64,000 bases of DNA. Origin: an uncultured Chitinophaga sp. GTDB taxonomy: Bacteria; Bacteroidota; Bacteroidia; Cytophagales; Cyclobacteriaceae. The notes beneath the pieces are model-generated. The model was not told the origin of the DNA. It made no database searches and saw only the letters and a list, made by a program, of their open reading frames with translations. The stretch spans positions 2,108,001-2,172,000 of the forward strand of contig CABHOK010000003.1 in NCBI GenBank assembly GCA_902168205.1, written 5' to 3'. The position numbers and the translations under genes were made by a program. Positions 1 to 64,000 of the stretch are shown one piece after another. Within the stretch, counting starts at the first letter, position 1. Each line of letters begins with the position of its first letter.

Positions 1-496
1 TGCGGCTCCAATGGTGAATAAACTTTGTGAATTCAAAAGCAATATCGCCATTGGCAAGTACTCCGAGCGGTTGCCCGCGTACTTCATAACCGTGACAATA
101 AGGACAGTGTAACACCGATATACCCCAGCATGCAGCGAAGTCTTTTATAGCGGGCATAACATCCGTTATACCAGTGGCAAATATTACTTTGCGGGAGGTG
201 AAAGATTCTCCGGTCTCCGTTTCAATTGTAAACGCGTTATTGATGTGCGTGGCACGTGTGGCCAGTCCGTTGTGAAAGCGCACCGTTTTGTATTGCAGTA
301 CCTGTTGTTTGGCTGTCTCACGGATTTGTTTGGGAGTTTCTCCATCGTGCGTGATGAAGTTATGTGAATGAGGCGTTTGCTGGTTACACGGCATGCCACT
401 GTCAATAACAAGTACATTTCGAAGGGAGCGCCCCAGCGCCATGGCCGCTGACAGACCTGCATAGCTTCCTCCGACTATTATTACATCATAGCTCAT
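1..496 (-). CDS. NAD(P)/FAD-dependent oxidoreductase, thioredoxin-reductase-like (3' end outside window)
   Basis: Reading leftwards from the ATG at 496, the frame is open to the window edge, so only the N-terminal ~165 residues are present. It starts MSYDVIIVGGSYAGLSAA, an FAD-binding Rossmann motif (GGSYAGLSAA in place of GxGxxG). Further on are an ATG-type motif (FATGITDVMP) and a CPYCHGYE segment matching the redox CxxC of thioredoxin reductases. Such proteins transfer electrons from NAD(P)H through FAD to a disulfide; many short Bacteroidota homologues have no assigned thioredoxin partner. It diverges from the LytTR gene, with a strong palindrome just upstream. Family assignment is firm; the substrate is unknown. 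Confidence 0.88.
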   Translation of the reverse strand, partial: MSYDVIIVGGSYAGLSAAMALGRSLRNVLVIDSGMPCNQQTPHSHNFITHDGETPKQIRETAKQQVLQYKTVRFHNGLATRATHINNAFTIETETGESFTSRKVIFATGITDVMPAIKDFAACWGISVLHCPYCHGYEVRGQPLGVLANGDIAFEFTKFIHHWSR

Positions 497-536
497 AATC
501 ATATTGAAGTTTGGATCGGGGCGAAGATAGTATGGT

Positions 537-573
537 AAAAACATAAATGCAACTTTGTTGCATTTATGTTTTT
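537..573. promoter_or_regulatory. Perfect 17-bp inverted repeat between divergent genes (candidate operator)
   Basis: AAAAACATAAATGCAAC and its exact reverse complement are separated by TTT. It lies about 40 bp upstream of the oxidoreductase start and ~190 bp upstream of the LytTR gene. Both neighbours are transcribed away from it, so a terminator role is unlikely. The core ATGCAAC-TTT-GTTGCAT has the size and symmetry of a Fur/Zur/PerR-type operator. Assignment to any regulator is inference. Confidence 0.6.
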
Positions 574-729
574 ACGATATTACGATGTATACATTAGACG
601 AAAGAGGAGGTGTCTGCGTCATATATAAACAGAAGCATAACAGTTATTCATACCAATCGGCAGTTATCTGCCCCTGGCTATATCTTTCAGCTGTTTTTTG
701 CGTTAGTGATTTTCGAAACCCTTGATAAA

Positions 730-759
730 TTTACCCCACGAAAGCCACGATTTACCCCA
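730..759 (+). promoter_or_regulatory. Direct repeat TTTACCCCA-N12-TTTACCCCA (candidate LytTR binding site)
   Basis: Two identical 9-mers at 730-738 and 751-759 are spaced 21 bp start to start, two helical turns. That is the spacing LytTR domains are known to use on DNA. The pair ends 7 bp before the ATG of the LytTR gene at 767, which suggests autoregulation and argues against the longer reading frame beginning at 722. Confidence 0.55.
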
Positions 760-766
760 AACCCGT

Positions 767-1699
767 ATGAAGGCATTCATCTCACAACTTAATCCGCGAT
801 TTTCTTTTCGCATCGGAGCACACCTTGTTGAAACATTAAAGTCTCCGTTTCCTTATTATCTGAATGATGACCGAAAGAACACGCTGATTCCATTGGGCAT
901 GAGTCTCTTCCTTGTAGTCTTTATGCTGGTGTTCCAGCCCTATAATCCTTATAAGGTGTTGTTGATCGGTACCGTTACCTTCATGGTGCTGTTTGCCAAT
1001 ATTGTTCTTTTACCCAAAGTATTTCCGGCAGTCTTTGATGCGTCCAATTGGACAGTAGGTAAATATATAGTGTTTACTATATGGCAACTTCTACTGGATG
1101 GTATAGTTACGGCCATTGCCCTGGATGTGTTCAACTTTCATCCGGAAGTTGCCTTTGTGGATAAGATATTCAAAGTTTACTTTGGTGTTTTTACCAACGG
1201 AATTATACCGATTGCGCTGGCTACGCTGGTATTGCGTAATCACATGTTACAGGAAAATCTGCGCAGCGCAGTAATGGCCAATTGTGAGCTTGAGAAAATA
1301 CGACTCTTGAAAGAAGATCCGTTGCATACGAAGTCCAATGTTGTCACGATTTATTCGGATACACGTGAGACACTAGACCTGGCCCTGTCTGAGCTTTTAT
1401 ATGTTGAAGCAAGCGATAACTACTCTACTGTATATTGGAAGAATGGACAAGGCATAGAAAAGAAAATGCTGCGAATCAACCTCAAGAATATGGAAAGCCA
1501 GTTGGATAATTATTTTGCTATTCGCTGCCACCGTTCCTTTATTGTTAACATCAATGCTATCGATCACGTTACCGGAAATGCCAACGGTTATAAATTAGGA
1601 ATCAAGGATACTAATTTTTCAGTGCCGGTGTCGCGTGCCAAAGGAAAAGAGGTTATCGAAAAAATAGGACAACTTCGAAATGTATTTGAATTGAACTAA
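767..1699 (+). CDS. Membrane-anchored LytTR-family transcriptional regulator
   Basis: 310 aa from the ATG at 767; the frame extends to 722, but that would place the direct repeat inside the gene. The N-terminal half has four hydrophobic segments (roughly residues 45-165, e.g. SLFLVVFMLVF, VLLIGTVTFMVLFANIVLL, YIVFTIWQLLLDGIVTAIAL). A LytTR DNA-binding domain follows at about residues 200-305, with the typical YVEASDNYSTVYW, IRCHRSFIVNINAI and VPVSRAKGK blocks. There is no receiver domain, so it is not a classical response regulator; the signal probably enters through the membrane part. It is followed, 336 bp later, by a TonB receptor gene that it may control. Confidence 0.85.
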   Translation: MKAFISQLNPRFSFRIGAHLVETLKSPFPYYLNDDRKNTLIPLGMSLFLVVFMLVFQPYNPYKVLLIGTVTFMVLFANIVLLPKVFPAVFDASNWTVGKYIVFTIWQLLLDGIVTAIALDVFNFHPEVAFVDKIFKVYFGVFTNGIIPIALATLVLRNHMLQENLRSAVMANCELEKIRLLKEDPLHTKSNVVTIYSDTRETLDLALSELLYVEASDNYSTVYWKNGQGIEKKMLRINLKNMESQLDNYFAIRCHRSFIVNINAIDHVTGNANGYKLGIKDTNFSVPVSRAKGKEVIEKIGQLRNVFELN

Positions 1700-2035
1700 C
1701 CATTCGTATCACAAACACAGTTATTGATACCACACACTTGTATCTCGTAACTTAAAGCCATCCACTCGCTACATTCGGGTATAGTTATACCTCTGTGCAG
1801 GCTTCATTCGCGTTAGGAAATCAAACAAATAAAACGCTTATGAACGCAATGCTCATCCATCCGGCAGGTATAGTCCTGCGAAGAACTTTTTTATCCTGCG
1901 GGAATTTCCCCGTGTCTCATCATCTGTATATAGTAACCCGACAGCCTCCGGTTGCGGAAGATCGTTTAGGACAATCGAGTATTGTCTTCTGTGAGTCAAT
2001 TAAAAATAGATAATCCCAAAACCCTTTCCCTTACT
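1700..2035. other. Intergenic leader of the TonB receptor gene
   Basis: No convincing gene. Possible short reading frames lack coding character. It holds short GC-rich dyads around 1860-1915 (e.g. CTGCGGGAATTTCCCCG) that could form leader hairpins. The downstream reading frame is open from 1982, but the signal-peptide start at 2036 is preferred. No promoter could be picked confidently. Confidence 0.4.
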
Positions 2036-4444
2036 ATGAAATTACCCCTGTCATTTCGATTTGTAACCGGTATTATTATACTGTTCACGTTTGTTTTCTC
2101 CGACCTGTTCGCACAGTCTACGCAGACTATACGCGGACGCGTTGTTGATGGTGTGAGCAATACTGCACTCGTAGGTGTAAGTGTGATGCTGGTGAGTACG
2201 GATGAAAAAATATATGGAAGTACCACCGATGCCGATGGCCGGTTTCGGATCGACAATGTTCCGGTGGGCCGACACACTATTCGCATTACTTATATAGGAT
2301 ATGAAGAGCAGACTATTCCCAATATTATTGCTACAGCGGGAAAGGAAGTGGTGCTTACCTTAAGTCTCACCGAAAGTGTGAGCCAACTGAATGAAGTTGT
2401 CATAACGGATGATGTAAAGAGCGACAAGACTGCGACAAACAATGATATAGCGGTGGTGAGTGCACGCTCATTCAACGTAGATGATACCAAGCGCTATGCC
2501 GGTGCTATAGGAGATCCTTCGCGCATGGCGGCTAACTTTGCCGGAGTAGTGGGTGGAAATGATTCACGTAACGATATCGTTGTACGCGGAAATTCACCCA
2601 CCGGAATGTTGTGGCAACTGGAAGGACTGAACATTCCGAATCCGAATCATTTTGGAGCATTGGTAAGTACTGGTGGTCCGGTAAGTATACTCAACAATAA
2701 TAATCTTGATAAATCAGATTTCATGACGAGTGCCTTCCCATCACAATATGGAAATGCAACGGCCGGAGTATTTGATCTTCGTCTGCGCGATGGTAACAAT
2801 GAAAAACGCGAGTTGCTCGCGCAGGTAGGCTTCAATGGATTTGAAGTAGGAGCAGAGGGACCATTCTCGAAAAATTCGCAGGCTTCCTATTTAGCGAACT
2901 ATCGCTACTCTACACTGGGTGTATTTCAAACACTGGGTATAGAATTCGGAACGGGTTCGAATACACCGCTCTACCAGGATCTCAATTTCAAAGTGAGTCT
3001 GCCAACCGCACGGGGTGGTAAGTGGACTATATTTGGTCTCGGGGGAATAAGTTCAATTGATTTATTGGGAAGTGAGACGGACCTGAACGAGGATGCCAAT
3101 CTATATGGTACGGAGAATCGTGATTCCTATACTAAATACAGAACGGGTGTAGCCGGCATAAGCTATGAGAAGTCGATCGCGAATACATACCTGCGCTTTA
3201 CCGCGGGAGCGAGTGCTACACGTGAGCAGTTCGATTCTGATTCGCTGGTGCGCAATACAGAGAACGAAGTTACGGAGCGATACCTGCGTGCACAGGGTGA
3301 TATGAATACACAGAAGTATTCATTCAACTTTTATACCCGTACCAAGTTCAATGCACGTAACAGTCTTACGTCCGGTTTTTATATTGACGCTACACAGTTC
3401 GACTTGTTTAACCGCGATATATATGCAAACCTGAATCGCGATACCGTGCGCCTGGATGTAGATAACCAGGTAACCCTATACCAGTTCTTTACAAGCTGGA
3501 AACATCGGTTCAACCAACAACTGGTGTTGAATGCGGGAACGCATGCTCAATATTATTCCCTCAACGAACAATTTGCCGTTGAGCCCCGCGTGAGTCTTCA
3601 ATATATACTTAACAGCAAACAGTCCATCAGCGTTGGCTATGGTATACATAACCAGGCACAGAACGTAACTACCAGTTTTATTCAAACCAAAGCGCCTAGT
3701 GGAGAAGTGTTGCTAACGAATAAAGATCTCGACTTTACAACGAGCCAGCACTATGTACTCACATACGACTGGAATATAGTTGAAAACCTGCGCCTGAAAG
3801 CCGAAGGGTATTACCAGACGTTGTCCAATGTACCGGTGGAGCATAAGTCTTCATCCTTTTCTGCACTGAATACAGGCGTGAGCTTTGCGATAGAGGAAGA
3901 AGACAGTCTGGTAAATAAAGGCACGGGGCGTAACTATGGTATAGAGCTTACGCTGGAGCGTTTTTTCAATAAGGGATATTATTTTTTGATTACTACTTCG
4001 CTGTTCGATTCAAAGTATAAAGGCAGTGATGGCATCAGCCGCAATACAACATTCAATACGCAGTATGTATTCAATGCACTGGCGGGTAAGGAATGGCGTA
4101 TTGGTAAAGCGAAGAATTTCTTTTCCATCAACCTGAAACTTTCCACGATTGGAGGGAAACGTCTTACACCGATTGACTTTGAGCAATCGCAGCTATTTGG
4201 CCGCACGATATACAGGGATAGTGAAGCATTCAGTGAACGACAAGATCCATACTTCCGGGCTGACCTTCGCTTCTCTTATCGAAAAGAGTATAAACGAAGC
4301 ACACTGGAAGTTGCACTTGACCTGCAAAACCTCACCAACAACGAGAATGTTTTTATGCAGAGCTATAACCCGCGCACCAACTCGGTAGTAACGCAGTATC
4401 AGCAATCGTTCTTCCCCGTACCGTATGTACGGTTTACATTTTAA
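2036..4444 (+). CDS. TonB-dependent outer-membrane receptor with carboxypeptidase-regulatory-like domain
   Basis: 802 aa from the ATG at 2036 (signal peptide MKLPLSFRFVTGIIILFTFVFSDLFAQ). Residues ~30-115 form a carboxypeptidase D regulatory-like beta-sandwich (IRGRVVDGVSNTALVGVSV, TDADGRFRIDNVPVGRHTIRITYIGYE). A plug domain follows (~130-260; NDIVVRGNSPTGMLWQLEGLNIPNPNHF), then a long beta-barrel ending in an aromatic C-terminus (PYVRFTF) typical of Bam substrates. These proteins import substrates too large or scarce for porins using TonB energy. There is no SusD partner, so the substrate cannot be read from context. The LytTR regulator lies upstream on the same strand. Confidence 0.88.
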   Translation: MKLPLSFRFVTGIIILFTFVFSDLFAQSTQTIRGRVVDGVSNTALVGVSVMLVSTDEKIYGSTTDADGRFRIDNVPVGRHTIRITYIGYEEQTIPNIIATAGKEVVLTLSLTESVSQLNEVVITDDVKSDKTATNNDIAVVSARSFNVDDTKRYAGAIGDPSRMAANFAGVVGGNDSRNDIVVRGNSPTGMLWQLEGLNIPNPNHFGALVSTGGPVSILNNNNLDKSDFMTSAFPSQYGNATAGVFDLRLRDGNNEKRELLAQVGFNGFEVGAEGPFSKNSQASYLANYRYSTLGVFQTLGIEFGTGSNTPLYQDLNFKVSLPTARGGKWTIFGLGGISSIDLLGSETDLNEDANLYGTENRDSYTKYRTGVAGISYEKSIANTYLRFTAGASATREQFDSDSLVRNTENEVTERYLRAQGDMNTQKYSFNFYTRTKFNARNSLTSGFYIDATQFDLFNRDIYANLNRDTVRLDVDNQVTLYQFFTSWKHRFNQQLVLNAGTHAQYYSLNEQFAVEPRVSLQYILNSKQSISVGYGIHNQAQNVTTSFIQTKAPSGEVLLTNKDLDFTTSQHYVLTYDWNIVENLRLKAEGYYQTLSNVPVEHKSSSFSALNTGVSFAIEEEDSLVNKGTGRNYGIELTLERFFNKGYYFLITTSLFDSKYKGSDGISRNTTFNTQYVFNALAGKEWRIGKAKNFFSINLKLSTIGGKRLTPIDFEQSQLFGRTIYRDSEAFSERQDPYFRADLRFSYRKEYKRSTLEVALDLQNLTNNENVFMQSYNPRTNSVVTQYQQSFFPVPYVRFTF

Positions 4445-4493
4445 TGGTTAGACATATTGGGGTGTACCGGCTGCGAATCGGTAGAGGTGTAAG

Positions 4494-4754
4494 ATGGGAG
4501 CAGCAGTCGGTACTATAATTTTTGTAATTATTGGGATCGCTAATAACTATCGAATGCATAACGGATTGATATGGTCATGGCTGGCAGAAGCTATGCGAGC
4601 TTTGTATGCCGAAGTTATACCTGGCTATGCAACGTCTGTACATTGTTGTGACAATGAGCCTGAGGCTGCATGCGTTTGTAGTGAGTGTATATACCTTCCG
4701 TTAATGATATTGCTGGAAGAGTATCTGGAAGGTGATGAGAATATCCAAATGTAA
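4494..4754 (+). CDS. Possible small cysteine-rich membrane protein
   Basis: 86 aa, not recognised. It begins MGAAVGTIIFVIIGIANNY, a single hydrophobic helix, and contains HCCDNEP and CVCSEC, five cysteines in about fifteen residues. An AGAGG sequence lies about six bases before the ATG. It fills most of the 311-bp space between the TonB receptor and a minus-strand gene. It could be spurious; no homology is recalled. Confidence 0.3.
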   Translation: MGAAVGTIIFVIIGIANNYRMHNGLIWSWLAEAMRALYAEVIPGYATSVHCCDNEPEAACVCSECIYLPLMILLEEYLEGDENIQM

Positions 4755-4755
4755 A

Positions 4756-5253
4756 TCATCCTATAAATAACAACACTGCAAAATTGCTTGAAGGAATTGA
4801 ATCCAAGCTTTGTTTTAGGGCGGCTATTCCTTCTAATTGAGCGGTTGCAATTTGAGGATCATCATTTTCAGAGAAGTCTTTGTTGAATTCAATCAGCTCG
4901 TTGGTAGAGAATTTCTCTGGTATGAGTAATGAAGCATATTTTAATGTATGTTCGTAAGTAAGGATGATAGTTGACTGTTGCCTTCTTTCGATAATTTGAT
5001 CTGCTATTGCATTGTACTCTCCTTCGAAAAGATTGATATTTCTTTTTTCCTGAAGGAAGATCAGCAGGTCTGCCAAAATAAATCCGGACCAGTTAAAATC
5101 AATCAGTTTTTTAGTGTCGTGCAGTATAACAGCGTGAAAGTTGTCAATCGTCTTTTTCGTAAAGAATCCTTTTTGAATTTTTACCTCAGCGGCTTCTACT
5201 AGATTCTGGAGTTTCGCGGTAGAGATAAGTCTGAATTCAGCTAAAGCAGACAT
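4756..5253 (-). CDS. Hypothetical protein
   Basis: 165 aa, ATG start, no signal peptide or membrane segment. Mostly charged and helical (MSALAEFRLISTAKLQNLVEAAEVKIQKGFFTKK at the start), ending in a short hydrophobic tail (SSNFAVLLFIG). I do not recognise the family; size and composition resemble cytoplasmic proteins of immunity or phage-defence neighbourhoods, but nothing shows such a role here. First of five minus-strand genes of unknown or poorly known function (4756-7527). Confidence 0.65.
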   Translation of the reverse strand: MSALAEFRLISTAKLQNLVEAAEVKIQKGFFTKKTIDNFHAVILHDTKKLIDFNWSGFILADLLIFLQEKRNINLFEGEYNAIADQIIERRQQSTIILTYEHTLKYASLLIPEKFSTNELIEFNKDFSENDDPQIATAQLEGIAALKQSLDSIPSSNFAVLLFIG

Positions 5254-5301
5254 AAAGGTTGAGTATAAATCAGTGAATTGTAAATATGTAAAATATACAG
5301 C

Positions 5302-5844
5302 TTAGAAGCTATGAATATTGATTAGATATAACATTACAACAGCAATTGTAAAGAGGGTCAATACTCCTGCAATAGCCCTTCTTTTATTGAACCCAGTAAC
5401 ATAAAAGAATATAAAGCTTCCAATACCAATAATTAGTACAATGGGAATCCAGATAAACATTCCAAGTACTATTATGGTGTATCGTGCTTCGATAGAATCT
5501 GAGATATCAAGCCAGCGTGTGAAAAAGGGTTTTAGCTGTTGCTGTGCTATCGCCTGCCGCCAGGTTTCTTTGTCTTGAAATAACTGTGGCTGATTCGTTG
5601 TCTCATTAAAGATGAAGTAGTAATTCTTGCCGAAGCCTATGATATGATTTTTATAGAAATACCATTCTTTCAGATTTTTAATCGAGGACTCAAAACCTAT
5701 TAAGACAGGAGTTTCAGAGTAGGGATCACAATCACAAATTACATGTCCACCGGGAGTCTTGAATTGAATTTCTCCCATTCCTACGCGGGCGTAAGCTTCG
5801 ATGAAGTTAAGCAATAAAATGCCAATGACTATTATGGATTTCAT
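5302..5844 (-). CDS. Hypothetical envelope protein with C-terminal membrane segments
   Basis: 180 aa, ATG start. N-terminal signal (MKSIIVIGILLLNFIEAYA), a ~100-residue extracytoplasmic region with a CDCD motif near residue 38, then two hydrophobic helices near residues 125-150 and 156-175. It would be anchored with the middle domain outside the cytoplasm. No family recognised. Same orientation as its minus-strand neighbours; the 48-70 bp spacings allow co-transcription. Confidence 0.65.
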   Translation of the reverse strand: MKSIIVIGILLLNFIEAYARVGMGEIQFKTPGGHVICDCDPYSETPVLIGFESSIKNLKEWYFYKNHIIGFGKNYYFIFNETTNQPQLFQDKETWRQAIAQQQLKPFFTRWLDISDSIEARYTIIVLGMFIWIPIVLIIGIGSFIFFYVTGFNKRRAIAGVLTLFTIAVVMLYLINIHSF

Positions 5845-5913
5845 CTTCAGTCATTCTTAACGAAAGATGTTGCGAAAAGATACCTGTTAAAGATTTATAA
5901 AGTTGTGTACAGA

Positions 5914-6435
5914 CTATAAAACTTCTCGCGCCAACGTAACCACCTGCATAGCTGTTTTCAGGTTTCGCTTTTGGAGATCTTTCAGGTTGATATCGTATCG
6001 TATCCGGTTTTCGATGGTAGTGAAGCTGACACCGGCTCCTTCCAGGTGAAGCCGCTCCCGTTCGGTTACAATCATGATGGGTTTACCATCCGTTAGTTTC
6101 AAGACTTCAGAAAGCAGATTACTTTTTTCATCTGCCACATATACTATACATGCATCCGTAACGTCCGCCAGGTTATCGGTTTTGATCACGTGACCTTTGG
6201 CACCTGAAAATATTTTTCCGTCCATGCTTTTTTGTAATTCTTCGAATGCCTGCGTTTGTCCGAGCACGATGATTTTGAAATCACCTGTTAGCGCTGGCCA
6301 CGAACTATACTTAGTAATGCTCTGAACATATAGAGCATAGGATCGGTGCGCACTTACCTGCGCATGCGAGGGACGGTGCATGGATACTATAAGCCATGCT
6401 GACACTATAACAATACGTAGAGACAAGGTTTTCAA
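5914..6435 (-). CDS. YfiR-like periplasmic protein (DUF4154 family), first of three in the window
   Basis: 173 aa from a TTG start at 6435, needed because the signal peptide (MKTLSLRIVIVSAWLIVSMHRPSHAQ) begins there. The mature part has the YfiR outline: aromatic/hydrophobic N-terminus (YALYVQSITKYSSWP), FKIIVLGQ, a central ACIVYVADEK strand, IMIVTE and GAGVSFTTIENRIRYDINL. In Pseudomonas, YfiR is a periplasmic repressor of a diguanylate cyclase; no cyclase gene lies nearby here. It is clearly more diverged than the closely related pair at 41 and 49 kb and has no TonB receptor next to it. Confidence 0.75.
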   Translation of the reverse strand: MKTLSLRIVIVSAWLIVSMHRPSHAQVSAHRSYALYVQSITKYSSWPALTGDFKIIVLGQTQAFEELQKSMDGKIFSGAKGHVIKTDNLADVTDACIVYVADEKSNLLSEVLKLTDGKPIMIVTERERLHLEGAGVSFTTIENRIRYDINLKDLQKRNLKTAMQVVTLAREVL

Positions 6436-6583
6436 ATAAGGGATTCAATGATACCTCTTTGAATTTTGTCGCGAAATACCCCAATTGTTGTTGGTTCGGT
6501 TGTATACTTTATATTTAGGTATGGTATAGGGCCATTAATTCACTTGGAGTGCGAGGCATCTGCCTCTTACGTGAACATATTTT

Positions 6584-7045
6584 TTAGATATTTATTCTGA
6601 TTCGCGTAGTTAGCCTGTCCTTCAGATATTGCTGCAAGCCAGCGAGGTCGTCCTTCTTTTCGATCTCTTTCAAGGGGAATTTATCTTTTTTGCTTGATAT
6701 AGTTCTAAATCGCAGTATCGTTCCGTTTCGGGTGGATGAATACAGACAGTAACATCCCAACAGGAATGGTATCACTGGGATGATGATCTGCTCAATATAA
6801 ATGACGTTGACTTCCTGGTTGCCGATTACATGCAACGCACGAAGTATATAGAAGATAGCAATACCAACGAGCACGATTCCGAACGTTAATATAGCGGCCC
6901 AATTATTTAGCTCTTTTCCTTTTTCGATTGTAACACTTTCAATGTCTGAGAACGGAATGGTTTCATAGTTGAACCGACTTCTCAATAAATGTATACCTTG
7001 ATCGGAGAGTCCGAATTCTGTTGTTTCGTACGCGTATTCTTTCAT
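6584..7045 (-). CDS. Hypothetical membrane protein with PH-like N-terminus
   Basis: 153 aa from the ATG at 7045, chosen because the longer frame starts with TTG inside the upstream gene. The N-terminus (YETTEFGLSDQGIHLLRSRF, IPFSDIESVTIEKGK) resembles bacterial PH-like domains. Two hydrophobic helices follow (WAAILTFGIVLVGIAIFYIL, IIIPVIPFLLGCYCLY), then a cytoplasmic tail (FRTISSKKDKFPLKEIEKKDD). Separated from the upstream gene by 11 bp, so probably co-transcribed. Function unknown. Confidence 0.65.
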   Translation of the reverse strand: MKEYAYETTEFGLSDQGIHLLRSRFNYETIPFSDIESVTIEKGKELNNWAAILTFGIVLVGIAIFYILRALHVIGNQEVNVIYIEQIIIPVIPFLLGCYCLYSSTRNGTILRFRTISSKKDKFPLKEIEKKDDLAGLQQYLKDRLTTRIRINI

Positions 7046-7056
7046 TAAGGGTATAG

Positions 7057-7527
7057 CTATTTGTCTTTGGTTTTCTTCCAAGTAGTTATAGCACGGTTAA
7101 AGAATGTCCAGACTTCCGTGCTGTCACCATCAATATATACATGAAAATTTGTGCCATCGTGTTTCGTGATTTTTAAGAACGAGGCATACGTTAATGACTT
7201 CGTCAGGTCTTTGGTTTTGATGGAGTCAATCTCAGCGTAGAAAGCGGATTGTATAGAGTTCTTGGAAGAGTCCATTTTGTCGATCCAATAGGAGGCGAGT
7301 CTTTTATCTGTAAAGAAGTTACCGCTGGTTTTTAGATCGGCTTGTGTATCGAAAAGTATAATTTTTTCTTCGTCAAGTAGACCCAGACTCTTTATGTAGT
7401 TTAGTTGTGAAGTTGATAGTTCGTCAACCTGCTTTGATTTATAACTACAGCTGATATACAACGATGACAGGATCACCATTGTCATTATACCTGTGTATCT
7501 CAGTTTTCGATTCCGGGGCGCAGTCAT
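7057..7527 (-). CDS. Hypothetical secreted or lipid-anchored protein
   Basis: 156 aa from the ATG at 7527; the open frame four codons longer starts with TTG. The N-terminus has a basic stretch and a hydrophobic core followed by Cys (MVILSSLYISCSY), a possible but imperfect lipobox. The rest is soluble and charged; no family recognised. It starts the run of minus-strand genes 7527 to 4756 and is probably transcribed with the PH-like membrane protein 11 bp downstream. It diverges from the receptor gene at 7724. Confidence 0.6.
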   Translation of the reverse strand: MTAPRNRKLRYTGIMTMVILSSLYISCSYKSKQVDELSTSQLNYIKSLGLLDEEKIILFDTQADLKTSGNFFTDKRLASYWIDKMDSSKNSIQSAFYAEIDSIKTKDLTKSLTYASFLKITKHDGTNFHVYIDGDSTEVWTFFNRAITTWKKTKDK

Positions 7528-7723
7528 TTTGAATACCAACGATTACTTTATTATGAATCCAAAAATAATCAATTTGAGAAGACAAACGGCAGGCTAAGTC
7601 CGGAATTGTGAATGGATTGAATCAGCAGTTGTTCCGTTGTATTTTCTTCAATTCAGAATTTCTCCAAAATCCATTATCAGCTTGCGGTCGATTCAGTTGT
7701 AACCCAAATCCACAGTTTCGATC

Positions 7724-10129
7724 ATGAAGTATTTTTTCGTTCTCCTATGTCTTGTCAATTCAATTCCTGTCTTTTCGCAAACGGGTCAGGTAACCGTTTC
7801 CGGAGTTATACAAGACAAGCATTCGCATACAAAAATCGCCTATGTAAATGTAGTTGTTAAATCGTTACCCGATAGTGTATTTGTGAGTGGGACTGTTACC
7901 AGCGTTGAGGGTTTGTTTTCTCTTTCCGGTATAGCGCCCGGAGACTATATCCTGGATATGCTATATATGGGATACGCGCCTAAGCAAATGGCGATTCGCA
8001 TTGGCAGACTGAGTGCATTTCTTGATCTCGGCATTATAAACCTGGAGGAAAACTCCACGACACTGTCAGAAGTGGTTGTGGAAGGAGCGAGGGATGTTGT
8101 TGCTGAAACGATGGAACGAAAAGTTTTCAGAGTAGAAGATAACATTAATCAGAGTGGCGGGTCTTTGTTACAGGTGATGCAGAATTTACCCGGTGTTACG
8201 GTGAGTGATGAGGGCACAGTCCGGCTGCGCGGGAGTGATCGCGTCACTGTATTGATCGATGGAAAGCAAACTGCATTGACTGGCTTTGGAAATCAAACCA
8301 GCCTCGACAATATACCGGCTTCGGCTATTGAACGCATTGAGGTGATCAACAATCCATCGGCTAAATATGATGCAAACGGAAATGCCGGAATCATCAATAT
8401 CATTTTCAAAAAAGAAGTAAAGGAAGGATTTAACGGAAAAGCCGGCCTTGCATTGGGAGTGGGGGCGTTGTGGGTAAAGCGTGAAAATTATCCGACCATC
8501 CGGCCGCAATATCAGAATACTCCGAAGGTAAATCCATCGATCTCGTTGAACTACAGGAAGAAGAAGAGTAACGTATTCTTACAGGTTGACAATCTATATA
8601 CACACACGCTGAACAAGAACGAATTTGTAGACCGTTATTACGACAACGGTGATACGGTGCGGCAACAAACCAAAAGAAACCGGAATACAAATGTTATTAC
8701 AGGTAAGGGAGGTTTCGATTGGTATATCAACGATAAAAACTCATTGACGGCTTCAGCTTTGTTTAGTCGCGAGAAAATAATGGATCGGGGAGATGAACCT
8801 TTCTTCAACGGTGATCTGTCGGAGCGATTACGGCTGTGGCAATTTCTGGAAGACGAAGTAAAGACTACGGCAACATTTTCATTCGCGTGGCAGCATAAAT
8901 ACCTGCAGCCCGGACGAGTCCTGAATATCGAGTATAATTATACCTTCCACCGGGAGGATGAAAAATATTTCTTTACGAACATCATGCCTACCTATACCGG
9001 TGAGGATTCCTTTAAGCTTTTGTCCGATGAGCACGTGAGTGATGTAATGGCTGACTATATACATCCGCTCCGGTATGGAAGATTTGAAAGTGGTTTGAAG
9101 TTCCGGTTCAGGGAGATTCCTACGGACATGAAATTCTATCCGGGAGTAAACTCTCCGCTTGATGTTAATGCCGGTGGATATGCCAATTACTCCGAAATAA
9201 TTCCGGTGGTATATGGCAACTATATTTTTGAAAGTGAAAAGTTTGAGGCGGAAGCAGGACTGAGAGTGGAGTATGTTGATATCAACTACCGGGTAGATCC
9301 GAATCACAATACCTATAAGAGCGATGGTTACGATTATACGCAGCCTTTTCCGAATGTTCGTCTCGCGTATAAAATGGATGCTAACAATACCGTGTCGTTT
9401 TTCTTTACAAGACGCGTTGACAGACCCAACGAAGTTGATATACGCATCTTTCCCAAATATGATGATGCTGAAATCATCAAAGTAGGAAATCCTGGCTTGC
9501 GACCGCAGTTTACCAGCTCACTGGAGATTGGTTACAAATCCAGTAACGACAACGGTTATCTATATACTGCTGTATATCATAAGCGCATGCAGGCTACCAT
9601 AACACGTATAGCCAGCACACAACCGGGAAGTACCTTAATCTATAATATCTTTCAGAATGCAGGGGATAGTTATAGCACTGGTGTTGAAATTATATTCTCT
9701 GAAAATATAGCGAAGTGGGCCACGTTGAATCTTAACCTGAACGGCTATCAGAATATAATAGAAGCATTTAGTGTGGTTAATAAATATCCTTCTGAAAATA
9801 CATTCAGTGCCGATCGGCAAAGCATGCTTTCAGGAAGTATAAAGCTTAACGGCTTATTCCATTTACCAGGAAAGACCGATGTACAATTATCAACCGTATA
9901 CCTGGCCCCCGATGTCGTTCCACAAGGAAAAACGTATTCACGATTTTCAGTTGATATAGGCGCCCGTAAAAATATACAGAACGGCAAAGGCGAGCTCTTT
10001 GTAAACGCCACCGATATAGCCAACACACTCCGAATCAAGAAACAGGTTAACGGTGACGGATTTCACTACATTAGCAGCGATTACTACGAAACGCAGGTAA
10101 TACGAGCCGGATATAATTTCAAATTTTAA
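7724..10129 (+). CDS. Outer-membrane beta-barrel receptor (TonB-receptor-like, carboxypeptidase-regulatory domain)
   Basis: 801 aa. Signal peptide MKYFFVLLCLVNSIPVFSQ, then a carboxypeptidase-regulatory-like domain (~22-105; VSGVIQDKHSHTKIAYVNVVV, GYAPKQ). The plug domain (~110-230) contains LPGVTVSDEGTVRLRGSDRV, IDGKQT and NPSAKYDANGNAGIINI, characteristic of the Bacteroidota outer-membrane beta-barrel family rather than SusC. The barrel ends with RAGYNFKF. It stands alone on the plus strand between a minus-strand cluster and the convergent Nudix regulator. No substrate can be inferred. Confidence 0.87.
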   Translation: MKYFFVLLCLVNSIPVFSQTGQVTVSGVIQDKHSHTKIAYVNVVVKSLPDSVFVSGTVTSVEGLFSLSGIAPGDYILDMLYMGYAPKQMAIRIGRLSAFLDLGIINLEENSTTLSEVVVEGARDVVAETMERKVFRVEDNINQSGGSLLQVMQNLPGVTVSDEGTVRLRGSDRVTVLIDGKQTALTGFGNQTSLDNIPASAIERIEVINNPSAKYDANGNAGIINIIFKKEVKEGFNGKAGLALGVGALWVKRENYPTIRPQYQNTPKVNPSISLNYRKKKSNVFLQVDNLYTHTLNKNEFVDRYYDNGDTVRQQTKRNRNTNVITGKGGFDWYINDKNSLTASALFSREKIMDRGDEPFFNGDLSERLRLWQFLEDEVKTTATFSFAWQHKYLQPGRVLNIEYNYTFHREDEKYFFTNIMPTYTGEDSFKLLSDEHVSDVMADYIHPLRYGRFESGLKFRFREIPTDMKFYPGVNSPLDVNAGGYANYSEIIPVVYGNYIFESEKFEAEAGLRVEYVDINYRVDPNHNTYKSDGYDYTQPFPNVRLAYKMDANNTVSFFFTRRVDRPNEVDIRIFPKYDDAEIIKVGNPGLRPQFTSSLEIGYKSSNDNGYLYTAVYHKRMQATITRIASTQPGSTLIYNIFQNAGDSYSTGVEIIFSENIAKWATLNLNLNGYQNIIEAFSVVNKYPSENTFSADRQSMLSGSIKLNGLFHLPGKTDVQLSTVYLAPDVVPQGKTYSRFSVDIGARKNIQNGKGELFVNATDIANTLRIKKQVNGDGFHYISSDYYETQVIRAGYNFKF

Positions 10130-10152
10130 GTATAGCAGGATAATCGATAGCT

Positions 10153-10221
10153 ATCCGTTAATCGTTACTCATGATTAGTACACATGATCCGTTAATTGTA
10201 ATCAGTAACGCCTTAACGGAT
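10153..10221. repeat. Imperfect hairpin of the ATCCGTTAATCGTTA word family
   Basis: ATCCGTTAATCGTTACT at 10153-10169 pairs imperfectly with AGTAACGCCTTAACGGAT at 10204-10221. It sits between convergent genes and could act as a bidirectional terminator, though neither side has a clean T run. The same words recur at 15062-15083 and 36450-36568, so this is a dispersed intergenic repeat family. Confidence 0.6.
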
Positions 10222-10241
10222 AACGATTCACGATTCCCGCA

Positions 10242-10934
10242 CTAAAGCTCAAACGTAAACCCCTTCTCCGTAAGTTTATCATAGATCTTCTTATCGAACC
10301 GATAGAGACTTGCAGCGCGGTGCGATACGTCTTTTTGTTTCTCCTGGCAGGGCACCAGCAGATTCATCTTCATCAGCTTGCGTCTGAAGTTCGGTTTGTC
10401 GAGTTTCTTGCCGAGTATAGCTTCGTATAGTTCCTGCAGTTGCAGCAGTGTGAATTTCTTCGGGAGTAAATTAAAACCGATAGGCTCGTGTCTCACTTTG
10501 TGCTTGAGGTGAGAGAGTCCTGCTTCCAGTATATCGTTGTGATCGTAGGGCAGGGTAGGTATATCTCCGATCTTGAACCACTTTGCATCAGATGCTGTAA
10601 AGCCCGGATCAAGTGTATAGTTCTCAGGTTTAACCAACGCATAATACACAATGGTGATAACACGTTTGGAAGGATAACGATCTACATCACCGAACGAGCG
10701 GAGTTGTTCCAGGTATATTTTGGAAACACCGGTAAGGTCTTGTAGCAGGCGGCCGGCAGCATCATCAGCACTTTCGTTATATTTTATCCATCCACCGGGT
10801 AAAGCCCATTTGCCTTTGCTGATCCCTTCTCCGTGCTGTACCAGCAGAATGTCGAGCTCGCTCTTTTTAAAACCGAAAATGAGACAGTCGATCGAGAGCG
10901 CATCGATGATTGCATCCGGAAAGTCTTTTGCCAT
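10242..10934 (-). CDS. Degenerate-Nudix / winged-helix transcriptional regulator, probable xylose-locus regulator
   Basis: 230 aa. Residues ~10-145 form a Nudix fold (LLVQHGEGISKGKWALPGGWIKYNES) and ~150-228 a winged helix as in NrtR/AraR-type regulators (FTLLQLQELYEAILGKKLDKPNFRRKL, ending DKLTEKGFTFEL). The Nudix box keeps the first Gly, the first Glu and the Arg, but its REUxEE core reads RLLQDL, losing the metal-binding glutamates, so hydrolysis is unlikely and sugar sensing is likelier. It diverges from xylB. Nudix-type regulators of pentose genes (AraR) are known in Bacteroides. The xylose role is inferred from position. Confidence 0.8.
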   Translation of the reverse strand: MAKDFPDAIIDALSIDCLIFGFKKSELDILLVQHGEGISKGKWALPGGWIKYNESADDAAGRLLQDLTGVSKIYLEQLRSFGDVDRYPSKRVITIVYYALVKPENYTLDPGFTASDAKWFKIGDIPTLPYDHNDILEAGLSHLKHKVRHEPIGFNLLPKKFTLLQLQELYEAILGKKLDKPNFRRKLMKMNLLVPCQEKQKDVSHRAASLYRFDKKIYDKLTEKGFTFEL

Positions 10935-10979
10935 AGGTCGTATCTGGCGGGAAGATAGAAAATAAATTTAGCAACCTTG

Positions 10980-10994
10980 TAGTCAAATGTACTA
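10980..10994. promoter_or_regulatory. Candidate operator/promoter overlap between regulator and xylB
   Basis: TAGT-N7-ACTA is a short inverted repeat (10980-10983 / 10991-10994). On the minus strand its centre reads TACATTTG (10991-10984), matching the Bacteroidota -7 element TAnnTTTG about 50 bp upstream of the regulator start. A repressor bound here would cover its own promoter. No clear -33 element was seen at the usual spacing. Confidence 0.35.
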
Positions 10995-11132
10995 TAAGTT
11001 ATATCTTTATGCGATTTTCAACCGATTGTATATTCGAGATATGGAGTATTGGACAAATTGCAGCTTCTCAGAAAATGCGCAAGGTTCTGTATATTCTGTA
11101 CGCTGTTTTACATCATTCACTTTACAAAGCCT

Positions 11133-12626
11133 ATGAAATACCTGCTGGGTTACGACCTTGGAAGTTCATCAATAAAAGCTACGCTCGTAGATGCTGCTAC
11201 CGGACAAACGGTCGCGTCTGCACAATCACCGTCTGAAGAAATGCCGATGCTGGCGGTGCAAGCCGGCTGGGCGGAGCAAGACCCGGAAATGTGGTGGGAG
11301 CATGCCGTTAAAGCCTTGCAGACTTGTTTGAAGAAATCAAATATCAACGGAGCTGATGTTGCCGCGATCGGTATTTCATACCAGATGCACGGTTTGGTTT
11401 GTGTTGATAAAGATCAGAAGGCATTACGTCCTTCAATCATCTGGTGCGATAGCCGTGCCGTTGAGATTGGCAAGAAAGCATTTCAGCAACTCGGTGGTGA
11501 TTATGCTTTGCAACATTTACTTAACTCACCTGGAAATTTTACAGCGTCCAAACTCAAGTGGGTAAAAGATAACGAGCCTCAGATCTTTGAACGCATTCAC
11601 AAAATAATGCTTCCAGGCGATTACCTCGCGATGCGTTTAACCGGTGATATCGTTACGACTGCATCCGGTTTATCAGAAGGTATGTTCTGGGATTACGAAG
11701 CTGAAGCACCCTCAAAAAAATTACTCGAGCTATACGGTATACCTGCCGACCTGCTCGCGACACAGGCACCGACTTTTTCGGTACAGGGAAAAGTAAAGAA
11801 AGATATAGCAACACAGTTGGGATTGAAGGAAGGTATACCCGTGAGCTATCGTGCGGGTGATCAGCCGAACAATGCATTCTCATTAAATGTATTGAATCCC
11901 GGAGAGACAGCGGCAACCGCGGGTACATCCGGTGTAATATATAGTGTTACCAACCAGAATGCGTTTGATAAGAAGTCGCGTGTTAATACATTCATTCACG
12001 TAAACGATAAACGTCCGGCCAAGAGCAACGGTGTATTGTTGTGCATCAACGGTACGGGTATACTCAACAGCTGGCTTCGTAAAAATCTCAAGAGCAACGG
12101 AGAGCCGTACGCGTACGATGCGATCAACAACATAGCTTCGCAGGCTCCTATAGGTGCTGAAGGATTAACGGTTCTTCCGTTCGGTAATGGTGCCGAGCGT
12201 GTGCTGGAAGACAAGAATATAAACAGTTCATTCTTCGGGTTGAACTTCAATCGTCACTCGCAGTCGCATGTATTTCGTGCAGCACAGGAAGGAATTGTGT
12301 TCGCGTTGAAATATGGATTTGATGTATTGCAGGGAATGGGACTAAAGAACAACGTGATTCGTGCCGGCAATGCCAATATGTTTTTAAGCCCGTTATTCCG
12401 CGAAGCGTTTGTCAATACAATCGGTGCTCGTCTCGAGTTATATGATACTGATGGATCGAAAGGCGCGGCACTCGGTGCAGGCGTTGGTGCCGGTATATAT
12501 GGTTCATTCGAAGAAGCGTTCAAGGGATTGAGCATCATCAAATCAGAAGAACCGGATCCATCAAAGGCTGCTGCGTACAGAGAAGCCTACAGCGGATGGT
12601 TGAAATTGTTGGAGGGGCAACTTTAA
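11133..12626 (+). CDS. xylB: Xylulokinase
   Basis: 497 aa from the ATG at 11133; the frame extends to 11049, but the added residues are not FGGY-like. FGGY carbohydrate kinase: N-terminal LLGYDLGSSSIKATLVD binds ATP and starts the first ribonuclease-H-like domain. YQMHGLVCVD and IIWCDSRA follow, and the catalytic Asp lies in YRAGDQPNNAF with the FGGY signature region TAATAGTSGVIY. It phosphorylates D-xylulose to xylulose 5-phosphate for the pentose phosphate pathway. First gene of the xylB-antitoxin-(toxin)-xylA unit and divergent from the Nudix regulator. The GDQ motif is shared with some other FGGY kinases, but xylA downstream supports xylulose. Confidence 0.9.
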   Translation: MKYLLGYDLGSSSIKATLVDAATGQTVASAQSPSEEMPMLAVQAGWAEQDPEMWWEHAVKALQTCLKKSNINGADVAAIGISYQMHGLVCVDKDQKALRPSIIWCDSRAVEIGKKAFQQLGGDYALQHLLNSPGNFTASKLKWVKDNEPQIFERIHKIMLPGDYLAMRLTGDIVTTASGLSEGMFWDYEAEAPSKKLLELYGIPADLLATQAPTFSVQGKVKKDIATQLGLKEGIPVSYRAGDQPNNAFSLNVLNPGETAATAGTSGVIYSVTNQNAFDKKSRVNTFIHVNDKRPAKSNGVLLCINGTGILNSWLRKNLKSNGEPYAYDAINNIASQAPIGAEGLTVLPFGNGAERVLEDKNINSSFFGLNFNRHSQSHVFRAAQEGIVFALKYGFDVLQGMGLKNNVIRAGNANMFLSPLFREAFVNTIGARLELYDTDGSKGAALGAGVGAGIYGSFEEAFKGLSIIKSEEPDPSKAAAYREAYSGWLKLLEGQL

Positions 12627-12643
12627 AATTCATAACTTTCAAT

Positions 12644-12889
12644 ATGAATTTGAGGCCAGAAATAGAATTGATCAAGCAACAGTTGGATGAAGTGGAAGAC
12701 GAAAAACTGTTGCAAATTATTCGAGAGCTACTTGCATACCGAAAAGCAAAGTCAAAGACATTGAAGCCGTTTACAAAGGAGGAGTATTTTCAACGTAACG
12801 ATAAATCCATGAAGGCCATTGAACAAAGGAATCTCATTGCGCAAGAAGATGCAGTGAAATACTTCAAAGGAAAAAGAAGAAGTGATTAA
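12644..12889 (+). CDS. Type II antitoxin-like small protein
   Basis: 81 aa from the ATG at 12644, 17 bp after xylB. An N-terminal helical segment (MNLRPEIELIKQQLDEVEDEKLLQII) is followed by a C-terminal tail (FTKEEYFQRNDKSMKAIEQRN, AQEDAVKYFKG) of the type seen in Bacteroidota antitoxins paired with ParE/RelE toxins. Antitoxins of this kind neutralise the toxin by wrapping it with the C-terminal tail. The reading frame is intact, and its stop overlaps the start of the toxin remnant by 8 bp. With the toxin broken, it may persist only through its place in the xyl operon. Confidence 0.65.
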   Translation: MNLRPEIELIKQQLDEVEDEKLLQIIRELLAYRKAKSKTLKPFTKEEYFQRNDKSMKAIEQRNLIAQEDAVKYFKGKRRSD

Positions 12890-13192
12890 GATTTCTTGGA
12901 CACCGTTTGCATTACGAAGTCTGGATGAAATTCATGAGTATGTTCTGAACGAATAGAAATCAGAAAAGTATTGCAGACAAACTCATTGACCGAATTTTTA
13001 ACAGGACCTCGCAACTTAGTGATTTTCCTGAATCTGGTCAGATGGAGATTAACTTGAAGGGAACGCAATCAGAGTCGATATCTGGTTGAAGGGTTTTATA
13101 AAATAGCATATATATACAAAGTTGAATGGTCAGAAGTAATTATAACAGATATATTTCATACAAGTCAGGATCCAATTAAATTAAACAAATGA
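12882..13192 (+). pseudogene. ParE/RelE-family toxin, broken by one stop and two frameshifts
   Basis: GTG at 12882 opens VIKISWTPFALRSLDEIHEYVLNE, then TAG. Coding resumes in the next frame near 12973 (ADKLIDRIFNRTSQLSDFPE) and shifts again near 13065 to RYLVEGFYKIAYIYK and [18 protein letters not shown]. Pieced together, the three parts give a typical ~100-aa ParE/RelE ribonuclease/gyrase-toxin fold. Its final TGA overlaps the xylA ATG (ATGA), so xylA translation is positioned as if coupled to this gene. Sequencing error could explain a frameshift but hardly all three lesions. Confidence 0.75.
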
Positions 13193-14517
13193 AACTAACA
13201 CTCGGAGACAAAGAATACTTCAAAGGCATTGGCCAGGTGAAGTATGAAGGTAAAGAATCAGACAACCCACTGGCATTCAAATTTTATGATGCCAAGAAGA
13301 AAGTAGGCAAGAAAACAATGGAAGAGCACTTCCGTTTTGCTATAGCTTACTGGCATACATTCTGTGGAACAGGCGGTGATCCGTTCGGACCTGGAACAAA
13401 ACAATTCGCATGGAATGAAGGTGACGATGCTATGCAGCGTGCTTATAACAAAATGGATGCAGCGTTTGAATTCATTACCAAAATTGGTGCTCCGTTCTAT
13501 TGCTTTCACGACTTCGATTTAGTGGAAGAAGGTGATACATTGAAGGAATCTGAAGATCGTATTCAGAAAATTACGGACTACGCCAAGAAGAAACAAAAAG
13601 CTTCGGGTGTAAAATTGCTGTGGGGAACTGCGAACCTGTTCTCAAACCCACGCTATATGAACGGTGCTGCTACAAACCCTGACTTCAACGTAGTTTGCTA
13701 CGCTGCTACGCAGGTGAAGAATGCACTGGACGCAACGATTGAGCTGGGTGGTTCTAACTATGTATTCTGGGGCGGTCGCGAAGGCTATATGTCACTGTTG
13801 AATACAGACATGAAACGTGAGATTGAAAACCTCGCGCGCTTCCTGCATGCTGCTAAAGATTACGCACGTGCACAAGGCTTCAAAGGTACATTCCTCATTG
13901 AGCCGAAGCCGATGGAACCTTCCAAACATCAGTATGATTTCGATTCTGCTACGTGTATAGCATTCCTTCGTGAGTTTGGTTTGATGGATGATTTCAAACT
14001 GAACATTGAAGTGAACCACGCTACATTAGCACAACATACATTTGATCACGAACTGCAGGTAGCTGCTAACGCAGGTGTACTCGGTAGTATCGATGCAAAC
14101 CGCGGTGACTACCAGAACGGTTGGGATACCGATCAGTTCCCGAACAACCTATATGAACTGACAGAAGCTATGCTGGTAATTTTACAAGCTGGTGGTTTCA
14201 AGAATGGTGGTGTAAACTTCGATGCTAAGACCAGAAGGAATTCAACCGACCTCATAGATATATTCTACGCGCACATCGGTGGTATGGATGCTTTTGCCCG
14301 TGCATTGTTAACAGCACAAGCTATATTGGATGATGGCACCTATAACAAACTACGCAAAGAGCGCTATGCATCATTCGAGTCAGGTAAAGGAAAACAATTC
14401 ACGCAAGGTAAAGTAGGTCTTGAAGAACTGGTTACACTCGCTCGTAAAAATGGTGAGCCTGCACAAATCAGTGGCAAGCAAGAGTACTATGAGAACCTGC
14501 TGAGCAAGTTTATCTAG
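13189..14517 (+). CDS. xylA: Xylose isomerase
   Basis: 442 aa, full length for the group with an extended N-terminus. It converts D-xylose to D-xylulose using two divalent metals. Visible signatures: [17 protein letters not shown] with the catalytic His, [42 protein letters not shown] with the metal-binding Glu, [19 protein letters not shown] and GSIDANRGD. It directly follows the toxin remnant, with a 4-bp start/stop overlap, and completes xylose entry together with xylB. A large hairpin with a T run follows the gene. Confidence 0.95.
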
Positions 14518-14540
14518 TAAATTACCGATTGAAATTTTTT

Positions 14541-14626
14541 CTCCCGCAGAGGATACAGATTTTCGCAGATGTAAATGCATTTTTATTCTGCGATTTGTCT
14601 GCGAAAAATCTGCGGGAGATTTTTTT
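14541..14626 (+). terminator. Long-armed hairpin after xylA, built of repeated words
   Basis: CTCCCGCAGA at 14541-14550 pairs with TCTGCGGGAG at 14609-14618, and the inner CAGATTTTCGCAGA with TCTGCGAAAAATCTG. A run of seven T follows from 14620. It acts as the likely rho-independent terminator of the xyl operon. The CGCAGATTTTCGCAGA wording is a low-complexity intergenic type often seen in this phylum. Confidence 0.75.
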
Positions 14627-14657
14627 GTAATTCAACGGAAAGATTTTAGTATCTTGG
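14624..14657 (+). promoter_or_regulatory. Candidate Bacteroidota promoter
   Basis: TTTG at 14624-14627 and TATCTTGG at 14650-14657 (near-match to TAnnTTTG), spaced 22 bp, 18 bp before the ATG at 14676. The spacing is at the long end of the usual range. Confidence 0.3.
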
Positions 14658-14675
14658 TTTTATAACGGACATGCT

Positions 14676-15059
14676 ATGAGGACTTTGATAGTATTCGTAT
14701 TGGCATTTGTTTCGATCGAGACCACTGCTCAAATCAATCCGTCACGGGCTGGTAATTCGCTGCTGGGATTTTTTCGGGTAAAGAAAACTTCCGAGCCGTT
14801 CGACTTTCGTTCCACCCGACATACTCCTGTACTTAGTTCTGCAGACTCGTATGCACCCGGCCGCTATTGGCAAACGTCAACCTATACTACTTATTCAGAG
14901 AACGGACGAATCCGCACCACACACATCTTTGACGCCACCGGACAACTTCGTGAATCAAGACCATCCGTAAGTCTGCGCAAGACCGGAGTGTTGTCGTTAC
15001 TGCGTGTACAGTTTTCTTTTCAGCGACAGCCTACGCTTTTTACCTATACCATTCGTTAG
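14676..15059 (+). CDS. Hypothetical secreted protein
   Basis: 127 aa with a clear signal peptide (MRTLIVFVLAFVSIETTAQ). The mature region is rich in Ser, Thr and Arg, without cysteines; it contains YAPGRYWQTSTYTTYSENGRIRTT, perhaps one short beta-repeat with the outline of an RHS/MORN-like strand. No family recognised. A single gene between the xyl terminator and the convergent S41 peptidase gene. Confidence 0.6.
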   Translation: MRTLIVFVLAFVSIETTAQINPSRAGNSLLGFFRVKKTSEPFDFRSTRHTPVLSSADSYAPGRYWQTSTYTTYSENGRIRTTHIFDATGQLRESRPSVSLRKTGVLSLLRVQFSFQRQPTLFTYTIR

Positions 15060-15083
15060 CTGTTATCGGTTAATCGTTATCCT

Positions 15084-16379
15084 TTAATGGAGATTTTTCT
15101 TTGAGATTTCTTTGTGCAATGGATTTTCATTAGCGTGGAGCATGATCTGCTCAATCCAGTCAGCGTTTTCGTTAAGGTTAATATCAGGATTTATACCGGA
15201 GTCTTCGTATAGCAGATGCTCGGCTTTACCTTTCATATCTGTTATATAAATGGAGAATCGTTTACTCGGTAAAATTTCTCTTCGGCCATAATTACTTCCA
15301 TACGTCAGCATTCCCTTTGTTGGTTGTCCCGCAGTAACGGTGTTCGGTAATTTCTTCAATTGTAATGTAAGGATCTCTGCCCGACTTAACGTCTCGTTAT
15401 TCATTACTATATATAAGTGTCCTGTCCTGGTATATTTCTTTAACAGGTTGAAATATTTTTCGCTTTCCTTTTCTGCTCCGCCTTCGTTGTTTCGAAGATC
15501 CAGAATGAGGTATGGAGCTGTTAATGAATCTTTAATAGTTGTATAGAAAGCAGCGGATTGTTGGGATGTAGTATTATCAGCCTGGAAAGATCTGATGCGT
15601 AAATACTGCACACGATCATTGATATTCTTGAATTGAAATTTAGCAGCATCATGCGGCAGATTTACATAGTGGTAGGATTGAATCTCTTTGGAATAAATGC
15701 TTTGCGAGTACGAACCGTAGAAGTATGAATTTACCAGCGATTTATACCTGAATTTTTCATTGGGCTGAAACATAAAACTTTTCGTCAGCGGATGTGCATA
15801 GATAGCTTTATAGAAATTCGGTCCCTGTTTGTAGAGGTGAACCGCTATATGTCCTTTTTTCCAAAGCGGTGTCTCAGAATTTAGCACTACACCGATGTAT
15901 TCTTTATCCGTGGTTTTGAAAAGTCCTATTGAATAAAAATTTTCATAATGATAAATACCTTCGATAGAGTCTGCAGGCTTTTGAGCGAGCGCAGTCTTTA
16001 GCGAGTCGATGTTAATGTTGAGTCTGGGATAGTTCGCGAATTCTTTCGTCTTGATAAACTTCTCAATATCTTCCTGGCTTCTGAAATTATAATTCGGGAC
16101 TTGGAAGAATGACAAGTGGTTATCGCGCAACGCAAAGAAGAGCTGCGATAGGTTGTAGAAGTATTTATAGTCATCCACGTTACGCACCGTGTCGGATACA
16201 AGTCGGTTGTATAAAGCGTTGTAAGAAGTAAGTTTATTGCCTTTGATCTGTGCTTGGTAGGATGGCGTGTTTTGCAATATAGCCCGCAACGAAGCAAGGT
16301 CTTTCAGGTATGATGCGTTGGACTGAGCGTTTAGCGTTATTGCACAAAGAAACACCGTGAGCGTTAAAAGTAATCTCAT
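15084..16379 (-). CDS. S41-family peptidase (C-terminal processing peptidase fold), secreted
   Basis: 431 aa from the ATG at 16379; the frame is open 36 bases further to a TTG, but the signal peptide (MRLLLTLTVFLCAITLNAQ) begins at 16379. The N-terminal ~200 residues resemble the tricorn-like cap of Bacteroidota S41 proteins. The catalytic core contains YLRIRSF, PYLILDLRNNEGG (substrate-binding loop) and a nucleophile region ETLSRAEILTLQLK, with TAGQPTKGMLTYG after it. The usual short Gly-rich block around the Ser is reduced, so activity is likely but not certain. No PDZ domain is visible. Role: periplasmic or extracellular protein or peptide degradation. Confidence 0.75.
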   Translation of the reverse strand: MRLLLTLTVFLCAITLNAQSNASYLKDLASLRAILQNTPSYQAQIKGNKLTSYNALYNRLVSDTVRNVDDYKYFYNLSQLFFALRDNHLSFFQVPNYNFRSQEDIEKFIKTKEFANYPRLNINIDSLKTALAQKPADSIEGIYHYENFYSIGLFKTTDKEYIGVVLNSETPLWKKGHIAVHLYKQGPNFYKAIYAHPLTKSFMFQPNEKFRYKSLVNSYFYGSYSQSIYSKEIQSYHYVNLPHDAAKFQFKNINDRVQYLRIRSFQADNTTSQQSAAFYTTIKDSLTAPYLILDLRNNEGGAEKESEKYFNLLKKYTRTGHLYIVMNNETLSRAEILTLQLKKLPNTVTAGQPTKGMLTYGSNYGRREILPSKRFSIYITDMKGKAEHLLYEDSGINPDINLNENADWIEQIMLHANENPLHKEISKKNLH

Positions 16380-16479
16380 GAGCGAAGTGAGTTGGGTTTC
16401 TTCCGAATGTAACAAAAAATCGGCCAGTGCATTTCACCGGGAAGTAAAGTCAAAAGACTTCGTTTCCTGCCGATGGTGT

Positions 16480-16509
16480 TTTGCATGTCATGGAGTTACA
16501 GTACCTTTG
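16480..16509 (+). promoter_or_regulatory. Bacteroidota-type promoter
   Basis: TTTG at 16480-16483, an 18-bp spacer, and TACCTTTG at 16502-16509, an exact match to TAnnTTTG. It lies 14 bp before the ATG at 16524, giving a very short leader. Confidence 0.55.
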
Positions 16510-16523
16510 GATAAACTCATCGT

Positions 16524-17078
16524 ATGAAACACCTGTTTTGCTTCTTGATTATCCTTGTCCCATTTTTTACGCAGGCACAAGGCAACACCGCGTATGGTAA
16601 TTTTAAACTTGTAGACCAGGAGATCATTTATCAGAAGATCTTTGTGCAGGACTCTGTTACTGTGAAAAAAGTAGCCGAGTTCTATAAAACGCTACCCTAT
16701 ATTTCAAACCTGCAATCCGGTGCCGATGAAGTAACATTTGATCTGAACGATCTGGTTGTTGACTATAAGAAATTTCAATTCACACAGGTTGCAACACCTT
16801 CTATTATTCAAACCGGAAAATATAGCGGTAAAGTTGTAATAGGAGTGAAGGATGGTAAATATCGTATCACCGTACACACCATCATGTTAACCGGTAACAT
16901 TGGTTACAAGAACATCACGGAAAAAGATAAACTCACCAGCTACGCGGCCAAAAACAACGGCACAATTCTCAACCCCGAATGGTGCAAACCCAACACCTTA
17001 GGACTCCTCGACAAGGCCTTCACCGATAAACTTCAATACATCCCACAAGAAAAGAAGATCGCCAAAGACGACTGGTAG
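16524..17078 (+). CDS. Hypothetical secreted protein, DUF4468-like
   Basis: 184 aa. Signal peptide MKHLFCFLIILVPFFTQAQ. The mature part has alternating strands (IIYQKIFVQDSVTVKKVAEFYKTLPYI, EVTFDLNDLVVDYKKF, YSGKVVIGVKDGKYRITVHTI) resembling the DUF4468 TBP-like fold common in Bacteroidota; this family call is from memory and uncertain. A good TAnnTTTG promoter precedes it. Convergent with the Rieske oxygenase gene. Confidence 0.55.
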   Translation: MKHLFCFLIILVPFFTQAQGNTAYGNFKLVDQEIIYQKIFVQDSVTVKKVAEFYKTLPYISNLQSGADEVTFDLNDLVVDYKKFQFTQVATPSIIQTGKYSGKVVIGVKDGKYRITVHTIMLTGNIGYKNITEKDKLTSYAAKNNGTILNPEWCKPNTLGLLDKAFTDKLQYIPQEKKIAKDDW

Positions 17079-17207
17079 AATTAGCTGCGAGCCTTGAGCT
17101 ACGAGCCGCGAGGAAGCTGCATTCACTTCCTGAGGGAGCAACGTATTGCATTAACAAAATCGAATATATACCGAAAACGTCTGGAAGCTGGCAGCCAGCA
17201 GTTATTT
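17079..17207. repeat. Convergent intergenic region with GAGCTACGAGC-type words
   Basis: 17085-17120 reads as near-repeats of GAGCYRCGAG (AGCTGCGAGCCTTGAGCTACGAGCCGCGAG). The same word type recurs at 19673-19815. No strong terminator hairpin with a T run is visible. Confidence 0.5.
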
Positions 17208-18248
17208 CTACGTTATCCAATGCAGCGTCTTCTCCTTCACCGGGTTTTCAAACGGAGTGTTGTTCTGCTGCGACAGATCCCATTGGCGTTTTAGTTCGTG
17301 GTACCAGCGGGCCTGGGCATCGGGTTCGCCCAGTAGCATGAGCGTTGGTTTTGTTTCAAGTCCCTTCTGCAACTTACGAAATATACCCAGATCCTGGTGG
17401 ATGAACTGTTTGCCGAGGTGACGCAGGGGCCACCATATATACTTTATGAAATCGAACGATGCGTAAAATATATGGTTGAGTTCAGTCTCATTTTCATTGA
17501 TAGGTGTGAGGCATGTAATGGAAACAATCTCATGTTTACCAACGCGTATATGTTCAAAGCGATTTCCCGGAAGTTGAAAGTTTATCTCCGTAGAAGTTTC
17601 TCCTTTTAAAATAGAATACCCTTTCGAGTTTGATGATGGTTTATGACGCGCCATCTTAAAGCCGAGATCAACCGGAACAAAATGTTTTTCTTTCAGCTTG
17701 AGTTTCTTGGCCGAACGCCAGTACCATGATTGATGTACAAACGTTACGTGTGCCGGGTCGATCAATCCGATCACCGACTGATCTATATCCGCAGGCATTG
17801 TTACCTTCTCAACAAACCTGAATTTCTTGTCAGCAGGAAGCAGTAAGTCGGGTACACGTTCTTCAGCACCCTTCAGTTGAGTTTTGTTGAAAGGTATATA
17901 TATCCAGATGGTACCGTTGATATCTTTACAGGGATATCGGAACACTTTGATCTTCGAGCAATCAAATTTTTCATCCGCTAACGCAGGAATTTTGGTGCAG
18001 ACACCTTCGTTGTTAAACTTCCAGCCGTGATAGCAGCATTGAATTTCCTTGCCATCGTACCAGCCTTCCGATAAAGGAACACCGCGGTGCGGACAATTAT
18101 CTTTCAGAGCAAAAGGGTTGTTGTTTTCATCGCGGCCAAAAACAATTCGCTCGCCCAAAATCTCTTTCGCTACAAGCTTGCCAGGTTTCAGGAATGAACC
18201 GTGCATTGCGAAATACCAGAGGTTGCGTAAAAAGAGAGACTCAGTCAT
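17208..18248 (-). CDS. Rieske [2Fe-2S] non-haem iron oxygenase, alpha-subunit-like
   Basis: 346 aa. The Rieske domain has C52-x-H54 (NCPHRG) and C72-x-x... C72/H74 (CCYHGW), binding a 2Fe-2S cluster. The catalytic domain carries a DPAHVTFVHQSWYW segment, providing Asp and His ligands for mononuclear iron. Such enzymes hydroxylate or demethylate aromatic, sterol-like or amine substrates using O2 and electrons from a partner reductase; none is encoded nearby. It diverges from the Gfo/Idh/MocA operon at 18518, so a linked function is possible but not shown. Confidence 0.85.
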   Translation of the reverse strand: MTESLFLRNLWYFAMHGSFLKPGKLVAKEILGERIVFGRDENNNPFALKDNCPHRGVPLSEGWYDGKEIQCCYHGWKFNNEGVCTKIPALADEKFDCSKIKVFRYPCKDINGTIWIYIPFNKTQLKGAEERVPDLLLPADKKFRFVEKVTMPADIDQSVIGLIDPAHVTFVHQSWYWRSAKKLKLKEKHFVPVDLGFKMARHKPSSNSKGYSILKGETSTEINFQLPGNRFEHIRVGKHEIVSITCLTPINENETELNHIFYASFDFIKYIWWPLRHLGKQFIHQDLGIFRKLQKGLETKPTLMLLGEPDAQARWYHELKRQWDLSQQNNTPFENPVKEKTLHWIT

Positions 18249-18346
18249 TTAGGGGTTTGGGTAATCAACAAAAATAACGATTTCGATCGTAAGCGTACAG
18301 AAATAAGCAAACGTCAGAAAATTAAAAAATTGTAACCGCCAACTTA

Positions 18347-18368
18347 TAACGCAATCGTTTCCGGTAAT
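18347..18368 (+). promoter_or_regulatory. Candidate operator shared with the 27-kb amylase operon
   Basis: TAACGCAATC-GTTTCCGGTAAT lies 150 bp upstream of the dehydrogenase gene. A near-identical sequence, one base shorter, lies at 27042-27062 upstream of the GH13 gene. The layout (AACGCAA / TTCCGGT around a central TC-G) resembles a LacI-family operator with imperfect dyad. Otherwise the 269-bp divergent region 18249-18517 is AT-rich with nothing else clear. Confidence 0.45.
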
Positions 18369-18517
18369 TTTATTTGTTTACTTTTCGCACTGATAATATT
18401 TTATTGCAGTAAATATCAAACGAATGAAATGTCCATCTGCTTATCAAGTGCTTAATTCCTGGCAGTCATGATGGTTTCTTCATAAATCCTTAAAACTTAA
18501 CCAATTACAAAACACAC

Positions 18518-19672
18518 ATGAAAAGAAAATTGCGCATGGGTATGGTTGGAGGTGGTTTAACCTCTTTTATTGGACCTGTACACCGGAAAGCTGCCGGCAT
18601 TGATGGAGAAATTGAATTAGTATGCGGGGCCTTCAGTGTAATTCCTGGCGAGTCTAAAGCAACGGGCGAAGCGTTGTATCTCAATCCGAACCGCGTTTAT
18701 GAAACGTATCAGGAGATGTTTGAGAAAGAATCAAAACTCCCTGCCAGCGAGCGCATGGATTTTGTTTCGGTAGTGACGCCAAACCACGTGCACTTCGGCC
18801 CTTCAAAGATGGCGCTCGAAAGTGGTTTCCATGTGATTGTTGAAAAGCCTATCGCTTTCTCACTTGATGAAGCAAAGACCTTGAAGAAGGTTGTTGAAAA
18901 ATCAGGTTTGATATTGGGACTTACGCATACCTATACCGGCTATCCGCTGGTAAAAGAAGCCCGCAATATGGTTGCAGCCGGTAAACTTGGTGCGATCAGA
19001 AAAGTATATGTTGAATATCCGCAGGGATGGTTGTCAACGTTGCTGGAAAAATCTGGTAACGCACAGGCGTCCTGGAGAACTGATCCAAAGCAATCCGGTA
19101 TGGGCGGTGCTATTGGTGATATCGGTACACACGCTGCGAACCTGGCAGAGTATATTACCGGACTGAAGATTACGGAAGTATGTGCTATGCTTAACACCGT
19201 AGTAAAAGGTCGCCACCTCGATGATGACAGTTCTATGTTGCTCCGTTTTGAAAATGGTGCATCCGGTATATTAATGGCAACACAGGTTGCTGCCGGTGAA
19301 GAGAACAACCTGAACATTCGTATATACGGAGAGAAGGGTGGTATTGAGTGGAGACAGATGGAACCGAATACACTTGTAGTAAAATGGCTGGGTAAACCAA
19401 TGGAGATTGTGCGTGCAGGACAAGGCTATTTGTCTGACGATGCAAAAGCATTTACCCGTACACCGGCAGGTCACCCGGAAGGATATCTGGAAGCATTTGC
19501 TAATATATACCGCGCGTTCACCAAAGCAGTACGCGAATACAAACCCGGCAAGAAAATCAACTATGCTAAATATGATTTCCCGGATGTTGAAGACGGCGTA
19601 CGCGGCATGAACTTCGTGCAAACCGTAGTAAAATCTGCGAACTCCACGAAGAAGTGGACACCGTTGAAATAG
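18518..19672 (+). CDS. Gfo/Idh/MocA-family oxidoreductase
   Basis: 384 aa, no signal peptide. N-terminal Rossmann fold with MGMVGGGLTSFIGPVHRKAA, FVSVVTPNHVHFGPSKMALE and VIVEKPIAFSLDEA (the EKP active-site motif). A GFO_IDH_MocA C-terminal sheet domain contains GGAIGDIGTHAANLAEYITG. NAD(P)-dependent oxidation or reduction of a sugar hydroxyl is expected; in clusters with DUF1080 and TIM-barrel partners such enzymes are associated with making or using 3-keto sugars. First gene of a six-gene unit ending at 26460. Substrate unknown. Confidence 0.85.
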   Translation: MKRKLRMGMVGGGLTSFIGPVHRKAAGIDGEIELVCGAFSVIPGESKATGEALYLNPNRVYETYQEMFEKESKLPASERMDFVSVVTPNHVHFGPSKMALESGFHVIVEKPIAFSLDEAKTLKKVVEKSGLILGLTHTYTGYPLVKEARNMVAAGKLGAIRKVYVEYPQGWLSTLLEKSGNAQASWRTDPKQSGMGGAIGDIGTHAANLAEYITGLKITEVCAMLNTVVKGRHLDDDSSMLLRFENGASGILMATQVAAGEENNLNIRIYGEKGGIEWRQMEPNTLVVKWLGKPMEIVRAGQGYLSDDAKAFTRTPAGHPEGYLEAFANIYRAFTKAVREYKPGKKINYAKYDFPDVEDGVRGMNFVQTVVKSANSTKKWTPLK

Positions 19673-19815
19673 CTGTGAGCTACTAGCCACCAGCTGCTAG
19701 AAGTAGCTATTAGCTGCTAGACGTTAGTGGCTAAAGCTATAAATATCTTAGTAGTACGAACGCTGCTAACTGATCAAACAGCTAGCAGCTCGTAGCTTGA
19801 AGCCAGCAGCAAAAA
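19673..19815. repeat. Intergenic word repeat AGCTGCTAGC/CTAGCAGC with dyads
   Basis: Repeated near-copies of AGCTNCTAG and CTAGCAGC alternate on both strands (GAGCTACTAGCCACCAGCTG, GCTATTAGCTGCTAG, CAGCTAGCAGCTCGTAGCTT), allowing several overlapping stem-loops. It lies inside the presumed operon, between the dehydrogenase and the TIM-barrel gene, and may act as an attenuator or mRNA-stabilising element. Confidence 0.6.
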
Positions 19816-19852
19816 AACGCGAAGCGTAATTTTAAAAAAGCATTGAAAGGAA

Positions 19853-20905
19853 ATGAAAACAATAAAAGGTCCTGCGATTTTTCTGGCGCAGTTCATGGGC
19901 GATGAGCCGCCCTTTGATAATCTGAAGACTATATGTAAGTGGGCTGCTTCACTGGGATATGTAGGTGTACAGATTCCTACATGGGATGCACGTTGCATTG
20001 ATCTCAAGAAGGCTGCCGAGAGTAAAGATTACTGTGATGAGTGGAAAGGTATAATTGAATCGTGTGGTTTGCAGGTAACAGAATTGTCTACGCACTTGCA
20101 AGGGCAACTGGTAGCCGTACACAGCGCATACGATGAACTCTTTGATGGCTTTGCTCCGAAAGAGCTCCGTGGTAATCCGAAAGAGCGCACCGAGTGGGCA
20201 ATCGAGCAATTGAAATATGCAGCGAAGGCAAGTCAGAATTTAGGACTGACAGCACACGCTACATTTTCAGGAGCATTGATGTGGCATACGGTATATCCGT
20301 GGCCACAGCGTCCTGCGGGATTGGTGGAAGATGGTTTTGCTGCACTGGCGAAACGTTGGTTGCCGATCCTCAATGCATTTGATAAAGCCGGTGTAGATGT
20401 TTGTTACGAGATACACCCAGGTGAGGACCTGCACGATGGTATAACGTTCGAGCGTTTCTGGGAAGCGACTGGTAAACACGAGCGTTGCAATCTGCTCTAC
20501 GATCCAAGTCACTTTGTATTGCAGCAACTCGATTACCTTCAATATATAGACTTCTACCACGACTTCATCAAGATGTTCCATGTGAAGGATGCCGAGTTCA
20601 ATCCAACCGGAAAGAGCGGAGTATACGGAGGTTACCAGGATTGGATCGATCGTCCGGGAAGATTCCGTTCACTGGGCGATGGACAAGTAGATTTTAAATC
20701 CATCTTCAGTAAACTTACTCAATATGGTTACGAAGGCTGGGCGGTGCTCGAGTGGGAATGCTGCATGAAGCATCCGGAGCAAGGTGCTGCCGAAGGTGCT
20801 CCGTTTATCAAGAGCCATATCATTCGCGCAACGGATAAAACGTTTGATGATTTTGCATCAACCGGTAAAGATCAGAAGCTCAACAAGAGAATTTTAGGAA
20901 TATAG
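19853..20905 (+). CDS. Sugar phosphate isomerase/epimerase-like TIM-barrel protein
   Basis: 350 aa, cytoplasmic (no signal). Xylose-isomerase-like AP-endonuclease-2 fold: VGVQIPTWDARC near the N-terminus, CYEIHPGEDLHDG (metal Glu and His), LLYDPSHFVLQQLDYL (Asp), FHVKDAEFNPTG (His) and VLEWECC (second Glu). The four metal ligands look intact. A clear GAAAGG ribosome binding site precedes the ATG. Members isomerise sugars; in keto-sugar clusters they can act as lyases on 3-keto-glycosides. Precise reaction unknown. Confidence 0.82.
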   Translation: MKTIKGPAIFLAQFMGDEPPFDNLKTICKWAASLGYVGVQIPTWDARCIDLKKAAESKDYCDEWKGIIESCGLQVTELSTHLQGQLVAVHSAYDELFDGFAPKELRGNPKERTEWAIEQLKYAAKASQNLGLTAHATFSGALMWHTVYPWPQRPAGLVEDGFAALAKRWLPILNAFDKAGVDVCYEIHPGEDLHDGITFERFWEATGKHERCNLLYDPSHFVLQQLDYLQYIDFYHDFIKMFHVKDAEFNPTGKSGVYGGYQDWIDRPGRFRSLGDGQVDFKSIFSKLTQYGYEGWAVLEWECCMKHPEQGAAEGAPFIKSHIIRATDKTFDDFASTGKDQKLNKRILGI

Positions 20906-20943
20906 AACCCAATACAAATCAACAAAACCACAGAACACAGAAC

Positions 20944-21369
20944 ATGAAAAAATTATTTGTACTCATTGCCTTGGTTGGAATGGCCGGCTTTTCGCTGACA
21001 TCATGCGGATCGAAGAAAGAAGAGAAGAAAGAAGAGGCAGATGCTTACAGTGACTATGAAACTGCAGAACCGAAAGCTGCATCAGCAGACGACCAGATCG
21101 CTCAAGGTCAGGCTCTCGTAGATGCGAGCGATTGTAAAACATGTCACCACCCGACTAACAAGATCGTTGGTCCTTCTCATACAGATGTAGCGAAGAAGTA
21201 CGAATTCACAAAGGCAAACGTAACCATGCTGGCCGGTAAGATTATCAATGGCGGAAGCGGTAACTGGGGCGAGATCCCGATGTCACCACACGCAGATATA
21301 TCACAAGCCGATGCAGAGAAAATGGCGATGTATGTGCTTTCGCTCGATGGTGAAAAACCAAAAGACTAA
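20944..21369 (+). CDS. Lipoprotein cytochrome c
   Basis: 141 aa. Lipoprotein signal with lipobox FSLTSC near residue 21, a charged linker (KKEEKKEEADAY), then a class I cytochrome c domain with haem motif CKTCH and an axial Met in EIPMSPH. Anchored in the periplasm, it would carry electrons from a dehydrogenase to the respiratory chain. Its cytochrome domain closely resembles that fused into the protein at 22269 (same CKxCH...GPS...GGSGxWG layout). Confidence 0.88.
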   Translation: MKKLFVLIALVGMAGFSLTSCGSKKEEKKEEADAYSDYETAEPKAASADDQIAQGQALVDASDCKTCHHPTNKIVGPSHTDVAKKYEFTKANVTMLAGKIINGGSGNWGEIPMSPHADISQADAEKMAMYVLSLDGEKPKD

Positions 21370-21507
21370 TGCAAGCTGCGGGTGAGGTATATATACTTCG
21401 CCTGCCGTTTCATAATAACTACACCCAATCAATTAACCCAAACCGGAAATGTCCATCTTCTTAACGTTGCATGGGCATTTCTTTTCATCCACCTAAACCC
21501 AAAAAAG

Positions 21508-22215
21508 ATGAAACGTTTCTGGACGCTCGTAACTGTACTCATGATGGTATCGTCTTTCAACAGCTTTTCTCAGAACAAGTTAACACCTGCTGAAGAAAAA
21601 GCAGGATGGAAGCTTCTGTTTGATGGTACTACAACAAAAGGCTGGCATGTTTTCAACAACAAATCCGATGGTGCAGCCTGGAAAATATCAAACGGTGAAT
21701 TATACCTCGATAGCTCTGAAAAAGAGGGAAGAGGCGATATCATTACCGACAGTGAATATGAAAATTATGAACTTACACTGGAGTGGAAAGTAAGCGAGTG
21801 TGCCAACAGCGGGATACTTTTTAACGTAGTGGAAGATGCTCAATATAATGCCGTATACCTGACGGGACCAGAGATGCAGGTACTGGACAACTCCTGCCAC
21901 CCCGATGCAAAAATACACAAGCACCGCGCGGGCGATCTGTATGATCTGATCCCTTGCGCAAAAGAAACTGTTAAGCCTGCAGGTGAGTGGAACGTTGCAA
22001 AAATTGTTTCCAAGAACAGCCACTACGAATTCTGGTTGAACGGAACAAAGGTAGTGAGCTTTACCATGCACGATGCTGCATGGGACGAAATGGTAAAGAA
22101 CAGCAAGTTCAAGACCATGCCTGATTTCGGCAAAGCTAAAAAAGGACATATAGCCTTGCAGGATCACGGTGATAAAGTTTCCTTCAGAAATATCAAGATC
22201 CGCGTATTGAAATAA
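21508..22215 (+). CDS. DUF1080 (3-keto-disaccharide hydrolase-like) secreted protein
   Basis: 235 aa from the ATG at 21508; the longer frame from 21382 lacks a signal and is rejected. Signal peptide MKRFWTLVTVLMMVSSFNSFSQ, then a single concanavalin-like DUF1080 domain: AGWKLLFDGTTTKGW, LTLEWKVSECANSGILFNV, EMQVLDN, AGDLYDLIP, EFWLNGTKVV and GHIALQDHGDKVSFRNIKI. Proteins of this family hydrolyse or hydrate 3-keto-glycosides. It fits between the cytochrome and ThuA genes of the same operon; the glycoside is not known. Confidence 0.87.
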   Translation: MKRFWTLVTVLMMVSSFNSFSQNKLTPAEEKAGWKLLFDGTTTKGWHVFNNKSDGAAWKISNGELYLDSSEKEGRGDIITDSEYENYELTLEWKVSECANSGILFNVVEDAQYNAVYLTGPEMQVLDNSCHPDAKIHKHRAGDLYDLIPCAKETVKPAGEWNVAKIVSKNSHYEFWLNGTKVVSFTMHDAAWDEMVKNSKFKTMPDFGKAKKGHIALQDHGDKVSFRNIKIRVLK

Positions 22216-22224
22216 CAACAACAG

Positions 22225-22250
22225 TGCCTGAGGATATACATCTTCAGGCA
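22225..22250 (+). terminator. Hairpin between DUF1080 and ThuA genes
   Basis: TGCCTGAGGAT (22225-22235) pairs with ATCTTCAGGCA (22240-22250), followed by TTTTAATTT. A weak terminator or attenuator inside the operon, 18 bp before the next ATG. Confidence 0.55.
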
Positions 22251-22268
22251 TTTTAATTTCTACCTGTT

Positions 22269-25200
22269 ATGAAACACTCCTATATAGCAATCGCGGTGTT
22301 GTTCTGTCTGTTGCTTGCGTGTAAGCAAGACAGATCGCGCGGACGTGTACTCGTCTTCTCCAAAACCAACGGCTTTCGTCACGAATCGATCAGTACTGGC
22401 AAAGTTAAACTGATCGAGCTCGGTGCTAAAAATAATTTTGATGTAGATACAACGGAAGATGCCAGCGTTTTCACGGAAGAAAATCTGAAAAAGTATAGCG
22501 CGGTTATCTTTCTTAATACAACCAACAACGTACTTGATCTTCAACAGCAAAGTCACTTCAAGCGCTATATACAGGCTGGCGGTGGTTTTGTAGGTATACA
22601 TGCTGCTGCCGACACGGAGTACGAATGGCCGTGGTATGGCAGATTAGTAGGCGCGTACTTCAAGAGTCACCCGCATATACAGGATGCCACGCTGAAGAAA
22701 GTAAAACCTTTCGGACCGAATGCATTACCCGATAGTTGGACACGCAAAGACGAATGGTATAACTACAAGAATATATCAGACGAGATCAACGTGATCTATA
22801 ACCTGGATGAGACATCCTACCAGGGCGGCCAAAACGGAGCCGAACATCCTATAGCCTGGTATCATGAATTTGATGGCGGCCGTTCATTCTATACCGGTAT
22901 GGGCCACACGCACGAGAGTTACTCCGACTCGCTATACATGCAACACGTGCTGCAGGGTATACAATATGCGATGGGCGAGAAGGACCTCGACTACTCGAAA
23001 GCCACCGCAAAAGTTGCTCCCGAAGACAATCGCTTTACGAAAACGGTTCTGGATTTCAATCTTAATGAACCAACGGAAATGGTGGTACTCAACGATGGTC
23101 GCATCATTTTTGTAGAGCGCAAAGGCGATGTAAAATTATACGATCCGAAAGATGGAAAGGTAAACGTAGTCAATACGCTCAATATAGGAACGAAGTTCGA
23201 GGATGGTGTGATGGGTATCACAGCGGATCCGGATTTCGATAAGAACCACTGGCTATATATATACTATGCACATCCGGAGAAATCGGCTAACATCTTGTCC
23301 AGATTTACCTTTACGGATAAAGTGGACATGGCTTCCGAGAAAGTAATTCTGGAAGTGCCGACACAACGCGAGACCTGCTGCCACACCGGAGGATCGTTGA
23401 CGTTTGATGCAAAAGGAAACCTGTTCTTATCCACCGGTGATAACACTTCGCCTTTTGAATCGAAGGGATTTAGCCCATCCGATGAGCGTGCCGGACGCAG
23501 TCCGTTTGATGCACAGAAGTCATCAGCCAATACCAATGATCTTCGCGGAAAGATCCTGCGCATCCATCCCGAACCCGATGGTACCTATACTATACCGGAA
23601 GGAAACCTGTTCGCAAAAGGAGAGCCCGGTACACGCCCGGAAATATATGTGATGGGTTGTCGCAATCCTTATCGAATCTCAGTTGATCAAAAGACGGGTA
23701 CATTATTCTGGGGTGAAGTTGGTCCGGATGCAGGTGAATCCGATTCACTTCGCGGTCCGCGCGGTCATGATGAAGTCAACATGGCTACCAGGCCGGGTAA
23801 TTATGGCTGGCCTTATTTTGTAGGTAAGAACTTTGCCTACAGGAAACATGACTTTGCAACCGGAAAGAGCAGCAGCGCATGGGATGCTACAAAGCCACTT
23901 AATGAATCTCCTAACAATACAGGTAAGAAAGAATTACCACCTGCTCAACCTGCGTTGATATACTATCCTTATGCAAAGTCAGAAGAGTTTCCCATGCTGA
24001 AAGAGGGTGGACGCAACGCTATGGCCGGACCGATATACTATAGCGATCAGTATAAAGGTAAAGACACTGCCTTCCCTGATTACTTCGATGGTAAACTGAT
24101 TGCCTATGATTGGATGCGTAACGTGATATTTTTAGTGAGTCTTGATACGGCAGGCAAGATCATGGACATGGAACCGTTCATGGCGAACACGGGCTTCAAC
24201 AACATCATTGATATGTCGTTCGGGCCGGATGGTAAACTATATATGATCGAGTACGGCACGAAGTGGTTTGCACAGAACCTCGATGCACGCCTCGTGCGCA
24301 TTGACTACAACGGAGGCAATCGCACGCCGGTAGCACAGCTCTCGGTGGATAAACCTTCGGGGTCAGTTCCGTTATCCGTGAAATTCTCTTCGAAAGGAAG
24401 TCTTGATTATGATACCGGTGACAGCCTGAGCTATCAGTTGGAAGTAGCCGGCAAGACCTATAACTCCGACAACGGCAACTTCGAAGTAACACTGGACAAG
24501 CCGGGAGTATATAATGCTAAATTGAAAGTTACGGATGATAAAGGTAACAGCGCCAATGCCGTTACGCAGGTAACAGCGGGTAACGAACCTGCGGTGATCA
24601 AAGCATCCATTGTGGAAGGAAATAAAACGTTCTTCTTCCCGAATACAAAACTGAAATATAGTGTTGAAGTTACCGACAAAGAAGATGGCTCTACAGCAGA
24701 TGGTAAAATTTCTGCCGATGCTGTCACGATCTCCTTCGACTATATGAAGGGTTTTGACATGACAAAAGTAGCGCAAGGTCACCAGATGCCGACAGCAGAA
24801 TTGCCGGGTAAAGCACTGATCGCGAAGAGCGATTGTAAATCATGCCACATTATCGATCAGCGTTCTGCCGGGCCAAGCTATAAAGATGTTGCCACCAAGT
24901 ATAAATCGCAGACCGGTGCTATAGATTACCTGGCCGCTAAAATTATCAAAGGCGGCTCAGGTGTTTGGGGCACCACGGAAATGGCCGCTCACCCGCAGAT
25001 CAGCGTGGAGGATGCAAAAGAAATGGTAAACTATATATTGTCTTTGGGGGATGAGAAAACTGCGAAAAAACTTCCGCTGAGCGGAACGGTAACAACCGGC
25101 AACGAGACCCTGGGAGCATATTTACTCACCATTTCCTATTATGATAAAGGTGCTGCACCGGTTCCTTCCATCGGTACAAATGCCACCGTAGTATTGCGCA

Positions 25201-25580
25201 GCCCGATGTTGAAAGCAAATGAAGCAACGGATCTGCATATAGTGCGTGTACTCAATTTTGGTGACAACATTGCTCTCGAAAATGTAAAGCACACAGCACA
25301 CGCAAAATTTGCTGAACTTGATCTCACCGGAGTTAAAAAAGCGAAACTTCTTCCATACCTTGGAGACGATCAGGTAGGTGGTGAAGTGGAGATACACCTG
25401 GATAAACCAGATGGAAAATTACTCGGTAAAGCAAAAGTAGCCGGTAAAGGTCTCGTGCCTCAAACCATTAGCCTGGAGACATCCGCCGGATATCACGATT
25501 TGTACCTTGTCTTTAAAAATGAAGGTGCAGGAAACAAATCTTTGTTTTATTTTGGTGGTATAGAATTGTTAAACAAATAG
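22269..25580 (+). CDS. Multidomain lipoprotein: ThuA - PQQ-type sugar dehydrogenase - PKD - cytochrome c - CBM6-like
   Basis: 1103 aa. Lipobox LLLAC18. Domains in order: ThuA-like (~25-240; VLVFSKTNGFRHESI, GGGFVGIHAAADTEY, GMGHTHESY); glucose/sorbosone dehydrogenase six-blade propeller (~255-690; MVVLNDGRIIFVERKG, CCHTGGSLTFDAKGN, RGKILRI, NYGWPYFVG); PKD (~690-780); cytochrome c with C856KSCH (~845-935); C-terminal CBM6-like sandwich (~955-1103). It should sit on the outer side of a membrane, oxidise a sugar at the propeller and pass electrons directly to its own haem. Part of the keto-sugar operon. The quinone cofactor is inferred from the family. Confidence 0.88.
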   Translation: MKHSYIAIAVLFCLLLACKQDRSRGRVLVFSKTNGFRHESISTGKVKLIELGAKNNFDVDTTEDASVFTEENLKKYSAVIFLNTTNNVLDLQQQSHFKRYIQAGGGFVGIHAAADTEYEWPWYGRLVGAYFKSHPHIQDATLKKVKPFGPNALPDSWTRKDEWYNYKNISDEINVIYNLDETSYQGGQNGAEHPIAWYHEFDGGRSFYTGMGHTHESYSDSLYMQHVLQGIQYAMGEKDLDYSKATAKVAPEDNRFTKTVLDFNLNEPTEMVVLNDGRIIFVERKGDVKLYDPKDGKVNVVNTLNIGTKFEDGVMGITADPDFDKNHWLYIYYAHPEKSANILSRFTFTDKVDMASEKVILEVPTQRETCCHTGGSLTFDAKGNLFLSTGDNTSPFESKGFSPSDERAGRSPFDAQKSSANTNDLRGKILRIHPEPDGTYTIPEGNLFAKGEPGTRPEIYVMGCRNPYRISVDQKTGTLFWGEVGPDAGESDSLRGPRGHDEVNMATRPGNYGWPYFVGKNFAYRKHDFATGKSSSAWDATKPLNESPNNTGKKELPPAQPALIYYPYAKSEEFPMLKEGGRNAMAGPIYYSDQYKGKDTAFPDYFDGKLIAYDWMRNVIFLVSLDTAGKIMDMEPFMANTGFNNIIDMSFGPDGKLYMIEYGTKWFAQNLDARLVRIDYNGGNRTPVAQLSVDKPSGSVPLSVKFSSKGSLDYDTGDSLSYQLEVAGKTYNSDNGNFEVTLDKPGVYNAKLKVTDDKGNSANAVTQVTAGNEPAVIKASIVEGNKTFFFPNTKLKYSVEVTDKEDGSTADGKISADAVTISFDYMKGFDMTKVAQGHQMPTAELPGKALIAKSDCKSCHIIDQRSAGPSYKDVATKYKSQTGAIDYLAAKIIKGGSGVWGTTEMAAHPQISVEDAKEMVNYILSLGDEKTAKKLPLSGTVTTGNETLGAYLLTISYYDKGAAPVPSIGTNATVVLRSPMLKANEATDLHIVRVLNFGDNIALENVKHTAHAKFAELDLTGVKKAKLLPYLGDDQVGGEVEIHLDKPDGKLLGKAKVAGKGLVPQTISLETSAGYHDLYLVFKNEGAGNKSLFYFGGIELLNK

Positions 25581-25605
25581 GAGCCCATTAAATAAACCTA
25601 CAACC

Positions 25606-26460
25606 ATGAAAAGAAGAGAGTTTGTACAAACAGCATCGTTCGCGGCAGCGGGCCTTCTTTCGCTACCTACCTTTTTGGCAGCGGGCAAAGTAAAGGCGGC
25701 ATCCAGTCTCGGACTGCAATTGTATACATTGCGCGATACTATACCCAACGATCCAAAGGGTGTGTTACAGAAAGTTGCCAGCTTCGGCTATAAGGAATTG
25801 GAAACTTATGGCTATAACAATGGCAAGATTTTCGGAATGGAATTCGCAGAATTCGGTAAATATGTAAAGAGCCTCGGTATGAAAGTAACGAGCGGTCACT
25901 ACGGCTGGGACATTGTAAGAGGCAACTGGGAGAAGGCTGTTACGGATGCAAAATCTATCGGTCAGTCATTTATGGTTGTACCCTGGATCGCGCAGGAAGA
26001 ACGCGGCTCGATCGAGAGCTTCAAGAAGCTTTGTGGCGAGTTGAACAAAGCCGGTGAGATCTGTAACAAGCACGGTATACGCCTGGGCTATCACAACCAC
26101 GCCTTTGAGTTCGAACAAGTTGACGGACAGATACCATACGATGTTATGCTGGCCGAACTTGATCCGAAGAAAGTAGGCATGGAGATGGATATCTTCTGGG
26201 TTGTAAATGCCGGTCTTGATCCGATCAAATATTTTGAGAAGCACCCAGGTCGCTTCGAGCAGTGGCATGTAAAAGATATGAGCAAGGAAGATCGTAACCG
26301 TAATGCCGATGTAGGTACCGGTACAATCGACTGGAAAGCAATCTTCGCCAAAGCAAAACAATCCGGTATGAAGCACTACTATGTAGAGCAGGAGTCATAT
26401 CCGGGGGCACCGATCGATAGTGTTGGTGCCAGCGCCAAGTACCTGAAAACAATATTGTAA
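25606..26460 (+). CDS. Secreted sugar phosphate isomerase/epimerase-like TIM-barrel protein (Tat signal)
   Basis: 284 aa. Twin-arginine signal (MKRREFVQTASFAAAGLLSL), implying export of a folded, metal-loaded protein. TIM-barrel motifs: LGLQLYTLRDTIP, GYKELETYGY, GYHNHAFEF (metal ligands), MEMDIFWVVNAG, WHVKDMSKED and YYVEQE. Together with the secreted DUF1080 and ThuA-dehydrogenase proteins it forms a periplasmic set; the homologue at 19853 is cytoplasmic, so the operon seems to hold one such enzyme on each side of the inner membrane. Followed by a strong terminator. Confidence 0.85.
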   Translation: MKRREFVQTASFAAAGLLSLPTFLAAGKVKAASSLGLQLYTLRDTIPNDPKGVLQKVASFGYKELETYGYNNGKIFGMEFAEFGKYVKSLGMKVTSGHYGWDIVRGNWEKAVTDAKSIGQSFMVVPWIAQEERGSIESFKKLCGELNKAGEICNKHGIRLGYHNHAFEFEQVDGQIPYDVMLAELDPKKVGMEMDIFWVVNAGLDPIKYFEKHPGRFEQWHVKDMSKEDRNRNADVGTGTIDWKAIFAKAKQSGMKHYYVEQESYPGAPIDSVGASAKYLKTIL

Positions 26461-26485
26461 TTTTCTGTACTTTCAGATAGTAAAG

Positions 26486-26513
26486 ATGTCGGGTGTAAAT
26501 GCCCGACATTTTT
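26486..26513 (+). terminator. Rho-independent terminator of the keto-sugar operon
   Basis: ATGTCGGG (26486-26493) pairs with CCCGACAT (26502-26509) around TGTAAATG, followed by TTTTGTTTT. Confidence 0.8.
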
Positions 26514-26569
26514 GTTTTATACCGATAGCTATTTTACTTTGACACCACGTTTCACCTTATCGATACACT

Positions 26570-26938
26570 ATGCGTGTTGTCAACTTCATTCTGGCCATTA
26601 TGTTCCTGGGCTTTGCCTTTTTACAACTCAATGATCCTGATCCTGCTCTCTGGATTGTGATCTACGGAGTAATGGCCGTGTTCTGCATTACTGCCATGTT
26701 CGAAGTTTACTCACGCAAGGCCATTCTCGCGGTGATGATCATTTATGGCATCTATAGCCTGTTCTATATACCCGGAGTAATGGAATGGCTGCAGCAGGAA
26801 GATCGGTCAGCCCTGTTTGATGATGTGGCAAAAATGGAACACCTCTACATCGAAGAGTCGCGCGAATTCCTCGGCCTTCTTATTTGTATTGTTGTGCTGG
26901 CATTCTACCTGTATCGCTCCGGTAAGCGGAGTAAGTAA
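26570..26938 (+). CDS. TMEM220-like small integral membrane protein
   Basis: 122 aa with four hydrophobic helices (FILAIMFLGFAFLQL, LWIVIYGVMAVFCITAMF, AILAVMIIYGIYSLFYI, FLGLLICIVVLAFYLY). The FLQLNDPDPALWIVIY signature is characteristic of the transmembrane 220 family, whose function is not known in bacteria. A single gene between the terminator at 26486 and the glucan operon. Confidence 0.75.
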   Translation: MRVVNFILAIMFLGFAFLQLNDPDPALWIVIYGVMAVFCITAMFEVYSRKAILAVMIIYGIYSLFYIPGVMEWLQQEDRSALFDDVAKMEHLYIEESREFLGLLICIVVLAFYLYRSGKRSK

Positions 26939-27041
26939 AGGAGCAGCCTATAGCGGGTAACAACAGTGTGAACCTACTGTGAATCATATTCATGCAACAA
27001 GTAATCTTAATATTAAAATCAATTTTGTCTACAGGATCAAT

Positions 27042-27062
27042 TAACGCAAATCTTCCGGTAAT
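27042..27062 (+). promoter_or_regulatory. Second copy of the TAACGCAA...TTCCGGTAAT motif
   Basis: TAACGCAAATC-TTCCGGTAAT lies 29 bp upstream of the GH13 start. It matches 18347-18368 except for one missing base and one substitution in the centre. If bound, the protein would sit close to the promoter of the amylase-glucan operon. Confidence 0.45.
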
Positions 27063-27091
27063 CCTTTTCAATTTATTATCTTCATGTCTTT

Positions 27092-28891
27092 ATGAGAAGA
27101 ATTTTTGTGTTCCTTTTTACAGTCGGCCTGCTGGCATGCTGTTCTAGATCAAAAGAGAAAATTCCACCAGTAATGCCTATGGAAAAGTCTTCAGGGAAGG
27201 TTGTCATATACCAGCTCATGACACGCCTTTTTGGAAATAAAAATACAACGAACAAACCCTATGGTACCATCGAAGAAAATGGTGTGGGTAAGTTTAACGA
27301 TATTAATCCGGCTGCACTGCGGTCGTTAAAAACAATGGGCATCACGCACGTGTGGTATACCGGTGTTATTGAACATGCTGTACTGACAGACTATACGAAA
27401 TATGGTATAGCACTGGACGATGCCGATGTAGTGAAAGGACGTGCCGGATCACCGTATGCTATCAAAGATTACTACGATGTTAATCCCGATCTGGCCAACG
27501 ATGTTGCCAATCGCATGACTGAGTTTGAACACCTGGTAGATCGCACGCATGCCGAAGGTTTAAAAGTGATCATCGACTTTGTACCGAACCATGTAGCGCG
27601 CTCCTATAAATCGGATAAGAAACCGGCCGGTGTAAAAGACCTCGGTGAAACCGATGATAAAAATGTAGCGTTCAGTGCCTCGAATAATTTTTACTATTTA
27701 CCCGGACAATCATTCCATGTACCGGCAGGCTATAAACCGCTTGGCCCGAATGCATTCCCCACGCTTGATGGTAAATATGATGAGACACCTGCGAAAGTTA
27801 CGGGCAACGATCAGTTTACAGCAAGCCCTGGAGTAAACGAATGGTTTGAGACCGTAAAACTGAATTACGGTGTAGACATTCAGAACGGGCGCAGAACATT
27901 TTTCGATCCGGTGCCTGACACGTGGGTAAAGATGAAAGATATACTGGTGTTCTGGGCGAATAAAAAAGTCGATGGCTTTCGCTGCGATATGGCCGAGATG
28001 GTGCCGGTTGAATTCTGGAACTGGGCTATACCACAGGTGAAGGAAGTAAATAAAGATATAGTCTTCATTGCCGAGATATATAACCCGGCACAGTACAACA
28101 ACTACATCAACAACGGTCAGTTCGATTACCTGTATGATAAGGTGCAGCTATACGATACATTGCGTTTACTGGTGCGCGGTGAGCGTAGCACAGCTGATAT
28201 CCATGCTATATACCAGACACAGGAGAATATACACCCGAACATGCTGCACTTCCTGGAGAACCACGATGAACAACGCATCGCGTCACCGTTCTTCGCGGGC
28301 GATCCGTGGAAAGCTATACCAGCCATGGTGATCAGCGCTACATTGGACAATGGTCCGGTAATGATATACTTTGGACAAGAGGTAGGAGAGGCCGGTGCCG
28401 GTGCCGAAGGATTTTCAAGTGAAGATGGTCGCACCACCATCTTTGATTACTGGGGTGTACCTCAACATCAGAAATGGATGAACGGTGGCAAGTTCGATGG
28501 CGACTCGCTGTCGATGGAACAGAAACAGCTTCGTTCATTCTATAGCGACCTGTTAACGCTGTCCTCTAAAAATCCTGCGCTGGTGGATGGTGAATATGCA
28601 GACCTGACAGCATCCAATATAGCAGCTGGTAATTTTACCGATAAAGTACACGCCTTTATGCGCTTCGCTGGCGAGGAACGGTTGCTGATACTGACGAGCT
28701 TTAACGCTGCACCGCTCCCGGTAAAAGTGCAGGTGCCCAAAGATATATTTACCCGTGCCGGATTAGACCCGGCCGCAAACTATATAGCCCGCGACTTGTT
28801 ATGGAGGGAGGCAGAGGTTGGTTTCGACCAGAACCTCGCGTTTCAATTAACACTGAAACCCTATAGCTCGTTTATCTTCAAGATAAAATAG
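27092..28891 (+). CDS. GH13 alpha-amylase-family lipoprotein
   Basis: 599 aa. Lipoprotein signal (MRRIFVFLFTVGLLACC), so the enzyme acts in the periplasm or on the cell surface. The (beta/alpha)8 catalytic domain keeps all GH13 regions: region I VIIDFVPNHV, nucleophile D299 in GFRCDMAEM, acid/base E328 in FIAEIYNP and transition-state stabiliser D392 in ENHDEQRI. A C-terminal beta domain follows (~510-599). It should release maltose or short maltodextrins from alpha-glucan. As first gene of the glgE locus it is a plausible source of maltose for the maltokinase two genes later. Confidence 0.88.
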   Translation: MRRIFVFLFTVGLLACCSRSKEKIPPVMPMEKSSGKVVIYQLMTRLFGNKNTTNKPYGTIEENGVGKFNDINPAALRSLKTMGITHVWYTGVIEHAVLTDYTKYGIALDDADVVKGRAGSPYAIKDYYDVNPDLANDVANRMTEFEHLVDRTHAEGLKVIIDFVPNHVARSYKSDKKPAGVKDLGETDDKNVAFSASNNFYYLPGQSFHVPAGYKPLGPNAFPTLDGKYDETPAKVTGNDQFTASPGVNEWFETVKLNYGVDIQNGRRTFFDPVPDTWVKMKDILVFWANKKVDGFRCDMAEMVPVEFWNWAIPQVKEVNKDIVFIAEIYNPAQYNNYINNGQFDYLYDKVQLYDTLRLLVRGERSTADIHAIYQTQENIHPNMLHFLENHDEQRIASPFFAGDPWKAIPAMVISATLDNGPVMIYFGQEVGEAGAGAEGFSSEDGRTTIFDYWGVPQHQKWMNGGKFDGDSLSMEQKQLRSFYSDLLTLSSKNPALVDGEYADLTASNIAAGNFTDKVHAFMRFAGEERLLILTSFNAAPLPVKVQVPKDIFTRAGLDPAANYIARDLLWREAEVGFDQNLAFQLTLKPYSSFIFKIK

Positions 28892-28972
28892 GGCAGGGTA
28901 TATAATTATGGATATATAAAAAGTATAGAACGCTACCCGATTGATAGTAAACGTTCATTAAAAATTAGCCCG

Positions 28973-30919
28973 ATGCAAGAACACAGAGGACAGTCCAGAG
29001 TAATGATTGAAAACGTGCAGCCGCAGGTAGACGGAGGGTTGTACGCGGCAAAGCGAACCGTTGGTGAACGGGTAGATGTTACGGCTGATATATTTGGCGA
29101 TGGTCATGATCACATCCGCGCGCACGTATGGTATAAACGCGATGGTGATGCCGAATGGAGTATTGTGGAGATGCTGCCTGTAATGAACGATTCATGGAAG
29201 GGTTCTTTTTACGTGCAGCAAAGAGGTATATATCTGTTTACTGTGGTAGCGTGGGTAGATCATCTCGAAACCTGGTATGACGGATTCAAAAAGAAAGCAG
29301 CTGCGCATGTTGATGTAAGAACAGAATTGCTCGAAGGCGTTATCATGCTGAAGAAACTCGCTGGCGATAGGAATAATGAACTGCAGCACGCAGCTAAAAA
29401 ACTCGAAGAGCACTATAACGCAGCCGTGGAGCATGTACTCAGCGAAGAGTTTAAAGAAATCGTGCATCATTACCCGCTTATTGAATTCGAAACACAGTAT
29501 GATAAAGTACTGCCGGTGGTAGTAGAGCATAAAAAAGCAAACTTCTCTACCTGGTATGAATTGTTTCCACGGTCCGCATCGCTCGAAGGTAAACACGGAA
29601 CGTTTCAGGATGTTATCAAACTGTTGCCGCGTGTAGCGTCCATGGGTTTTGATGTACTGTATCTTCCGCCTATACATCCTATCGGTAAAGTAAACCGCAA
29701 GGGTAAAAATAACAATGTAAAGTCAGAGCCGGGCGAACCGGGTTCACCGTGGGCCATTGGCAGTGATGAAGGTGGACATAAATCTATACTCCCGGAGCTG
29801 GGCACGTTAGACGATTACAAACGACTGATCCAGGAGGCAAAAAAATATCACATCGATATAGCACTAGATCTTGCGTTTCAATGCGCGCCCGATCATCCGT
29901 ATGTAAAAGAACATCCCCAGTGGTTCAAACAACGTCCGGATGGAACGATACAGTATGCTGAAAATCCCCCGAAGAAATACCAGGATATATACCCTTTTAA
30001 TTTTGAGACAGACGACTGGATAGCGCTGTGGCAGGAGTTGAAATCGGTGATCACCTTCTGGATCGATCAGGGCGTACAAATATTCCGTGTCGATAATCCA
30101 CATACCAAGCCTATACCATTCTGGCAGTGGGCAATTGCCGAAGTGAATAAACTATATCCGGATATAATCTTCTTATCAGAAGCATTTACACGTCCGCGAA
30201 TCATGGCTTCGCTTGCCAAGATCGGGTTCACACAAGGTTATACATACTTTACCTGGCGCGTGAGTAAAGCCGAGCTGACGGAGTATATGAATGAGCTGGT
30301 ATACGGCCCATCGCGCAATTACTTCCGTCCGAATTTCTGGCCGAACACACCGGATATACTTCCGTGGCATTTGCAGCACCAGGGAGAGAATGTATTTATC
30401 ATCCGCTTTGCACTGGCCGCTACATTGTCATCCAACTATGGTATGTATGGTCCGGCCTACGAGTTCTACGACAACGTGCCGACGGAAGGCAAAGAAGAAT
30501 ACTATAATTCCGAGAAATACGAAATCAAGCAGCACGACTGGAAGCGCACCAATCGAATGACCGACATCATTACGATTGTAAACCGCGCGCGTAAAGAACA
30601 TGCCGCTCTTCAATCAACCTGGAACATTCATTTCTGTTTTATCGAGAATCCGAACCTCTTCGCGTATCTCAAAGCTACAGATGATCTTTCCAGCATTATA
30701 CTCGTTGTGGTAAATCTCGATCCGCATGGCCGTCAGTCAGGCTATGTACAATTACCCAAGCACATTCTGAACATCGGTGATCGCGTCAATGTAAAACTGC
30801 ATGACCTGATGACGGATGATCACTATACCTGGACACAGGAGTGGAACTATGTGGAGATCGATCCCTATAAAATGCCATTTCATTTGTTCAGACTGGCAGT
30901 ACACGAATCATATATGTAA
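28973..30919 (+). CDS. glgE: Alpha-1,4-glucan:maltose-1-phosphate maltosyltransferase
   Basis: 648 aa, typical GlgE length (GH13 subfamily 3). An N-terminal beta-sandwich and helical insert (~1-205) precede the catalytic barrel: FDVLYLPPIHPIGKVNRKGKN, DIALDLAFQCAPDHPYV, nucleophile D374 in FRVDNPHTKPIPFW and acid/base E403 in FLSEAFTRP. It extends linear alpha-1,4-glucan with maltosyl units from maltose 1-phosphate. The downstream gene, three bases away, encodes the maltokinase that makes the donor, and glgB adds branches. Cytoplasmic. Confidence 0.95.
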   Translation: MQEHRGQSRVMIENVQPQVDGGLYAAKRTVGERVDVTADIFGDGHDHIRAHVWYKRDGDAEWSIVEMLPVMNDSWKGSFYVQQRGIYLFTVVAWVDHLETWYDGFKKKAAAHVDVRTELLEGVIMLKKLAGDRNNELQHAAKKLEEHYNAAVEHVLSEEFKEIVHHYPLIEFETQYDKVLPVVVEHKKANFSTWYELFPRSASLEGKHGTFQDVIKLLPRVASMGFDVLYLPPIHPIGKVNRKGKNNNVKSEPGEPGSPWAIGSDEGGHKSILPELGTLDDYKRLIQEAKKYHIDIALDLAFQCAPDHPYVKEHPQWFKQRPDGTIQYAENPPKKYQDIYPFNFETDDWIALWQELKSVITFWIDQGVQIFRVDNPHTKPIPFWQWAIAEVNKLYPDIIFLSEAFTRPRIMASLAKIGFTQGYTYFTWRVSKAELTEYMNELVYGPSRNYFRPNFWPNTPDILPWHLQHQGENVFIIRFALAATLSSNYGMYGPAYEFYDNVPTEGKEEYYNSEKYEIKQHDWKRTNRMTDIITIVNRARKEHAALQSTWNIHFCFIENPNLFAYLKATDDLSSIILVVVNLDPHGRQSGYVQLPKHILNIGDRVNVKLHDLMTDDHYTWTQEWNYVEIDPYKMPFHLFRLAVHESYM

Positions 30920-30922
30920 CAC

Positions 30923-33900
30923 ATGAGTACACCTATCAAATCCGGAGAACCTCTTTGGTTTAAGGACGCAGTCATTTACGAAGTATCGGTTCGCGCATTT
31001 TACGATAGCAATGGCGATGGTATAGGAGATTTTCCCGGGTTGATCCAGAAGCTGGATTATCTCGAAGATCTTGGTATCAATACCTTGTGGTTACTGCCAT
31101 TCTATCCATCACCGTTAAAAGATGATGGCTTTGACGTGTCCGATCATACCGATGTCCATCCGGATTATGGTACACTCGCTGACTTCAAACAATTTCTGAA
31201 AGAAGCACACCGCAGAGGTATACGCGTTATCATTGAACTTATACTCAATCATACGTCCGATCAGCATCCGTGGTTCAAGCGCTCGCGCAAAGCGAAGGCA
31301 GGCTCACGCTATCGCGATCTCTATGTATGGAGTGATACGACCGATCGCTACAAAGAAGCGCGTGTCATGTTCTCCGATGCCGAAGCATCCAACTGGACAT
31401 GGGACACCGAAGCGCGCGCCTACTACTGGCATCGTTTCTACCGCCATCAACCCGAGTTGAACTTCGAGAATGCCGAAGTACAAATGGAAATGATCAAGGT
31501 GGTTGACTTCTGGATGAAGTTAGGTGTGGATGGATTTCGCTTAGGCTCGGTTGCTTTTCTCTTCGAAGAAGAAGGTACCAGCTGCGAGAACCTTCCGCAG
31601 ACACACGTGTTCCTCAAGAAGCTTCGTGCGCACATCGATAAGAACTATAAAGATAAAGTACTCATTGCCGAAGCCAACCTCTGGCCTGAAGATGCAGCAA
31701 CTTACTTTGGTGGAGGTGAAGAGTGCCACATGAACTTTAACTTTCCCCTGATGCCGCGCATGTTCCTCGCGCTGCGTACAGAAGACAGTTACCCGATTGT
31801 TGACATCATTGAGCAAACGCCTGTAACACCTCCCAATTGCCAGTGGGTTGTTTTCCTCCGGAACCACGATGAACTCGGTTTGGAAATGGTAACGGAAGAA
31901 GAGAAAGATTATTTACTCAAAGCCTATGCGAGCGATCCGAACTCCAAAGTAAATACCGGTATACGCAGACGTTTGGCTCCCATGCTGAACAACGATCGCA
32001 GAAAGATCGAGCTTTTATATACTATATTATTTTCATTGCCCGGTACACCAGTTATATACTATGGCGATGAAATCGGTATGGGCGATAATATATACCTGGG
32101 CGATCGCTTTGGTGTACGCACGCCCATGCAGTGGAACATGAACCTCAACGCAGGTTTCTCTACCGCGAACCCGCAGCGCTTGTTCCTGCCCATTATTACC
32201 GACCCGGTATATCGTTATGAATCTGTAAACGTGGCTACTGAAGAAGAGAATCCTTCTTCGCTGCTATGGTGGTTAAAACACGTTATGGCTATGCGCAAAC
32301 GCCTCAATATCTTCGGACGAGGCACCATGAAATTTATTGAGAGTAACAACGCCAAAGTGCTGGCCTTTGCGCGTACCGATGAGAAGCAACAGATCATCGT
32401 TGTGGCAAACCTTTCACAGTTTTCGCAGGCCGCTATATTGAATCTGGCCGAGTTCAGAGATTGTGATATGACGGAAGCATTCAGTCAGAATCGTTTCATG
32501 AATGTAGGCGATGGTGATTACCCGATTACCATTGGTCCTTATGGATACTTCTGGTTCCAGGCTGATACACCGGAGAAGAAAGAGAAAGCCGATGCCAGCG
32601 GAGAGTTACCGCTGATACGCACCGATATATCGTGGGAACGTTTACTCGATAACTATAACGAAGTACGTAACCTGGAACGAAAAATTCTGCCACCGTTCAT
32701 GCGTAAGTGCCGGTGGTTTGGCGGTAAAGCAAAAGTGATCAGCAAGATCGCTATTCATAAAACTATACCGATGAAGGTGGAGGGTGATACGCATTACCTC
32801 ACCATCATCGAAGTACATTACGTGCAGCGTTTGCCAGAGCTATATTTCCTGCCGCTCACCTTTGTGCCGTCTGATAATATCCTCGAGCGCGTGGAATATA
32901 CCGTGCAAAGTGTAGTGTGCCGTGCCGAGATACAGGGCCGTTCCGGCTTTATCATGGATAGCAGTTACGATAAAGTTTTCCGCGACTTCCTGTTCATGAG
33001 CATGGAGAAAGAAGTGCGGTTGAAAGATGACAGTGGTGGCGAACTTGAATTCAACTCAAGTGTATTTGCCAAACTGGGCAAGAATAAAAAAGTAGACTCG
33101 AAGATCCTGAAGACCGATCAGAGTAACACCGCGATCATCTATAATGACGAGTACTTCTTCAAGTTCTATCGTAAATTGGAGAAAGAGATTAATCCTGATC
33201 TGGAAATTATCCGCTTCTTATCCGAGCATACTACATTTCAGAACTGTCCTAAATATGCGGGCAGCATTGAGTATCACGATAGCGAAGGCAACACGATTGT
33301 ATTCGGATTGCTGCAGGAGAAAGTAGAGAACCAGGGTGAAGCGTGGGCGATGTCTGTGGATTCAGTCGGGCGTTTCTATGAGCGTGTAATGGCGAAAGGT
33401 AAAGCAGTAAAATTACCCAAGCTCATCAACCGTTCTGCTATAAAATTTGAAGACTCACCGGAGATCATACAGGAGTTGATTGGTCGTGGTTTCTATGAAC
33501 GCATTGTGCGTTTAGGACAACGCACTGCCGAGATGCATATAGCGCTCGCGTCTGATGCATCAAACCCTGCTTTTACAACCGAGAAGTTTACAGCAAACTA
33601 CCAGCGCTCCATGTATTCATCGTTGCGTAAAATGGTGCGCGATCGTTTCAGCCTGCTGGAGGCTACATTGCCCAAACTTGATCCGCAGGTACAGGAGCTT
33701 GCTAAAAAGATACTCGCACTGGAAGATGATATACTCGAGTGCTTCAGCGAAATATACCAGGTAAAGATTACAGCCGTTAAAACACGTATCCACGGCGATT
33801 ACCATTTGGGACAAGTGTTGTTTACGGGTAAAGATTTTGTGATCATTGATTTCGAGGGCGAACCGGGGCTGGCTTTCAGTGAAAGACGTTTGAAACGCAG

Positions 33901-34267
33901 TCCGCTGAAAGACGTAGCGGGTATGATGCGCTCCATTCACTATGCAGCCTTCGGAAAAATATTGCTCAACGAAAATTACCGCGACCGCGACCTGGAGTTC
34001 CTGGAATCATGGGCAGAACAGTGGCAACACTATATCGGGCGCTATTATTTAGGATCCTACATGGATCGTATGGGAATGGGCACGGTATTATCGGAAGAGC
34101 ATGATATCCTGCTGAGGACATTTCTACTCGAAAAGGCGATCTATGAACTTGGCTATGAGCTGAACGGTCGTCCGGATTGGACAGTAATTCCACTGCGGGG
34201 GATTTACTATCACATGAAGCGGTTCCAGGAGGAGAAGGAGGAGAGGAAGGAGACAAGGAAGAAGTGA
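30923..34267 (+). CDS. treS: TreS-Pep2 fusion: trehalose-synthase-like domain (nucleophile lost) + maltokinase
   Basis: 1114 aa. Residues ~10-560 are a TreS-type GH13 domain; ~600-1105 are a Pep2/maltokinase domain (FMRKCRWFGGKAK, IHGDYHLGQVLFTGKDFVIIDFEGEPG, the kinase-like catalytic loop and DFE metal motif). TreS interconverts trehalose and maltose; Pep2 phosphorylates maltose for GlgE. Oddity: region II reads GFRLG208SVAFL where family members have GFRLD, so the catalytic nucleophile is absent. Region I has E105 in place of Asp, and NMNLNAGFS replaces the usual SPDRNAGFS. E250 and D316 remain. The TreS half is probably inactive or altered; the kinase half looks intact. Three bases separate it from glgE. 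Confidence 0.9.
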   Translation: MSTPIKSGEPLWFKDAVIYEVSVRAFYDSNGDGIGDFPGLIQKLDYLEDLGINTLWLLPFYPSPLKDDGFDVSDHTDVHPDYGTLADFKQFLKEAHRRGIRVIIELILNHTSDQHPWFKRSRKAKAGSRYRDLYVWSDTTDRYKEARVMFSDAEASNWTWDTEARAYYWHRFYRHQPELNFENAEVQMEMIKVVDFWMKLGVDGFRLGSVAFLFEEEGTSCENLPQTHVFLKKLRAHIDKNYKDKVLIAEANLWPEDAATYFGGGEECHMNFNFPLMPRMFLALRTEDSYPIVDIIEQTPVTPPNCQWVVFLRNHDELGLEMVTEEEKDYLLKAYASDPNSKVNTGIRRRLAPMLNNDRRKIELLYTILFSLPGTPVIYYGDEIGMGDNIYLGDRFGVRTPMQWNMNLNAGFSTANPQRLFLPIITDPVYRYESVNVATEEENPSSLLWWLKHVMAMRKRLNIFGRGTMKFIESNNAKVLAFARTDEKQQIIVVANLSQFSQAAILNLAEFRDCDMTEAFSQNRFMNVGDGDYPITIGPYGYFWFQADTPEKKEKADASGELPLIRTDISWERLLDNYNEVRNLERKILPPFMRKCRWFGGKAKVISKIAIHKTIPMKVEGDTHYLTIIEVHYVQRLPELYFLPLTFVPSDNILERVEYTVQSVVCRAEIQGRSGFIMDSSYDKVFRDFLFMSMEKEVRLKDDSGGELEFNSSVFAKLGKNKKVDSKILKTDQSNTAIIYNDEYFFKFYRKLEKEINPDLEIIRFLSEHTTFQNCPKYAGSIEYHDSEGNTIVFGLLQEKVENQGEAWAMSVDSVGRFYERVMAKGKAVKLPKLINRSAIKFEDSPEIIQELIGRGFYERIVRLGQRTAEMHIALASDASNPAFTTEKFTANYQRSMYSSLRKMVRDRFSLLEATLPKLDPQVQELAKKILALEDDILECFSEIYQVKITAVKTRIHGDYHLGQVLFTGKDFVIIDFEGEPGLAFSERRLKRSPLKDVAGMMRSIHYAAFGKILLNENYRDRDLEFLESWAEQWQHYIGRYYLGSYMDRMGMGTVLSEEHDILLRTFLLEKAIYELGYELNGRPDWTVIPLRGIYYHMKRFQEEKEERKETRKK

Positions 34268-34305
34268 AGAATTTAGAAGAATTCAGAAGTAAGAAGTAAG
34301 ATATT

Positions 34306-34364
34306 AAGAAGTAAGAAGTAAGAAGTAAGAAGTAAGAAGTAAGAAGTAAGAAGTAAGAAGTAAG
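34306..34364. repeat. Heptanucleotide tandem array (AAGAAGT, about 8.4 units)
   Basis: About eight perfect copies of AAGAAGT in a row, preceded by two partial copies (34285-34300). It lies between treS and the glgB start at 34459, outside any accepted gene. The period is not a multiple of three, and the array is prone to slippage. A minus-strand reading frame through it (LLLTSYF repeats) is an artefact. Confidence 0.9.
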
Positions 34365-34458
34365 ATATATAGCAGGGTGAGGAGGGATGTGCGAGCTGAA
34401 TGGTATAGCGACTCTTACTTTTGTATTGGTAATTTTTTTAGAAGCAATCCACGGCACC

Positions 34459-36441
34459 ATGGCAAAGAAAACGAAACAGACTGAAAGCACTCCGGTAGTT
34501 GATGACGGGCATTTCAGTTTATTTACAGAGTATGATATATACCTGTTCAAATCAGGTAAACATTACAAGTTGTATGAAAAGATGGGTGCGCACGTTGTTA
34601 CACACAACGGTGTGGAAGGAACCTACTTCGCGGTGTGGGCTCCGAATGCTCGGGTGGTATCGGTAATCGGATATTTCAACCACTGGCGTGATGGTGTACA
34701 TAAACTCAGTGCACGCTGGGATCACTCCGGTGTATGGGAAGGTTTCTTTCCGGATATAAAACATGGCGAGGCCTATAAATACGCTATATATTCCAATACA
34801 GGCGACTTTGTAGAGAAGGCTGATCCGTTTGCCGCGTATGCAGAAACTCCGCCTCGCACGGCTTCTATTGTGTGGGAGCCCAAGTATGAATGGAAAGACC
34901 AGGAGTGGCTGGAACACCGCAGACAACTCGCGGGTAAACCGAAGCCTTACTCGGTTTATGAAGTACACTTTGGTTCGTGGAGGCGCAAGACGGAAGAGAA
35001 CAACCGCGCATTGACGTATCCGGAGATGGCGCATGAACTCGTGGACTATGTAAAGGATCTGGGCTTTACGCACGTGGAGTTTCTTCCGTTGATGGAACAC
35101 CCGTTCTATGGCTCATGGGGCTATCAGCTCACAGGATATTTTGCTCCGACAAGTCGCTATGGTAGTCCGGAGGATTTCATGTATATGGTGGATTGTTTCC
35201 ATCGGGCCGGTATAGGTGTTATACTCGATTGGGTGCCTTCTCATTTTCCGGGCGATGCACACGGCCTCTATAAATTTGATGGCACGCATCTCTATGAACA
35301 TGCCGATCCACGAAAAGGATTTCACCCCGACTGGAAGAGCTATATATTTAACTATGGTCGTAATGAAGTCCGGTCGTTCCTCATTAGCAATGCGATGTTC
35401 TGGATGGAGCGTTATCACATTGACGGACTTCGCGTAGATGCTGTGGCATCCATGCTATACCTCGATTACTCGCGCAAGGATGGCGAGTGGATTGCGAATG
35501 AATACGGAGGTAATGAAAACCTCGAAGCGATATCGTTCCTGAAAGAGATGAACGAAGCGGTGTATAAAGATTTTCCCGATGCTGTAACGATCGCGGAAGA
35601 GTCAACTTCGTGGACGGGTGTCTCAAGGCCAACCTATATCGGTGGGCTCGGCTTCGGACAAAAATGGATGATGGGATGGATGCATGATACGCTTCACTTT
35701 TTCCAACTTGATCCCGTTCATCGCAAGTATCATCACAATGAAATCACATTTAGTATAATTTACGCGTTCACCGAAAACTTCATGTTGCCGCTGTCGCACG
35801 ATGAAGTGGTGCATGGCAAAGGATCTATACTCGGAAAAATGCCGGGTGACGAGTGGCGTAAGTTTGCCAACCTGCGTTTGCTGTATGGCTATATGTTCAT
35901 GCACCCCGGAACAAAACTTTTGTTCATGGGAGGTGAATTTGGACAATCATCGGAGTGGTCGCATGAGCGGAGTCTCGACTGGCATTTGCTGCAATACGAT
36001 GTACACAAAGGTGTGCAGACGCTGATGCGCGACCTCAACGCGTTCTATAAAAACGAACCAGCTCTCTACCAGCACGCATTTGATAACAAAGGTTTCCGAT
36101 GGATCGACTATGGCGATCGCGACAACAGTGTGATCGCTTTCCAACGTTTGAGTGATCATAAAGAAGACTTGCTCGTGGTGGTGTGTAATTTTACTCCGGA
36201 GGTTCGTTATCACTATCGTATCGGTGTACCGTATCGCGGACAGTGGAAAGAAGTATTCAATTCTGATCTGAAACGTTATAACGGAGGTGATGTAATAAAT
36301 TCAGGTTTAATACCAACTTCGCCAGTTAAATATCATGGGCAGGATTACTCCATTTCATTAACTTTACCTCCGCTCGCGATCACGGTTCTGAAGCTCGAAA
36401 GAGAATTGAACGAGTTTGAGCTGAAAGACATTGGAACATAA
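34459..36441 (+). CDS. glgB: 1,4-alpha-glucan branching enzyme
   Basis: 660 aa from the ATG at 34459 (MAKKTKQTES); the frame opens at 34387, but the added residues form a non-homologous hydrophobic stretch next to the heptamer array. CBM48 domain (~35-140; GTYFAVWAPNARVVSVIGYFNHW) and GH13_9 barrel: THVEFLPLMEHPFYGSWGYQ, GLRVD327AVASMLYLDYSRKDGEW (nucleophile), IAEE380ST region (acid/base) and LSHDEVVHGKGS. C-terminal beta domain follows. It introduces alpha-1,6 branches into the GlgE-made glucan. Confidence 0.93.
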   Translation: MAKKTKQTESTPVVDDGHFSLFTEYDIYLFKSGKHYKLYEKMGAHVVTHNGVEGTYFAVWAPNARVVSVIGYFNHWRDGVHKLSARWDHSGVWEGFFPDIKHGEAYKYAIYSNTGDFVEKADPFAAYAETPPRTASIVWEPKYEWKDQEWLEHRRQLAGKPKPYSVYEVHFGSWRRKTEENNRALTYPEMAHELVDYVKDLGFTHVEFLPLMEHPFYGSWGYQLTGYFAPTSRYGSPEDFMYMVDCFHRAGIGVILDWVPSHFPGDAHGLYKFDGTHLYEHADPRKGFHPDWKSYIFNYGRNEVRSFLISNAMFWMERYHIDGLRVDAVASMLYLDYSRKDGEWIANEYGGNENLEAISFLKEMNEAVYKDFPDAVTIAEESTSWTGVSRPTYIGGLGFGQKWMMGWMHDTLHFFQLDPVHRKYHHNEITFSIIYAFTENFMLPLSHDEVVHGKGSILGKMPGDEWRKFANLRLLYGYMFMHPGTKLLFMGGEFGQSSEWSHERSLDWHLLQYDVHKGVQTLMRDLNAFYKNEPALYQHAFDNKGFRWIDYGDRDNSVIAFQRLSDHKEDLLVVVCNFTPEVRYHYRIGVPYRGQWKEVFNSDLKRYNGGDVINSGLIPTSPVKYHGQDYSISLTLPPLAITVLKLERELNEFELKDIGT

Positions 36442-36449
36442 ATAGATTT

Positions 36450-36568
36450 ATCCGTTAGCTGTTAAACGTTGGTCGCGCGCGTCAGCAGGAAGAGTGAAGA
36501 GGAAAATCTTCCGCTATATATACCACACGCACACCCGTAGAACGATTAACGGATAACGACTAACGATT
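36450..36568. repeat. Dispersed word repeat (ATCCGTTA ... TAACGGATAACGAC)
   Basis: ATCCGTTAGCTGTTAAACGTT at the left and AACGATTAACGGATAACG plus ACTAACGATT at the right (36541-36568) form inverted arms around an unrelated core. Same word family as 10153-10221 and 15062-15083. The right arm directly abuts the TTG start of the GH57 gene, so it probably forms part of its leader. Confidence 0.6.
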
Positions 36569-38962
36569 TTGGAAAAGTACATTTGTATTCACGGACATTT
36601 TTACCAGCCACCCCGTGAAAATGCCTGGCTAGAGGTAATTGAGGTCCAGGATTCAGCACATCCCTATCACGACTGGAATGAACGCATCTCGGCAGAGTGT
36701 TATGGGCCCAACGCGGCTTCGCGTATACTCAACGAGAAGGGCGTTATCAAAAATATAATCAATAATTACTCGCGCATCAGTTTTAACTTCGGTGCTACGT
36801 TGCTCTCGTGGATGCAGGTATATGATCGAGAAACATACGATGCTATCATTGAAGCCGATCGCGAAAGCGTGAAGAACTTTGGAGGCCATGGTTCTGCCAT
36901 GGCGCAGGTATATAATCACATCATTCTTCCGTTAGCGAATAAGCGCGATAAAGAGACACAGATCATCTGGGGCATCCGCGATTTCATTTCGCGCTTCGGA
37001 CGTTTGCCCGAAGGCATGTGGCTCGCGGAGACAGCGGTAGATGTAGAGTCGCTGGAGCTGCTTGTAAAACATGGAATCAAATTTACCGTACTCGCGCCAC
37101 GCCAGGCTAAAGCTATACGCAAACTCGGTGATACCAAATGGAGCGATGTTACAACGGAGAGCCTGGACACACGAAGACCCTATACCTGTAAATTACCTTC
37201 CGGGAAAAGTATAGCGCTATTCTTTTACGATGGACAGATCGCACAGGGTGTAGCCTTTGATGGCCTGCTATACGATGGTAAAAAGTTTGCCGATCGTTTA
37301 CTCGGGTCGTTTGCTGATCGCAGTGAAGCACAACTTGTACATATTGCTACGGATGGCGAAACGTACGGTCATCATCACAAACACGGCGACATGGCGTTGG
37401 CGTTTTGTCTTGATCATATTGAGCGGAATTCCGAATCGAGTCTCACCAACTACGCAGAATTCCTCGCGAAATTTCCACCGGTTTACGAAGCCATGATTCA
37501 CGAAAACAGTTCGTGGAGTTGTGTGCATGGTGTAGAGCGCTGGCGTAATGACTGCGGCTGTAATTCAGGAGGTAAACCGAACTGGAATCAACGCTGGCGT
37601 AAACCGCTACGCGAATCATTGGACTGGCTGCGCGATGAGCTCGGATTGATCTTCGAACGCGAAGCTTCCAAAGTATTGAAAGATCCCTGGAAAGCACGCG
37701 AAGACTATATCAATGTTATACTCGAGCGAAACGATGATAACATTCGAAAATTTTTAAAAGAACATTGCCTGCGCGATGTGGAGCAGAACCATGTACTCCG
37801 CCTCATGGAAGTACAGCGTCATGCCATGCTGATGTATACCAGTTGTGGCTGGTTCTTTGATGAGATCTCCGGCATTGAGACAACGCAGATCATGCAGTAC
37901 GCATGTCGCGCGATACAGTTGGTGAGTCAGATCAGCGAGACACACCTCGAAGAAGATTTCCTCAAACGACTTGTAACAGCACCCAGCAATGTGTCTTCGC
38001 TGGAGAACGGTGCGCAGATATACCGCAAGTATGTACTGCCTGCTAAAACAAACCTGCAGCGTGTGGGTATGCACTATGCTGTGGCTTCCATCTTTGAAGA
38101 AGATCCCGAATCATTCCCGGTATTCAACTATACTACGCAAAATGAAATCTTTATTCGTAAAGAGGCCGGTGAACAAAAGCTTGTGATAGGGGTAACGCGT
38201 GTACGCTCGAATGTAACACGTTCGCAGAAGAAGTTCGCGTTTGCCGTTATATACATGGGCCAGCATAATATTATCGGTAATATATCCCTGGATATGGATG
38301 CCGATATATTTACAACGATGCAGGAACAGGTCGTAAAAGCATTTGACGAAGGTCGTCTCGGAGATATTATCGGGTTGATGCAAACATACTTTGGCTCAGA
38401 GAAATATACCATCTGGCAATTGTTCCAGGATGAGAAGCGGAAGGTATTCAACCTGATCACGCAGCAGAGTATGAATGACCTTGAAGAATCGCTGCGCAGA
38501 ATATACAACCGCGATTACCCGCTGGTAAATGCACTTGCCAACAACGATACGCCTATACCAAACGCGTACCGAACTACCTTTGAGTATATATTGAATGCCG
38601 ACCTGGTTCGTTGTTTCCAAACCGACAAGATTAACATACGCCAGGTGGAGCGCATCATGAGTGAGTTGTCCAAATGGAAACTCGCCATTGAAGACACCGG
38701 AAGGGTAGAGCGACTGGCTGGTGAAAGTATATTCAAGGAATTGAAACGTATCCATGCCGAAGGCCAGACGATAAGACGTATTGAACGCCTGAACCGGTTG
38801 TTCCCGCTGTTGCGTGATTTCAAGATCAACCCGAATCTGTATAAGACACAAAATCTTTATTTCGAAATGTCGGTGCAGCATAAGGAACATAACGGTCATA
38901 CCGCAGAGTGGATCAAACAGTTCGGACTGTTGGGCGACAATCTGGGCGTTAAAGTCGATTAG
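36569..38962 (+). CDS. GH57-type / DUF3536 alpha-glucan-active protein
   Basis: 797 aa from a TTG start at 36569, since the conserved N-terminus EKYICIHGHFYQPPRENAWLE begins at once. The GH57 barrel occupies ~1-330 (GRLPEGMWLAETAVDVESLELL, HIATDGETYGHHHKHGD) and the DUF3536 region ~290-600, with ENSSWSCVHGVERWRNDCGCN. Cytoplasmic. GH57 members include amylases, branching and debranching enzymes; this subgroup is uncharacterised to my knowledge but often lies in glucan-storage loci. It may trim or branch the GlgE product. About 125 bp separates it from glgB. Confidence 0.85.
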   Translation: MEKYICIHGHFYQPPRENAWLEVIEVQDSAHPYHDWNERISAECYGPNAASRILNEKGVIKNIINNYSRISFNFGATLLSWMQVYDRETYDAIIEADRESVKNFGGHGSAMAQVYNHIILPLANKRDKETQIIWGIRDFISRFGRLPEGMWLAETAVDVESLELLVKHGIKFTVLAPRQAKAIRKLGDTKWSDVTTESLDTRRPYTCKLPSGKSIALFFYDGQIAQGVAFDGLLYDGKKFADRLLGSFADRSEAQLVHIATDGETYGHHHKHGDMALAFCLDHIERNSESSLTNYAEFLAKFPPVYEAMIHENSSWSCVHGVERWRNDCGCNSGGKPNWNQRWRKPLRESLDWLRDELGLIFEREASKVLKDPWKAREDYINVILERNDDNIRKFLKEHCLRDVEQNHVLRLMEVQRHAMLMYTSCGWFFDEISGIETTQIMQYACRAIQLVSQISETHLEEDFLKRLVTAPSNVSSLENGAQIYRKYVLPAKTNLQRVGMHYAVASIFEEDPESFPVFNYTTQNEIFIRKEAGEQKLVIGVTRVRSNVTRSQKKFAFAVIYMGQHNIIGNISLDMDADIFTTMQEQVVKAFDEGRLGDIIGLMQTYFGSEKYTIWQLFQDEKRKVFNLITQQSMNDLEESLRRIYNRDYPLVNALANNDTPIPNAYRTTFEYILNADLVRCFQTDKINIRQVERIMSELSKWKLAIEDTGRVERLAGESIFKELKRIHAEGQTIRRIERLNRLFPLLRDFKINPNLYKTQNLYFEMSVQHKEHNGHTAEWIKQFGLLGDNLGVKVD

Positions 38963-38997
38963 TTTGCAGGAGCGAAACGTTATTACTAATTTTTAGT

Positions 38998-39561
38998 GTG
39001 AATACACACGATCCTCAAACGTTCCGTAAACGTATAGCGGCAATAGTCGCTATGCTGCTGGTTGTTCATGTATTGCTTTGTATATATTTTACGGTAACAC
39101 CGCGAAAATATATACTGCATGCCAGCTCGCTGGGATTGCTGTATCATCGCGTATTTCTCATCGGACCATTCTTTACGGAAGATCGTATCGCTTCATCCAC
39201 CCACCTATACATGCGTTATAAGGTAAAAGGAGGCTCCTGGTCTGAATTTTCCTGCTATACAGATCGGGTACATCGTGAGGGGAGGCCTATATTACTTCAC
39301 TACAACGACTTACGACACGATGATCTGCTGCGCTACTTCGCAAAAGCCTATCGGCCTGCTAAAACCACCAGCGAAAAATTGAATGCACAACTCTGTCTTT
39401 TGAATCGCTATAGTATATCCGAACTGATACCGAAGGAGCGCGCTATAGATTCCTTAAACCTTCTGTATGTTCATAACTCCTTCCTGCAGAAACATGCAAT
39501 AGGCAAATCGGATACTATATGGAATGTAACGTTTAATCCAGACCGTTGTGTTGTTCGCTGA
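38998..39561 (+). CDS. Hypothetical membrane-anchored protein
   Basis: 187 aa from a GTG start. One N-terminal membrane helix (IAAIVAMLLVVHVLLCIYFTV) and an extracytoplasmic domain with CYTDRVHREGRPILLHYNDLRHDDLL. It overlaps the next gene by 14 bp, so the two are likely translated together. This arrangement (single-span protein plus HTTM-like protein) is known from Bacteroidota, but no function is assigned. Confidence 0.65.
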   Translation: MNTHDPQTFRKRIAAIVAMLLVVHVLLCIYFTVTPRKYILHASSLGLLYHRVFLIGPFFTEDRIASSTHLYMRYKVKGGSWSEFSCYTDRVHREGRPILLHYNDLRHDDLLRYFAKAYRPAKTTSEKLNAQLCLLNRYSISELIPKERAIDSLNLLYVHNSFLQKHAIGKSDTIWNVTFNPDRCVVR

Positions 39562-40402
39562 ATTTATAACACGCCTGTCATCTGCAAGGCATAACCAGAA
39601 AGCAGTGACAGTCTTCTGCAAGGCCATGCTTGTATTCGCATTGGTAAAGATTCTTTTTATCTGGAATACATCGCTCACCCTTGTATCGTATTACGAGTTT
39701 GCTACGCCGGGTTCGCTCATCGGAAAAATAATTTTTCTTCCATCGGTATTGGCTAATGATCATTTGAATCTGATATATATAGCTTTCATGGCTGTACTGA
39801 TTATTCTTGTAATTCTTCCGTGGAATTATATATCAGGAATACTATTTTTCTGGATTATCTTTAACCTATACAGGCTCAATATTCCAGTGATGAATGGCTC
39901 GGATAATGTTCAGCTTGTACTGGCCGGTTGTATGGTGTTCATGACCGTGCGGCCATACATAAAACATTCTATACTTTCAGATTTACAGGCAACAAGTTTT
40001 AATGCAGCCGTCATCCTGGCTCAATTGATCGTAGTATGTATATACTTTATTTCCGGGTGGGATAAACTGGTAACAGAGTCGTGGCGAACGGGAGAAGCCA
40101 TTGCTATGATCGCCCAACGCGAGCAGCAGGTAGGAGTGTGGGGAAGTGCTATAGTTGAAAATGCGTTGGTTAACGGTATGCTGTCCTGGACAACGATCAT
40201 CTTTGAGCTGGCTTTTGCAATACTCATCTGGTTCAGAAGATTCCGATTTCCCTTATTGATTATGGGAGTGATGTTTCATCTTATCATAGCATTTACCCTT
40301 ACACTATACGATTTCTCGTTCGTCATGATCGCATCATACTTTATATTTCTCACCGATGAGGACTACACTAAGATGATCAGAAATCTTTCCGTATTTGCTT
40401 AG
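39548..40402 (+). CDS. HTTM-like multi-pass membrane protein
   Basis: 284 aa from a GTG start overlapping the previous gene. About six to seven hydrophobic helices (MLVFALVKILFIW, IYIAFMAVLIILVILPW, GILFFWIIFNLYRL, ILAQLIVVCIYFISG, TIIFELAFAILIWF, LLIMGVMFHLIIAFTLTL). The YFISGWDKLVTESWRTGEA segment and the conserved His after the barrel-like core resemble HTTM (vitamin-K-carboxylase-like) proteins. Biochemical role unknown. Confidence 0.7.
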   Translation: MLFAEFITRLSSARHNQKAVTVFCKAMLVFALVKILFIWNTSLTLVSYYEFATPGSLIGKIIFLPSVLANDHLNLIYIAFMAVLIILVILPWNYISGILFFWIIFNLYRLNIPVMNGSDNVQLVLAGCMVFMTVRPYIKHSILSDLQATSFNAAVILAQLIVVCIYFISGWDKLVTESWRTGEAIAMIAQREQQVGVWGSAIVENALVNGMLSWTTIIFELAFAILIWFRRFRFPLLIMGVMFHLIIAFTLTLYDFSFVMIASYFIFLTDEDYTKMIRNLSVFA

Positions 40403-41061
40403 CCATCAGGATACCCGTTGATTGTACTAAAATAACAATAATTATATACTATACTAAATTGTTACTGGTGATATTTATATGCTATTTTTTTTGATAAATA
40501 AAAAATGATTTTCGGTAATCTGTTTCTGTAAATCAATTGATCTTTGTCCTGTCAGAATCGTGGGGAGTGAATCGTGTTCTCCCTTAAAAATAGTAGCAGT
40601 ATATGTTAAACAGGGGGCGCAATATTCTGGCAGAAGTTTCAAATGCAGTAAATGATGGTGAATACTTCTTTTGTAATGTTTATGCGTGAAATCAATATTT
40701 AAATCGTTATTCGTTTTTTATCTGTTTTGTTAAAAATATATCCCATTATTTTATTTTTCGTTGTCTGTGAAGAGCGTTCTTATTTGATGTAGTCTCTCTG
40801 ATGTCGGATAAGTTGTGCGAAATATATAGGAATGTTCCAGCCGTGCTATTATTCATACGCGGTATACTTAGGGTATATAGTATTATTTTTTTTTTTTTGT
40901 TAAGTATAAATACGGATACTCCTCTGTGCAATTAACCTGAATAGTTTATTGATAAAGAATGTTTTCATTTGTATAGGTAATATATAGATGATGGATGATT
41001 CTATTAAATATATACTAGTAATAGGTTTTATATAAATAAAGTAATTGATAATATAATACGT
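40403..41061. other. AT-rich 659-bp intergenic region
   Basis: No supported gene; a 61-codon minus-strand reading frame at 40746-40931 has no coding character. The region is strongly AT-rich, with a run of about 14 T near 40890 and many TATA words (AATATATAG, TATATAC). It must hold the promoter of the yfiR-TonB receptor pair, but no TTTG / TAnnTTTG pair stands out. Confidence 0.5.
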
Positions 41062-41565
41062 ATGAAACTGCAACCTGAAACAACCTGCCGCGCGATATTG
41101 GCGCTTTTGTTAATCATGCCATTGGTGGTATCTGCCCAGAATGAAAAGTTCCATGCGATTTTCCTTTATAAGTTTATTGACAATGTTAACTGGCCGGATT
41201 CTAGGAAAGAACTTCGGGTGGGTATAATTGGTGATACCAAAGTGCTTGATGAATTTCAGAAAATTCTGAAGGCGAGATCAGTGAGTAATCTTATCGCACA
41301 GAAGATCACGGTGTCCGAAGTGTCAACTTGTGATGTAGTTTTTGTACCTGAAACACATAACGCTGTTTTTAACAGGGTTATGGAGAATGTTAAATCGAAA
41401 AGTATACTGGTAATTACGGAAGAACCGGATTTTGTGAGGAAGGGCGCAGGTATAAGCTTCCTGCAAGGAGAAGATAAGCTGGGATTCATTGTTAATAAGC
41501 ATGCTCTGGATGAAAAGGGATTAAAGGTGTCGACTTTACTGCTAACTCTTGGAAAAGAAATTTAA
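41062..41565 (+). CDS. YfiR-like periplasmic protein preceding a TonB receptor
   Basis: 167 aa. Signal peptide to about VVSAQ25, then the YfiR/DUF4154 domain: EKFHAIFLYKFIDNVNWPDSRKELRVGIIGDTKVLDEFQKIL, TCDVVFVPETHN, SILVITEEPDFVRKGAGISFLQGEDKLGFIVNK. It is closely similar along its length to 48701-49204 (same EKF-AIFLYKFI-N-NWPD-RK and GFxVNK blocks). Known YfiR represses a diguanylate cyclase in the periplasm; here the gene 24 bp downstream encodes an outer-membrane receptor, suggesting a receptor-associated role instead. Confidence 0.8.
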   Translation: MKLQPETTCRAILALLLIMPLVVSAQNEKFHAIFLYKFIDNVNWPDSRKELRVGIIGDTKVLDEFQKILKARSVSNLIAQKITVSEVSTCDVVFVPETHNAVFNRVMENVKSKSILVITEEPDFVRKGAGISFLQGEDKLGFIVNKHALDEKGLKVSTLLLTLGKEI

Positions 41566-41589
41566 GTACATATTTATTATATATTGATT

Positions 41590-43788
41590 ATGAAACAACT
41601 CTACATTGTTTTCGTTCGAAGGGTAATTATTCCAGCGGCAGCATGCTTTTTTATTTTAAGCGGGCCTTCTTTGTTGGCGCAGGAGCAAGCAGATAAAGCT
41701 GAGGTTTCCGATGAGGAACTGTACGATATGTCTCTGGAAGAATTGCTGCACGCAAAAATAACTACAGCCTCCAAGTCAGAAGAGACGGTGCGCGATGCAC
41801 CAGCGGTTGTCTCCGTAGTAACGGCCCGGGAAATTGAATCGTATGGCGCAGCCAACCTCGCTGAAGTACTTGATCGCGTAGCCGGACTATATATGATGGG
41901 ATCTTATGTGCTGACGAACAATATGCCTGTGATACGCGGAGAGACCAATGCACATTGGTCCACCAAAGTATTGGTACTGATCGATGGCCGACCCTATCGT
42001 GATAGTTATCTTGGCGGAAACCAGGTTGAGATTTTTAATGTATATCCACTCAATGTTGTTGAGAGGGTTGAAGTTATACGCGGTCCGGGCTCTGTGTTAT
42101 ATGGTACCAACGCGTTTACAGGCGTGATCAATGTAATTCTGAAAAAATCGACTGAAAATAATTTTCAAACCACGACACGATACGGAAGTTTCAATACGCG
42201 TCAAACGGCAATCTCAGCAGGTGTCAAGCATAAACATCTTGTTGTAGATGCCAGTATAAATTTTTATAGTACTGACGGATGGAAATTTACGGCCCGGGAT
42301 GAAAATGCGATCATCAGAAGCAAACGTAACCCGGTCTATGATTCTATTATCAATCCGGCCCGTACAATTTATCTGGATCGTACTGGTCTTGGGGCTGTTG
42401 TAAGCAGTTCATATAAAGGATTTACATTGAATACCTTTTACGGCCACACACGTCTTCAATCCATGCCCAATGCAGCCCAATGGTTCGTGCCGGTAGGTGG
42501 CGGTGTCAATGCTACACCTATAACATTCGAAGCCTATACCAGTAAACTATTTGCAGACGTAGGCTATAGTAAAGATGTTACGCCATACTACGCTACATCC
42601 ATCAATGTAACATTCAACCGGACCTCCTTTGATATTGCACGCGCTGATTTTAAAAACAAGCCGGTCATCACCGCGAGTAACGATATTCTTACAGAATGGT
42701 CTAACAACCTGAAGCTCCATAATAAATTAAAGGCCATCGTTGGTTTAGTGATGAATAACCAACGTGGTAATGCATTGGATAAAACAAAAAATGCAGACGG
42801 TACAGCATTTTCGAATAACAGGGAATTTGTAAATCCGGACGGGTATTACTTTGTGCCTGATTGGAATGAAACCTGGTATAGTGGTTATGCTCAACTCGCA
42901 TATTCTCCTTTCAATTTTCTGAAAATTGTTGCCGGAGCGCAGGCCAATAAAGTTACCGGAGTTGATTTGAAATATAGTCCTCGCATTGCAGCGATCATAC
43001 AGACGAAGCGAGGCTTAGGTGGTAAATTACTTTATGGTAGCGCTTTTCGCTCAGCAACTCCCGGTGGCGAGAAAGCCATTGATGTACCGGGTGTAATTCG
43101 TGGCAATCCCAATCTATTGCCGGAAGTAATTAATACATCTGAAGTTCAATTCTTTTTAGTGAAAAAGAAGTTCGAGGCTTCGGTCAATTATTTCTATAGC
43201 GATCAGTCCAACCAAATTGTACGAACATCGGCCGCAGATCCTTCAAATGAAATTCCGAACACGCCTCAGTTTGTGAACAGAGGTAACCAGAATTCGCATG
43301 GTATAGAGGCGGAAACGAAATTTTATATTTCGTCACGATGGAGTGGTTTAGCATCTTTTGCATCGCAGACTACTGAAAATGATTTGGGCTATAAAGATTA
43401 TTCTGGTACGCCGTTATATATGGGCAAACTCGGTGTAAACTATAAGAATATCCGAGGCCTGCAGGTAAGTGTTTTCAACTCATATTACAGTAAAGGAGGA
43501 AATATACGCGCTAAGTTTTCTTCCGAGAATGTGCCCAACAATTTCTCTGGAAGACCTGTAGATGCCAATCCTAAAGTAAAGGCATTCAACTACCTTACGG
43601 CAAATGTACAATTGTCGCTTCGTGAGTTCCTGGAGAAATCGAATATGCCAGATATAACTCTGTTCTGCTACGGCATTAACCTCCTGGATCAGAAAATTTA
43701 CTATCCTGAATTTGCACGCAGGAATATAAACTCGTATCCCGGAAGGTCAGGATTTAATATCCACACAGGCGTTACAATGAAGATGTAG
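41590..43788 (+). CDS. TonB-dependent receptor (SLEELL-type) paired with YfiR
   Basis: 732 aa from the ATG at 41590 (an in-frame TTG two codons earlier is ignored). Signal peptide to about LLAQ, then DEELYDMSLEELLHAKITTASK, a segment characteristic of one receptor group. The plug domain (~55-165) contains NLAEVLDRVAGLYMMG, VLIDGRPY and VIRGPGSVLYGTNAFTGVIN; a 22-strand-type barrel follows. It lacks the carboxypeptidase-regulatory domain of the other receptors here. Members of this group often sit beside YfiR proteins. Substrate unknown. Ends at a strong terminator. Confidence 0.87.
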   Translation: MKQLYIVFVRRVIIPAAACFFILSGPSLLAQEQADKAEVSDEELYDMSLEELLHAKITTASKSEETVRDAPAVVSVVTAREIESYGAANLAEVLDRVAGLYMMGSYVLTNNMPVIRGETNAHWSTKVLVLIDGRPYRDSYLGGNQVEIFNVYPLNVVERVEVIRGPGSVLYGTNAFTGVINVILKKSTENNFQTTTRYGSFNTRQTAISAGVKHKHLVVDASINFYSTDGWKFTARDENAIIRSKRNPVYDSIINPARTIYLDRTGLGAVVSSSYKGFTLNTFYGHTRLQSMPNAAQWFVPVGGGVNATPITFEAYTSKLFADVGYSKDVTPYYATSINVTFNRTSFDIARADFKNKPVITASNDILTEWSNNLKLHNKLKAIVGLVMNNQRGNALDKTKNADGTAFSNNREFVNPDGYYFVPDWNETWYSGYAQLAYSPFNFLKIVAGAQANKVTGVDLKYSPRIAAIIQTKRGLGGKLLYGSAFRSATPGGEKAIDVPGVIRGNPNLLPEVINTSEVQFFLVKKKFEASVNYFYSDQSNQIVRTSAADPSNEIPNTPQFVNRGNQNSHGIEAETKFYISSRWSGLASFASQTTENDLGYKDYSGTPLYMGKLGVNYKNIRGLQVSVFNSYYSKGGNIRAKFSSENVPNNFSGRPVDANPKVKAFNYLTANVQLSLREFLEKSNMPDITLFCYGINLLDQKIYYPEFARRNINSYPGRSGFNIHTGVTMKM

Positions 43789-43839
43789 TATAAAAAGAAA
43801 CAGTGCCGGTTACAATAGTCGGCACTGTTTCTTTTATAC
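43788..43839 (+). terminator. Strong terminator after the TonB receptor
   Basis: Arms 43788-43808 and 43820-43839 (GTATAAAA..GAAACAGTGCCG and its complement with one bulge) around an 11-nt loop. The 3' arm is T-rich (TTTCTTTTAT). Confidence 0.8.
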
Positions 43840-44000
43840 CGTTATGTGATATTAAACACAATATCAAAATCTGTTGATAACATACTACTCATAGAATTAA
43901 ACAACACTTCGGTTTTATTCTACAAGTATATAGGGAGGTACGTATACTGGCCATTTTACATAACCGAAGCTATATAAACATTGGACGCAAGTCTGAACGA

Positions 44001-44046
44001 GGATAAAAAAAATCCCGGCCTTATGAGACCGGGATTTTTTTTATCC
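44001..44046. terminator. Perfect 18-bp bidirectional terminator downstream of susD
   Basis: GGATAAAAAAAATCCCGG (44001-44018) and its exact complement (44029-44046) flank a 10-nt loop. A/T runs on both sides let it stop transcripts from susD (minus) and read-through from the plus strand. Confidence 0.88.
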
Positions 44047-44061
44047 TAAAATTATCGAATA

Positions 44062-45576
44062 CTAATTTCCAAGGTTTGTGTTCAGCAATTGATCATAGAT
44101 CGGAATTGGCTGCCAGTAAAATGCATGTGTAATATCATCAGGTTTACCGACAAGGGCTTGCTCCGATGCATCGCGATATGAATTTGCTTTGGCTACAGTT
44201 TCTGTTCTTTGCAGATCGAACCAGCGCGCAGCGGGTTCACAACCGGCAAATTCCCAGCCACGCTCCACTACCACTGAATCACGGAATGCTGCTGCTGTTA
44301 AACCAGTTGTTAAGTTTTTCAAACCGGCACGTGTTCTCACTTCATTAATAGCATCATACGCTGTGGCATCAACACCATCTGCCATAGCCTTAGCTTCTGC
44401 ATAGGTTAGCAATACTTCAGCATACCGAATGATAGGTACAGTATGGCTGCCAACCCAGTTTGATGTTACGTGGTTAACCGGGTTGAAAGCAGCATCGTCC
44501 CTGTATTTCTGGAAGTAAGGATGTTTGTAGGTTGTCTTGGTATAATCAACCGCCTTGGTAGGATCGTTGCCAGGATAATATACCATCTGATAGGTCGCTT
44601 CTTTTCGCGGACCACTCGGAAACTTCTTATAAAAATTCAGTTCGCCATAGGCATCACCCCATGCACCTTCATCTTGCGGGCTATAGGCCAGTAGCATCAT
44701 ATTGGTGTTCGGGTAGACAAACTCTGCGATGTTCGTATTGTAGTAAATTCCATATACCGTTTCGCTGCTGAAGTTATTTTCTTTCTTCCATAGAATACTT
44801 ATATCTACAAGTGCATAACCATATTTGGTTTTGTTGTCAATTACTTCTTTTGCTTTGGCAGCTGCCAGTGCATATTTATCGGTTTGCTTCAGCGGCCATC
44901 CGGCCATGGTTAAGTATACATTGGCCAACATGGCTTTTGCCGAACCGGCAGTGGGAGCGATGTTTACACCGTTCTGGAATCTTTTGCTGTCGTCTTTCCA
45001 GGTATCCGGTAACAAAGCTTCAGCCTGCTGAAGATCGGAGACGATCTGTGCATATATAGCTTCAACCGATGCATTCTGTGTCGTATAGTCGATTGTTGGC
45101 TCAGTAACCAGCGGAATCTCGCCCCAGACGCGCGTCAAAAAGAAATAGCTCATGCCGCGTAAAAAGTAAGCTTGTCCGGCAGTATTGTTGAGCTCCGTTT
45201 CCGTAGCATCGGCAGCGTTAGTATAATTAGCCAACAGGTTGTTGCTCGATTTTATAGTTCTGTAAAAATTAACCCACCAATAGTTTAACAGGTTGTTGGA
45301 AGAGCTTGCCCGAAATATATCAAAGTCAGACCAGTCTGCTTTGTTACCATCCCGGTTCGCGGTCATATCATCGGCACCAAATGTTGAGGCGAAACCGGCA
45401 GTTTGATTGAATGTAAGTCCAATGAGATTATATAAACCTGTTGTTGCCAGATCAAGATCATTGGCAGTTTTATAGAAGCCTTCGGTTGTTAAGCTTGCTT
45501 TTGGATCTTCGGTGAGAAGATCGGAGCATGAGAATGACAGGAAAAGCAAACCTGCCATTGCTATATATTTTTTCAT
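44062..45576 (-). CDS. RagB/SusD-family nutrient-binding lipoprotein
   Basis: 504 aa from the ATG at 45576. Lipobox FLSFSC near residue 17. SusD N-terminal features (LLTEDPKASLTTEGFYKTANDLDLATTGLYNLI), TPR-like helices (GQAYFLRGMSYFFLTRVWGEIPLVTEP) and the C-terminal signature RYAEVLLTYAEAKAMADG ... INEVRTRAGL ... ERGWEFAGCEPAARWFDLQR. It caps the SusC channel at the cell surface and delivers the glycan or peptide. Co-transcribed with susC 31 bp upstream. No glycoside hydrolase lies in the unit, so the ligand is unknown. Confidence 0.93.
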   Translation of the reverse strand: MKKYIAMAGLLFLSFSCSDLLTEDPKASLTTEGFYKTANDLDLATTGLYNLIGLTFNQTAGFASTFGADDMTANRDGNKADWSDFDIFRASSSNNLLNYWWVNFYRTIKSSNNLLANYTNAADATETELNNTAGQAYFLRGMSYFFLTRVWGEIPLVTEPTIDYTTQNASVEAIYAQIVSDLQQAEALLPDTWKDDSKRFQNGVNIAPTAGSAKAMLANVYLTMAGWPLKQTDKYALAAAKAKEVIDNKTKYGYALVDISILWKKENNFSSETVYGIYYNTNIAEFVYPNTNMMLLAYSPQDEGAWGDAYGELNFYKKFPSGPRKEATYQMVYYPGNDPTKAVDYTKTTYKHPYFQKYRDDAAFNPVNHVTSNWVGSHTVPIIRYAEVLLTYAEAKAMADGVDATAYDAINEVRTRAGLKNLTTGLTAAAFRDSVVVERGWEFAGCEPAARWFDLQRTETVAKANSYRDASEQALVGKPDDITHAFYWQPIPIYDQLLNTNLGN

Positions 45577-45607
45577 ATAATTATTCAATGTTATTAAATG
45601 ATACGAA

Positions 45608-48600
45608 TTAGAATGTTGCCTGTAATCCTACAGAGAGTGATTTGGCTGTAGGATATGCCCCTATATCAAACCCTCCATAAGCATCGCTGGTGCCGGTTGT
45701 CGATAAACCTGTAGAGGTAATCTCCGGATCAAAGCCTATATAGTCTGTAATCGTCAGTAAATTTTGTGCACTTACGGTCAATTTCAGGCTGGCGAATTTT
45801 AACATGTCTTTCGGAAGGCTATACGACAGGCTGATGTTCTTCAGGCGAACATAGCTACCATTCTGTAAAAACTGCGTTGACTCGATCTGTGTTTTATTAA
45901 GAGAAGCCGGATCAGCAAATTTAGCATCGGTATTTTCCGGTGTCCAGTAATCAGCTGCAGCCGCCAGTGTTGGATATTTTACCGTACTGTTAGATGCACT
46001 GATCGCAGCATACGTAGCATTGAATACTTTATTTCCTTCGCTGCCTTGTATAAATATATTCAGTTCAAAGTTTTTATACCGTACGTTGTTGTTGAAACCA
46101 AAGGTGAATTTGGGTGTAGAGGTACCTGCGATTTTGCGATCCTCGGAACCAATTGTTCCGTTACCACTTACATCCTCATATTTAGCTTCTCCTGCTGTAT
46201 GCGTACCTTCATTCTGTTGATATATACCTTGCCATGGTATAAGATAGAATGCTCCCAATGGCTCGCCCACTTTAACAACCTGGATGTTGGTATTAACAAG
46301 ACCACGTGCCTGGTACCCGAGGTTGATAATATCATCTCCACCTAAGCTTACTACTTTATTCTTGTAAGAGGTAACGTTAAGGCCAGTTGTCCATGAAAGT
46401 TCTTCGGTTTCAATTATGTTTCCGTTTATACTAACTTCCAATCCTCTGTTTTGCACCTTGCCCAGGTTTACCAATGTACTTCCTCCACCATCATAATAGG
46501 GAATAGGTTTGCTCAGCAACAGATCCTTTGTATTTTTTACATAGTAATCTATGGTTGCGCTCAGCTTGCCGTTGAGAAAAGCCATCTCCAGACCAACATT
46601 GGTTTGAATAGTAGTTTCCCACTTCAGATTAGGGTTTGATGGATTACCAACCGTATACCCTGGATATAGTGTTGTGGTTCCGTATGATGATTGACTTTTA
46701 TCAAGCAAACCGAGGGTGCTGTAGGGTGTAACTGCCTGGTTACCGGTTTTACCATAACTTCCCCGTAATTTCAGATTTGTGAAGACGTTCAAATCCTGGA
46801 TGAATGATTCTTCTGAAAGACGCCAGCCGGCAGCTATAGAAGGAAAGTATCCCCACTTGTTCGATCCTTGAAATTTAGACGAGCCGTCAATGCGGTATGT
46901 TGCCATGAACAGGTATCTATCTTTCAAAACATAGGAAAGACGACCTACATACGAAAGCAAGCCCCAGTTGCTATAGGAAGAACTTATACTCTGTGTTTTG
47001 TTAAGTGACAAGTTGTAGTAACCGTTAGTTTCGGATGTTAACCCGCCACCATTTGCAGATATACCTTTATAAGTGTTTGATGTTTCTTCCACTACGCCTG
47101 TAACCTTCACGTCATGGATATCATTAAACATCTTGTGGAATGTTACGATGTTACTGTTTTGCAGCGTGTAGCTCTCGGAAGAGCTTTGTCCTGAACTTGG
47201 ATTAGTAGGCGATATCCAATGATTGGTAAGATAAGCGCTGCTCCCGAGGTTAGCATTTACACCCAATACGAGGTCGTACGATAGCCAGTCCGTTATGTCG
47301 TACTTTAATGTGCTGCTCATCAGGAAAGTATTCGATTTTGCATCGTTTAACCGCTCCTTTGCAGTCATGTACGGGTTAGAAGATATAGGTGATCCGGTTG
47401 CACTGGTACGGTTATATACCCCGGGGCTGCTATATATACTTTCCGTTGGTCCCCAGGATACAGTTGGTGTTACCATAGATACTCCTCCGTCACCGGCATC
47501 GGTATTATTATGCGAGTTCTGGTGCGAAACGAAAAGGCCTACGCTCAGGTTGATCTTTTCGCTAAGCTTCGTATCTATATTTGAACGAAGTGCATATTTC
47601 TTTTGGTTTGTATTGATAATGATACCGGGCTGGTTAACATAGTATCCGGATATATAGTATCTCGTTTTCTCAGTTCCTCCGGAAGCAGATAACTGGTGGC
47701 TTTGTGTTACACTGGTACGAAATATAACGTCCTGCCAATCGGTGCCCGTTCCGGCAAGTGCATCCGGATCAGGATATATATCGCTGCCGGCAATATGATT
47801 GGCCAGCTTGGCATAACCAACAGCGTCCAGCAGATCGTATTTTTTTCTAACGGTGTTAAACGAAACAAAACTATTATACTCCACTTTAGTATGATCAGCT
47901 TTTCCTTTTTTTGTAGTGATCAATACCACACCATTCGATCCGCGCGATCCGTAGATCGATGTAGCGGATGCGTCTTTCAATACTTCGATAGATTCTATAT
48001 CATTTACGTTTATATCTCCCAGCCCTGCGCTAAAGAGTGCGACACCGTCTACTACATAGAGTGGATCATTGCTGGAGTTGATCGAGTTCATGCCGCGAAC
48101 GCGTATCTTTACTTCTCCGCCCGGAGCACCGGATACATTTTGTACGGATACACCGGCTATTCTTCCCTGCAATGCTTCGGATGTAGTTACGACAGGTTGA
48201 TCTTTATAGGTAGTTGGTGATAGTGAACTTACCGAGCCTGTAATGTCTGTTTTCTTTTGCTCGCCATAACCGGTCACTACAATTTGTGTTAACATTTCCA
48301 GACTTGGTATCAAAGCTACATCAATAGTCGTCTGCCCGCCAACTTGTCTTTTTTCAGTATCGTAACCAACGAAGGAAAACACCAGCGTAGCATTTGGGTC
48401 GGTTATTACAATAGAGTAATCGCCATTCGCATCTGTCGTAGCACCGTTAGAAGTTCCTTCTATATATATGCTGGCTCCGGGCAACGATTGGTTAGTTGCA
48501 TAGTCAGAGATTTTACCTTTAATAATAATCTCGGCTTTATCCTGTGCCAGCGTTACGTGGCTGACCAACGCCAGCGCACTTGCTATTGCGAGATGTAACA

Positions 48601-48655
48601 GCGCTGGCCGCATACCAGTTTGTTTGTTGCTAAAATTGAGTAAACTTATTTTCAT
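45608..48655 (-). CDS. SusC/RagA-family TonB-linked outer-membrane transporter
   Basis: 1015 aa. Signal peptide (ending HVTLAQ, with a possible internal start at M15), carboxypeptidase-regulatory-like domain (~42-125; IKGKISDYATNQSLPGASIYIEGTSNGATTDANGDY), the SusC hallmark VVTGYGEQKKTDITGSVSSL, and a plug with SEALQGRIAGVSVQNVSGAPGGEVKIRVRG and IEVLKDASATSIYGSRGSNGVVLITTKKGK. A large barrel ends in SLSVGLQATF. Works with SusD as a pedal-bin transporter. An upstream yfiR-like gene, 45 bp away, belongs to the same unit. Confidence 0.95.
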   Translation of the reverse strand: MKISLLNFSNKQTGMRPALLHLAIASALALVSHVTLAQDKAEIIIKGKISDYATNQSLPGASIYIEGTSNGATTDANGDYSIVITDPNATLVFSFVGYDTEKRQVGGQTTIDVALIPSLEMLTQIVVTGYGEQKKTDITGSVSSLSPTTYKDQPVVTTSEALQGRIAGVSVQNVSGAPGGEVKIRVRGMNSINSSNDPLYVVDGVALFSAGLGDINVNDIESIEVLKDASATSIYGSRGSNGVVLITTKKGKADHTKVEYNSFVSFNTVRKKYDLLDAVGYAKLANHIAGSDIYPDPDALAGTGTDWQDVIFRTSVTQSHQLSASGGTEKTRYYISGYYVNQPGIIINTNQKKYALRSNIDTKLSEKINLSVGLFVSHQNSHNNTDAGDGGVSMVTPTVSWGPTESIYSSPGVYNRTSATGSPISSNPYMTAKERLNDAKSNTFLMSSTLKYDITDWLSYDLVLGVNANLGSSAYLTNHWISPTNPSSGQSSSESYTLQNSNIVTFHKMFNDIHDVKVTGVVEETSNTYKGISANGGGLTSETNGYYNLSLNKTQSISSSYSNWGLLSYVGRLSYVLKDRYLFMATYRIDGSSKFQGSNKWGYFPSIAAGWRLSEESFIQDLNVFTNLKLRGSYGKTGNQAVTPYSTLGLLDKSQSSYGTTTLYPGYTVGNPSNPNLKWETTIQTNVGLEMAFLNGKLSATIDYYVKNTKDLLLSKPIPYYDGGGSTLVNLGKVQNRGLEVSINGNIIETEELSWTTGLNVTSYKNKVVSLGGDDIINLGYQARGLVNTNIQVVKVGEPLGAFYLIPWQGIYQQNEGTHTAGEAKYEDVSGNGTIGSEDRKIAGTSTPKFTFGFNNNVRYKNFELNIFIQGSEGNKVFNATYAAISASNSTVKYPTLAAAADYWTPENTDAKFADPASLNKTQIESTQFLQNGSYVRLKNISLSYSLPKDMLKFASLKLTVSAQNLLTITDYIGFDPEITSTGLSTTGTSDAYGGFDIGAYPTAKSLSVGLQATF

Positions 48656-48700
48656 GCGTGTTTAATTTTCATTTTTTGATTTGGTGTGTTTGTGTGTATA

Positions 48701-49204
48701 TCAAATCTGTTGACTCAGGTTGAGCAGGGTGCTTGATACCCGGAGGCTGCGCAGATCAAGTGTTGATTTGTTTACTGCGAACCCCAGCTTGTTCTTTTCT
48801 TTCAGAAAACTGATGCAGGCTCCTTTCTTGGTGAGGCCGGCAGCTTCTGTAACAATCAGTATACTTTTCTTACTGGTGTTCTCCACGATGGAGTTGAACA
48901 TCGAATTTTGCTTCTCGGGCAGAAACACGATGTCGCATGTAGCTGCTTCTGTCGATGTAATTTTCTTTACCGATATTGTACTGTTGTTACGTGTTTGAAG
49001 TATTTTTTCAAACTCGTCTTGCACGTGCGTTTCTCCCACAATGCCTACCACTAAATTTTTTCTCGCATCGGGCCAGTTAATGTTCTCTATAAACTTATAG
49101 AGAAAGATTGCCTGGAATTTTTCATCCTGCGCCACCGATATTTTCGGTATAAAAAGTAAGAGCAGGCAAAAAAGGACTGTTGTTTTTTTTACGAACACAT
49201 TCAT
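48701..49204 (-). CDS. YfiR-like periplasmic protein preceding susC
   Basis: 167 aa. Signal peptide to about ISVAQ25. Domain: EKFQAIFLYKFIENINWPDARKNLVVGIVGETHVQDEFEKIL, TCDIVFLPEKQN, SILIVTEAAGLTKKGACISFLKEKNKLGFAVNK. A paralogue of 41062-41565, with the same length and about half of positions identical by eye. It opens the yfiR-susC-susD unit; no cyclic-di-GMP enzyme is nearby. The Gly-Ala-Cys (GACISF) replaces the GAGISF/GAGVSF of the other two copies. Confidence 0.8.
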   Translation of the reverse strand: MNVFVKKTTVLFCLLLLFIPKISVAQDEKFQAIFLYKFIENINWPDARKNLVVGIVGETHVQDEFEKILQTRNNSTISVKKITSTEAATCDIVFLPEKQNSMFNSIVENTSKKSILIVTEAAGLTKKGACISFLKEKNKLGFAVNKSTLDLRSLRVSSTLLNLSQQI

Positions 49205-49559
49205 TGGTTATTTTTTTTTACGAACAATTTGTGGTTGTTAAGCAGCAAATGCCGGTTTAGCGAAGTGATCACGTTGTGGTGTAGCTAGGGCCAGGCGAGT
49301 GATGCTTTACAACTCTGCTCAAAGAAATTGAGTTTGAAGGTGGTCCTCTGTATAATGAACGCGACAAAAAAGTTATGGCCGGTATACAAAAGCGTTATAT
49401 AGTTTTTAGTACCTCAATTGGAGGAGGGACAAATCGGTTTCGCACATTCGTAAATGAACCAAGCCGGTATAGATACAATAACTATCTACACTTGTAATGT
49501 TTAGCGATAAAAATGAAGAATTGGCACTGGCAGTAGGGTATACCTTTGATCATTATTTT
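49205..49559. other. Divergent regulatory region with a promoter for the TPR-HTH gene
   Basis: 355 bp between yfiR (minus) and the regulator (plus). ATTG at 49520-49523, a 17-bp spacer and TACCTTTG at 49541-49548 form a good -33/-7 pair for the regulator, 11 bp before its ATG; this also favours the start at 49560 over the in-frame ATG at 49497. No minus-strand promoter was identified with confidence, and no other gene is seen. Confidence 0.5.
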
Positions 49560-51134
49560 ATGACCCCACGTAGCATATATAGTATCATAACGTTGTCGCT
49601 GTTTACGTTATTTCAGGCTGCACAGGCTCAGGATAAAATGATTGATAGCCTGCTTGCTGTTTTGAAGACTCTTCCGGAAGACACCAATCGCGTTATCTGT
49701 CTTTATGAATTGGCTGCCAGTTATGGTGATAAAGACGTAGTGAAGCAGATTGAAGTTGCGTATGAATCGCTGACACTGGCAAAAAGAATTAACTACGAAA
49801 AGGGAATTGCAGAAGCGTGTGCCTATTTAGGAGGCGGATATGCCGAGACAGAGAATTTTGGCAAGTCCATTGAATATTTTTTGATGGCACTACGTATCCA
49901 GGAAAGGCGTAAGGACTTGAAAGCATTGGCACCGACTTACCACGATATTGGTACTGTATATGTATCGAACGGTAAATTTGAAAAGGGTATACAGTATTAT
50001 CAAAAGGCTGTGACAGCCTGGGAACAAGTAGGTAATAAGCGAGGCCCTGTAACAGCTTTATATAATTTAGGGTATGCTTATGACGAACAGGGCAAAGATA
50101 CTCTTGCTCTGAAATACTATAACAAAGCAATAAAGGCTGGCAATGAGATTGGTCATAGCATTCCGGTTATATTTTCCTCGGTTAGTGCAAGTGCCATTTA
50201 CCTGAGGAATAAGAATTATACGGTAGCAAAACAGTTTGCTGACGAAGCGTTCAACCTTGTTACGGCTGAGAATAATTATGACAACATATTGGCAGAAATT
50301 TATGGTATATATAGTGAAATATACTTAGCGCAGGGTAAATCACAGGAAGCACTGGCCATTGTAGAGAAAGGATTGGCGATTGCCAAAGCATCTCATAAGA
50401 ATTCATATATTCTGCAGAATTATAAACGACTTGCCGATATTTATAATCACACGGGTAATCCAGGAAAGGCTTACGAAGTCTTGTTGCGCTATACAACGTT
50501 GAACGACTCTATCCGGAACGTGTCAAATCGCGAATCGATTGAACAGGTGATGCACGGATATGAGCTGGAGAAAAAGGATATACAAATGGCTGCACAGACG
50601 GCACAGTTTGAATCCGGTATATTTCGCAGAAATTCATTTATAGTATTATTGATAGGTCTGTTGGTGATAGCACTCCTGGTGTATAATAGAACGAAGTTGG
50701 TGTTGGCAGCCCGGCAGCAGCAATTAAAGTATTCCACACAGTCGCTGCTGGAGAAATCAAAAATTATAGCGCATATCAGCGAGCAGCTTACAGTGTTGAA
50801 GAACAGCGTACCCGTTATTGACGGCAACATGGAGAAGTTCGGGCAGATATTGCAACTTAAAATCCACACGGAAGAAGATTGGGAAAATTTTAAGAAAGCT
50901 TTTGATGAAGTATATCCGGGTTTCTTTAATAATCTACGTTATAAATATCCCGGTATAACAGCAGCCGAGCTACGCCTGGCTGCCATGACAAAACTCAACT
51001 TGTCGATCAAGGAAGCGGCTTCCATGCTGGGTATATCCACGGAAAGTGTAAAGCAATCGCGCTATCGCCTGAAGAAAAGAATAGGGGTGCCGGAGGATTT
51101 AACCTTGAAAGGTTTCCTGGAAGCACATGTATAG
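49560..51134 (+). CDS. Membrane-anchored TPR sensor with C-terminal HTH DNA-binding domain
   Basis: 524 aa from the ATG at 49560, where a signal peptide starts (MTPRSIYSIITLSLFTLFQAAQAQ). Seven or so tetratricopeptide repeats span ~25-345 (e.g. GGGYAETENFGKSIEYFLMALRI, HDIGTVYVSNGKFEKGIQYYQKAV). One membrane helix (FIVLLIGLLVIALLVY) at ~358-375 is followed by a coiled coil, then a LuxR/sigma-4-like helix-turn-helix (LNLSIKEAASMLGISTESVKQSRYRLKKRI). The TPRs would face the periplasm and the HTH the cytoplasm. It diverges from yfiR-susCD, its likely target. Confidence 0.82.
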   Translation: MTPRSIYSIITLSLFTLFQAAQAQDKMIDSLLAVLKTLPEDTNRVICLYELAASYGDKDVVKQIEVAYESLTLAKRINYEKGIAEACAYLGGGYAETENFGKSIEYFLMALRIQERRKDLKALAPTYHDIGTVYVSNGKFEKGIQYYQKAVTAWEQVGNKRGPVTALYNLGYAYDEQGKDTLALKYYNKAIKAGNEIGHSIPVIFSSVSASAIYLRNKNYTVAKQFADEAFNLVTAENNYDNILAEIYGIYSEIYLAQGKSQEALAIVEKGLAIAKASHKNSYILQNYKRLADIYNHTGNPGKAYEVLLRYTTLNDSIRNVSNRESIEQVMHGYELEKKDIQMAAQTAQFESGIFRRNSFIVLLIGLLVIALLVYNRTKLVLAARQQQLKYSTQSLLEKSKIIAHISEQLTVLKNSVPVIDGNMEKFGQILQLKIHTEEDWENFKKAFDEVYPGFFNNLRYKYPGITAAELRLAAMTKLNLSIKEAASMLGISTESVKQSRYRLKKRIGVPEDLTLKGFLEAHV

Positions 51135-51196
51135 CTGCTACCTCTGTACTGGTATAAATGCGCATCGGTGGTTATGTTCAGATATAGCTATAAATA

Positions 51197-51222
51197 AAAA
51201 AGTCGGACGTGAATCCGACTTT
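51197..51222. terminator. Bidirectional terminator between convergent genes
   Basis: AAAAGTCGGA (51197-51206) and TCCGACTTTT (51213-51222) around CGTGAA. Serves the TPR-HTH gene and the glk operon. Confidence 0.85.
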
Positions 51223-51245
51223 TATGATGAGTATAATTTACTTCA

Positions 51246-52229
51246 TTAGTATACTTCTTCTTTCAATTGTTTGTTGTCAAGATAATTCCATACCAGACTG
51301 CTGGCTCCTAATATAGGGGCAGCCTGATTTTGTAAACCTGAAGGAAGAACTTTTACTTTACCACGGAACAGCGGCATCAGGTTCGCTTCCATGTGTTTGA
51401 TCGTAGGCTTGAAGATAAGATCGCCAGCCAGTGACAAACCTCCGAACAGGAATATAGCTTCCGGATCGGTATGTACTACCGTTTCAGCGAGTTTCATACC
51501 GAGTATACGTCCGGTATATTCAAATGCTGCCAAGGCAACAACATCGCCACGTACGGCAGCTTCTGTAATCATTTTGGTTGTAAGATTATCGAAGCTGATA
51601 CCGCGGAGTTCGCTTGGTTCGAGGTGATCGGCCAGCAATTTATATACCGTACGTTTTATACCTGTAGCCGATACATAGGTCTCCAGGCAACCGCGTTTAC
51701 CGCAGTTACAGAAACGACCGGCAGGGTTTACAGAGGTATGTCCTACTTCACCTGCTATACCATGTTTACCATTGAGAAGATGTCCATTGCATACAAAGCC
51801 GCTTCCGAGACCCGTTCCTAAAGTAATCACGACAAAGTCTTTCATGCCCTTAGCAGAACCATATACCATTTCACCTACGGCTGCAGCATTTGCATCGTTA
51901 GTTACGATAGCCGGTATATCAAACTCTTCACGAAACATATCCGCCAGCGGAATGATACCTTTCCACGGCAGGTTCGTGGCGCGTTCAATCGTTCCTTTGT
52001 AGTAATTTCCATTTGCGGCACCAACGCCTACACCGATCACTTTGTGTGCAAATGAAATGGTAGTCATCGCTTTACGAAGAGCTTCTGCAAGACCACCAAA
52101 GTAGTCTTTGAACTCTTCATACTCCGTTGTTGAAATGCTGCCCTGGAAAACAACATTACCATCGCGATCAACGATACCATACTTGGTATTCGTTCCTCCG
52201 ATGTCGATTCCAATGGTTAGTTCTTTCAT
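51246..52229 (-). CDS. glk: ROK-family glucokinase
   Basis: 327 aa. N-terminal phosphate loop TIGIDIGGTNTKYGIVD, NDANAAAVGE and VITLGTGLGSGFVCNG, the ROK signature with GIAGEVGHTSV, and a zinc motif CNCGKRGCLE. Phosphorylates glucose to glucose 6-phosphate with ATP; some ROK kinases prefer N-acetyl-sugars or fructose, but placement behind pgi and pfkA supports glucose. Last of three glycolytic genes on the minus strand, 43 bp after pfkA. Cytoplasmic. Confidence 0.88.
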   Translation of the reverse strand: MKELTIGIDIGGTNTKYGIVDRDGNVVFQGSISTTEYEEFKDYFGGLAEALRKAMTTISFAHKVIGVGVGAANGNYYKGTIERATNLPWKGIIPLADMFREEFDIPAIVTNDANAAAVGEMVYGSAKGMKDFVVITLGTGLGSGFVCNGHLLNGKHGIAGEVGHTSVNPAGRFCNCGKRGCLETYVSATGIKRTVYKLLADHLEPSELRGISFDNLTTKMITEAAVRGDVVALAAFEYTGRILGMKLAETVVHTDPEAIFLFGGLSLAGDLIFKPTIKHMEANLMPLFRGKVKVLPSGLQNQAAPILGASSLVWNYLDNKQLKEEVY

Positions 52230-52272
52230 GGTAAATTTTGAATTATTGATTGGTTTGGTTGCTTCGTTTTTC

Positions 52273-53256
52273 CTAGATCGACAAGATCTTCGCTATGCGC
52301 ATCGACTCTTCATCTATCTCGTGATGGCTCTGCATAATGGTATCAAAATCATTATACACGATTTTGTTGTCTTTAATTCCCACCATCACATCACTCTTGT
52401 TATTCAGTAACCCCTCCACGGCAGCTATACCCATACGGCTCGCCAATACGCGATCGAAGTAAGTAGGAGCTCCGCCACGCTGAAGATGTCCGAGCACAGT
52501 AACTTTAATATCGAAGTATGAAGAACGTTCGGCAACTTTCTTGGCGAGCGTATGTGCATCACCGATCTTGGAGCCTTCCGCTACTACAACAAGATTTGAC
52601 TTCTTGCTGGTTTCTTCACCTTCACCTAATTTTTCATAAAGTTCATCGAAGGTCATTGTCTCTTCCGGTATAACGATTGCAGCCGCACCTCCGGCTATAC
52701 CGCTGTTGATGGCTATATATCCGGAATTTCTTCCCATTACCTCAATAAAGAACAAACGGTTGTGGGAGAGGGCCGTATCGCGAATCTTATCAATAGCTTC
52801 AACAGCTGTGTTGGTTGCGGTGTCGTAACCAATTGTATAATCAGTACCTGATAAATCATTATCGATCGTGCCGGGTATACATATAGAAGGTATACTAAAC
52901 TCCTGGTAAAATTTATGAAGACCTGTAAATGTACCATCGCCTCCTATAGCCACGAGTGCATCTATACCTTCACTTCTTAATTTACCCAATGCTTTCAATC
53001 TTCCTTCGGGAGTACGAAACTCCTTGCTGCGTGCAGACTTTAATACGGTTCCACCACGCTGCAGAATGTTACCTACTGAGCGCGCATCAAGTTGTTCAAA
53101 GTCTCCTTCAATCATACCTTCATAGCCACGCAGTACTCCTACGCAATCAACTTTATAGTATGCGCATGCGCGCACCACGGCACGGATGGCTGCGTTCATT
53201 CCCGGAGCATCGCCACCCGATGTGAATACCCCGATCTTCGAAATTTTATTGTTCAT
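52273..53256 (-). CDS. pfkA: ATP-dependent 6-phosphofructokinase
   Basis: 327 aa, standard bacterial length. Motifs: GVFTSGGDAPGMNAAIR (nucleotide site), IGGDGTFTG with Gly after GGD, as in ATP-dependent enzymes, IPGTIDNDLSGTDYTIGYDTA (catalytic Asp), EVMGRNSGYIA and LGHLQRGGAPTYFDR (fructose-phosphate/effector site). It phosphorylates fructose 6-phosphate to the 1,6-bisphosphate. Lies between pgi and glk, so the three genes form a hexose-entry unit. Confidence 0.95.
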   Translation of the reverse strand: MNNKISKIGVFTSGGDAPGMNAAIRAVVRACAYYKVDCVGVLRGYEGMIEGDFEQLDARSVGNILQRGGTVLKSARSKEFRTPEGRLKALGKLRSEGIDALVAIGGDGTFTGLHKFYQEFSIPSICIPGTIDNDLSGTDYTIGYDTATNTAVEAIDKIRDTALSHNRLFFIEVMGRNSGYIAINSGIAGGAAAIVIPEETMTFDELYEKLGEGEETSKKSNLVVVAEGSKIGDAHTLAKKVAERSSYFDIKVTVLGHLQRGGAPTYFDRVLASRMGIAAVEGLLNNKSDVMVGIKDNKIVYNDFDTIMQSHHEIDEESMRIAKILSI

Positions 53257-53315
53257 CTGGTTGAAAAATCCATCAAAAATAATGTACTGTTAATATTTTG
53301 CAATCAATTAATTTA

Positions 53316-54968
53316 TCATTCAGATTTCAATCGTTTGAAATAATTGATTAGCCCGTTTGTTGAAGAGTCGTGAGAGGAGATTTCTTCAGCAGCCGTAAGT
53401 TCCGGAAGTATTTTCTTCGCCAGAACTTTTCCAAGTTCAACGCCCCACTGATCAAAACTGAAAATGTTCCAGATGATTCCCTGGGCAAAAATCTTATGCT
53501 CATATATAGCAATGAGACTACCCAATGTTTCCGGTGTCAGCTTTTTGAAAAGTATACTGTTGCTTGGTCTGTTACCTTCGAACACGCGGAATGGTGCATG
53601 AAACTTGATAGCTTCTTTGTCGAGTCCTGCTTTTGCAAGTTCAGCTTCAACTTCTTCCTGCGTTTTACCGCGCATCAATGCTTCGGTCTGTGCAAAGTAA
53701 TTCGAAAGTAATTTATCGTGATGATCACTCAGTGGATTATGACTGATTGCAGGCGCGATGAAGTCGCACGGTATAAGTTTGGTTCCCTGATGTATCAGTT
53801 GATAGAAAGCGTGTTGTCCGTTCGTGCCAGGCTCGCCCCATATAACAGGACCTGTCTGGTACGTTACCGGTTCACCATTACGATCTACAGATTTACCGTT
53901 ACTCTCCATGTTGCCTTGCTGAAAGTAAGCAGCGAAGCGATGCAGGTATTGATCGTACGGTAATATAGCTTCTGATGCCGCTCCGAAGAAATTGTTATAC
54001 CATATACCCAGCAACGCGAGTACAACTGGTATATTTTTCTCGAACGGTTCATTCCTGAAATGATTGTCAACAGCATGGGCTCCGCTCAACAGCTTCTCGA
54101 AGTTTTCAAAGCCGATGGTACAGGCTATTGATAAACCGATAGAAGACCAGAGCGAGTAACGACCACCAACCCAATCCCAGAATACAAACATATTCTCCGG
54201 TGCTATACCAAACTTTGTAACTTCTTTCTGGTTGGTTGATACGGCTACAAAGTGTTTCGCCACTTCACCTTTGCCACCTGTTTTTTCGAGGAACCAAGCG
54301 CGCGCTGATTCAGCATTCGTCATCGTCTCCTGTGTAGTAAATGTTTTGGATGCAATGATAAATACCGTTGTCTCCGGGTTAACACGCTTTACAATTTCAG
54401 CAATGTGTGTACCATCAACATTGGATACAAAGTGAGGTGTTATATTTTTCCAATAGGGGCGGAGTGCCTCTGTTACCATATAGGGGCCGAGATCGGAACC
54501 ACCTATACCTATATTTACTATATCTGTAATCGCTTTACCGCTATAGCCTTTCCAGGTGCCGTTAATAAGGTTGGATGAGAAAGTTTTCATCTGGTTCAAC
54601 ACAGCGTTAACATCGGGCATCACATCAATCCCTTCAGCAAGAATGGGAGCGTTGGAGCGGTTACGCAAGGCTATATGCAATACCGAGCGACCTTCCGTCT
54701 GGTTGATAGCTTCGCCCCGGAACAATGCATCGATAGCGTCTTGCAATTCAACTTCTTTTGCAAGGGCTATCAGCTCTTTCATTACCTCCTCGTTGATTAT
54801 GTTTTTGGAATAATCAACCAGAATGTCGTTGAACTGGACATGGAATTTTTCAAAGCGACCCGGATCTTCTGCAAACATCTCGCGCATGTGCGTTGCCTGC
54901 ATGTGTAGGAAGAGCGCTTCAAGTCTCTGCCAGGCTGCGGTTTCTGTTGGATTCTGGTTTGGTAACAT
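53316..54968 (-). CDS. pgi: Glucose-6-phosphate isomerase
   Basis: 550 aa, the long bacterial/eukaryotic type. [14 protein letters not shown] and [17 protein letters not shown] (phosphate loop), [20 protein letters not shown] (PGI signature 1), [20 protein letters not shown] (catalytic His) and [10 protein letters not shown] (catalytic Lys, signature 2). Interconverts glucose and fructose 6-phosphates. First gene of pgi-pfkA-glk, 59 bp before pfkA. Confidence 0.96.
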
Positions 54969-55047
54969 AATTTTGAAAAATTAGGAAGTGCGAAGATAGA
55001 GTTTATGCTTAAAAACCCTAAAGCCTGTACTTTTTTAACCAGAAACC

Positions 55048-55083
55048 AATCTTCTAATCTTGTAATCTTATAATCTTCCAATT
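55048..55083. repeat. Short TAATCTT word array upstream of pgi
   Basis: Four near-copies of TAATCTTN in about 35 bp (AATCTTCTAATCTTGTAATC... TTATAATCTTCC). Low-complexity intergenic repeat of the same general kind as the heptamer at 34306, but with a different word. Confidence 0.6.
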
Positions 55084-55100
55084 TTGCAAGCTCCTAAAAA

Positions 55101-55135
55101 CGAAAAAGCCTGAAGTACGAGACCTCAGGCTTTCC
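55101..55135 (-). terminator. Terminator of tex
   Basis: AAAGCCTGA (55105-55113) pairs with TCAGGCTTT (55125-55133). Read on the minus strand, a T-rich tail (TTTTTCGTTTTT) follows the stem. Confidence 0.75.
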
Positions 55136-55154
55136 ATACAGTTTTTAATGCGAG

Positions 55155-57434
55155 TTACTTCTTGAACTTGCTCACGAGCATAGCAAGTTTTTCTTCCATG
55201 CTAACCTCTTTCTCTTTCGGCTTGCTGTTGTCCTTACGGTTACGTTGTTGTGATCCTCCACCGCTACCTGCCGGTGCCTGATCAGCAAACGGATTGCTCT
55301 TCATCGAGAGACCTATACGCTTACGCGGAACATCAACCTCTACCACGGTAACTTTTACTTTCTGCTGAACGGTAACAACCTCCTTCGGATCTTTAATAAA
55401 CTTGTCAGACAAGTGACTGATATGAACCAGCCCATCCTGGTGTACACCTATATCTACAAAGGCACCAAAGTTGGTAACGTTCGTTACAATGCCGGGCAGC
55501 GACATACCTATCTTGAGATCGGCAATGGTATTTACACCATCCGTAAAGCTGAAGATTTCAAATGTCTGGCGCGGGTCACGTCCGGGTTTTTCAAGCTCGG
55601 AGAGTATATCTGTCAAAGTCGGGAGACCAACTTTTTCTGTCACGTATTTTTTCAGATCAAGTTGTCTGCGCAGTTCGGCACTGCTCATCAGTTCTTTTAC
55701 AGAGCAACCTAAATCAGAGGCCATCTGCTGAACGATCGGGTAACTTTCCGGGTGTACGGCACTGGCATCGAGCGGATTCTCTGCTTCACGAATGCGCAAG
55801 AAACCTGCAGCCTGCTCGAATACTTTTTCTCCGAGGCGCGATACTTTCATCAACGACTCACGATTTTTGAACGGTCCGTTTTGATTACGGTGTTCAACTA
55901 TATTTTTAGCAAGCGATGGACTCAAACCGGATACGTAGGAGAGGAGCTCCTTACTCGCTGTATTTACTTCAACGCCAACCGAGTTCACGCAACTCATCAC
56001 CACGTCATCAAGACCTTGCTTGAGTTTAGACTGATCAACATCGTGCTGATATTGTCCTACACCAATCGATTTAGGATCGATCTTTACAAGTTCTGCAAGC
56101 GGGTCGGTAAGTCTTCTTCCGATAGACACCGCACCACGAACGGTAACATCTTTATCCGGGAATTCATCGCGGGCAACTTCGGATGCTGAGTATACCGAAG
56201 CCCCACTTTCGTTTACCATTACGATGATGATCTTGTTGCTGAGGCCGATCGATTTGGCAAACGCTTCTGTTTCGCGTCCAGCCGTACCGTTGCCTATAGC
56301 AATGGCTTCAATATCATACTTCTCACAAAGTGATTTAATGAGTGCCGCAGACTTGGCAGTTTCACGCTGAGGCTCGTGCGGATATATAACATCGTGATGC
56401 AATAATTTACCCTGGCGATCGAGGCACACAACTTTACAGCCGGTTCTGAAACCAGGGTCAAGTGCCAGCACATTTTTCTGTCCGAGCGGTGCAGCGAGCA
56501 GAAGTTCTTTCAGGTTAGAAGCAAATACTTTGATCGCTTCTTCGTCTGCTTTCATCTTCGACTCCATGCGTACTTCTGTTTCCAGTGACGGACGTAGCAG
56601 TCGTTTGTAGCTGTCTTTAATAGCAAGACGTACCTGTTCGGCAGCAGCGTTTTCAGTTTTTATATACTGACGCTCCATCGAGCTGATAGCCTGTTCTTCA
56701 GGCGGATATATATCGAGTGCAAGTATACCTTCCTTCTCGCCTCTGCGCATAGCGAGCAAGCGGTGTGATGGTGTTTTGGATATAGGCTCAGTCCATTCAA
56801 AGTAGTCTTTGAATTTCTGCCCTTCCGCTTCTTTACCTTTCAGCACGCGTGACTCCACAGCACCTTCGCTCCAGAAAATTTCACGCACATTTTTACGCGT
56901 ATCCGGATTTTCACTTACCCATTCTGCCATGATATCGCGGGCGCCATCCAATGCTTCTTCGAGACTCGCCACTCCTTTTTCAGAATCAACAAACGACTTG
57001 GCGAATTCTTCCAGGTCAAATTTCTCCTGGTCGAACAAGCGCTGCGCAAGGGGTTCAAGACCTTTCTCTTTCGCCACGCTCGCGCGGGTTTTACGTTTGG
57101 GCTTATACGGAAGGTAAATATCTTCCAGTTCAGCGAGGGTTTCAGCAACTACGATCGAAGACATCAACTCCGGTGTAAGCTTTCCTTGCTTTTCAATTGA
57201 GCTGATAATGGCTTCTCTGCGTTTATCCAATTCACGCAACTGCTCGATACGGTCGCGGACGTTGGTAATCATTACTTCATCCATACTGCCGGTCATTTCT
57301 TTCCGGTAGCGCGAGATAAAAGGAATGGTGGCACCTTCAGCCAGCAGGTCACCAACAGCTTTGACATTCTTGAGGGGTTGTGAGAATTCTTTTGCAATCT
57401 GTTCAACCCACCGTGCGAGATTCTCTTGTTCCAT
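55155..57434 (-). CDS. tex: Tex-family RNA-binding transcription accessory protein
   Basis: 759 aa from the ATG at 57434 (MEQENLARWVEQIAKEFSQPL); the frame is open to 57926, but that part overlaps mgsA antisense and is not Tex-like. Helical N-terminus (~1-320), YqgF/RNase-H-like domain (VLALDPGFRTGCKVVCLDRQGKLLHHD), helix-hairpin-helix repeats (~490-560) and an S1 domain (~640-715; LPGIVTNVTNFGAFVDIGVHQDGLVHISHL). A Gly/Ser/Gln-rich, then Lys-rich tail ends the protein. Conserved housekeeping protein acting on nucleic acids and transcription. Confidence 0.95.
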   Translation of the reverse strand: MEQENLARWVEQIAKEFSQPLKNVKAVGDLLAEGATIPFISRYRKEMTGSMDEVMITNVRDRIEQLRELDKRREAIISSIEKQGKLTPELMSSIVVAETLAELEDIYLPYKPKRKTRASVAKEKGLEPLAQRLFDQEKFDLEEFAKSFVDSEKGVASLEEALDGARDIMAEWVSENPDTRKNVREIFWSEGAVESRVLKGKEAEGQKFKDYFEWTEPISKTPSHRLLAMRRGEKEGILALDIYPPEEQAISSMERQYIKTENAAAEQVRLAIKDSYKRLLRPSLETEVRMESKMKADEEAIKVFASNLKELLLAAPLGQKNVLALDPGFRTGCKVVCLDRQGKLLHHDVIYPHEPQRETAKSAALIKSLCEKYDIEAIAIGNGTAGRETEAFAKSIGLSNKIIIVMVNESGASVYSASEVARDEFPDKDVTVRGAVSIGRRLTDPLAELVKIDPKSIGVGQYQHDVDQSKLKQGLDDVVMSCVNSVGVEVNTASKELLSYVSGLSPSLAKNIVEHRNQNGPFKNRESLMKVSRLGEKVFEQAAGFLRIREAENPLDASAVHPESYPIVQQMASDLGCSVKELMSSAELRRQLDLKKYVTEKVGLPTLTDILSELEKPGRDPRQTFEIFSFTDGVNTIADLKIGMSLPGIVTNVTNFGAFVDIGVHQDGLVHISHLSDKFIKDPKEVVTVQQKVKVTVVEVDVPRKRIGLSMKSNPFADQAPAGSGGGSQQRNRKDNSKPKEKEVSMEEKLAMLVSKFKK

Positions 57435-57514
57435 AAATTTTAAACAGGTCGGCAAAAATAGAAGAAGGAATGTAACCTGCAATACTGTATTTTTATCCGT
57501 ATTTAACTTTCGGT

Positions 57515-57946
57515 ATGACGAAAAAAAAGATAGCCCTTGTGGCTCACGATAATAAGAAGAAGGAGCTAATTGAATGGTCGAAGTTGCATCGCGACAGTAT
57601 GGAAAAATTTGAAATTTATGCGACCGGTACAACAGGAAGATTGCTCGAACAGGAATTGCAATTACCCATACACATGCTGCACAGCGGACCGCTCGGTGGC
57701 GACCAGCAGATCGGTGCTTTAATATCGGAAGGACAAATAGAAGCACTCGTTTTTTTCTGGGATCCAATGGAGCCACTTCCGCACGATCAGGATATAAAAG
57801 CGTTGCTGCGTATAGCCACCGTGTGGAATATTCCCATAGCATGCAACCGCTCAACAGCAGATCTTTTGTTTTCAACCCCGACACTCTTGTACGACTATGA
57901 GCGTGTAAAACCAGATTTTTCAGCATACCAAAGCCGAAAACTGTAA
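57515..57946 (+). CDS. mgsA: Methylglyoxal synthase
   Basis: 143 aa. KIALVAHDNKKKELIEW at the N-terminus, FEIYATGTTGRLLE, HSGPLGGDQQIGALI, ALVFFWDPMEPLPHDQDI with the catalytic Asp, and PIACNRSTADLLFSTP, all typical of MgsA. It converts dihydroxyacetone phosphate to methylglyoxal, a bypass relieving phosphate-starved or sugar-phosphate-overloaded glycolysis. Divergent from tex, with 80 bp between starts. Confidence 0.94.
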   Translation: MTKKKIALVAHDNKKKELIEWSKLHRDSMEKFEIYATGTTGRLLEQELQLPIHMLHSGPLGGDQQIGALISEGQIEALVFFWDPMEPLPHDQDIKALLRIATVWNIPIACNRSTADLLFSTPTLLYDYERVKPDFSAYQSRKL

Positions 57947-58017
57947 TTAAATTATTTGGCCGAGTTCTTGAAAATTAAATTCAACGTTGTAAGTTTGCGC
58001 TCCCATTTAGAAAAGAT

Positions 58018-58091
58018 GGCGCGGTAGCTCAGGTGGTTAGAGCGTTGGATTCATAACCCAAAGGTCGGGGGTTCAACTCCCCCCCGCGCTA
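58018..58091 (+). tRNA. tRNA with CAT anticodon (elongator Met, possibly Ile2)
   Basis: 74-nt cloverleaf: acceptor GGCGCGG/CCGCGCT (first pair G-U) plus A73, D arm GCTC..GAGC, anticodon loop TTCATAA and T arm GGGGG-TTCAACT-CCCCC. CCA is not encoded. The anticodon stem ends in an A-C mismatch. Initiator features are absent. CAT could be read as Ile2 after lysidine modification, so Met is the default. It is followed after nine bases by a hairpin and an accessory region. Confidence 0.9.
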
Positions 58092-58226
58092 CACAACATT
58101 AAAAAGCCTGAAATCGTAAAGATTTCAGGCTTTTTTTGGTTCGAAGTAATCCTGTTGTCACCATACCTCTAAAAGGTATCACAATTTCAATGTTTCTTAT
58201 TTTGACTAATTAAGCGTGTTCGAACC
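58089..58226. repeat. Structured element, copy A (attached to tRNA 3' end)
   Basis: Starts with CTACACAAC at the tRNA end, contains the hairpin 58101-58137, then TTCGAAGTAATCCTGTT, and ends in an outer arm GTGTTCGAACC (58216-58226). It shares this order with copy B at 60368-60559: nearly identical from CTACACAAC to CCTGTT, with drifting similarity up to the outer arm and beyond (TATAAATCGATT). In this copy the left GGTTCGAAC arm is taken by the tRNA T arm (GGGTTCAAC). Confidence 0.65.
58101..58137 (+). terminator. Terminator of the tRNA transcript
   Basis: AAAAAGCCTGAAATC (58101-58115), loop GTAAA, GATTTCAGGCTTTTTTT (58121-58137). Perfect 15-bp stem with a T run. Confidence 0.9.
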
Positions 58227-58549
58227 TCTCTATCCGTTATAACTATAAATCGATTCGAGTATAGGGCAGACGAATATTTACTTGCAAATAAGTATTTGTG
58301 GTATATATTAGCTCGTGCTGATTGAATATACATTCCTCGTAATATACATCTGAAAGAAGTATGGAGAAAGATGGTATTGCGTGCTATATATAACATAGAT
58401 AAACGTCATTACACTATATATGTATAGTTTATTGTCTAAGCGAGGTATGTATTATAGCTGGATATTCGCCTTCAAAATGGTATCCTATCTAGGACATTTA
58501 AATAGGCAATAGTATCAGGAACAAAAAAAATCTTTATCTATCTTAGTAT
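58227..58549. other. AT-rich region before the AraC-type gene
   Basis: 323 bp with no supported gene. Many TATATA words (CTATATATAACATAG, CACTATATATGTATAG). Probably carries the AraC promoter; TATCTTAG near 58537 is only a poor -7 match. Confidence 0.4.
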
Positions 58550-59437
58550 ATGAAATCTTCTGTTGTGCCCTTTAGGTCCTCTGATAGCGTTAGAAATGAC
58601 GCAGCTACTTTTCATGTAGTTGACCTGAGTGAAGAAACTCATAACGCGGGCATATCATTTGAATATGATCGGAAATTATTCTACACGGTAACTTTATTGC
58701 AAGGAGAATATCAACTCGAATTCGAGGACAGGAACATAGATGTTTCGGGTAACACACTAATTTTTACCACCACTAAAATTCCTTTCGGGATACATGCTAC
58801 TGGAGGGTATGCTGGTATCATTTGCATGTTCAAGGAGGAGTTTGTTACCAAAGCCAACAGTGGTCATCGGTTGTTGGAGTTTCCGGTTTATAAACCAGGT
58901 ACGCAGCATATTTACTCGCTCACAAATGAACAAAAAAAACATTTCGTTGATATCTACAATAAAATGTTTGACGAGGCGAGGGATAATAGCACCTTTAAGG
59001 AAAGCCTGCAACGCACGTATCTGCTTGAATTGATTTTTAATGCACAGAAGCTCGCTCCGGTCAATTCATTTGTAAAAAGAAATAACACGACCGATGTTAT
59101 TGCCTGTTCCTTTATCCGGTTATTAGAATCGCAGTTCCCTATCGAATCCCCACAGAATGCGATCAAGCTGAAGACTTCCAAAGATTTTGCAGACAATCTT
59201 TCCCTTCATCCTAATTATCTGAACCGGCAAGTCAAGTTGAGCAAAGGAAGGACTGTAAGCGAGATCATTGCCGCCAGGCTTATTCAGGAAGCCAAGATCT
59301 TATTGAAATTAACCAACTGGCATATTGCTGAGATCTCATTTGCACTCGGTTTCGAAGAGGCTTCGCATTTTAACGTATTTTTTAAAAAGCACGTTGATAT
59401 CTCTCCTACAGACTATAGGAAATTACAGAATGAATAG
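58550..59437 (+). CDS. AraC-family transcriptional regulator
   Basis: 295 aa. N-terminal cupin-like sensing domain (~20-170; FYTVTLLQGEYQLEFEDRNIDVSGNTLIFTTTKIPFG) and a C-terminal double HTH (~185-293; DFADNLSLHPNYLNRQVKLSKGRTVSEIIAARLIQEAKILLKLTNWHIAEISFALGFEEASHFNVFFKKHVDISPTDYRK). The following gene, 118 bp away on the same strand, is a short-chain dehydrogenase, its likely target; AraC-SDR pairs of this kind are frequent in Bacteroidota accessory regions. Confidence 0.9.
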   Translation: MKSSVVPFRSSDSVRNDAATFHVVDLSEETHNAGISFEYDRKLFYTVTLLQGEYQLEFEDRNIDVSGNTLIFTTTKIPFGIHATGGYAGIICMFKEEFVTKANSGHRLLEFPVYKPGTQHIYSLTNEQKKHFVDIYNKMFDEARDNSTFKESLQRTYLLELIFNAQKLAPVNSFVKRNNTTDVIACSFIRLLESQFPIESPQNAIKLKTSKDFADNLSLHPNYLNRQVKLSKGRTVSEIIAARLIQEAKILLKLTNWHIAEISFALGFEEASHFNVFFKKHVDISPTDYRKLQNE

Positions 59438-59555
59438 TTAGTCTGAACAACAGTTGAAGTAAAAGTTTGATTTTAGAAAGGATCGGTTCTGTTTGCGCTA
59501 ACATCAGCCGTTCAACCCGCTATACTTTTGTCTTGTAAATAAAATAACTTATTAA

Positions 59556-60287
59556 ATGACAAAGATAGCATTAGTAACCGGTGCGAATAAGGGTATTGGT
59601 TTTGAAACTGCGAAACAACTTGCAGAGCGCAACATCAAGGTTTTACTGGGAGCAAGAAATGAAGCTGAAGGCAAAAAAGCTGAAGAGGTTTTAAGAAAGT
59701 TGTCTTTAGATGTCACCTTCGTAAAACTTGACATCAGTAATTCGGCAGACATCCAAAATATAAAGAGCTACATTGAAAGTAATTACGGTGTGCTGGATAT
59801 TTTGATTAATAACGCAGCTGTATTTTTAGACAGCGCGTGGTTTGGGAACAATACGGAAACAGTGTCGCAGCAGACACTACGGGATACGTTCGATATCAAC
59901 TACTTCGGAACAGTAGAATTGACGCAAGCTTTAATGCCGGCAATCAAAAAAAGCAAAGCGGGGCGTATCGTAAACATTAGCAGTGTTTCGGGGTCGTTTG
60001 GTGCTCATCTGGACGAATCACACTTTCTATACGCCTTGAAACCCTACGCGTATAGCGCTTCGAAAACAGCCTTAAATCAATTTACAGTTTTTCTGGCGCA
60101 TGCACTCCGCGAAACGAATATAAAAGTAAACGCAGCAAATCCGGGTTGGGTTAAAACCTCTATTGGTTCAGATCAAGCTCCGCTTACTCCTGAAGAAGGT
60201 GCGAAAACTGGCGTGGCGCTGGCGCTAATGGATGATAATGGACCAACGGGTACTTTCTCTCAATCTGGCGAAGTGTTGCCATGGTAA
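59556..60287 (+). CDS. Short-chain dehydrogenase/reductase (SDR)
   Basis: 243 aa, classical SDR. TGANKGIGFETAKQL is the nucleotide-binding TGxxxGxG motif, DILINNAA the NNAG-like motif, the catalytic Ser lies in NISSVSGSFGAH and the YxxxK pair in YAYSASKTAL. NADP preference is suggested by LGARNEAEGKK. TACTTTTG at 59523-59530 matches the -7 promoter element, but the nearest upstream TTTG is too far away. Substrate unknown. It lies between structured-element copies A and B with the AraC gene. Confidence 0.9.
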   Translation: MTKIALVTGANKGIGFETAKQLAERNIKVLLGARNEAEGKKAEEVLRKLSLDVTFVKLDISNSADIQNIKSYIESNYGVLDILINNAAVFLDSAWFGNNTETVSQQTLRDTFDINYFGTVELTQALMPAIKKSKAGRIVNISSVSGSFGAHLDESHFLYALKPYAYSASKTALNQFTVFLAHALRETNIKVNAANPGWVKTSIGSDQAPLTPEEGAKTGVALALMDDNGPTGTFSQSGEVLPW

Positions 60288-60367
60288 GAATTTATAGTCC
60301 TGAAGCACTATAGTTGGGCACCCGTTCTTGAGTGCTGTAGGACTTTTAAAACAGGACGGAGAAATTT

Positions 60368-60559
60368 GATTTTAAGTAAATCCTGAAGGAAAAGGTTCGA
60401 ACTACCGACCCTACAGTCTACACAACGTCAAAAAGCCTGAAATCGTAAAGATTTCAGGCTTTTTTGGGTTCGAAGTAATCCTGTTCAGTTCATTGTATCC
60501 TCGAAATTCTTACAAATTCAAGGTTTTAAATTTATTGACTAATCAAGAGTGTTCGAACC
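60368..60559. repeat. Structured element, copy B
   Basis: Left block 60368-60421 (GATTTTAA ... GAAGGAAAAGGTTCGAACTA ... CAGTCTAC) is identical to copy C (61942-61995) at 49 of 54 positions. Then come the hairpin 60430-60465, GGGTTCGAAGTAATCCTGTT, and the outer arm GTTCGAACC (60551-60559), inverse of GGTTCGAAC at 60394-60402. Just beyond, TATAAATCGATTTATA (60575-60590) is a perfect palindrome. The 60560-60769 remainder holds nothing recognisable. Confidence 0.75.
60430..60465 (+). terminator. Hairpin of copy B, terminator-like
   Basis: AAAAAGCCTGAAATC, loop GTAAA, GATTTCAGGCTTTTTT; same stem and loop as at the tRNA. It may terminate SDR transcripts from upstream and, being symmetric, NTF2 transcripts from the right. 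Confidence 0.8.
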
Positions 60560-60769
60560 AGTGTGTCAGGATATTTATAAATCGATTTATAGTATATAGA
60601 AGTAGCATATAGTATATATAACATTGGCTATATTTTGTCACGGTCGACACTTAATGCCTCCTTTTGCTTCACGTTGATTTTTGTTCTGGACGCTCTGTCA
60701 CTGATCTTAGCTGACGTTCTGAAATGGGTATAGCAAGAAGAGGAAACGAAATTCCTGACAGTGTGCTGC

Positions 60770-61186
60770 TCAGGGACTGATCCTGGATGTGCAGTATCGG
60801 GCGATCTGCCACGCTCCGGTGGCCGACTTACGCAAAAGGAACAGCTCGTTATACGCCGAATGCATTACGACACCAGTGGCTTTGTTGGTCTCGCTTCCTT
60901 CAGTCGAGCTCCGAACGAATGCCCAGTCGGGACTGATCTGCACAACCTCCTTGATTTCATAGTGCATGTTAAAGCCGACCGCTTGGAATACGTCGGGATA
61001 GATCCTGGCAAGGTCGTCCTTGCCCACTGACGCCCGCAGACCGGGACCCATTAGGACGCCATCATCAGCGTATGTGGCTAAAACGTGGGCCACGTCAGCG
61101 CGATTGAACGCTGTCAAGTAGGCGACAGCCGTTGCTTCGATAGAGGCCAGTTCCTCATTCATTGCTTCATTCATTGCTTCATTCAT
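60770..61186 (-). CDS. SnoaL/NTF2-like small protein (SgcJ/EcaC type)
   Basis: 138 aa. NTF2-like cone fold: ATAVAYLTAFNRADVAHVLATYADDGVLMGPG, DLARIYPDVFQAVGFNMHYEIKEV, DWAFVRSSTEG and YNELFLLRKSATGAWQIARYC. Such proteins bind or act on small hydrophobic ligands; no catalytic claim is possible. The N-terminus is a tandem MNEA repeat encoded by 12-bp units (ATTCATTGCTTC on plus), so the true ATG may be 61186, 61174 or 61162. Its base composition is visibly richer in G+C than its AT-rich surroundings, suggesting acquisition. Divergent from the HxlR gene. Confidence 0.78.
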   Translation of the reverse strand: MNEAMNEAMNEELASIEATAVAYLTAFNRADVAHVLATYADDGVLMGPGLRASVGKDDLARIYPDVFQAVGFNMHYEIKEVVQISPDWAFVRSSTEGSETNKATGVVMHSAYNELFLLRKSATGAWQIARYCTSRISP

Positions 61187-61400
61187 TATTCACTTATTTG
61201 TTATTCCTTCGAATCATTAACGTTGATGATAAAGTTCTTTTTAATGGTCAATAATCTTGTGCTCCAATAAATCGCGAAACTTTATCTTGATATTTCGAAC
61301 AACCAGTAGGGAGAAGATCAAAGTCTTCGACTGTGATCTTGAGGAAAATTTGAAAACTACAGTGCAAACGTAAATTCATTACTATACTTTTGAAAGTAGT

Positions 61401-61421
61401 ATACTAAAACTGTATTAGTAT
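61401..61421. promoter_or_regulatory. Candidate HxlR operator
   Basis: ATACTAA-N7-TTAGTAT, a perfect 7-bp inverted repeat, lies 45 bp upstream of the HxlR gene; a second dyad TACTTT-TG-AAAGTA sits at 61385-61398. It lies between divergent NTF2 and HxlR genes, where one HxlR dimer could control both. The rest of 61187-61465 is AT-rich without a gene. Confidence 0.45.
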
Positions 61422-61465
61422 GTAAAATAATAGTAATGTTGATTTACAATTAGATACATTTATAA

Positions 61466-61795
61466 ATGGAAGAAAAAAATATGTGCCCGGTAGACTATGC
61501 CGTCAATTTATTGAGTGGAAAATACAAATTGCGTATTCTTCATGCTTTACTTCAGGAAAGCCCGCAACGCTTTAAAGTATTGGAACGAAGGATCACGGGT
61601 ATTTCGCCAACCATGTTGACCTCACAGTTACGCGAACTTGAAAAAGACGGGTTGATTGGCAGAACCATATTTGCAACTGTACCGCCTACCGTAGAGTACA
61701 ATATAACTTCAGTGGGGCAGTCTACCTTGCCTATGCTTAATGAAATTTATAAGTGGGGTTTGGCTCATCAATCGGATAATTTAAAGAAGAACTGA
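61466..61795 (+). CDS. HxlR-family winged-helix regulator
   Basis: 109 aa. CPVDYAVNLLSGKYKLRILHALLQ, with the near-N-terminal Cys and W/Y-K-x-x-I-L motif of HxlR, then RFKVLERRITGISPTMLTSQLRELEKDGLIGRTIFATVPPTVEYNITSVGQS, the winged helix. Cys7 could sense redox or electrophiles as in HypR-like members. Likely controls itself and the divergent NTF2-like gene. Confidence 0.88.
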   Translation: MEEKNMCPVDYAVNLLSGKYKLRILHALLQESPQRFKVLERRITGISPTMLTSQLRELEKDGLIGRTIFATVPPTVEYNITSVGQSTLPMLNEIYKWGLAHQSDNLKKN

Positions 61796-61941
61796 CGAAG
61801 CGGATGATCCCTTTCTTGTCTTGCATTTTCAGAACAAGCAGAATTCTGCCGGTTCCGTAATTGGATAATAGATTCAGACAAAATATTAGTATTCCGATAA
61901 TGTGGTCAATGCCACTACCTATCGTGAAGCCCAAAATCCTT

Positions 61942-62128
61942 GATTTTAATCAAGTCTTGAAGGAAAAGGTTCGAACTACCGACCCTCCAGTCTACTCTAT
62001 ACTAAAAAGCCAGAAATCATAATGATTTCTGGCTTTTTTTGTTTGAAGTGATTCTGTCCAGTCGGCTATATCTGAGTTTTACGCTGATTCTGATTTTTAT
62101 ATTTTCAATCCGAAGTGCATTTCGAACC
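61942..62128. repeat. Structured element, copy C
   Basis: Left block 61942-61995 (49/54 identical to copy B, including GGTTCGAAC at 61968-61976), hairpin 62004-62039, GTTTGAAGTGATTCTGTCCAGT (matching TTCGAAGTAATCCTGTTCAG of B) and outer arm TTCGAACC at 62121-62128. It separates the NTF2/HxlR module from the ArsR-rhodanese module. 62129-62223 holds nothing identifiable. Confidence 0.72.
62004..62039 (+). terminator. Hairpin of copy C, terminator-like
   Basis: AAAAAGCCAGAAATCAT and ATGATTTCTGGCTTTTTT around a single A. Compared with copies A and B, the stem carries a compensated change (CTG/CAG to CAG/CTG), so pairing is preserved. Confidence 0.8.
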
Positions 62129-62223
62129 TATATCTATACTAGAGAATAACATAGTTCTCTATTATTCAAGCTACTTCAGTCTTTAAAGATCACTGGAATA
62201 GCAGGTATTTTTAAGAAAAAAAA

Positions 62224-62247
62224 CTATTCAATAAATTTATTGAATAG
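62224..62247. promoter_or_regulatory. Perfect 24-bp palindrome upstream of ArsR-rhodanese (probable operator)
   Basis: CTATTCAATAAA followed by its exact reverse complement, 50 bp before the ATG at 62298. ArsR/SmtB regulators bind such AT-rich dyads (ATTCAA...TTGAAT) in their own promoters, so autoregulation is likely. Confidence 0.65.
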
Positions 62248-62297
62248 ATGGAACTGTCGCTCTTGCTTCGGGGTTAGTGTTGTATAGAACAGAAATA

Positions 62298-62966
62298 ATG
62301 AATAAAAGACAATACAAGGATACAGTGTATAGTGAACTGGCGCGGATCACAAAGTCTTTGGCAAATCCACACCGTATGGAAATCATAGAACTACTTGGTC
62401 AAGGAGAGTTTTCAGTTGAGCAAATAGCCGAACAAACTAATCTTACAATTGCCAATGCATCTCAACATTTACAGGTATTAAAACAGGGCCAGTTGGTAGA
62501 TATAAATCGCCAGGGAAATTTCATTTTCTACCGTCTTTCAAATGACAATGTATTCAAGGCTTGGAAGGCACTCCGTGAGTTGGGTGTCGAGCGTATCGAG
62601 GCAGTTGAGAAAGTAGTAAAAGAATTTAGGAAGTCGAAGTTCGATTTTCAATCTGTTACTATTGATGAATTGATTGAGAAAATAGATTCTGGAAAAGTCA
62701 CTGTCCTTGATGTGCGACCGGAATCAGAATATAGGCAGGGACATATAGCGAGTGCTATTTCGATTCCGATAGGAGAACTCTCTAAACGGCTTAAAGAATT
62801 ACCCAAGCGAACGGAGATCATTGCCTATTGTCGCGGCCCGTTCTGTGTATATGCAGATGAAGCTGTGTCGATACTTTTAAAGGCAGGATATAAGGCGAAT
62901 CGGTTAAACGAGGGTTTCCCTGATTGGAAATTAGAGAATCTCCCTGTTGATGTCTCTATTAGCTAA
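62298..62966 (+). CDS. ArsR-family HTH fused to rhodanese domain
   Basis: 222 aa from the ATG at 62298; an in-frame GTG at 62277 is less likely. N-terminal ArsR winged helix (~10-95; LARITKSLANPHRMEIIELLGQGEFSVEQIAEQTNLTIANASQHLQVLKQGQLVDINRQGNFIFYRL). C-terminal rhodanese (~125-220; VTVLDVRPESEYRQGHIASAISIPIGEL, active loop CRGPFC). The active-site Cys in CRGPFC could accept sulfane sulfur, making the protein a persulfide-responsive regulator (inference). The rhodanese/MBL gene follows 28 bp later, after a 17-bp direct repeat (CTAAAAGCAACTAATAA and a variant). Confidence 0.9.
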   Translation: MNKRQYKDTVYSELARITKSLANPHRMEIIELLGQGEFSVEQIAEQTNLTIANASQHLQVLKQGQLVDINRQGNFIFYRLSNDNVFKAWKALRELGVERIEAVEKVVKEFRKSKFDFQSVTIDELIEKIDSGKVTVLDVRPESEYRQGHIASAISIPIGELSKRLKELPKRTEIIAYCRGPFCVYADEAVSILLKAGYKANRLNEGFPDWKLENLPVDVSIS

Positions 62967-62994
62967 AAGCAACTAATAACTAAAAGCAACTAAC

Positions 62995-64000
62995 ATGAAA
63001 TCCGAGGAGTTAATCATTGATGTATCCACTTTGTCTCATTGGCTCCAGGAAAAACGTCCTGTGACTGTTTTAGATGTAAGGCCAATAGAGCAAAGAGAAG
63101 AGTGGGCAATAGCAGGAAGCGTTCATGCCGATATATATGACAAATTGAAAAGTGGAGATCAACATGTTTTTGATGATGTTCAATTGAGACATGATCAGCC
63201 CGTTGTTACGGTATGTGCTGCAGGGAAAACCAGCTTGATAGCCGCTGAACTGTTAAGGCAAAAGGGATATCGAGTCTATTCTCTGAAAGGAGGTATGAAA
63301 GAATGGAACTTTGCTTTCGATACAGCCGAAGTAATTTTGGGAAAGGTAAAAATTATTCAAGTAAGACGCTCATCGAAGGGTGTTCTATCATACATTATTG
63401 GATCTGATGATGAGGCATTCGTTATAGATGCAGCGCTTGATCCTCAGGTATATATGGACTTGGCAAAAGCGAATAAATGGACTATCAAGTATGTAACAGA
63501 TACTCATATACATGCTGACTATCTTTCGCGTACTCGCGAACTGGCCCAGACAAGTAATGCAAAACACTTGCTGATAAATACTGCTGGCGTTAGTTATCCA
63601 TTCACGCCTATAAATGATGGTGACCGACTCAAGGTTGGTGATGCTATTATTGAAATTATATATAGTCCCGGGCATACAGCTGAAAGTACCTCTTTCAAAC
63701 TAGGAGAAGATGCATTATTTACAGGCGACACATTGTTTACTGACGGAGTTGGTAGACCGGACCTGAAGGCCAACACTGATGAAGTCATTACACGTGCGAA
63801 GCTTCTTTATCATTCTATACACAAGCTATTAAGCTTGAATCCAGATACACTGGTGCTTCCGGCACACCTGGCATCTACTATTCCATTAGATGGTAAGTTG
63901 ATTGCCGGGAGTATTAAAGATCTAAAGAATAAACTCCAGATGCTGACGTTCGCAGAGGATGAGTTTGTAGACTATACCCAATCACGTATACCACCTACAC
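62995..64000 (+). CDS. Rhodanese - metallo-beta-lactamase fusion, persulfide-dioxygenase-like (3' end outside window)
   Basis: Open from the ATG at 62995 to the window edge, at least 335 aa. N-terminal rhodanese (~1-110; VTVLDVRPIEQREEWAIAGSVH, active loop CAAGKTS). From ~120 a metallo-beta-lactamase fold: T170HIHADYLSRTREL, SPGHTAESTSFKLGEDALFTGDTLFTDGVGRPDL and LVLPAHL. Similar to ETHE1/CstB-type enzymes that oxidise persulfide sulfur. The usual HxHxDH reads HIHADY, the last His being Tyr176; in ETHE1-type enzymes that position is not needed for the single iron. With the ArsR-rhodanese upstream it forms a sulfide/persulfide module. Confidence 0.87.
   Translation, partial: MKSEELIIDVSTLSHWLQEKRPVTVLDVRPIEQREEWAIAGSVHADIYDKLKSGDQHVFDDVQLRHDQPVVTVCAAGKTSLIAAELLRQKGYRVYSLKGGMKEWNFAFDTAEVILGKVKIIQVRRSSKGVLSYIIGSDDEAFVIDAALDPQVYMDLAKANKWTIKYVTDTHIHADYLSRTRELAQTSNAKHLLINTAGVSYPFTPINDGDRLKVGDAIIEIIYSPGHTAESTSFKLGEDALFTGDTLFTDGVGRPDLKANTDEVITRAKLLYHSIHKLLSLNPDTLVLPAHLASTIPLDGKLIAGSIKDLKNKLQMLTFAEDEFVDYTQSRIPPT

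Follow-up and report, generated by a model that had tools for sequence, protein, structure and literature searches.

At 30923..34267 of the window (the whole stretch of 64,000 nucleotides analysed here), the forward strand encodes a trehalose synthase-maltokinase (TreS-Mak) fusion whose TreS half has lost the residue expected to serve as its catalytic nucleophile. The locus raises the question of why such a domain would be kept and how the GlgE pathway beside it is supplied. In the portion of a review that deals with this supply (PMC11046441), the routes to maltose 1-phosphate for GlgE run from trehalose via TreS and maltokinase, or through GlgM. With a dead trehalose step of its own, the operon would need another supply of maltose 1-phosphate, for which maltose is the simplest source.

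The predicted protein (1114 aa from an ATG start) exceeds the cut-offs of both the TreS model TIGR02456 (829 bits; cut-off, 678) and the maltokinase model TIGR02457 (430 bits; cut-off, 375). Its TreS-like GH13 domain with a C-terminal beta domain (residues 12-550; 30956..32572, forward strand) has the TreS fold and is predicted to be catalytically dead: Region II reads GFRLGSVAFL, and the GGC codon at 31544..31546 (forward strand) places Gly208 where the trehalose synthases of PDB entries 5x7u, 5h2t, and 4lxf align with the nucleophile Asp. The acid/base Glu (E250) and the third Asp (D316) are both present. The maltokinase domain (residues 581-1094; 32663..34204, same strand) has intact motifs, with K747 as the ATP-binding Lys, D959 as the catalytic Asp, and Q964 and D976 as the Mg-binding Gln and Asp. 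The Region II substitution, E250, D316, and the intact kinase motifs had been read correctly in a first-pass annotation of the sequence, as had the replacement of the SPDRNAGFS block by NMNLNAGFS; the loss of Arg at residue 408 of this block is a true feature of the clade described below (R or K in 99/99 active-type fusions; L, I, V, S, Q, or M in 83/83 clade sequences). The same annotation had also counted Glu105 of Region I as a defect. It is in fact the ordinary residue, being Glu in 99/99 active-type fusions and in 82/83 clade sequences (Ala in L205).

Both glgE and glgB adjoin the fusion within the window. Upstream, on the same strand, lie amyU (27092..28891), for a 599-aa GH13 alpha-amylase-like protein (PF00128) with an intact catalytic triad and an LLAC lipoprotein-type N terminus recognized by eye, and glgE (28973..30919), for a 648-aa maltose-1-phosphate maltosyltransferase (PF11896, PF21702) whose nucleophile and acid/base are intact. 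Downstream, again on the forward strand, lie glgB, for the branching enzyme (34387..36441; NF003811, 980 bits), and a gene for a GH57/DUF3536 protein (36569..38962; PF12055, PF03065). Given the missing nucleophile, this operon would have no trehalose feed through its own TreS; the genome's other, active-type copy remains. That second TreS-Mak, which was found when another treS was looked for, lies at C3:1224674-1228021, adjoining treX, treZ, and a treY-malQ fusion.

The substitution is shared by an entire clade. When collection loci were combined with further genomes of the family and order and identical sequences were removed, the nucleophile Asp was absent from 83/83 distinct clade sequences (31 Pro, 27 Ala, 17 Ser, and 8 Gly) and present in 99/99 other fusions. 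In the named genome collection, all 68 loci with an identity of at least 63% lack it (25 Pro, 23 Ala, 14 Ser, and 6 Gly); Gly is thus found in six separate public records (85-98% identity), and Pro, Ala, or Ser in the other 62. These loci include Ohtaekwangia koreensis, Chryseolinea, Dawidia, Parachryseolinea, and Pseudochryseolinea, together with many MAGs labelled Cytophagales, Cyclobacteriaceae, Flammeovirgaceae, or Bacteroidetes. Asp is present in 12 more distant loci of the same collection and in one unrelated GH13 in L046. On a FastTree phylogeny of 77 representatives, the clade (19 rows) forms one group with an SH-like support of 100, with a single change in the trait; within this group, on the tree used, residue 208 has switched at least 20 times among Pro, Ala, Ser, and Gly, and never to Asp. 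Among 291 genomes drawn from the order, 49 gave a match at 1e-150. Eight are clade members, all in the window's own family, the only one in which the clade was seen in this sample; the remaining 41, from other families, all have Asp. At least nine genera of the family (g1, g16, g18, g25, g34, g37, g45, g66, and g84) diverged after the loss. The alignments and the tree indicate a single loss of the nucleophile from the TreS half, at the base of an old Cytophagales clade, and from the missing residue a loss of TreS activity can be predicted with high confidence. The earlier suggestion that the TreS half is a pseudo-enzyme is therefore strongly supported by the absence of the nucleophile throughout these 83 sequences.

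The clade is also distinguished by its operon, in which a lipoprotein-type GH13 gene (amyU) and often a second GH13 gene of ~515 aa are followed by glgE, the fusion, glgB, and GH57/DUF3536. Among distinct loci with enough flanking sequence, glgE lies upstream of the clade fusion in 57/58 cases, amyU in 55/58, the second GH13 in 27/58, and either GH13 in 57/58, and both glgB and GH57 lie downstream in 60/60; at active-type loci counted in the same way, glgE is upstream in 19/28, an exported-type GH13 is upstream in 0/28 (amyU, 0/28), and glgB is downstream in 18/27. One clade locus, L067, has no glgE in view, with 4 kb of upstream sequence, which is too short for the count. The classical operon of the same family is glgE-TreS(D)-Mak-glgB, with a divergent treZ in about half of those fetched. 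The GH13 amylase(s) of the clade operon appear to be of the exported type, as judged by N-terminal sequence only, and in L046, the single case tested, the second GH13 carries a SusG-type C-terminal domain. Clade-type GlgE has retained the nucleophile D374 and the acid/base E403 in 70/70 cases, the catalytic Asp, Glu, and Asp of amyU are kept in 59 homologues aligned with the window copy, and the four kinase residues are intact in 81/83 clade sequences; consequently, among these catalytic sites, only that of TreS has been given up. Of the positions that are invariant (at least 97%) in 79 active-type fusions, 30 of 227 in TreS and 0 of 25 in the kinase are lost in the clade. The nucleophile loss and its conservation, an intact kinase accompanied by intact GlgE and GlgB, and the distinct gene order are thus all established at the level of sequence.

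The rest of each genome bears on whether trehalose could reach this operon by another route. In 56 clade genomes, picked by identity (59-100%) rather than by reading residue 208 in each, an active-type fusion (some in pieces) is also present in 19 and missing from 37; the search for this second fusion covered all 56 genomes, that for marker genes 45, and that for GlgE 17. The subset of 45 consists of 9 genomes with both fusions and 36 with the dead copy only. TreY (over cut-off) and MalQ each occur in exactly the 9 two-copy genomes, and the other 36 have no TreY over cut-off, no MalQ, and a single TreS-family match each at E 1e-90 or better, which is the dead one. OtsA-like genes, counted at E 1e-150 or better (only 3/45 genomes exceed the curated cut-off), are present in 6/9 two-copy genomes and 9/36 dead-copy-only genomes, leaving 27/36 of the latter without any of active TreS, TreY, and OtsA, the three trehalose routes that the search covered. 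The glycogen synthase model TIGR02095 is over its cut-off in 0/45 genomes and has sub-cut-off matches in 44; other GT4 synthases are possible.

Because 36 genomes have neither TreY over cut-off nor MalQ and 27 of them also lack OtsA, the GlgE operon looks uncoupled from trehalose, and the clade operon probably runs on maltose. The first-pass annotation had proposed that the entry of trehalose into the GlgE pathway is cut. This does not hold for the window genome, where the active-type fusion beside treX-treZ-treY could still link trehalose to maltose 1-phosphate, but by sequence it does hold for the 36 other genomes. In two-copy genomes generally, the active-type fusion means that the operon could still obtain trehalose-derived maltose. 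Formation of maltose 1-phosphate that does not depend on trehalose has been seen in Pseudomonas aeruginosa, and the relevant part of that paper proposes MalQ-made maltose as the source (PMC8084333). MalQ was also not found in the 36 genomes, and consequently the operon's own GH13 amylases would be the nearest candidates for a source of maltose.

The mirror case, an active-type TreS joined to a degenerate kinase, is found as well: 26/99 active-type fusions have lost at least one of the four kinase residues. The kinase is degenerate in 0/126 fusions with a glgE match in the locus and in 23/29 without one, a count that leaves out 27/182 rows with too little upstream sequence (among active-type fusions, 21 with an intact and 4 with a degenerate kinase; in the clade, 1 of each). 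The converse does not hold, since intact kinases without a neighboring glgE exist; six such fusions are L195, L199, L242, L107, L108, and the clade locus L067, and in both the window genome and G264, the active-type copy has an intact kinase and no glgE among the adjoining ORFs. Across whole genomes, kinase state follows the presence of GlgE as a loose rule. The kinase is degenerate in 11 of 15 genomes without GlgE and not in 4 (G066, G003, G133, and G461), and among 65 genomes with GlgE, it is degenerate in 13 of one family and in one copy in G086, whose other fusion copy is cut off before the kinase motifs; these counts are not independent by descent, with at least six changes on the whole tree, two clade cases included. 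Two of the 17 clade genomes searched are without GlgE (G236 and G284), and both have damaged kinase residues together with the dead TreS. In G401 and G505, which have a degenerate fused kinase, a stand-alone maltokinase lies beside glgE; in G322 and G350, which also have one, no stand-alone maltokinase was found in the 19 kb of sequence covered. Each half seems to keep its own chemistry while its pathway partner is present, and the fusion stays long either way. The keeping of a long fusion despite the loss of catalytic residues in either half suggests that the halves are structurally interdependent, and this is the best indirect argument for such a dependence.

These findings have led to a model that we consider likely to be correct, in which the dead TreS half is kept as a folded, noncatalytic partner of a working maltokinase within a maltose-fed operon. 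The exported-type GH13 amylase(s) encoded at the operon head would free maltose, which would then be imported and phosphorylated by the Mak half; GlgE would add the resulting maltose 1-phosphate to glucan, and GlgB would branch the product. By analogy with mycobacteria, where TreS can play this part for Pep2, the kinase would be kept in an active arrangement by the dead TreS half, which may also have retained sugar binding. A role for the TreS half as a scaffold for the kinase is plausible, and the retained fold, the conserved TreS domain, and the kinase-degenerate mirror fusions are consistent with it. However, it should be noted that some observations count against this model. A pocket that is frozen except at residue 208 is more than a pure scaffold needs, although with only 30/227 TreS positions lost overall, the keeping of a handful of pocket residues is unsurprising. 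Furthermore, the TreS barrel is not under looser constraint in the clade (dN/dS of 0.003-0.025 in six close pairs) than in active-type fusions (0.021-0.042 in three pairs); the corresponding values for Mak are 0.007-0.036 and 0.084-0.113. Finally, no maltose importer was recognized beside the operon in seven loci, which counts against the maltose feed.

Known systems resemble this arrangement in part. The TreS-Mak/TreS-Pep2 fusions of Estrella lausannensis and P. aeruginosa PAO1 have the same domain order and GlgE-pathway partners, and the sections of the two reports that concern them show both halves to be active (PMC7935935, PMC8084333); in contrast, the clade fusion has no TreS nucleophile, and its operon includes exported-type amylases. 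The mycobacterial TreS:Pep2 complex consists of separate proteins with a catalytic TreS, whereas the clade has one fused protein with a dead TreS. Statements within one account of that complex describe Pep2 activity both as markedly raised and as modestly enhanced, and the two species as differing (PMC6509496). The rBAT and 4F2hc heavy chains are, like the dead TreS, domains of the GH13 fold retained within a complex; they are described in passages of PMC8537225 as alpha-glucosidase-like and without shown activity, the active site of 4F2hc not being conserved. Unlike the dead TreS, they are animal amino-acid transporter subunits that have no fused kinase and act outside glucan synthesis, and rBAT keeps its catalytic residues. 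PUL18 of Pontibacter sp. SGAir0037, as outlined in part of PMC11206854 and compared by gene content, shares GH13 amylases, TreS, GlgE, GlgB, and GH57 with the clade operon but differs in having treY, treZ, and GH77, which form a trehalose loop. Searches of a library of open-access full texts turned up no paper describing a TreS without its nucleophile.

A possible, if improbable, alternative is that the dead TreS half senses sugar, binding maltose or trehalose and thereby turning the attached kinase on or off. The state of the pocket is consistent with this idea: D71, N109, H110, R147, R206, N252, H315, D316, and R399 are invariant in 83/83 clade sequences and E250 is Glu in 81/83, while residue 208 drifts among small residues only. 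In addition, the TreS domain is better conserved within the clade than the kinase (mean identity, 0.789 versus 0.740), and the dead TreS has kept more of its invariant set (0.851 of 244 positions) than have the degenerate kinases of the mirror fusions (0.718 of 70). However, the same pocket residues may be needed for folding, and their retention was rejected as proof of ligand binding. TreS is also more conserved than Mak in active-type fusions, and E250 is changed to Asp in two clade sequences and Glu105 to Ala in L205. The broader proposal, that the lineage turned TreS into a noncatalytic sugar-sensing regulator while the GlgE pathway was rewired to exported amylases and maltose, is likewise doubtful. 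An AlphaFold model of the window fusion has low confidence in the catalytic loops (314-318, 336-350, and 387-435). This was considered as a sign of a disturbed pocket and dropped, because a control, the active-type P0002 modelled with the same 48 sequences, is weak in nearly the same segments (316-329, 342-352, 389-403, 409-415, and 417-436).

It is quite unlikely that the TreS half is just in decay and persists only through its in-frame fusion to a needed kinase. The divergence of TreS relative to Mak is roughly doubled in the clade (0.81, versus 0.36, 0.41, and 0.44 in three intact-kinase active-type sets), which suggests that constraint has moved from TreS to Mak and that TreS has been relaxed, and the 30 lost TreS positions also speak for decay. 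Taken as a general rule, the idea that the dead half evolves faster gave a mixed result: the ratio for degenerate kinases is 0.27 in one family and 0.43 in genus g83, the latter being no different from the intact-kinase sets (0.36-0.44). Decay is, however, difficult to reconcile with an ORF of at least 1095 aa in 64/68 named clade loci, the other four being cut by, or ending near, a contig end, or with the mean TreS identity of 0.789 and the low barrel dN/dS of the clade, even though at least nine genera have diverged since the loss.

Gly, Ala, and Ser at the nucleophile position are classical glycosynthase substitutions. Three of the four residues found at 208 are of this kind, and the acid/base E250 (81/83) and D316 (83/83) are still in place, as would be expected if the domain carried out a different chemistry without Asp, in which a nucleophile from outside takes part in transfer (a natural glycosynthase or an inverting phosphorylase). 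Such chemistry is nevertheless very improbable, given Pro in 31/83 sequences, the repeated switching among four residues, and the lack of a gained acidic residue close to 208 that all clade members share. Acidic residues have been gained by the clade at 9, 77, 81, 141, 163, 185, 216, 441, 442, 473, 515, and 532, none within 7 residues of 208. Residue 216, the nearest, was rejected as a shifted nucleophile because it is acidic in only 84% of the clade, and Asp81 was rejected as a substitute because it is found in the active-type 5x7u sequence too. Finally, a sequencing or assembly error, or an Asp supplied from a shifted position, the event on which the first-pass annotation had made its reading depend, is scarcely credible: nothing was found in its favor, Gly recurs in the six separate records, neither the 68 loci nor the 83 distinct sequences contain the Asp, and the gained acidic residues do not lie beside 208, so that the alignment lends no support to a shift.

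What the locus suggests for the organisms, then, is that glycogen can be made from maltose in place of trehalose, with the dead TreS half serving as a support or a sensor. The clade and its mirror fusions amount to a natural experiment on the TreS-Mak partnership, in which a dead TreS with a live-type kinase can be set against a live-type TreS with a degenerate kinase. They also expose an annotation trap. Every clade copy in the 45 genomes scored 802-851 bits against the 678 cut-off of the NCBI TreS model, which names it "maltose alpha-D-glucosyltransferase"; thus, the model predicts trehalose synthesis in genomes that may have none. If the reading of the TreS half as a sensor-regulator is true, the enzyme that opens the trehalose-to-glycogen route would have been repurposed, throughout a lineage, as a regulator of the enzyme that follows it, while still being annotated as a trehalose synthase.

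The genome from which the window derives also encodes, at another locus (L003, 1501-3108, + strand), a 535-aa GH13 protein that is 41% identical to the TreS half of the window fusion. Its Region II reads GFRVDAVHIL, and against the TreS family model TIGR02456 it scores 530 bits, under the cut-off of 678 bits.

Within the operon of the Cytophagales clade whose fusions lack the TreS nucleophile, a GH57 protein with DUF3536 (window 36569-38962) is a constant component; PMC11206854 describes a GH57 of the Pontibacter GlgE cluster as a probable 4-alpha-glucanotransferase. Immediately 3' of the operon at three clade loci lie convergent genes for a ROK glucokinase, phosphofructokinase, and phosphoglucose isomerase (L046, 19220-22932; L061, 19084-22768; L071, 18665-22348), assigned to their families by Pfam at L046 only. 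Two clade fusions (L205 and L206) reside in genomes without GlgE; each is retained as one full-length ORF, even though its TreS half is predicted to be inactive and its kinase residues are damaged.

Judged from the kinase residues, 26 of the 99 fusions that have the nucleophile combine an intact TreS with a degenerate kinase (L194, L197, L198, L200-L202, L243-L259, L112, L113, and L117). They are spread over several lineages, including Bradyrhizobium, and glgE adjoins none of them in the 22 assessable loci. Two glgE genes (L266, 7151-9205, - strand; L267, 8272-10317, + strand) have neither a TreS-Mak nor any other maltokinase within the 19 kb examined; the L266 neighborhood includes a cyclopropane synthetase/methyltransferase-like protein. 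Elsewhere, a stand-alone maltokinase adjoins glgE (L268, 5254-6903, - strand; L269, 11510-13132, + strand) and the fused kinase of the same genome is degenerate, an apparent division of labor.
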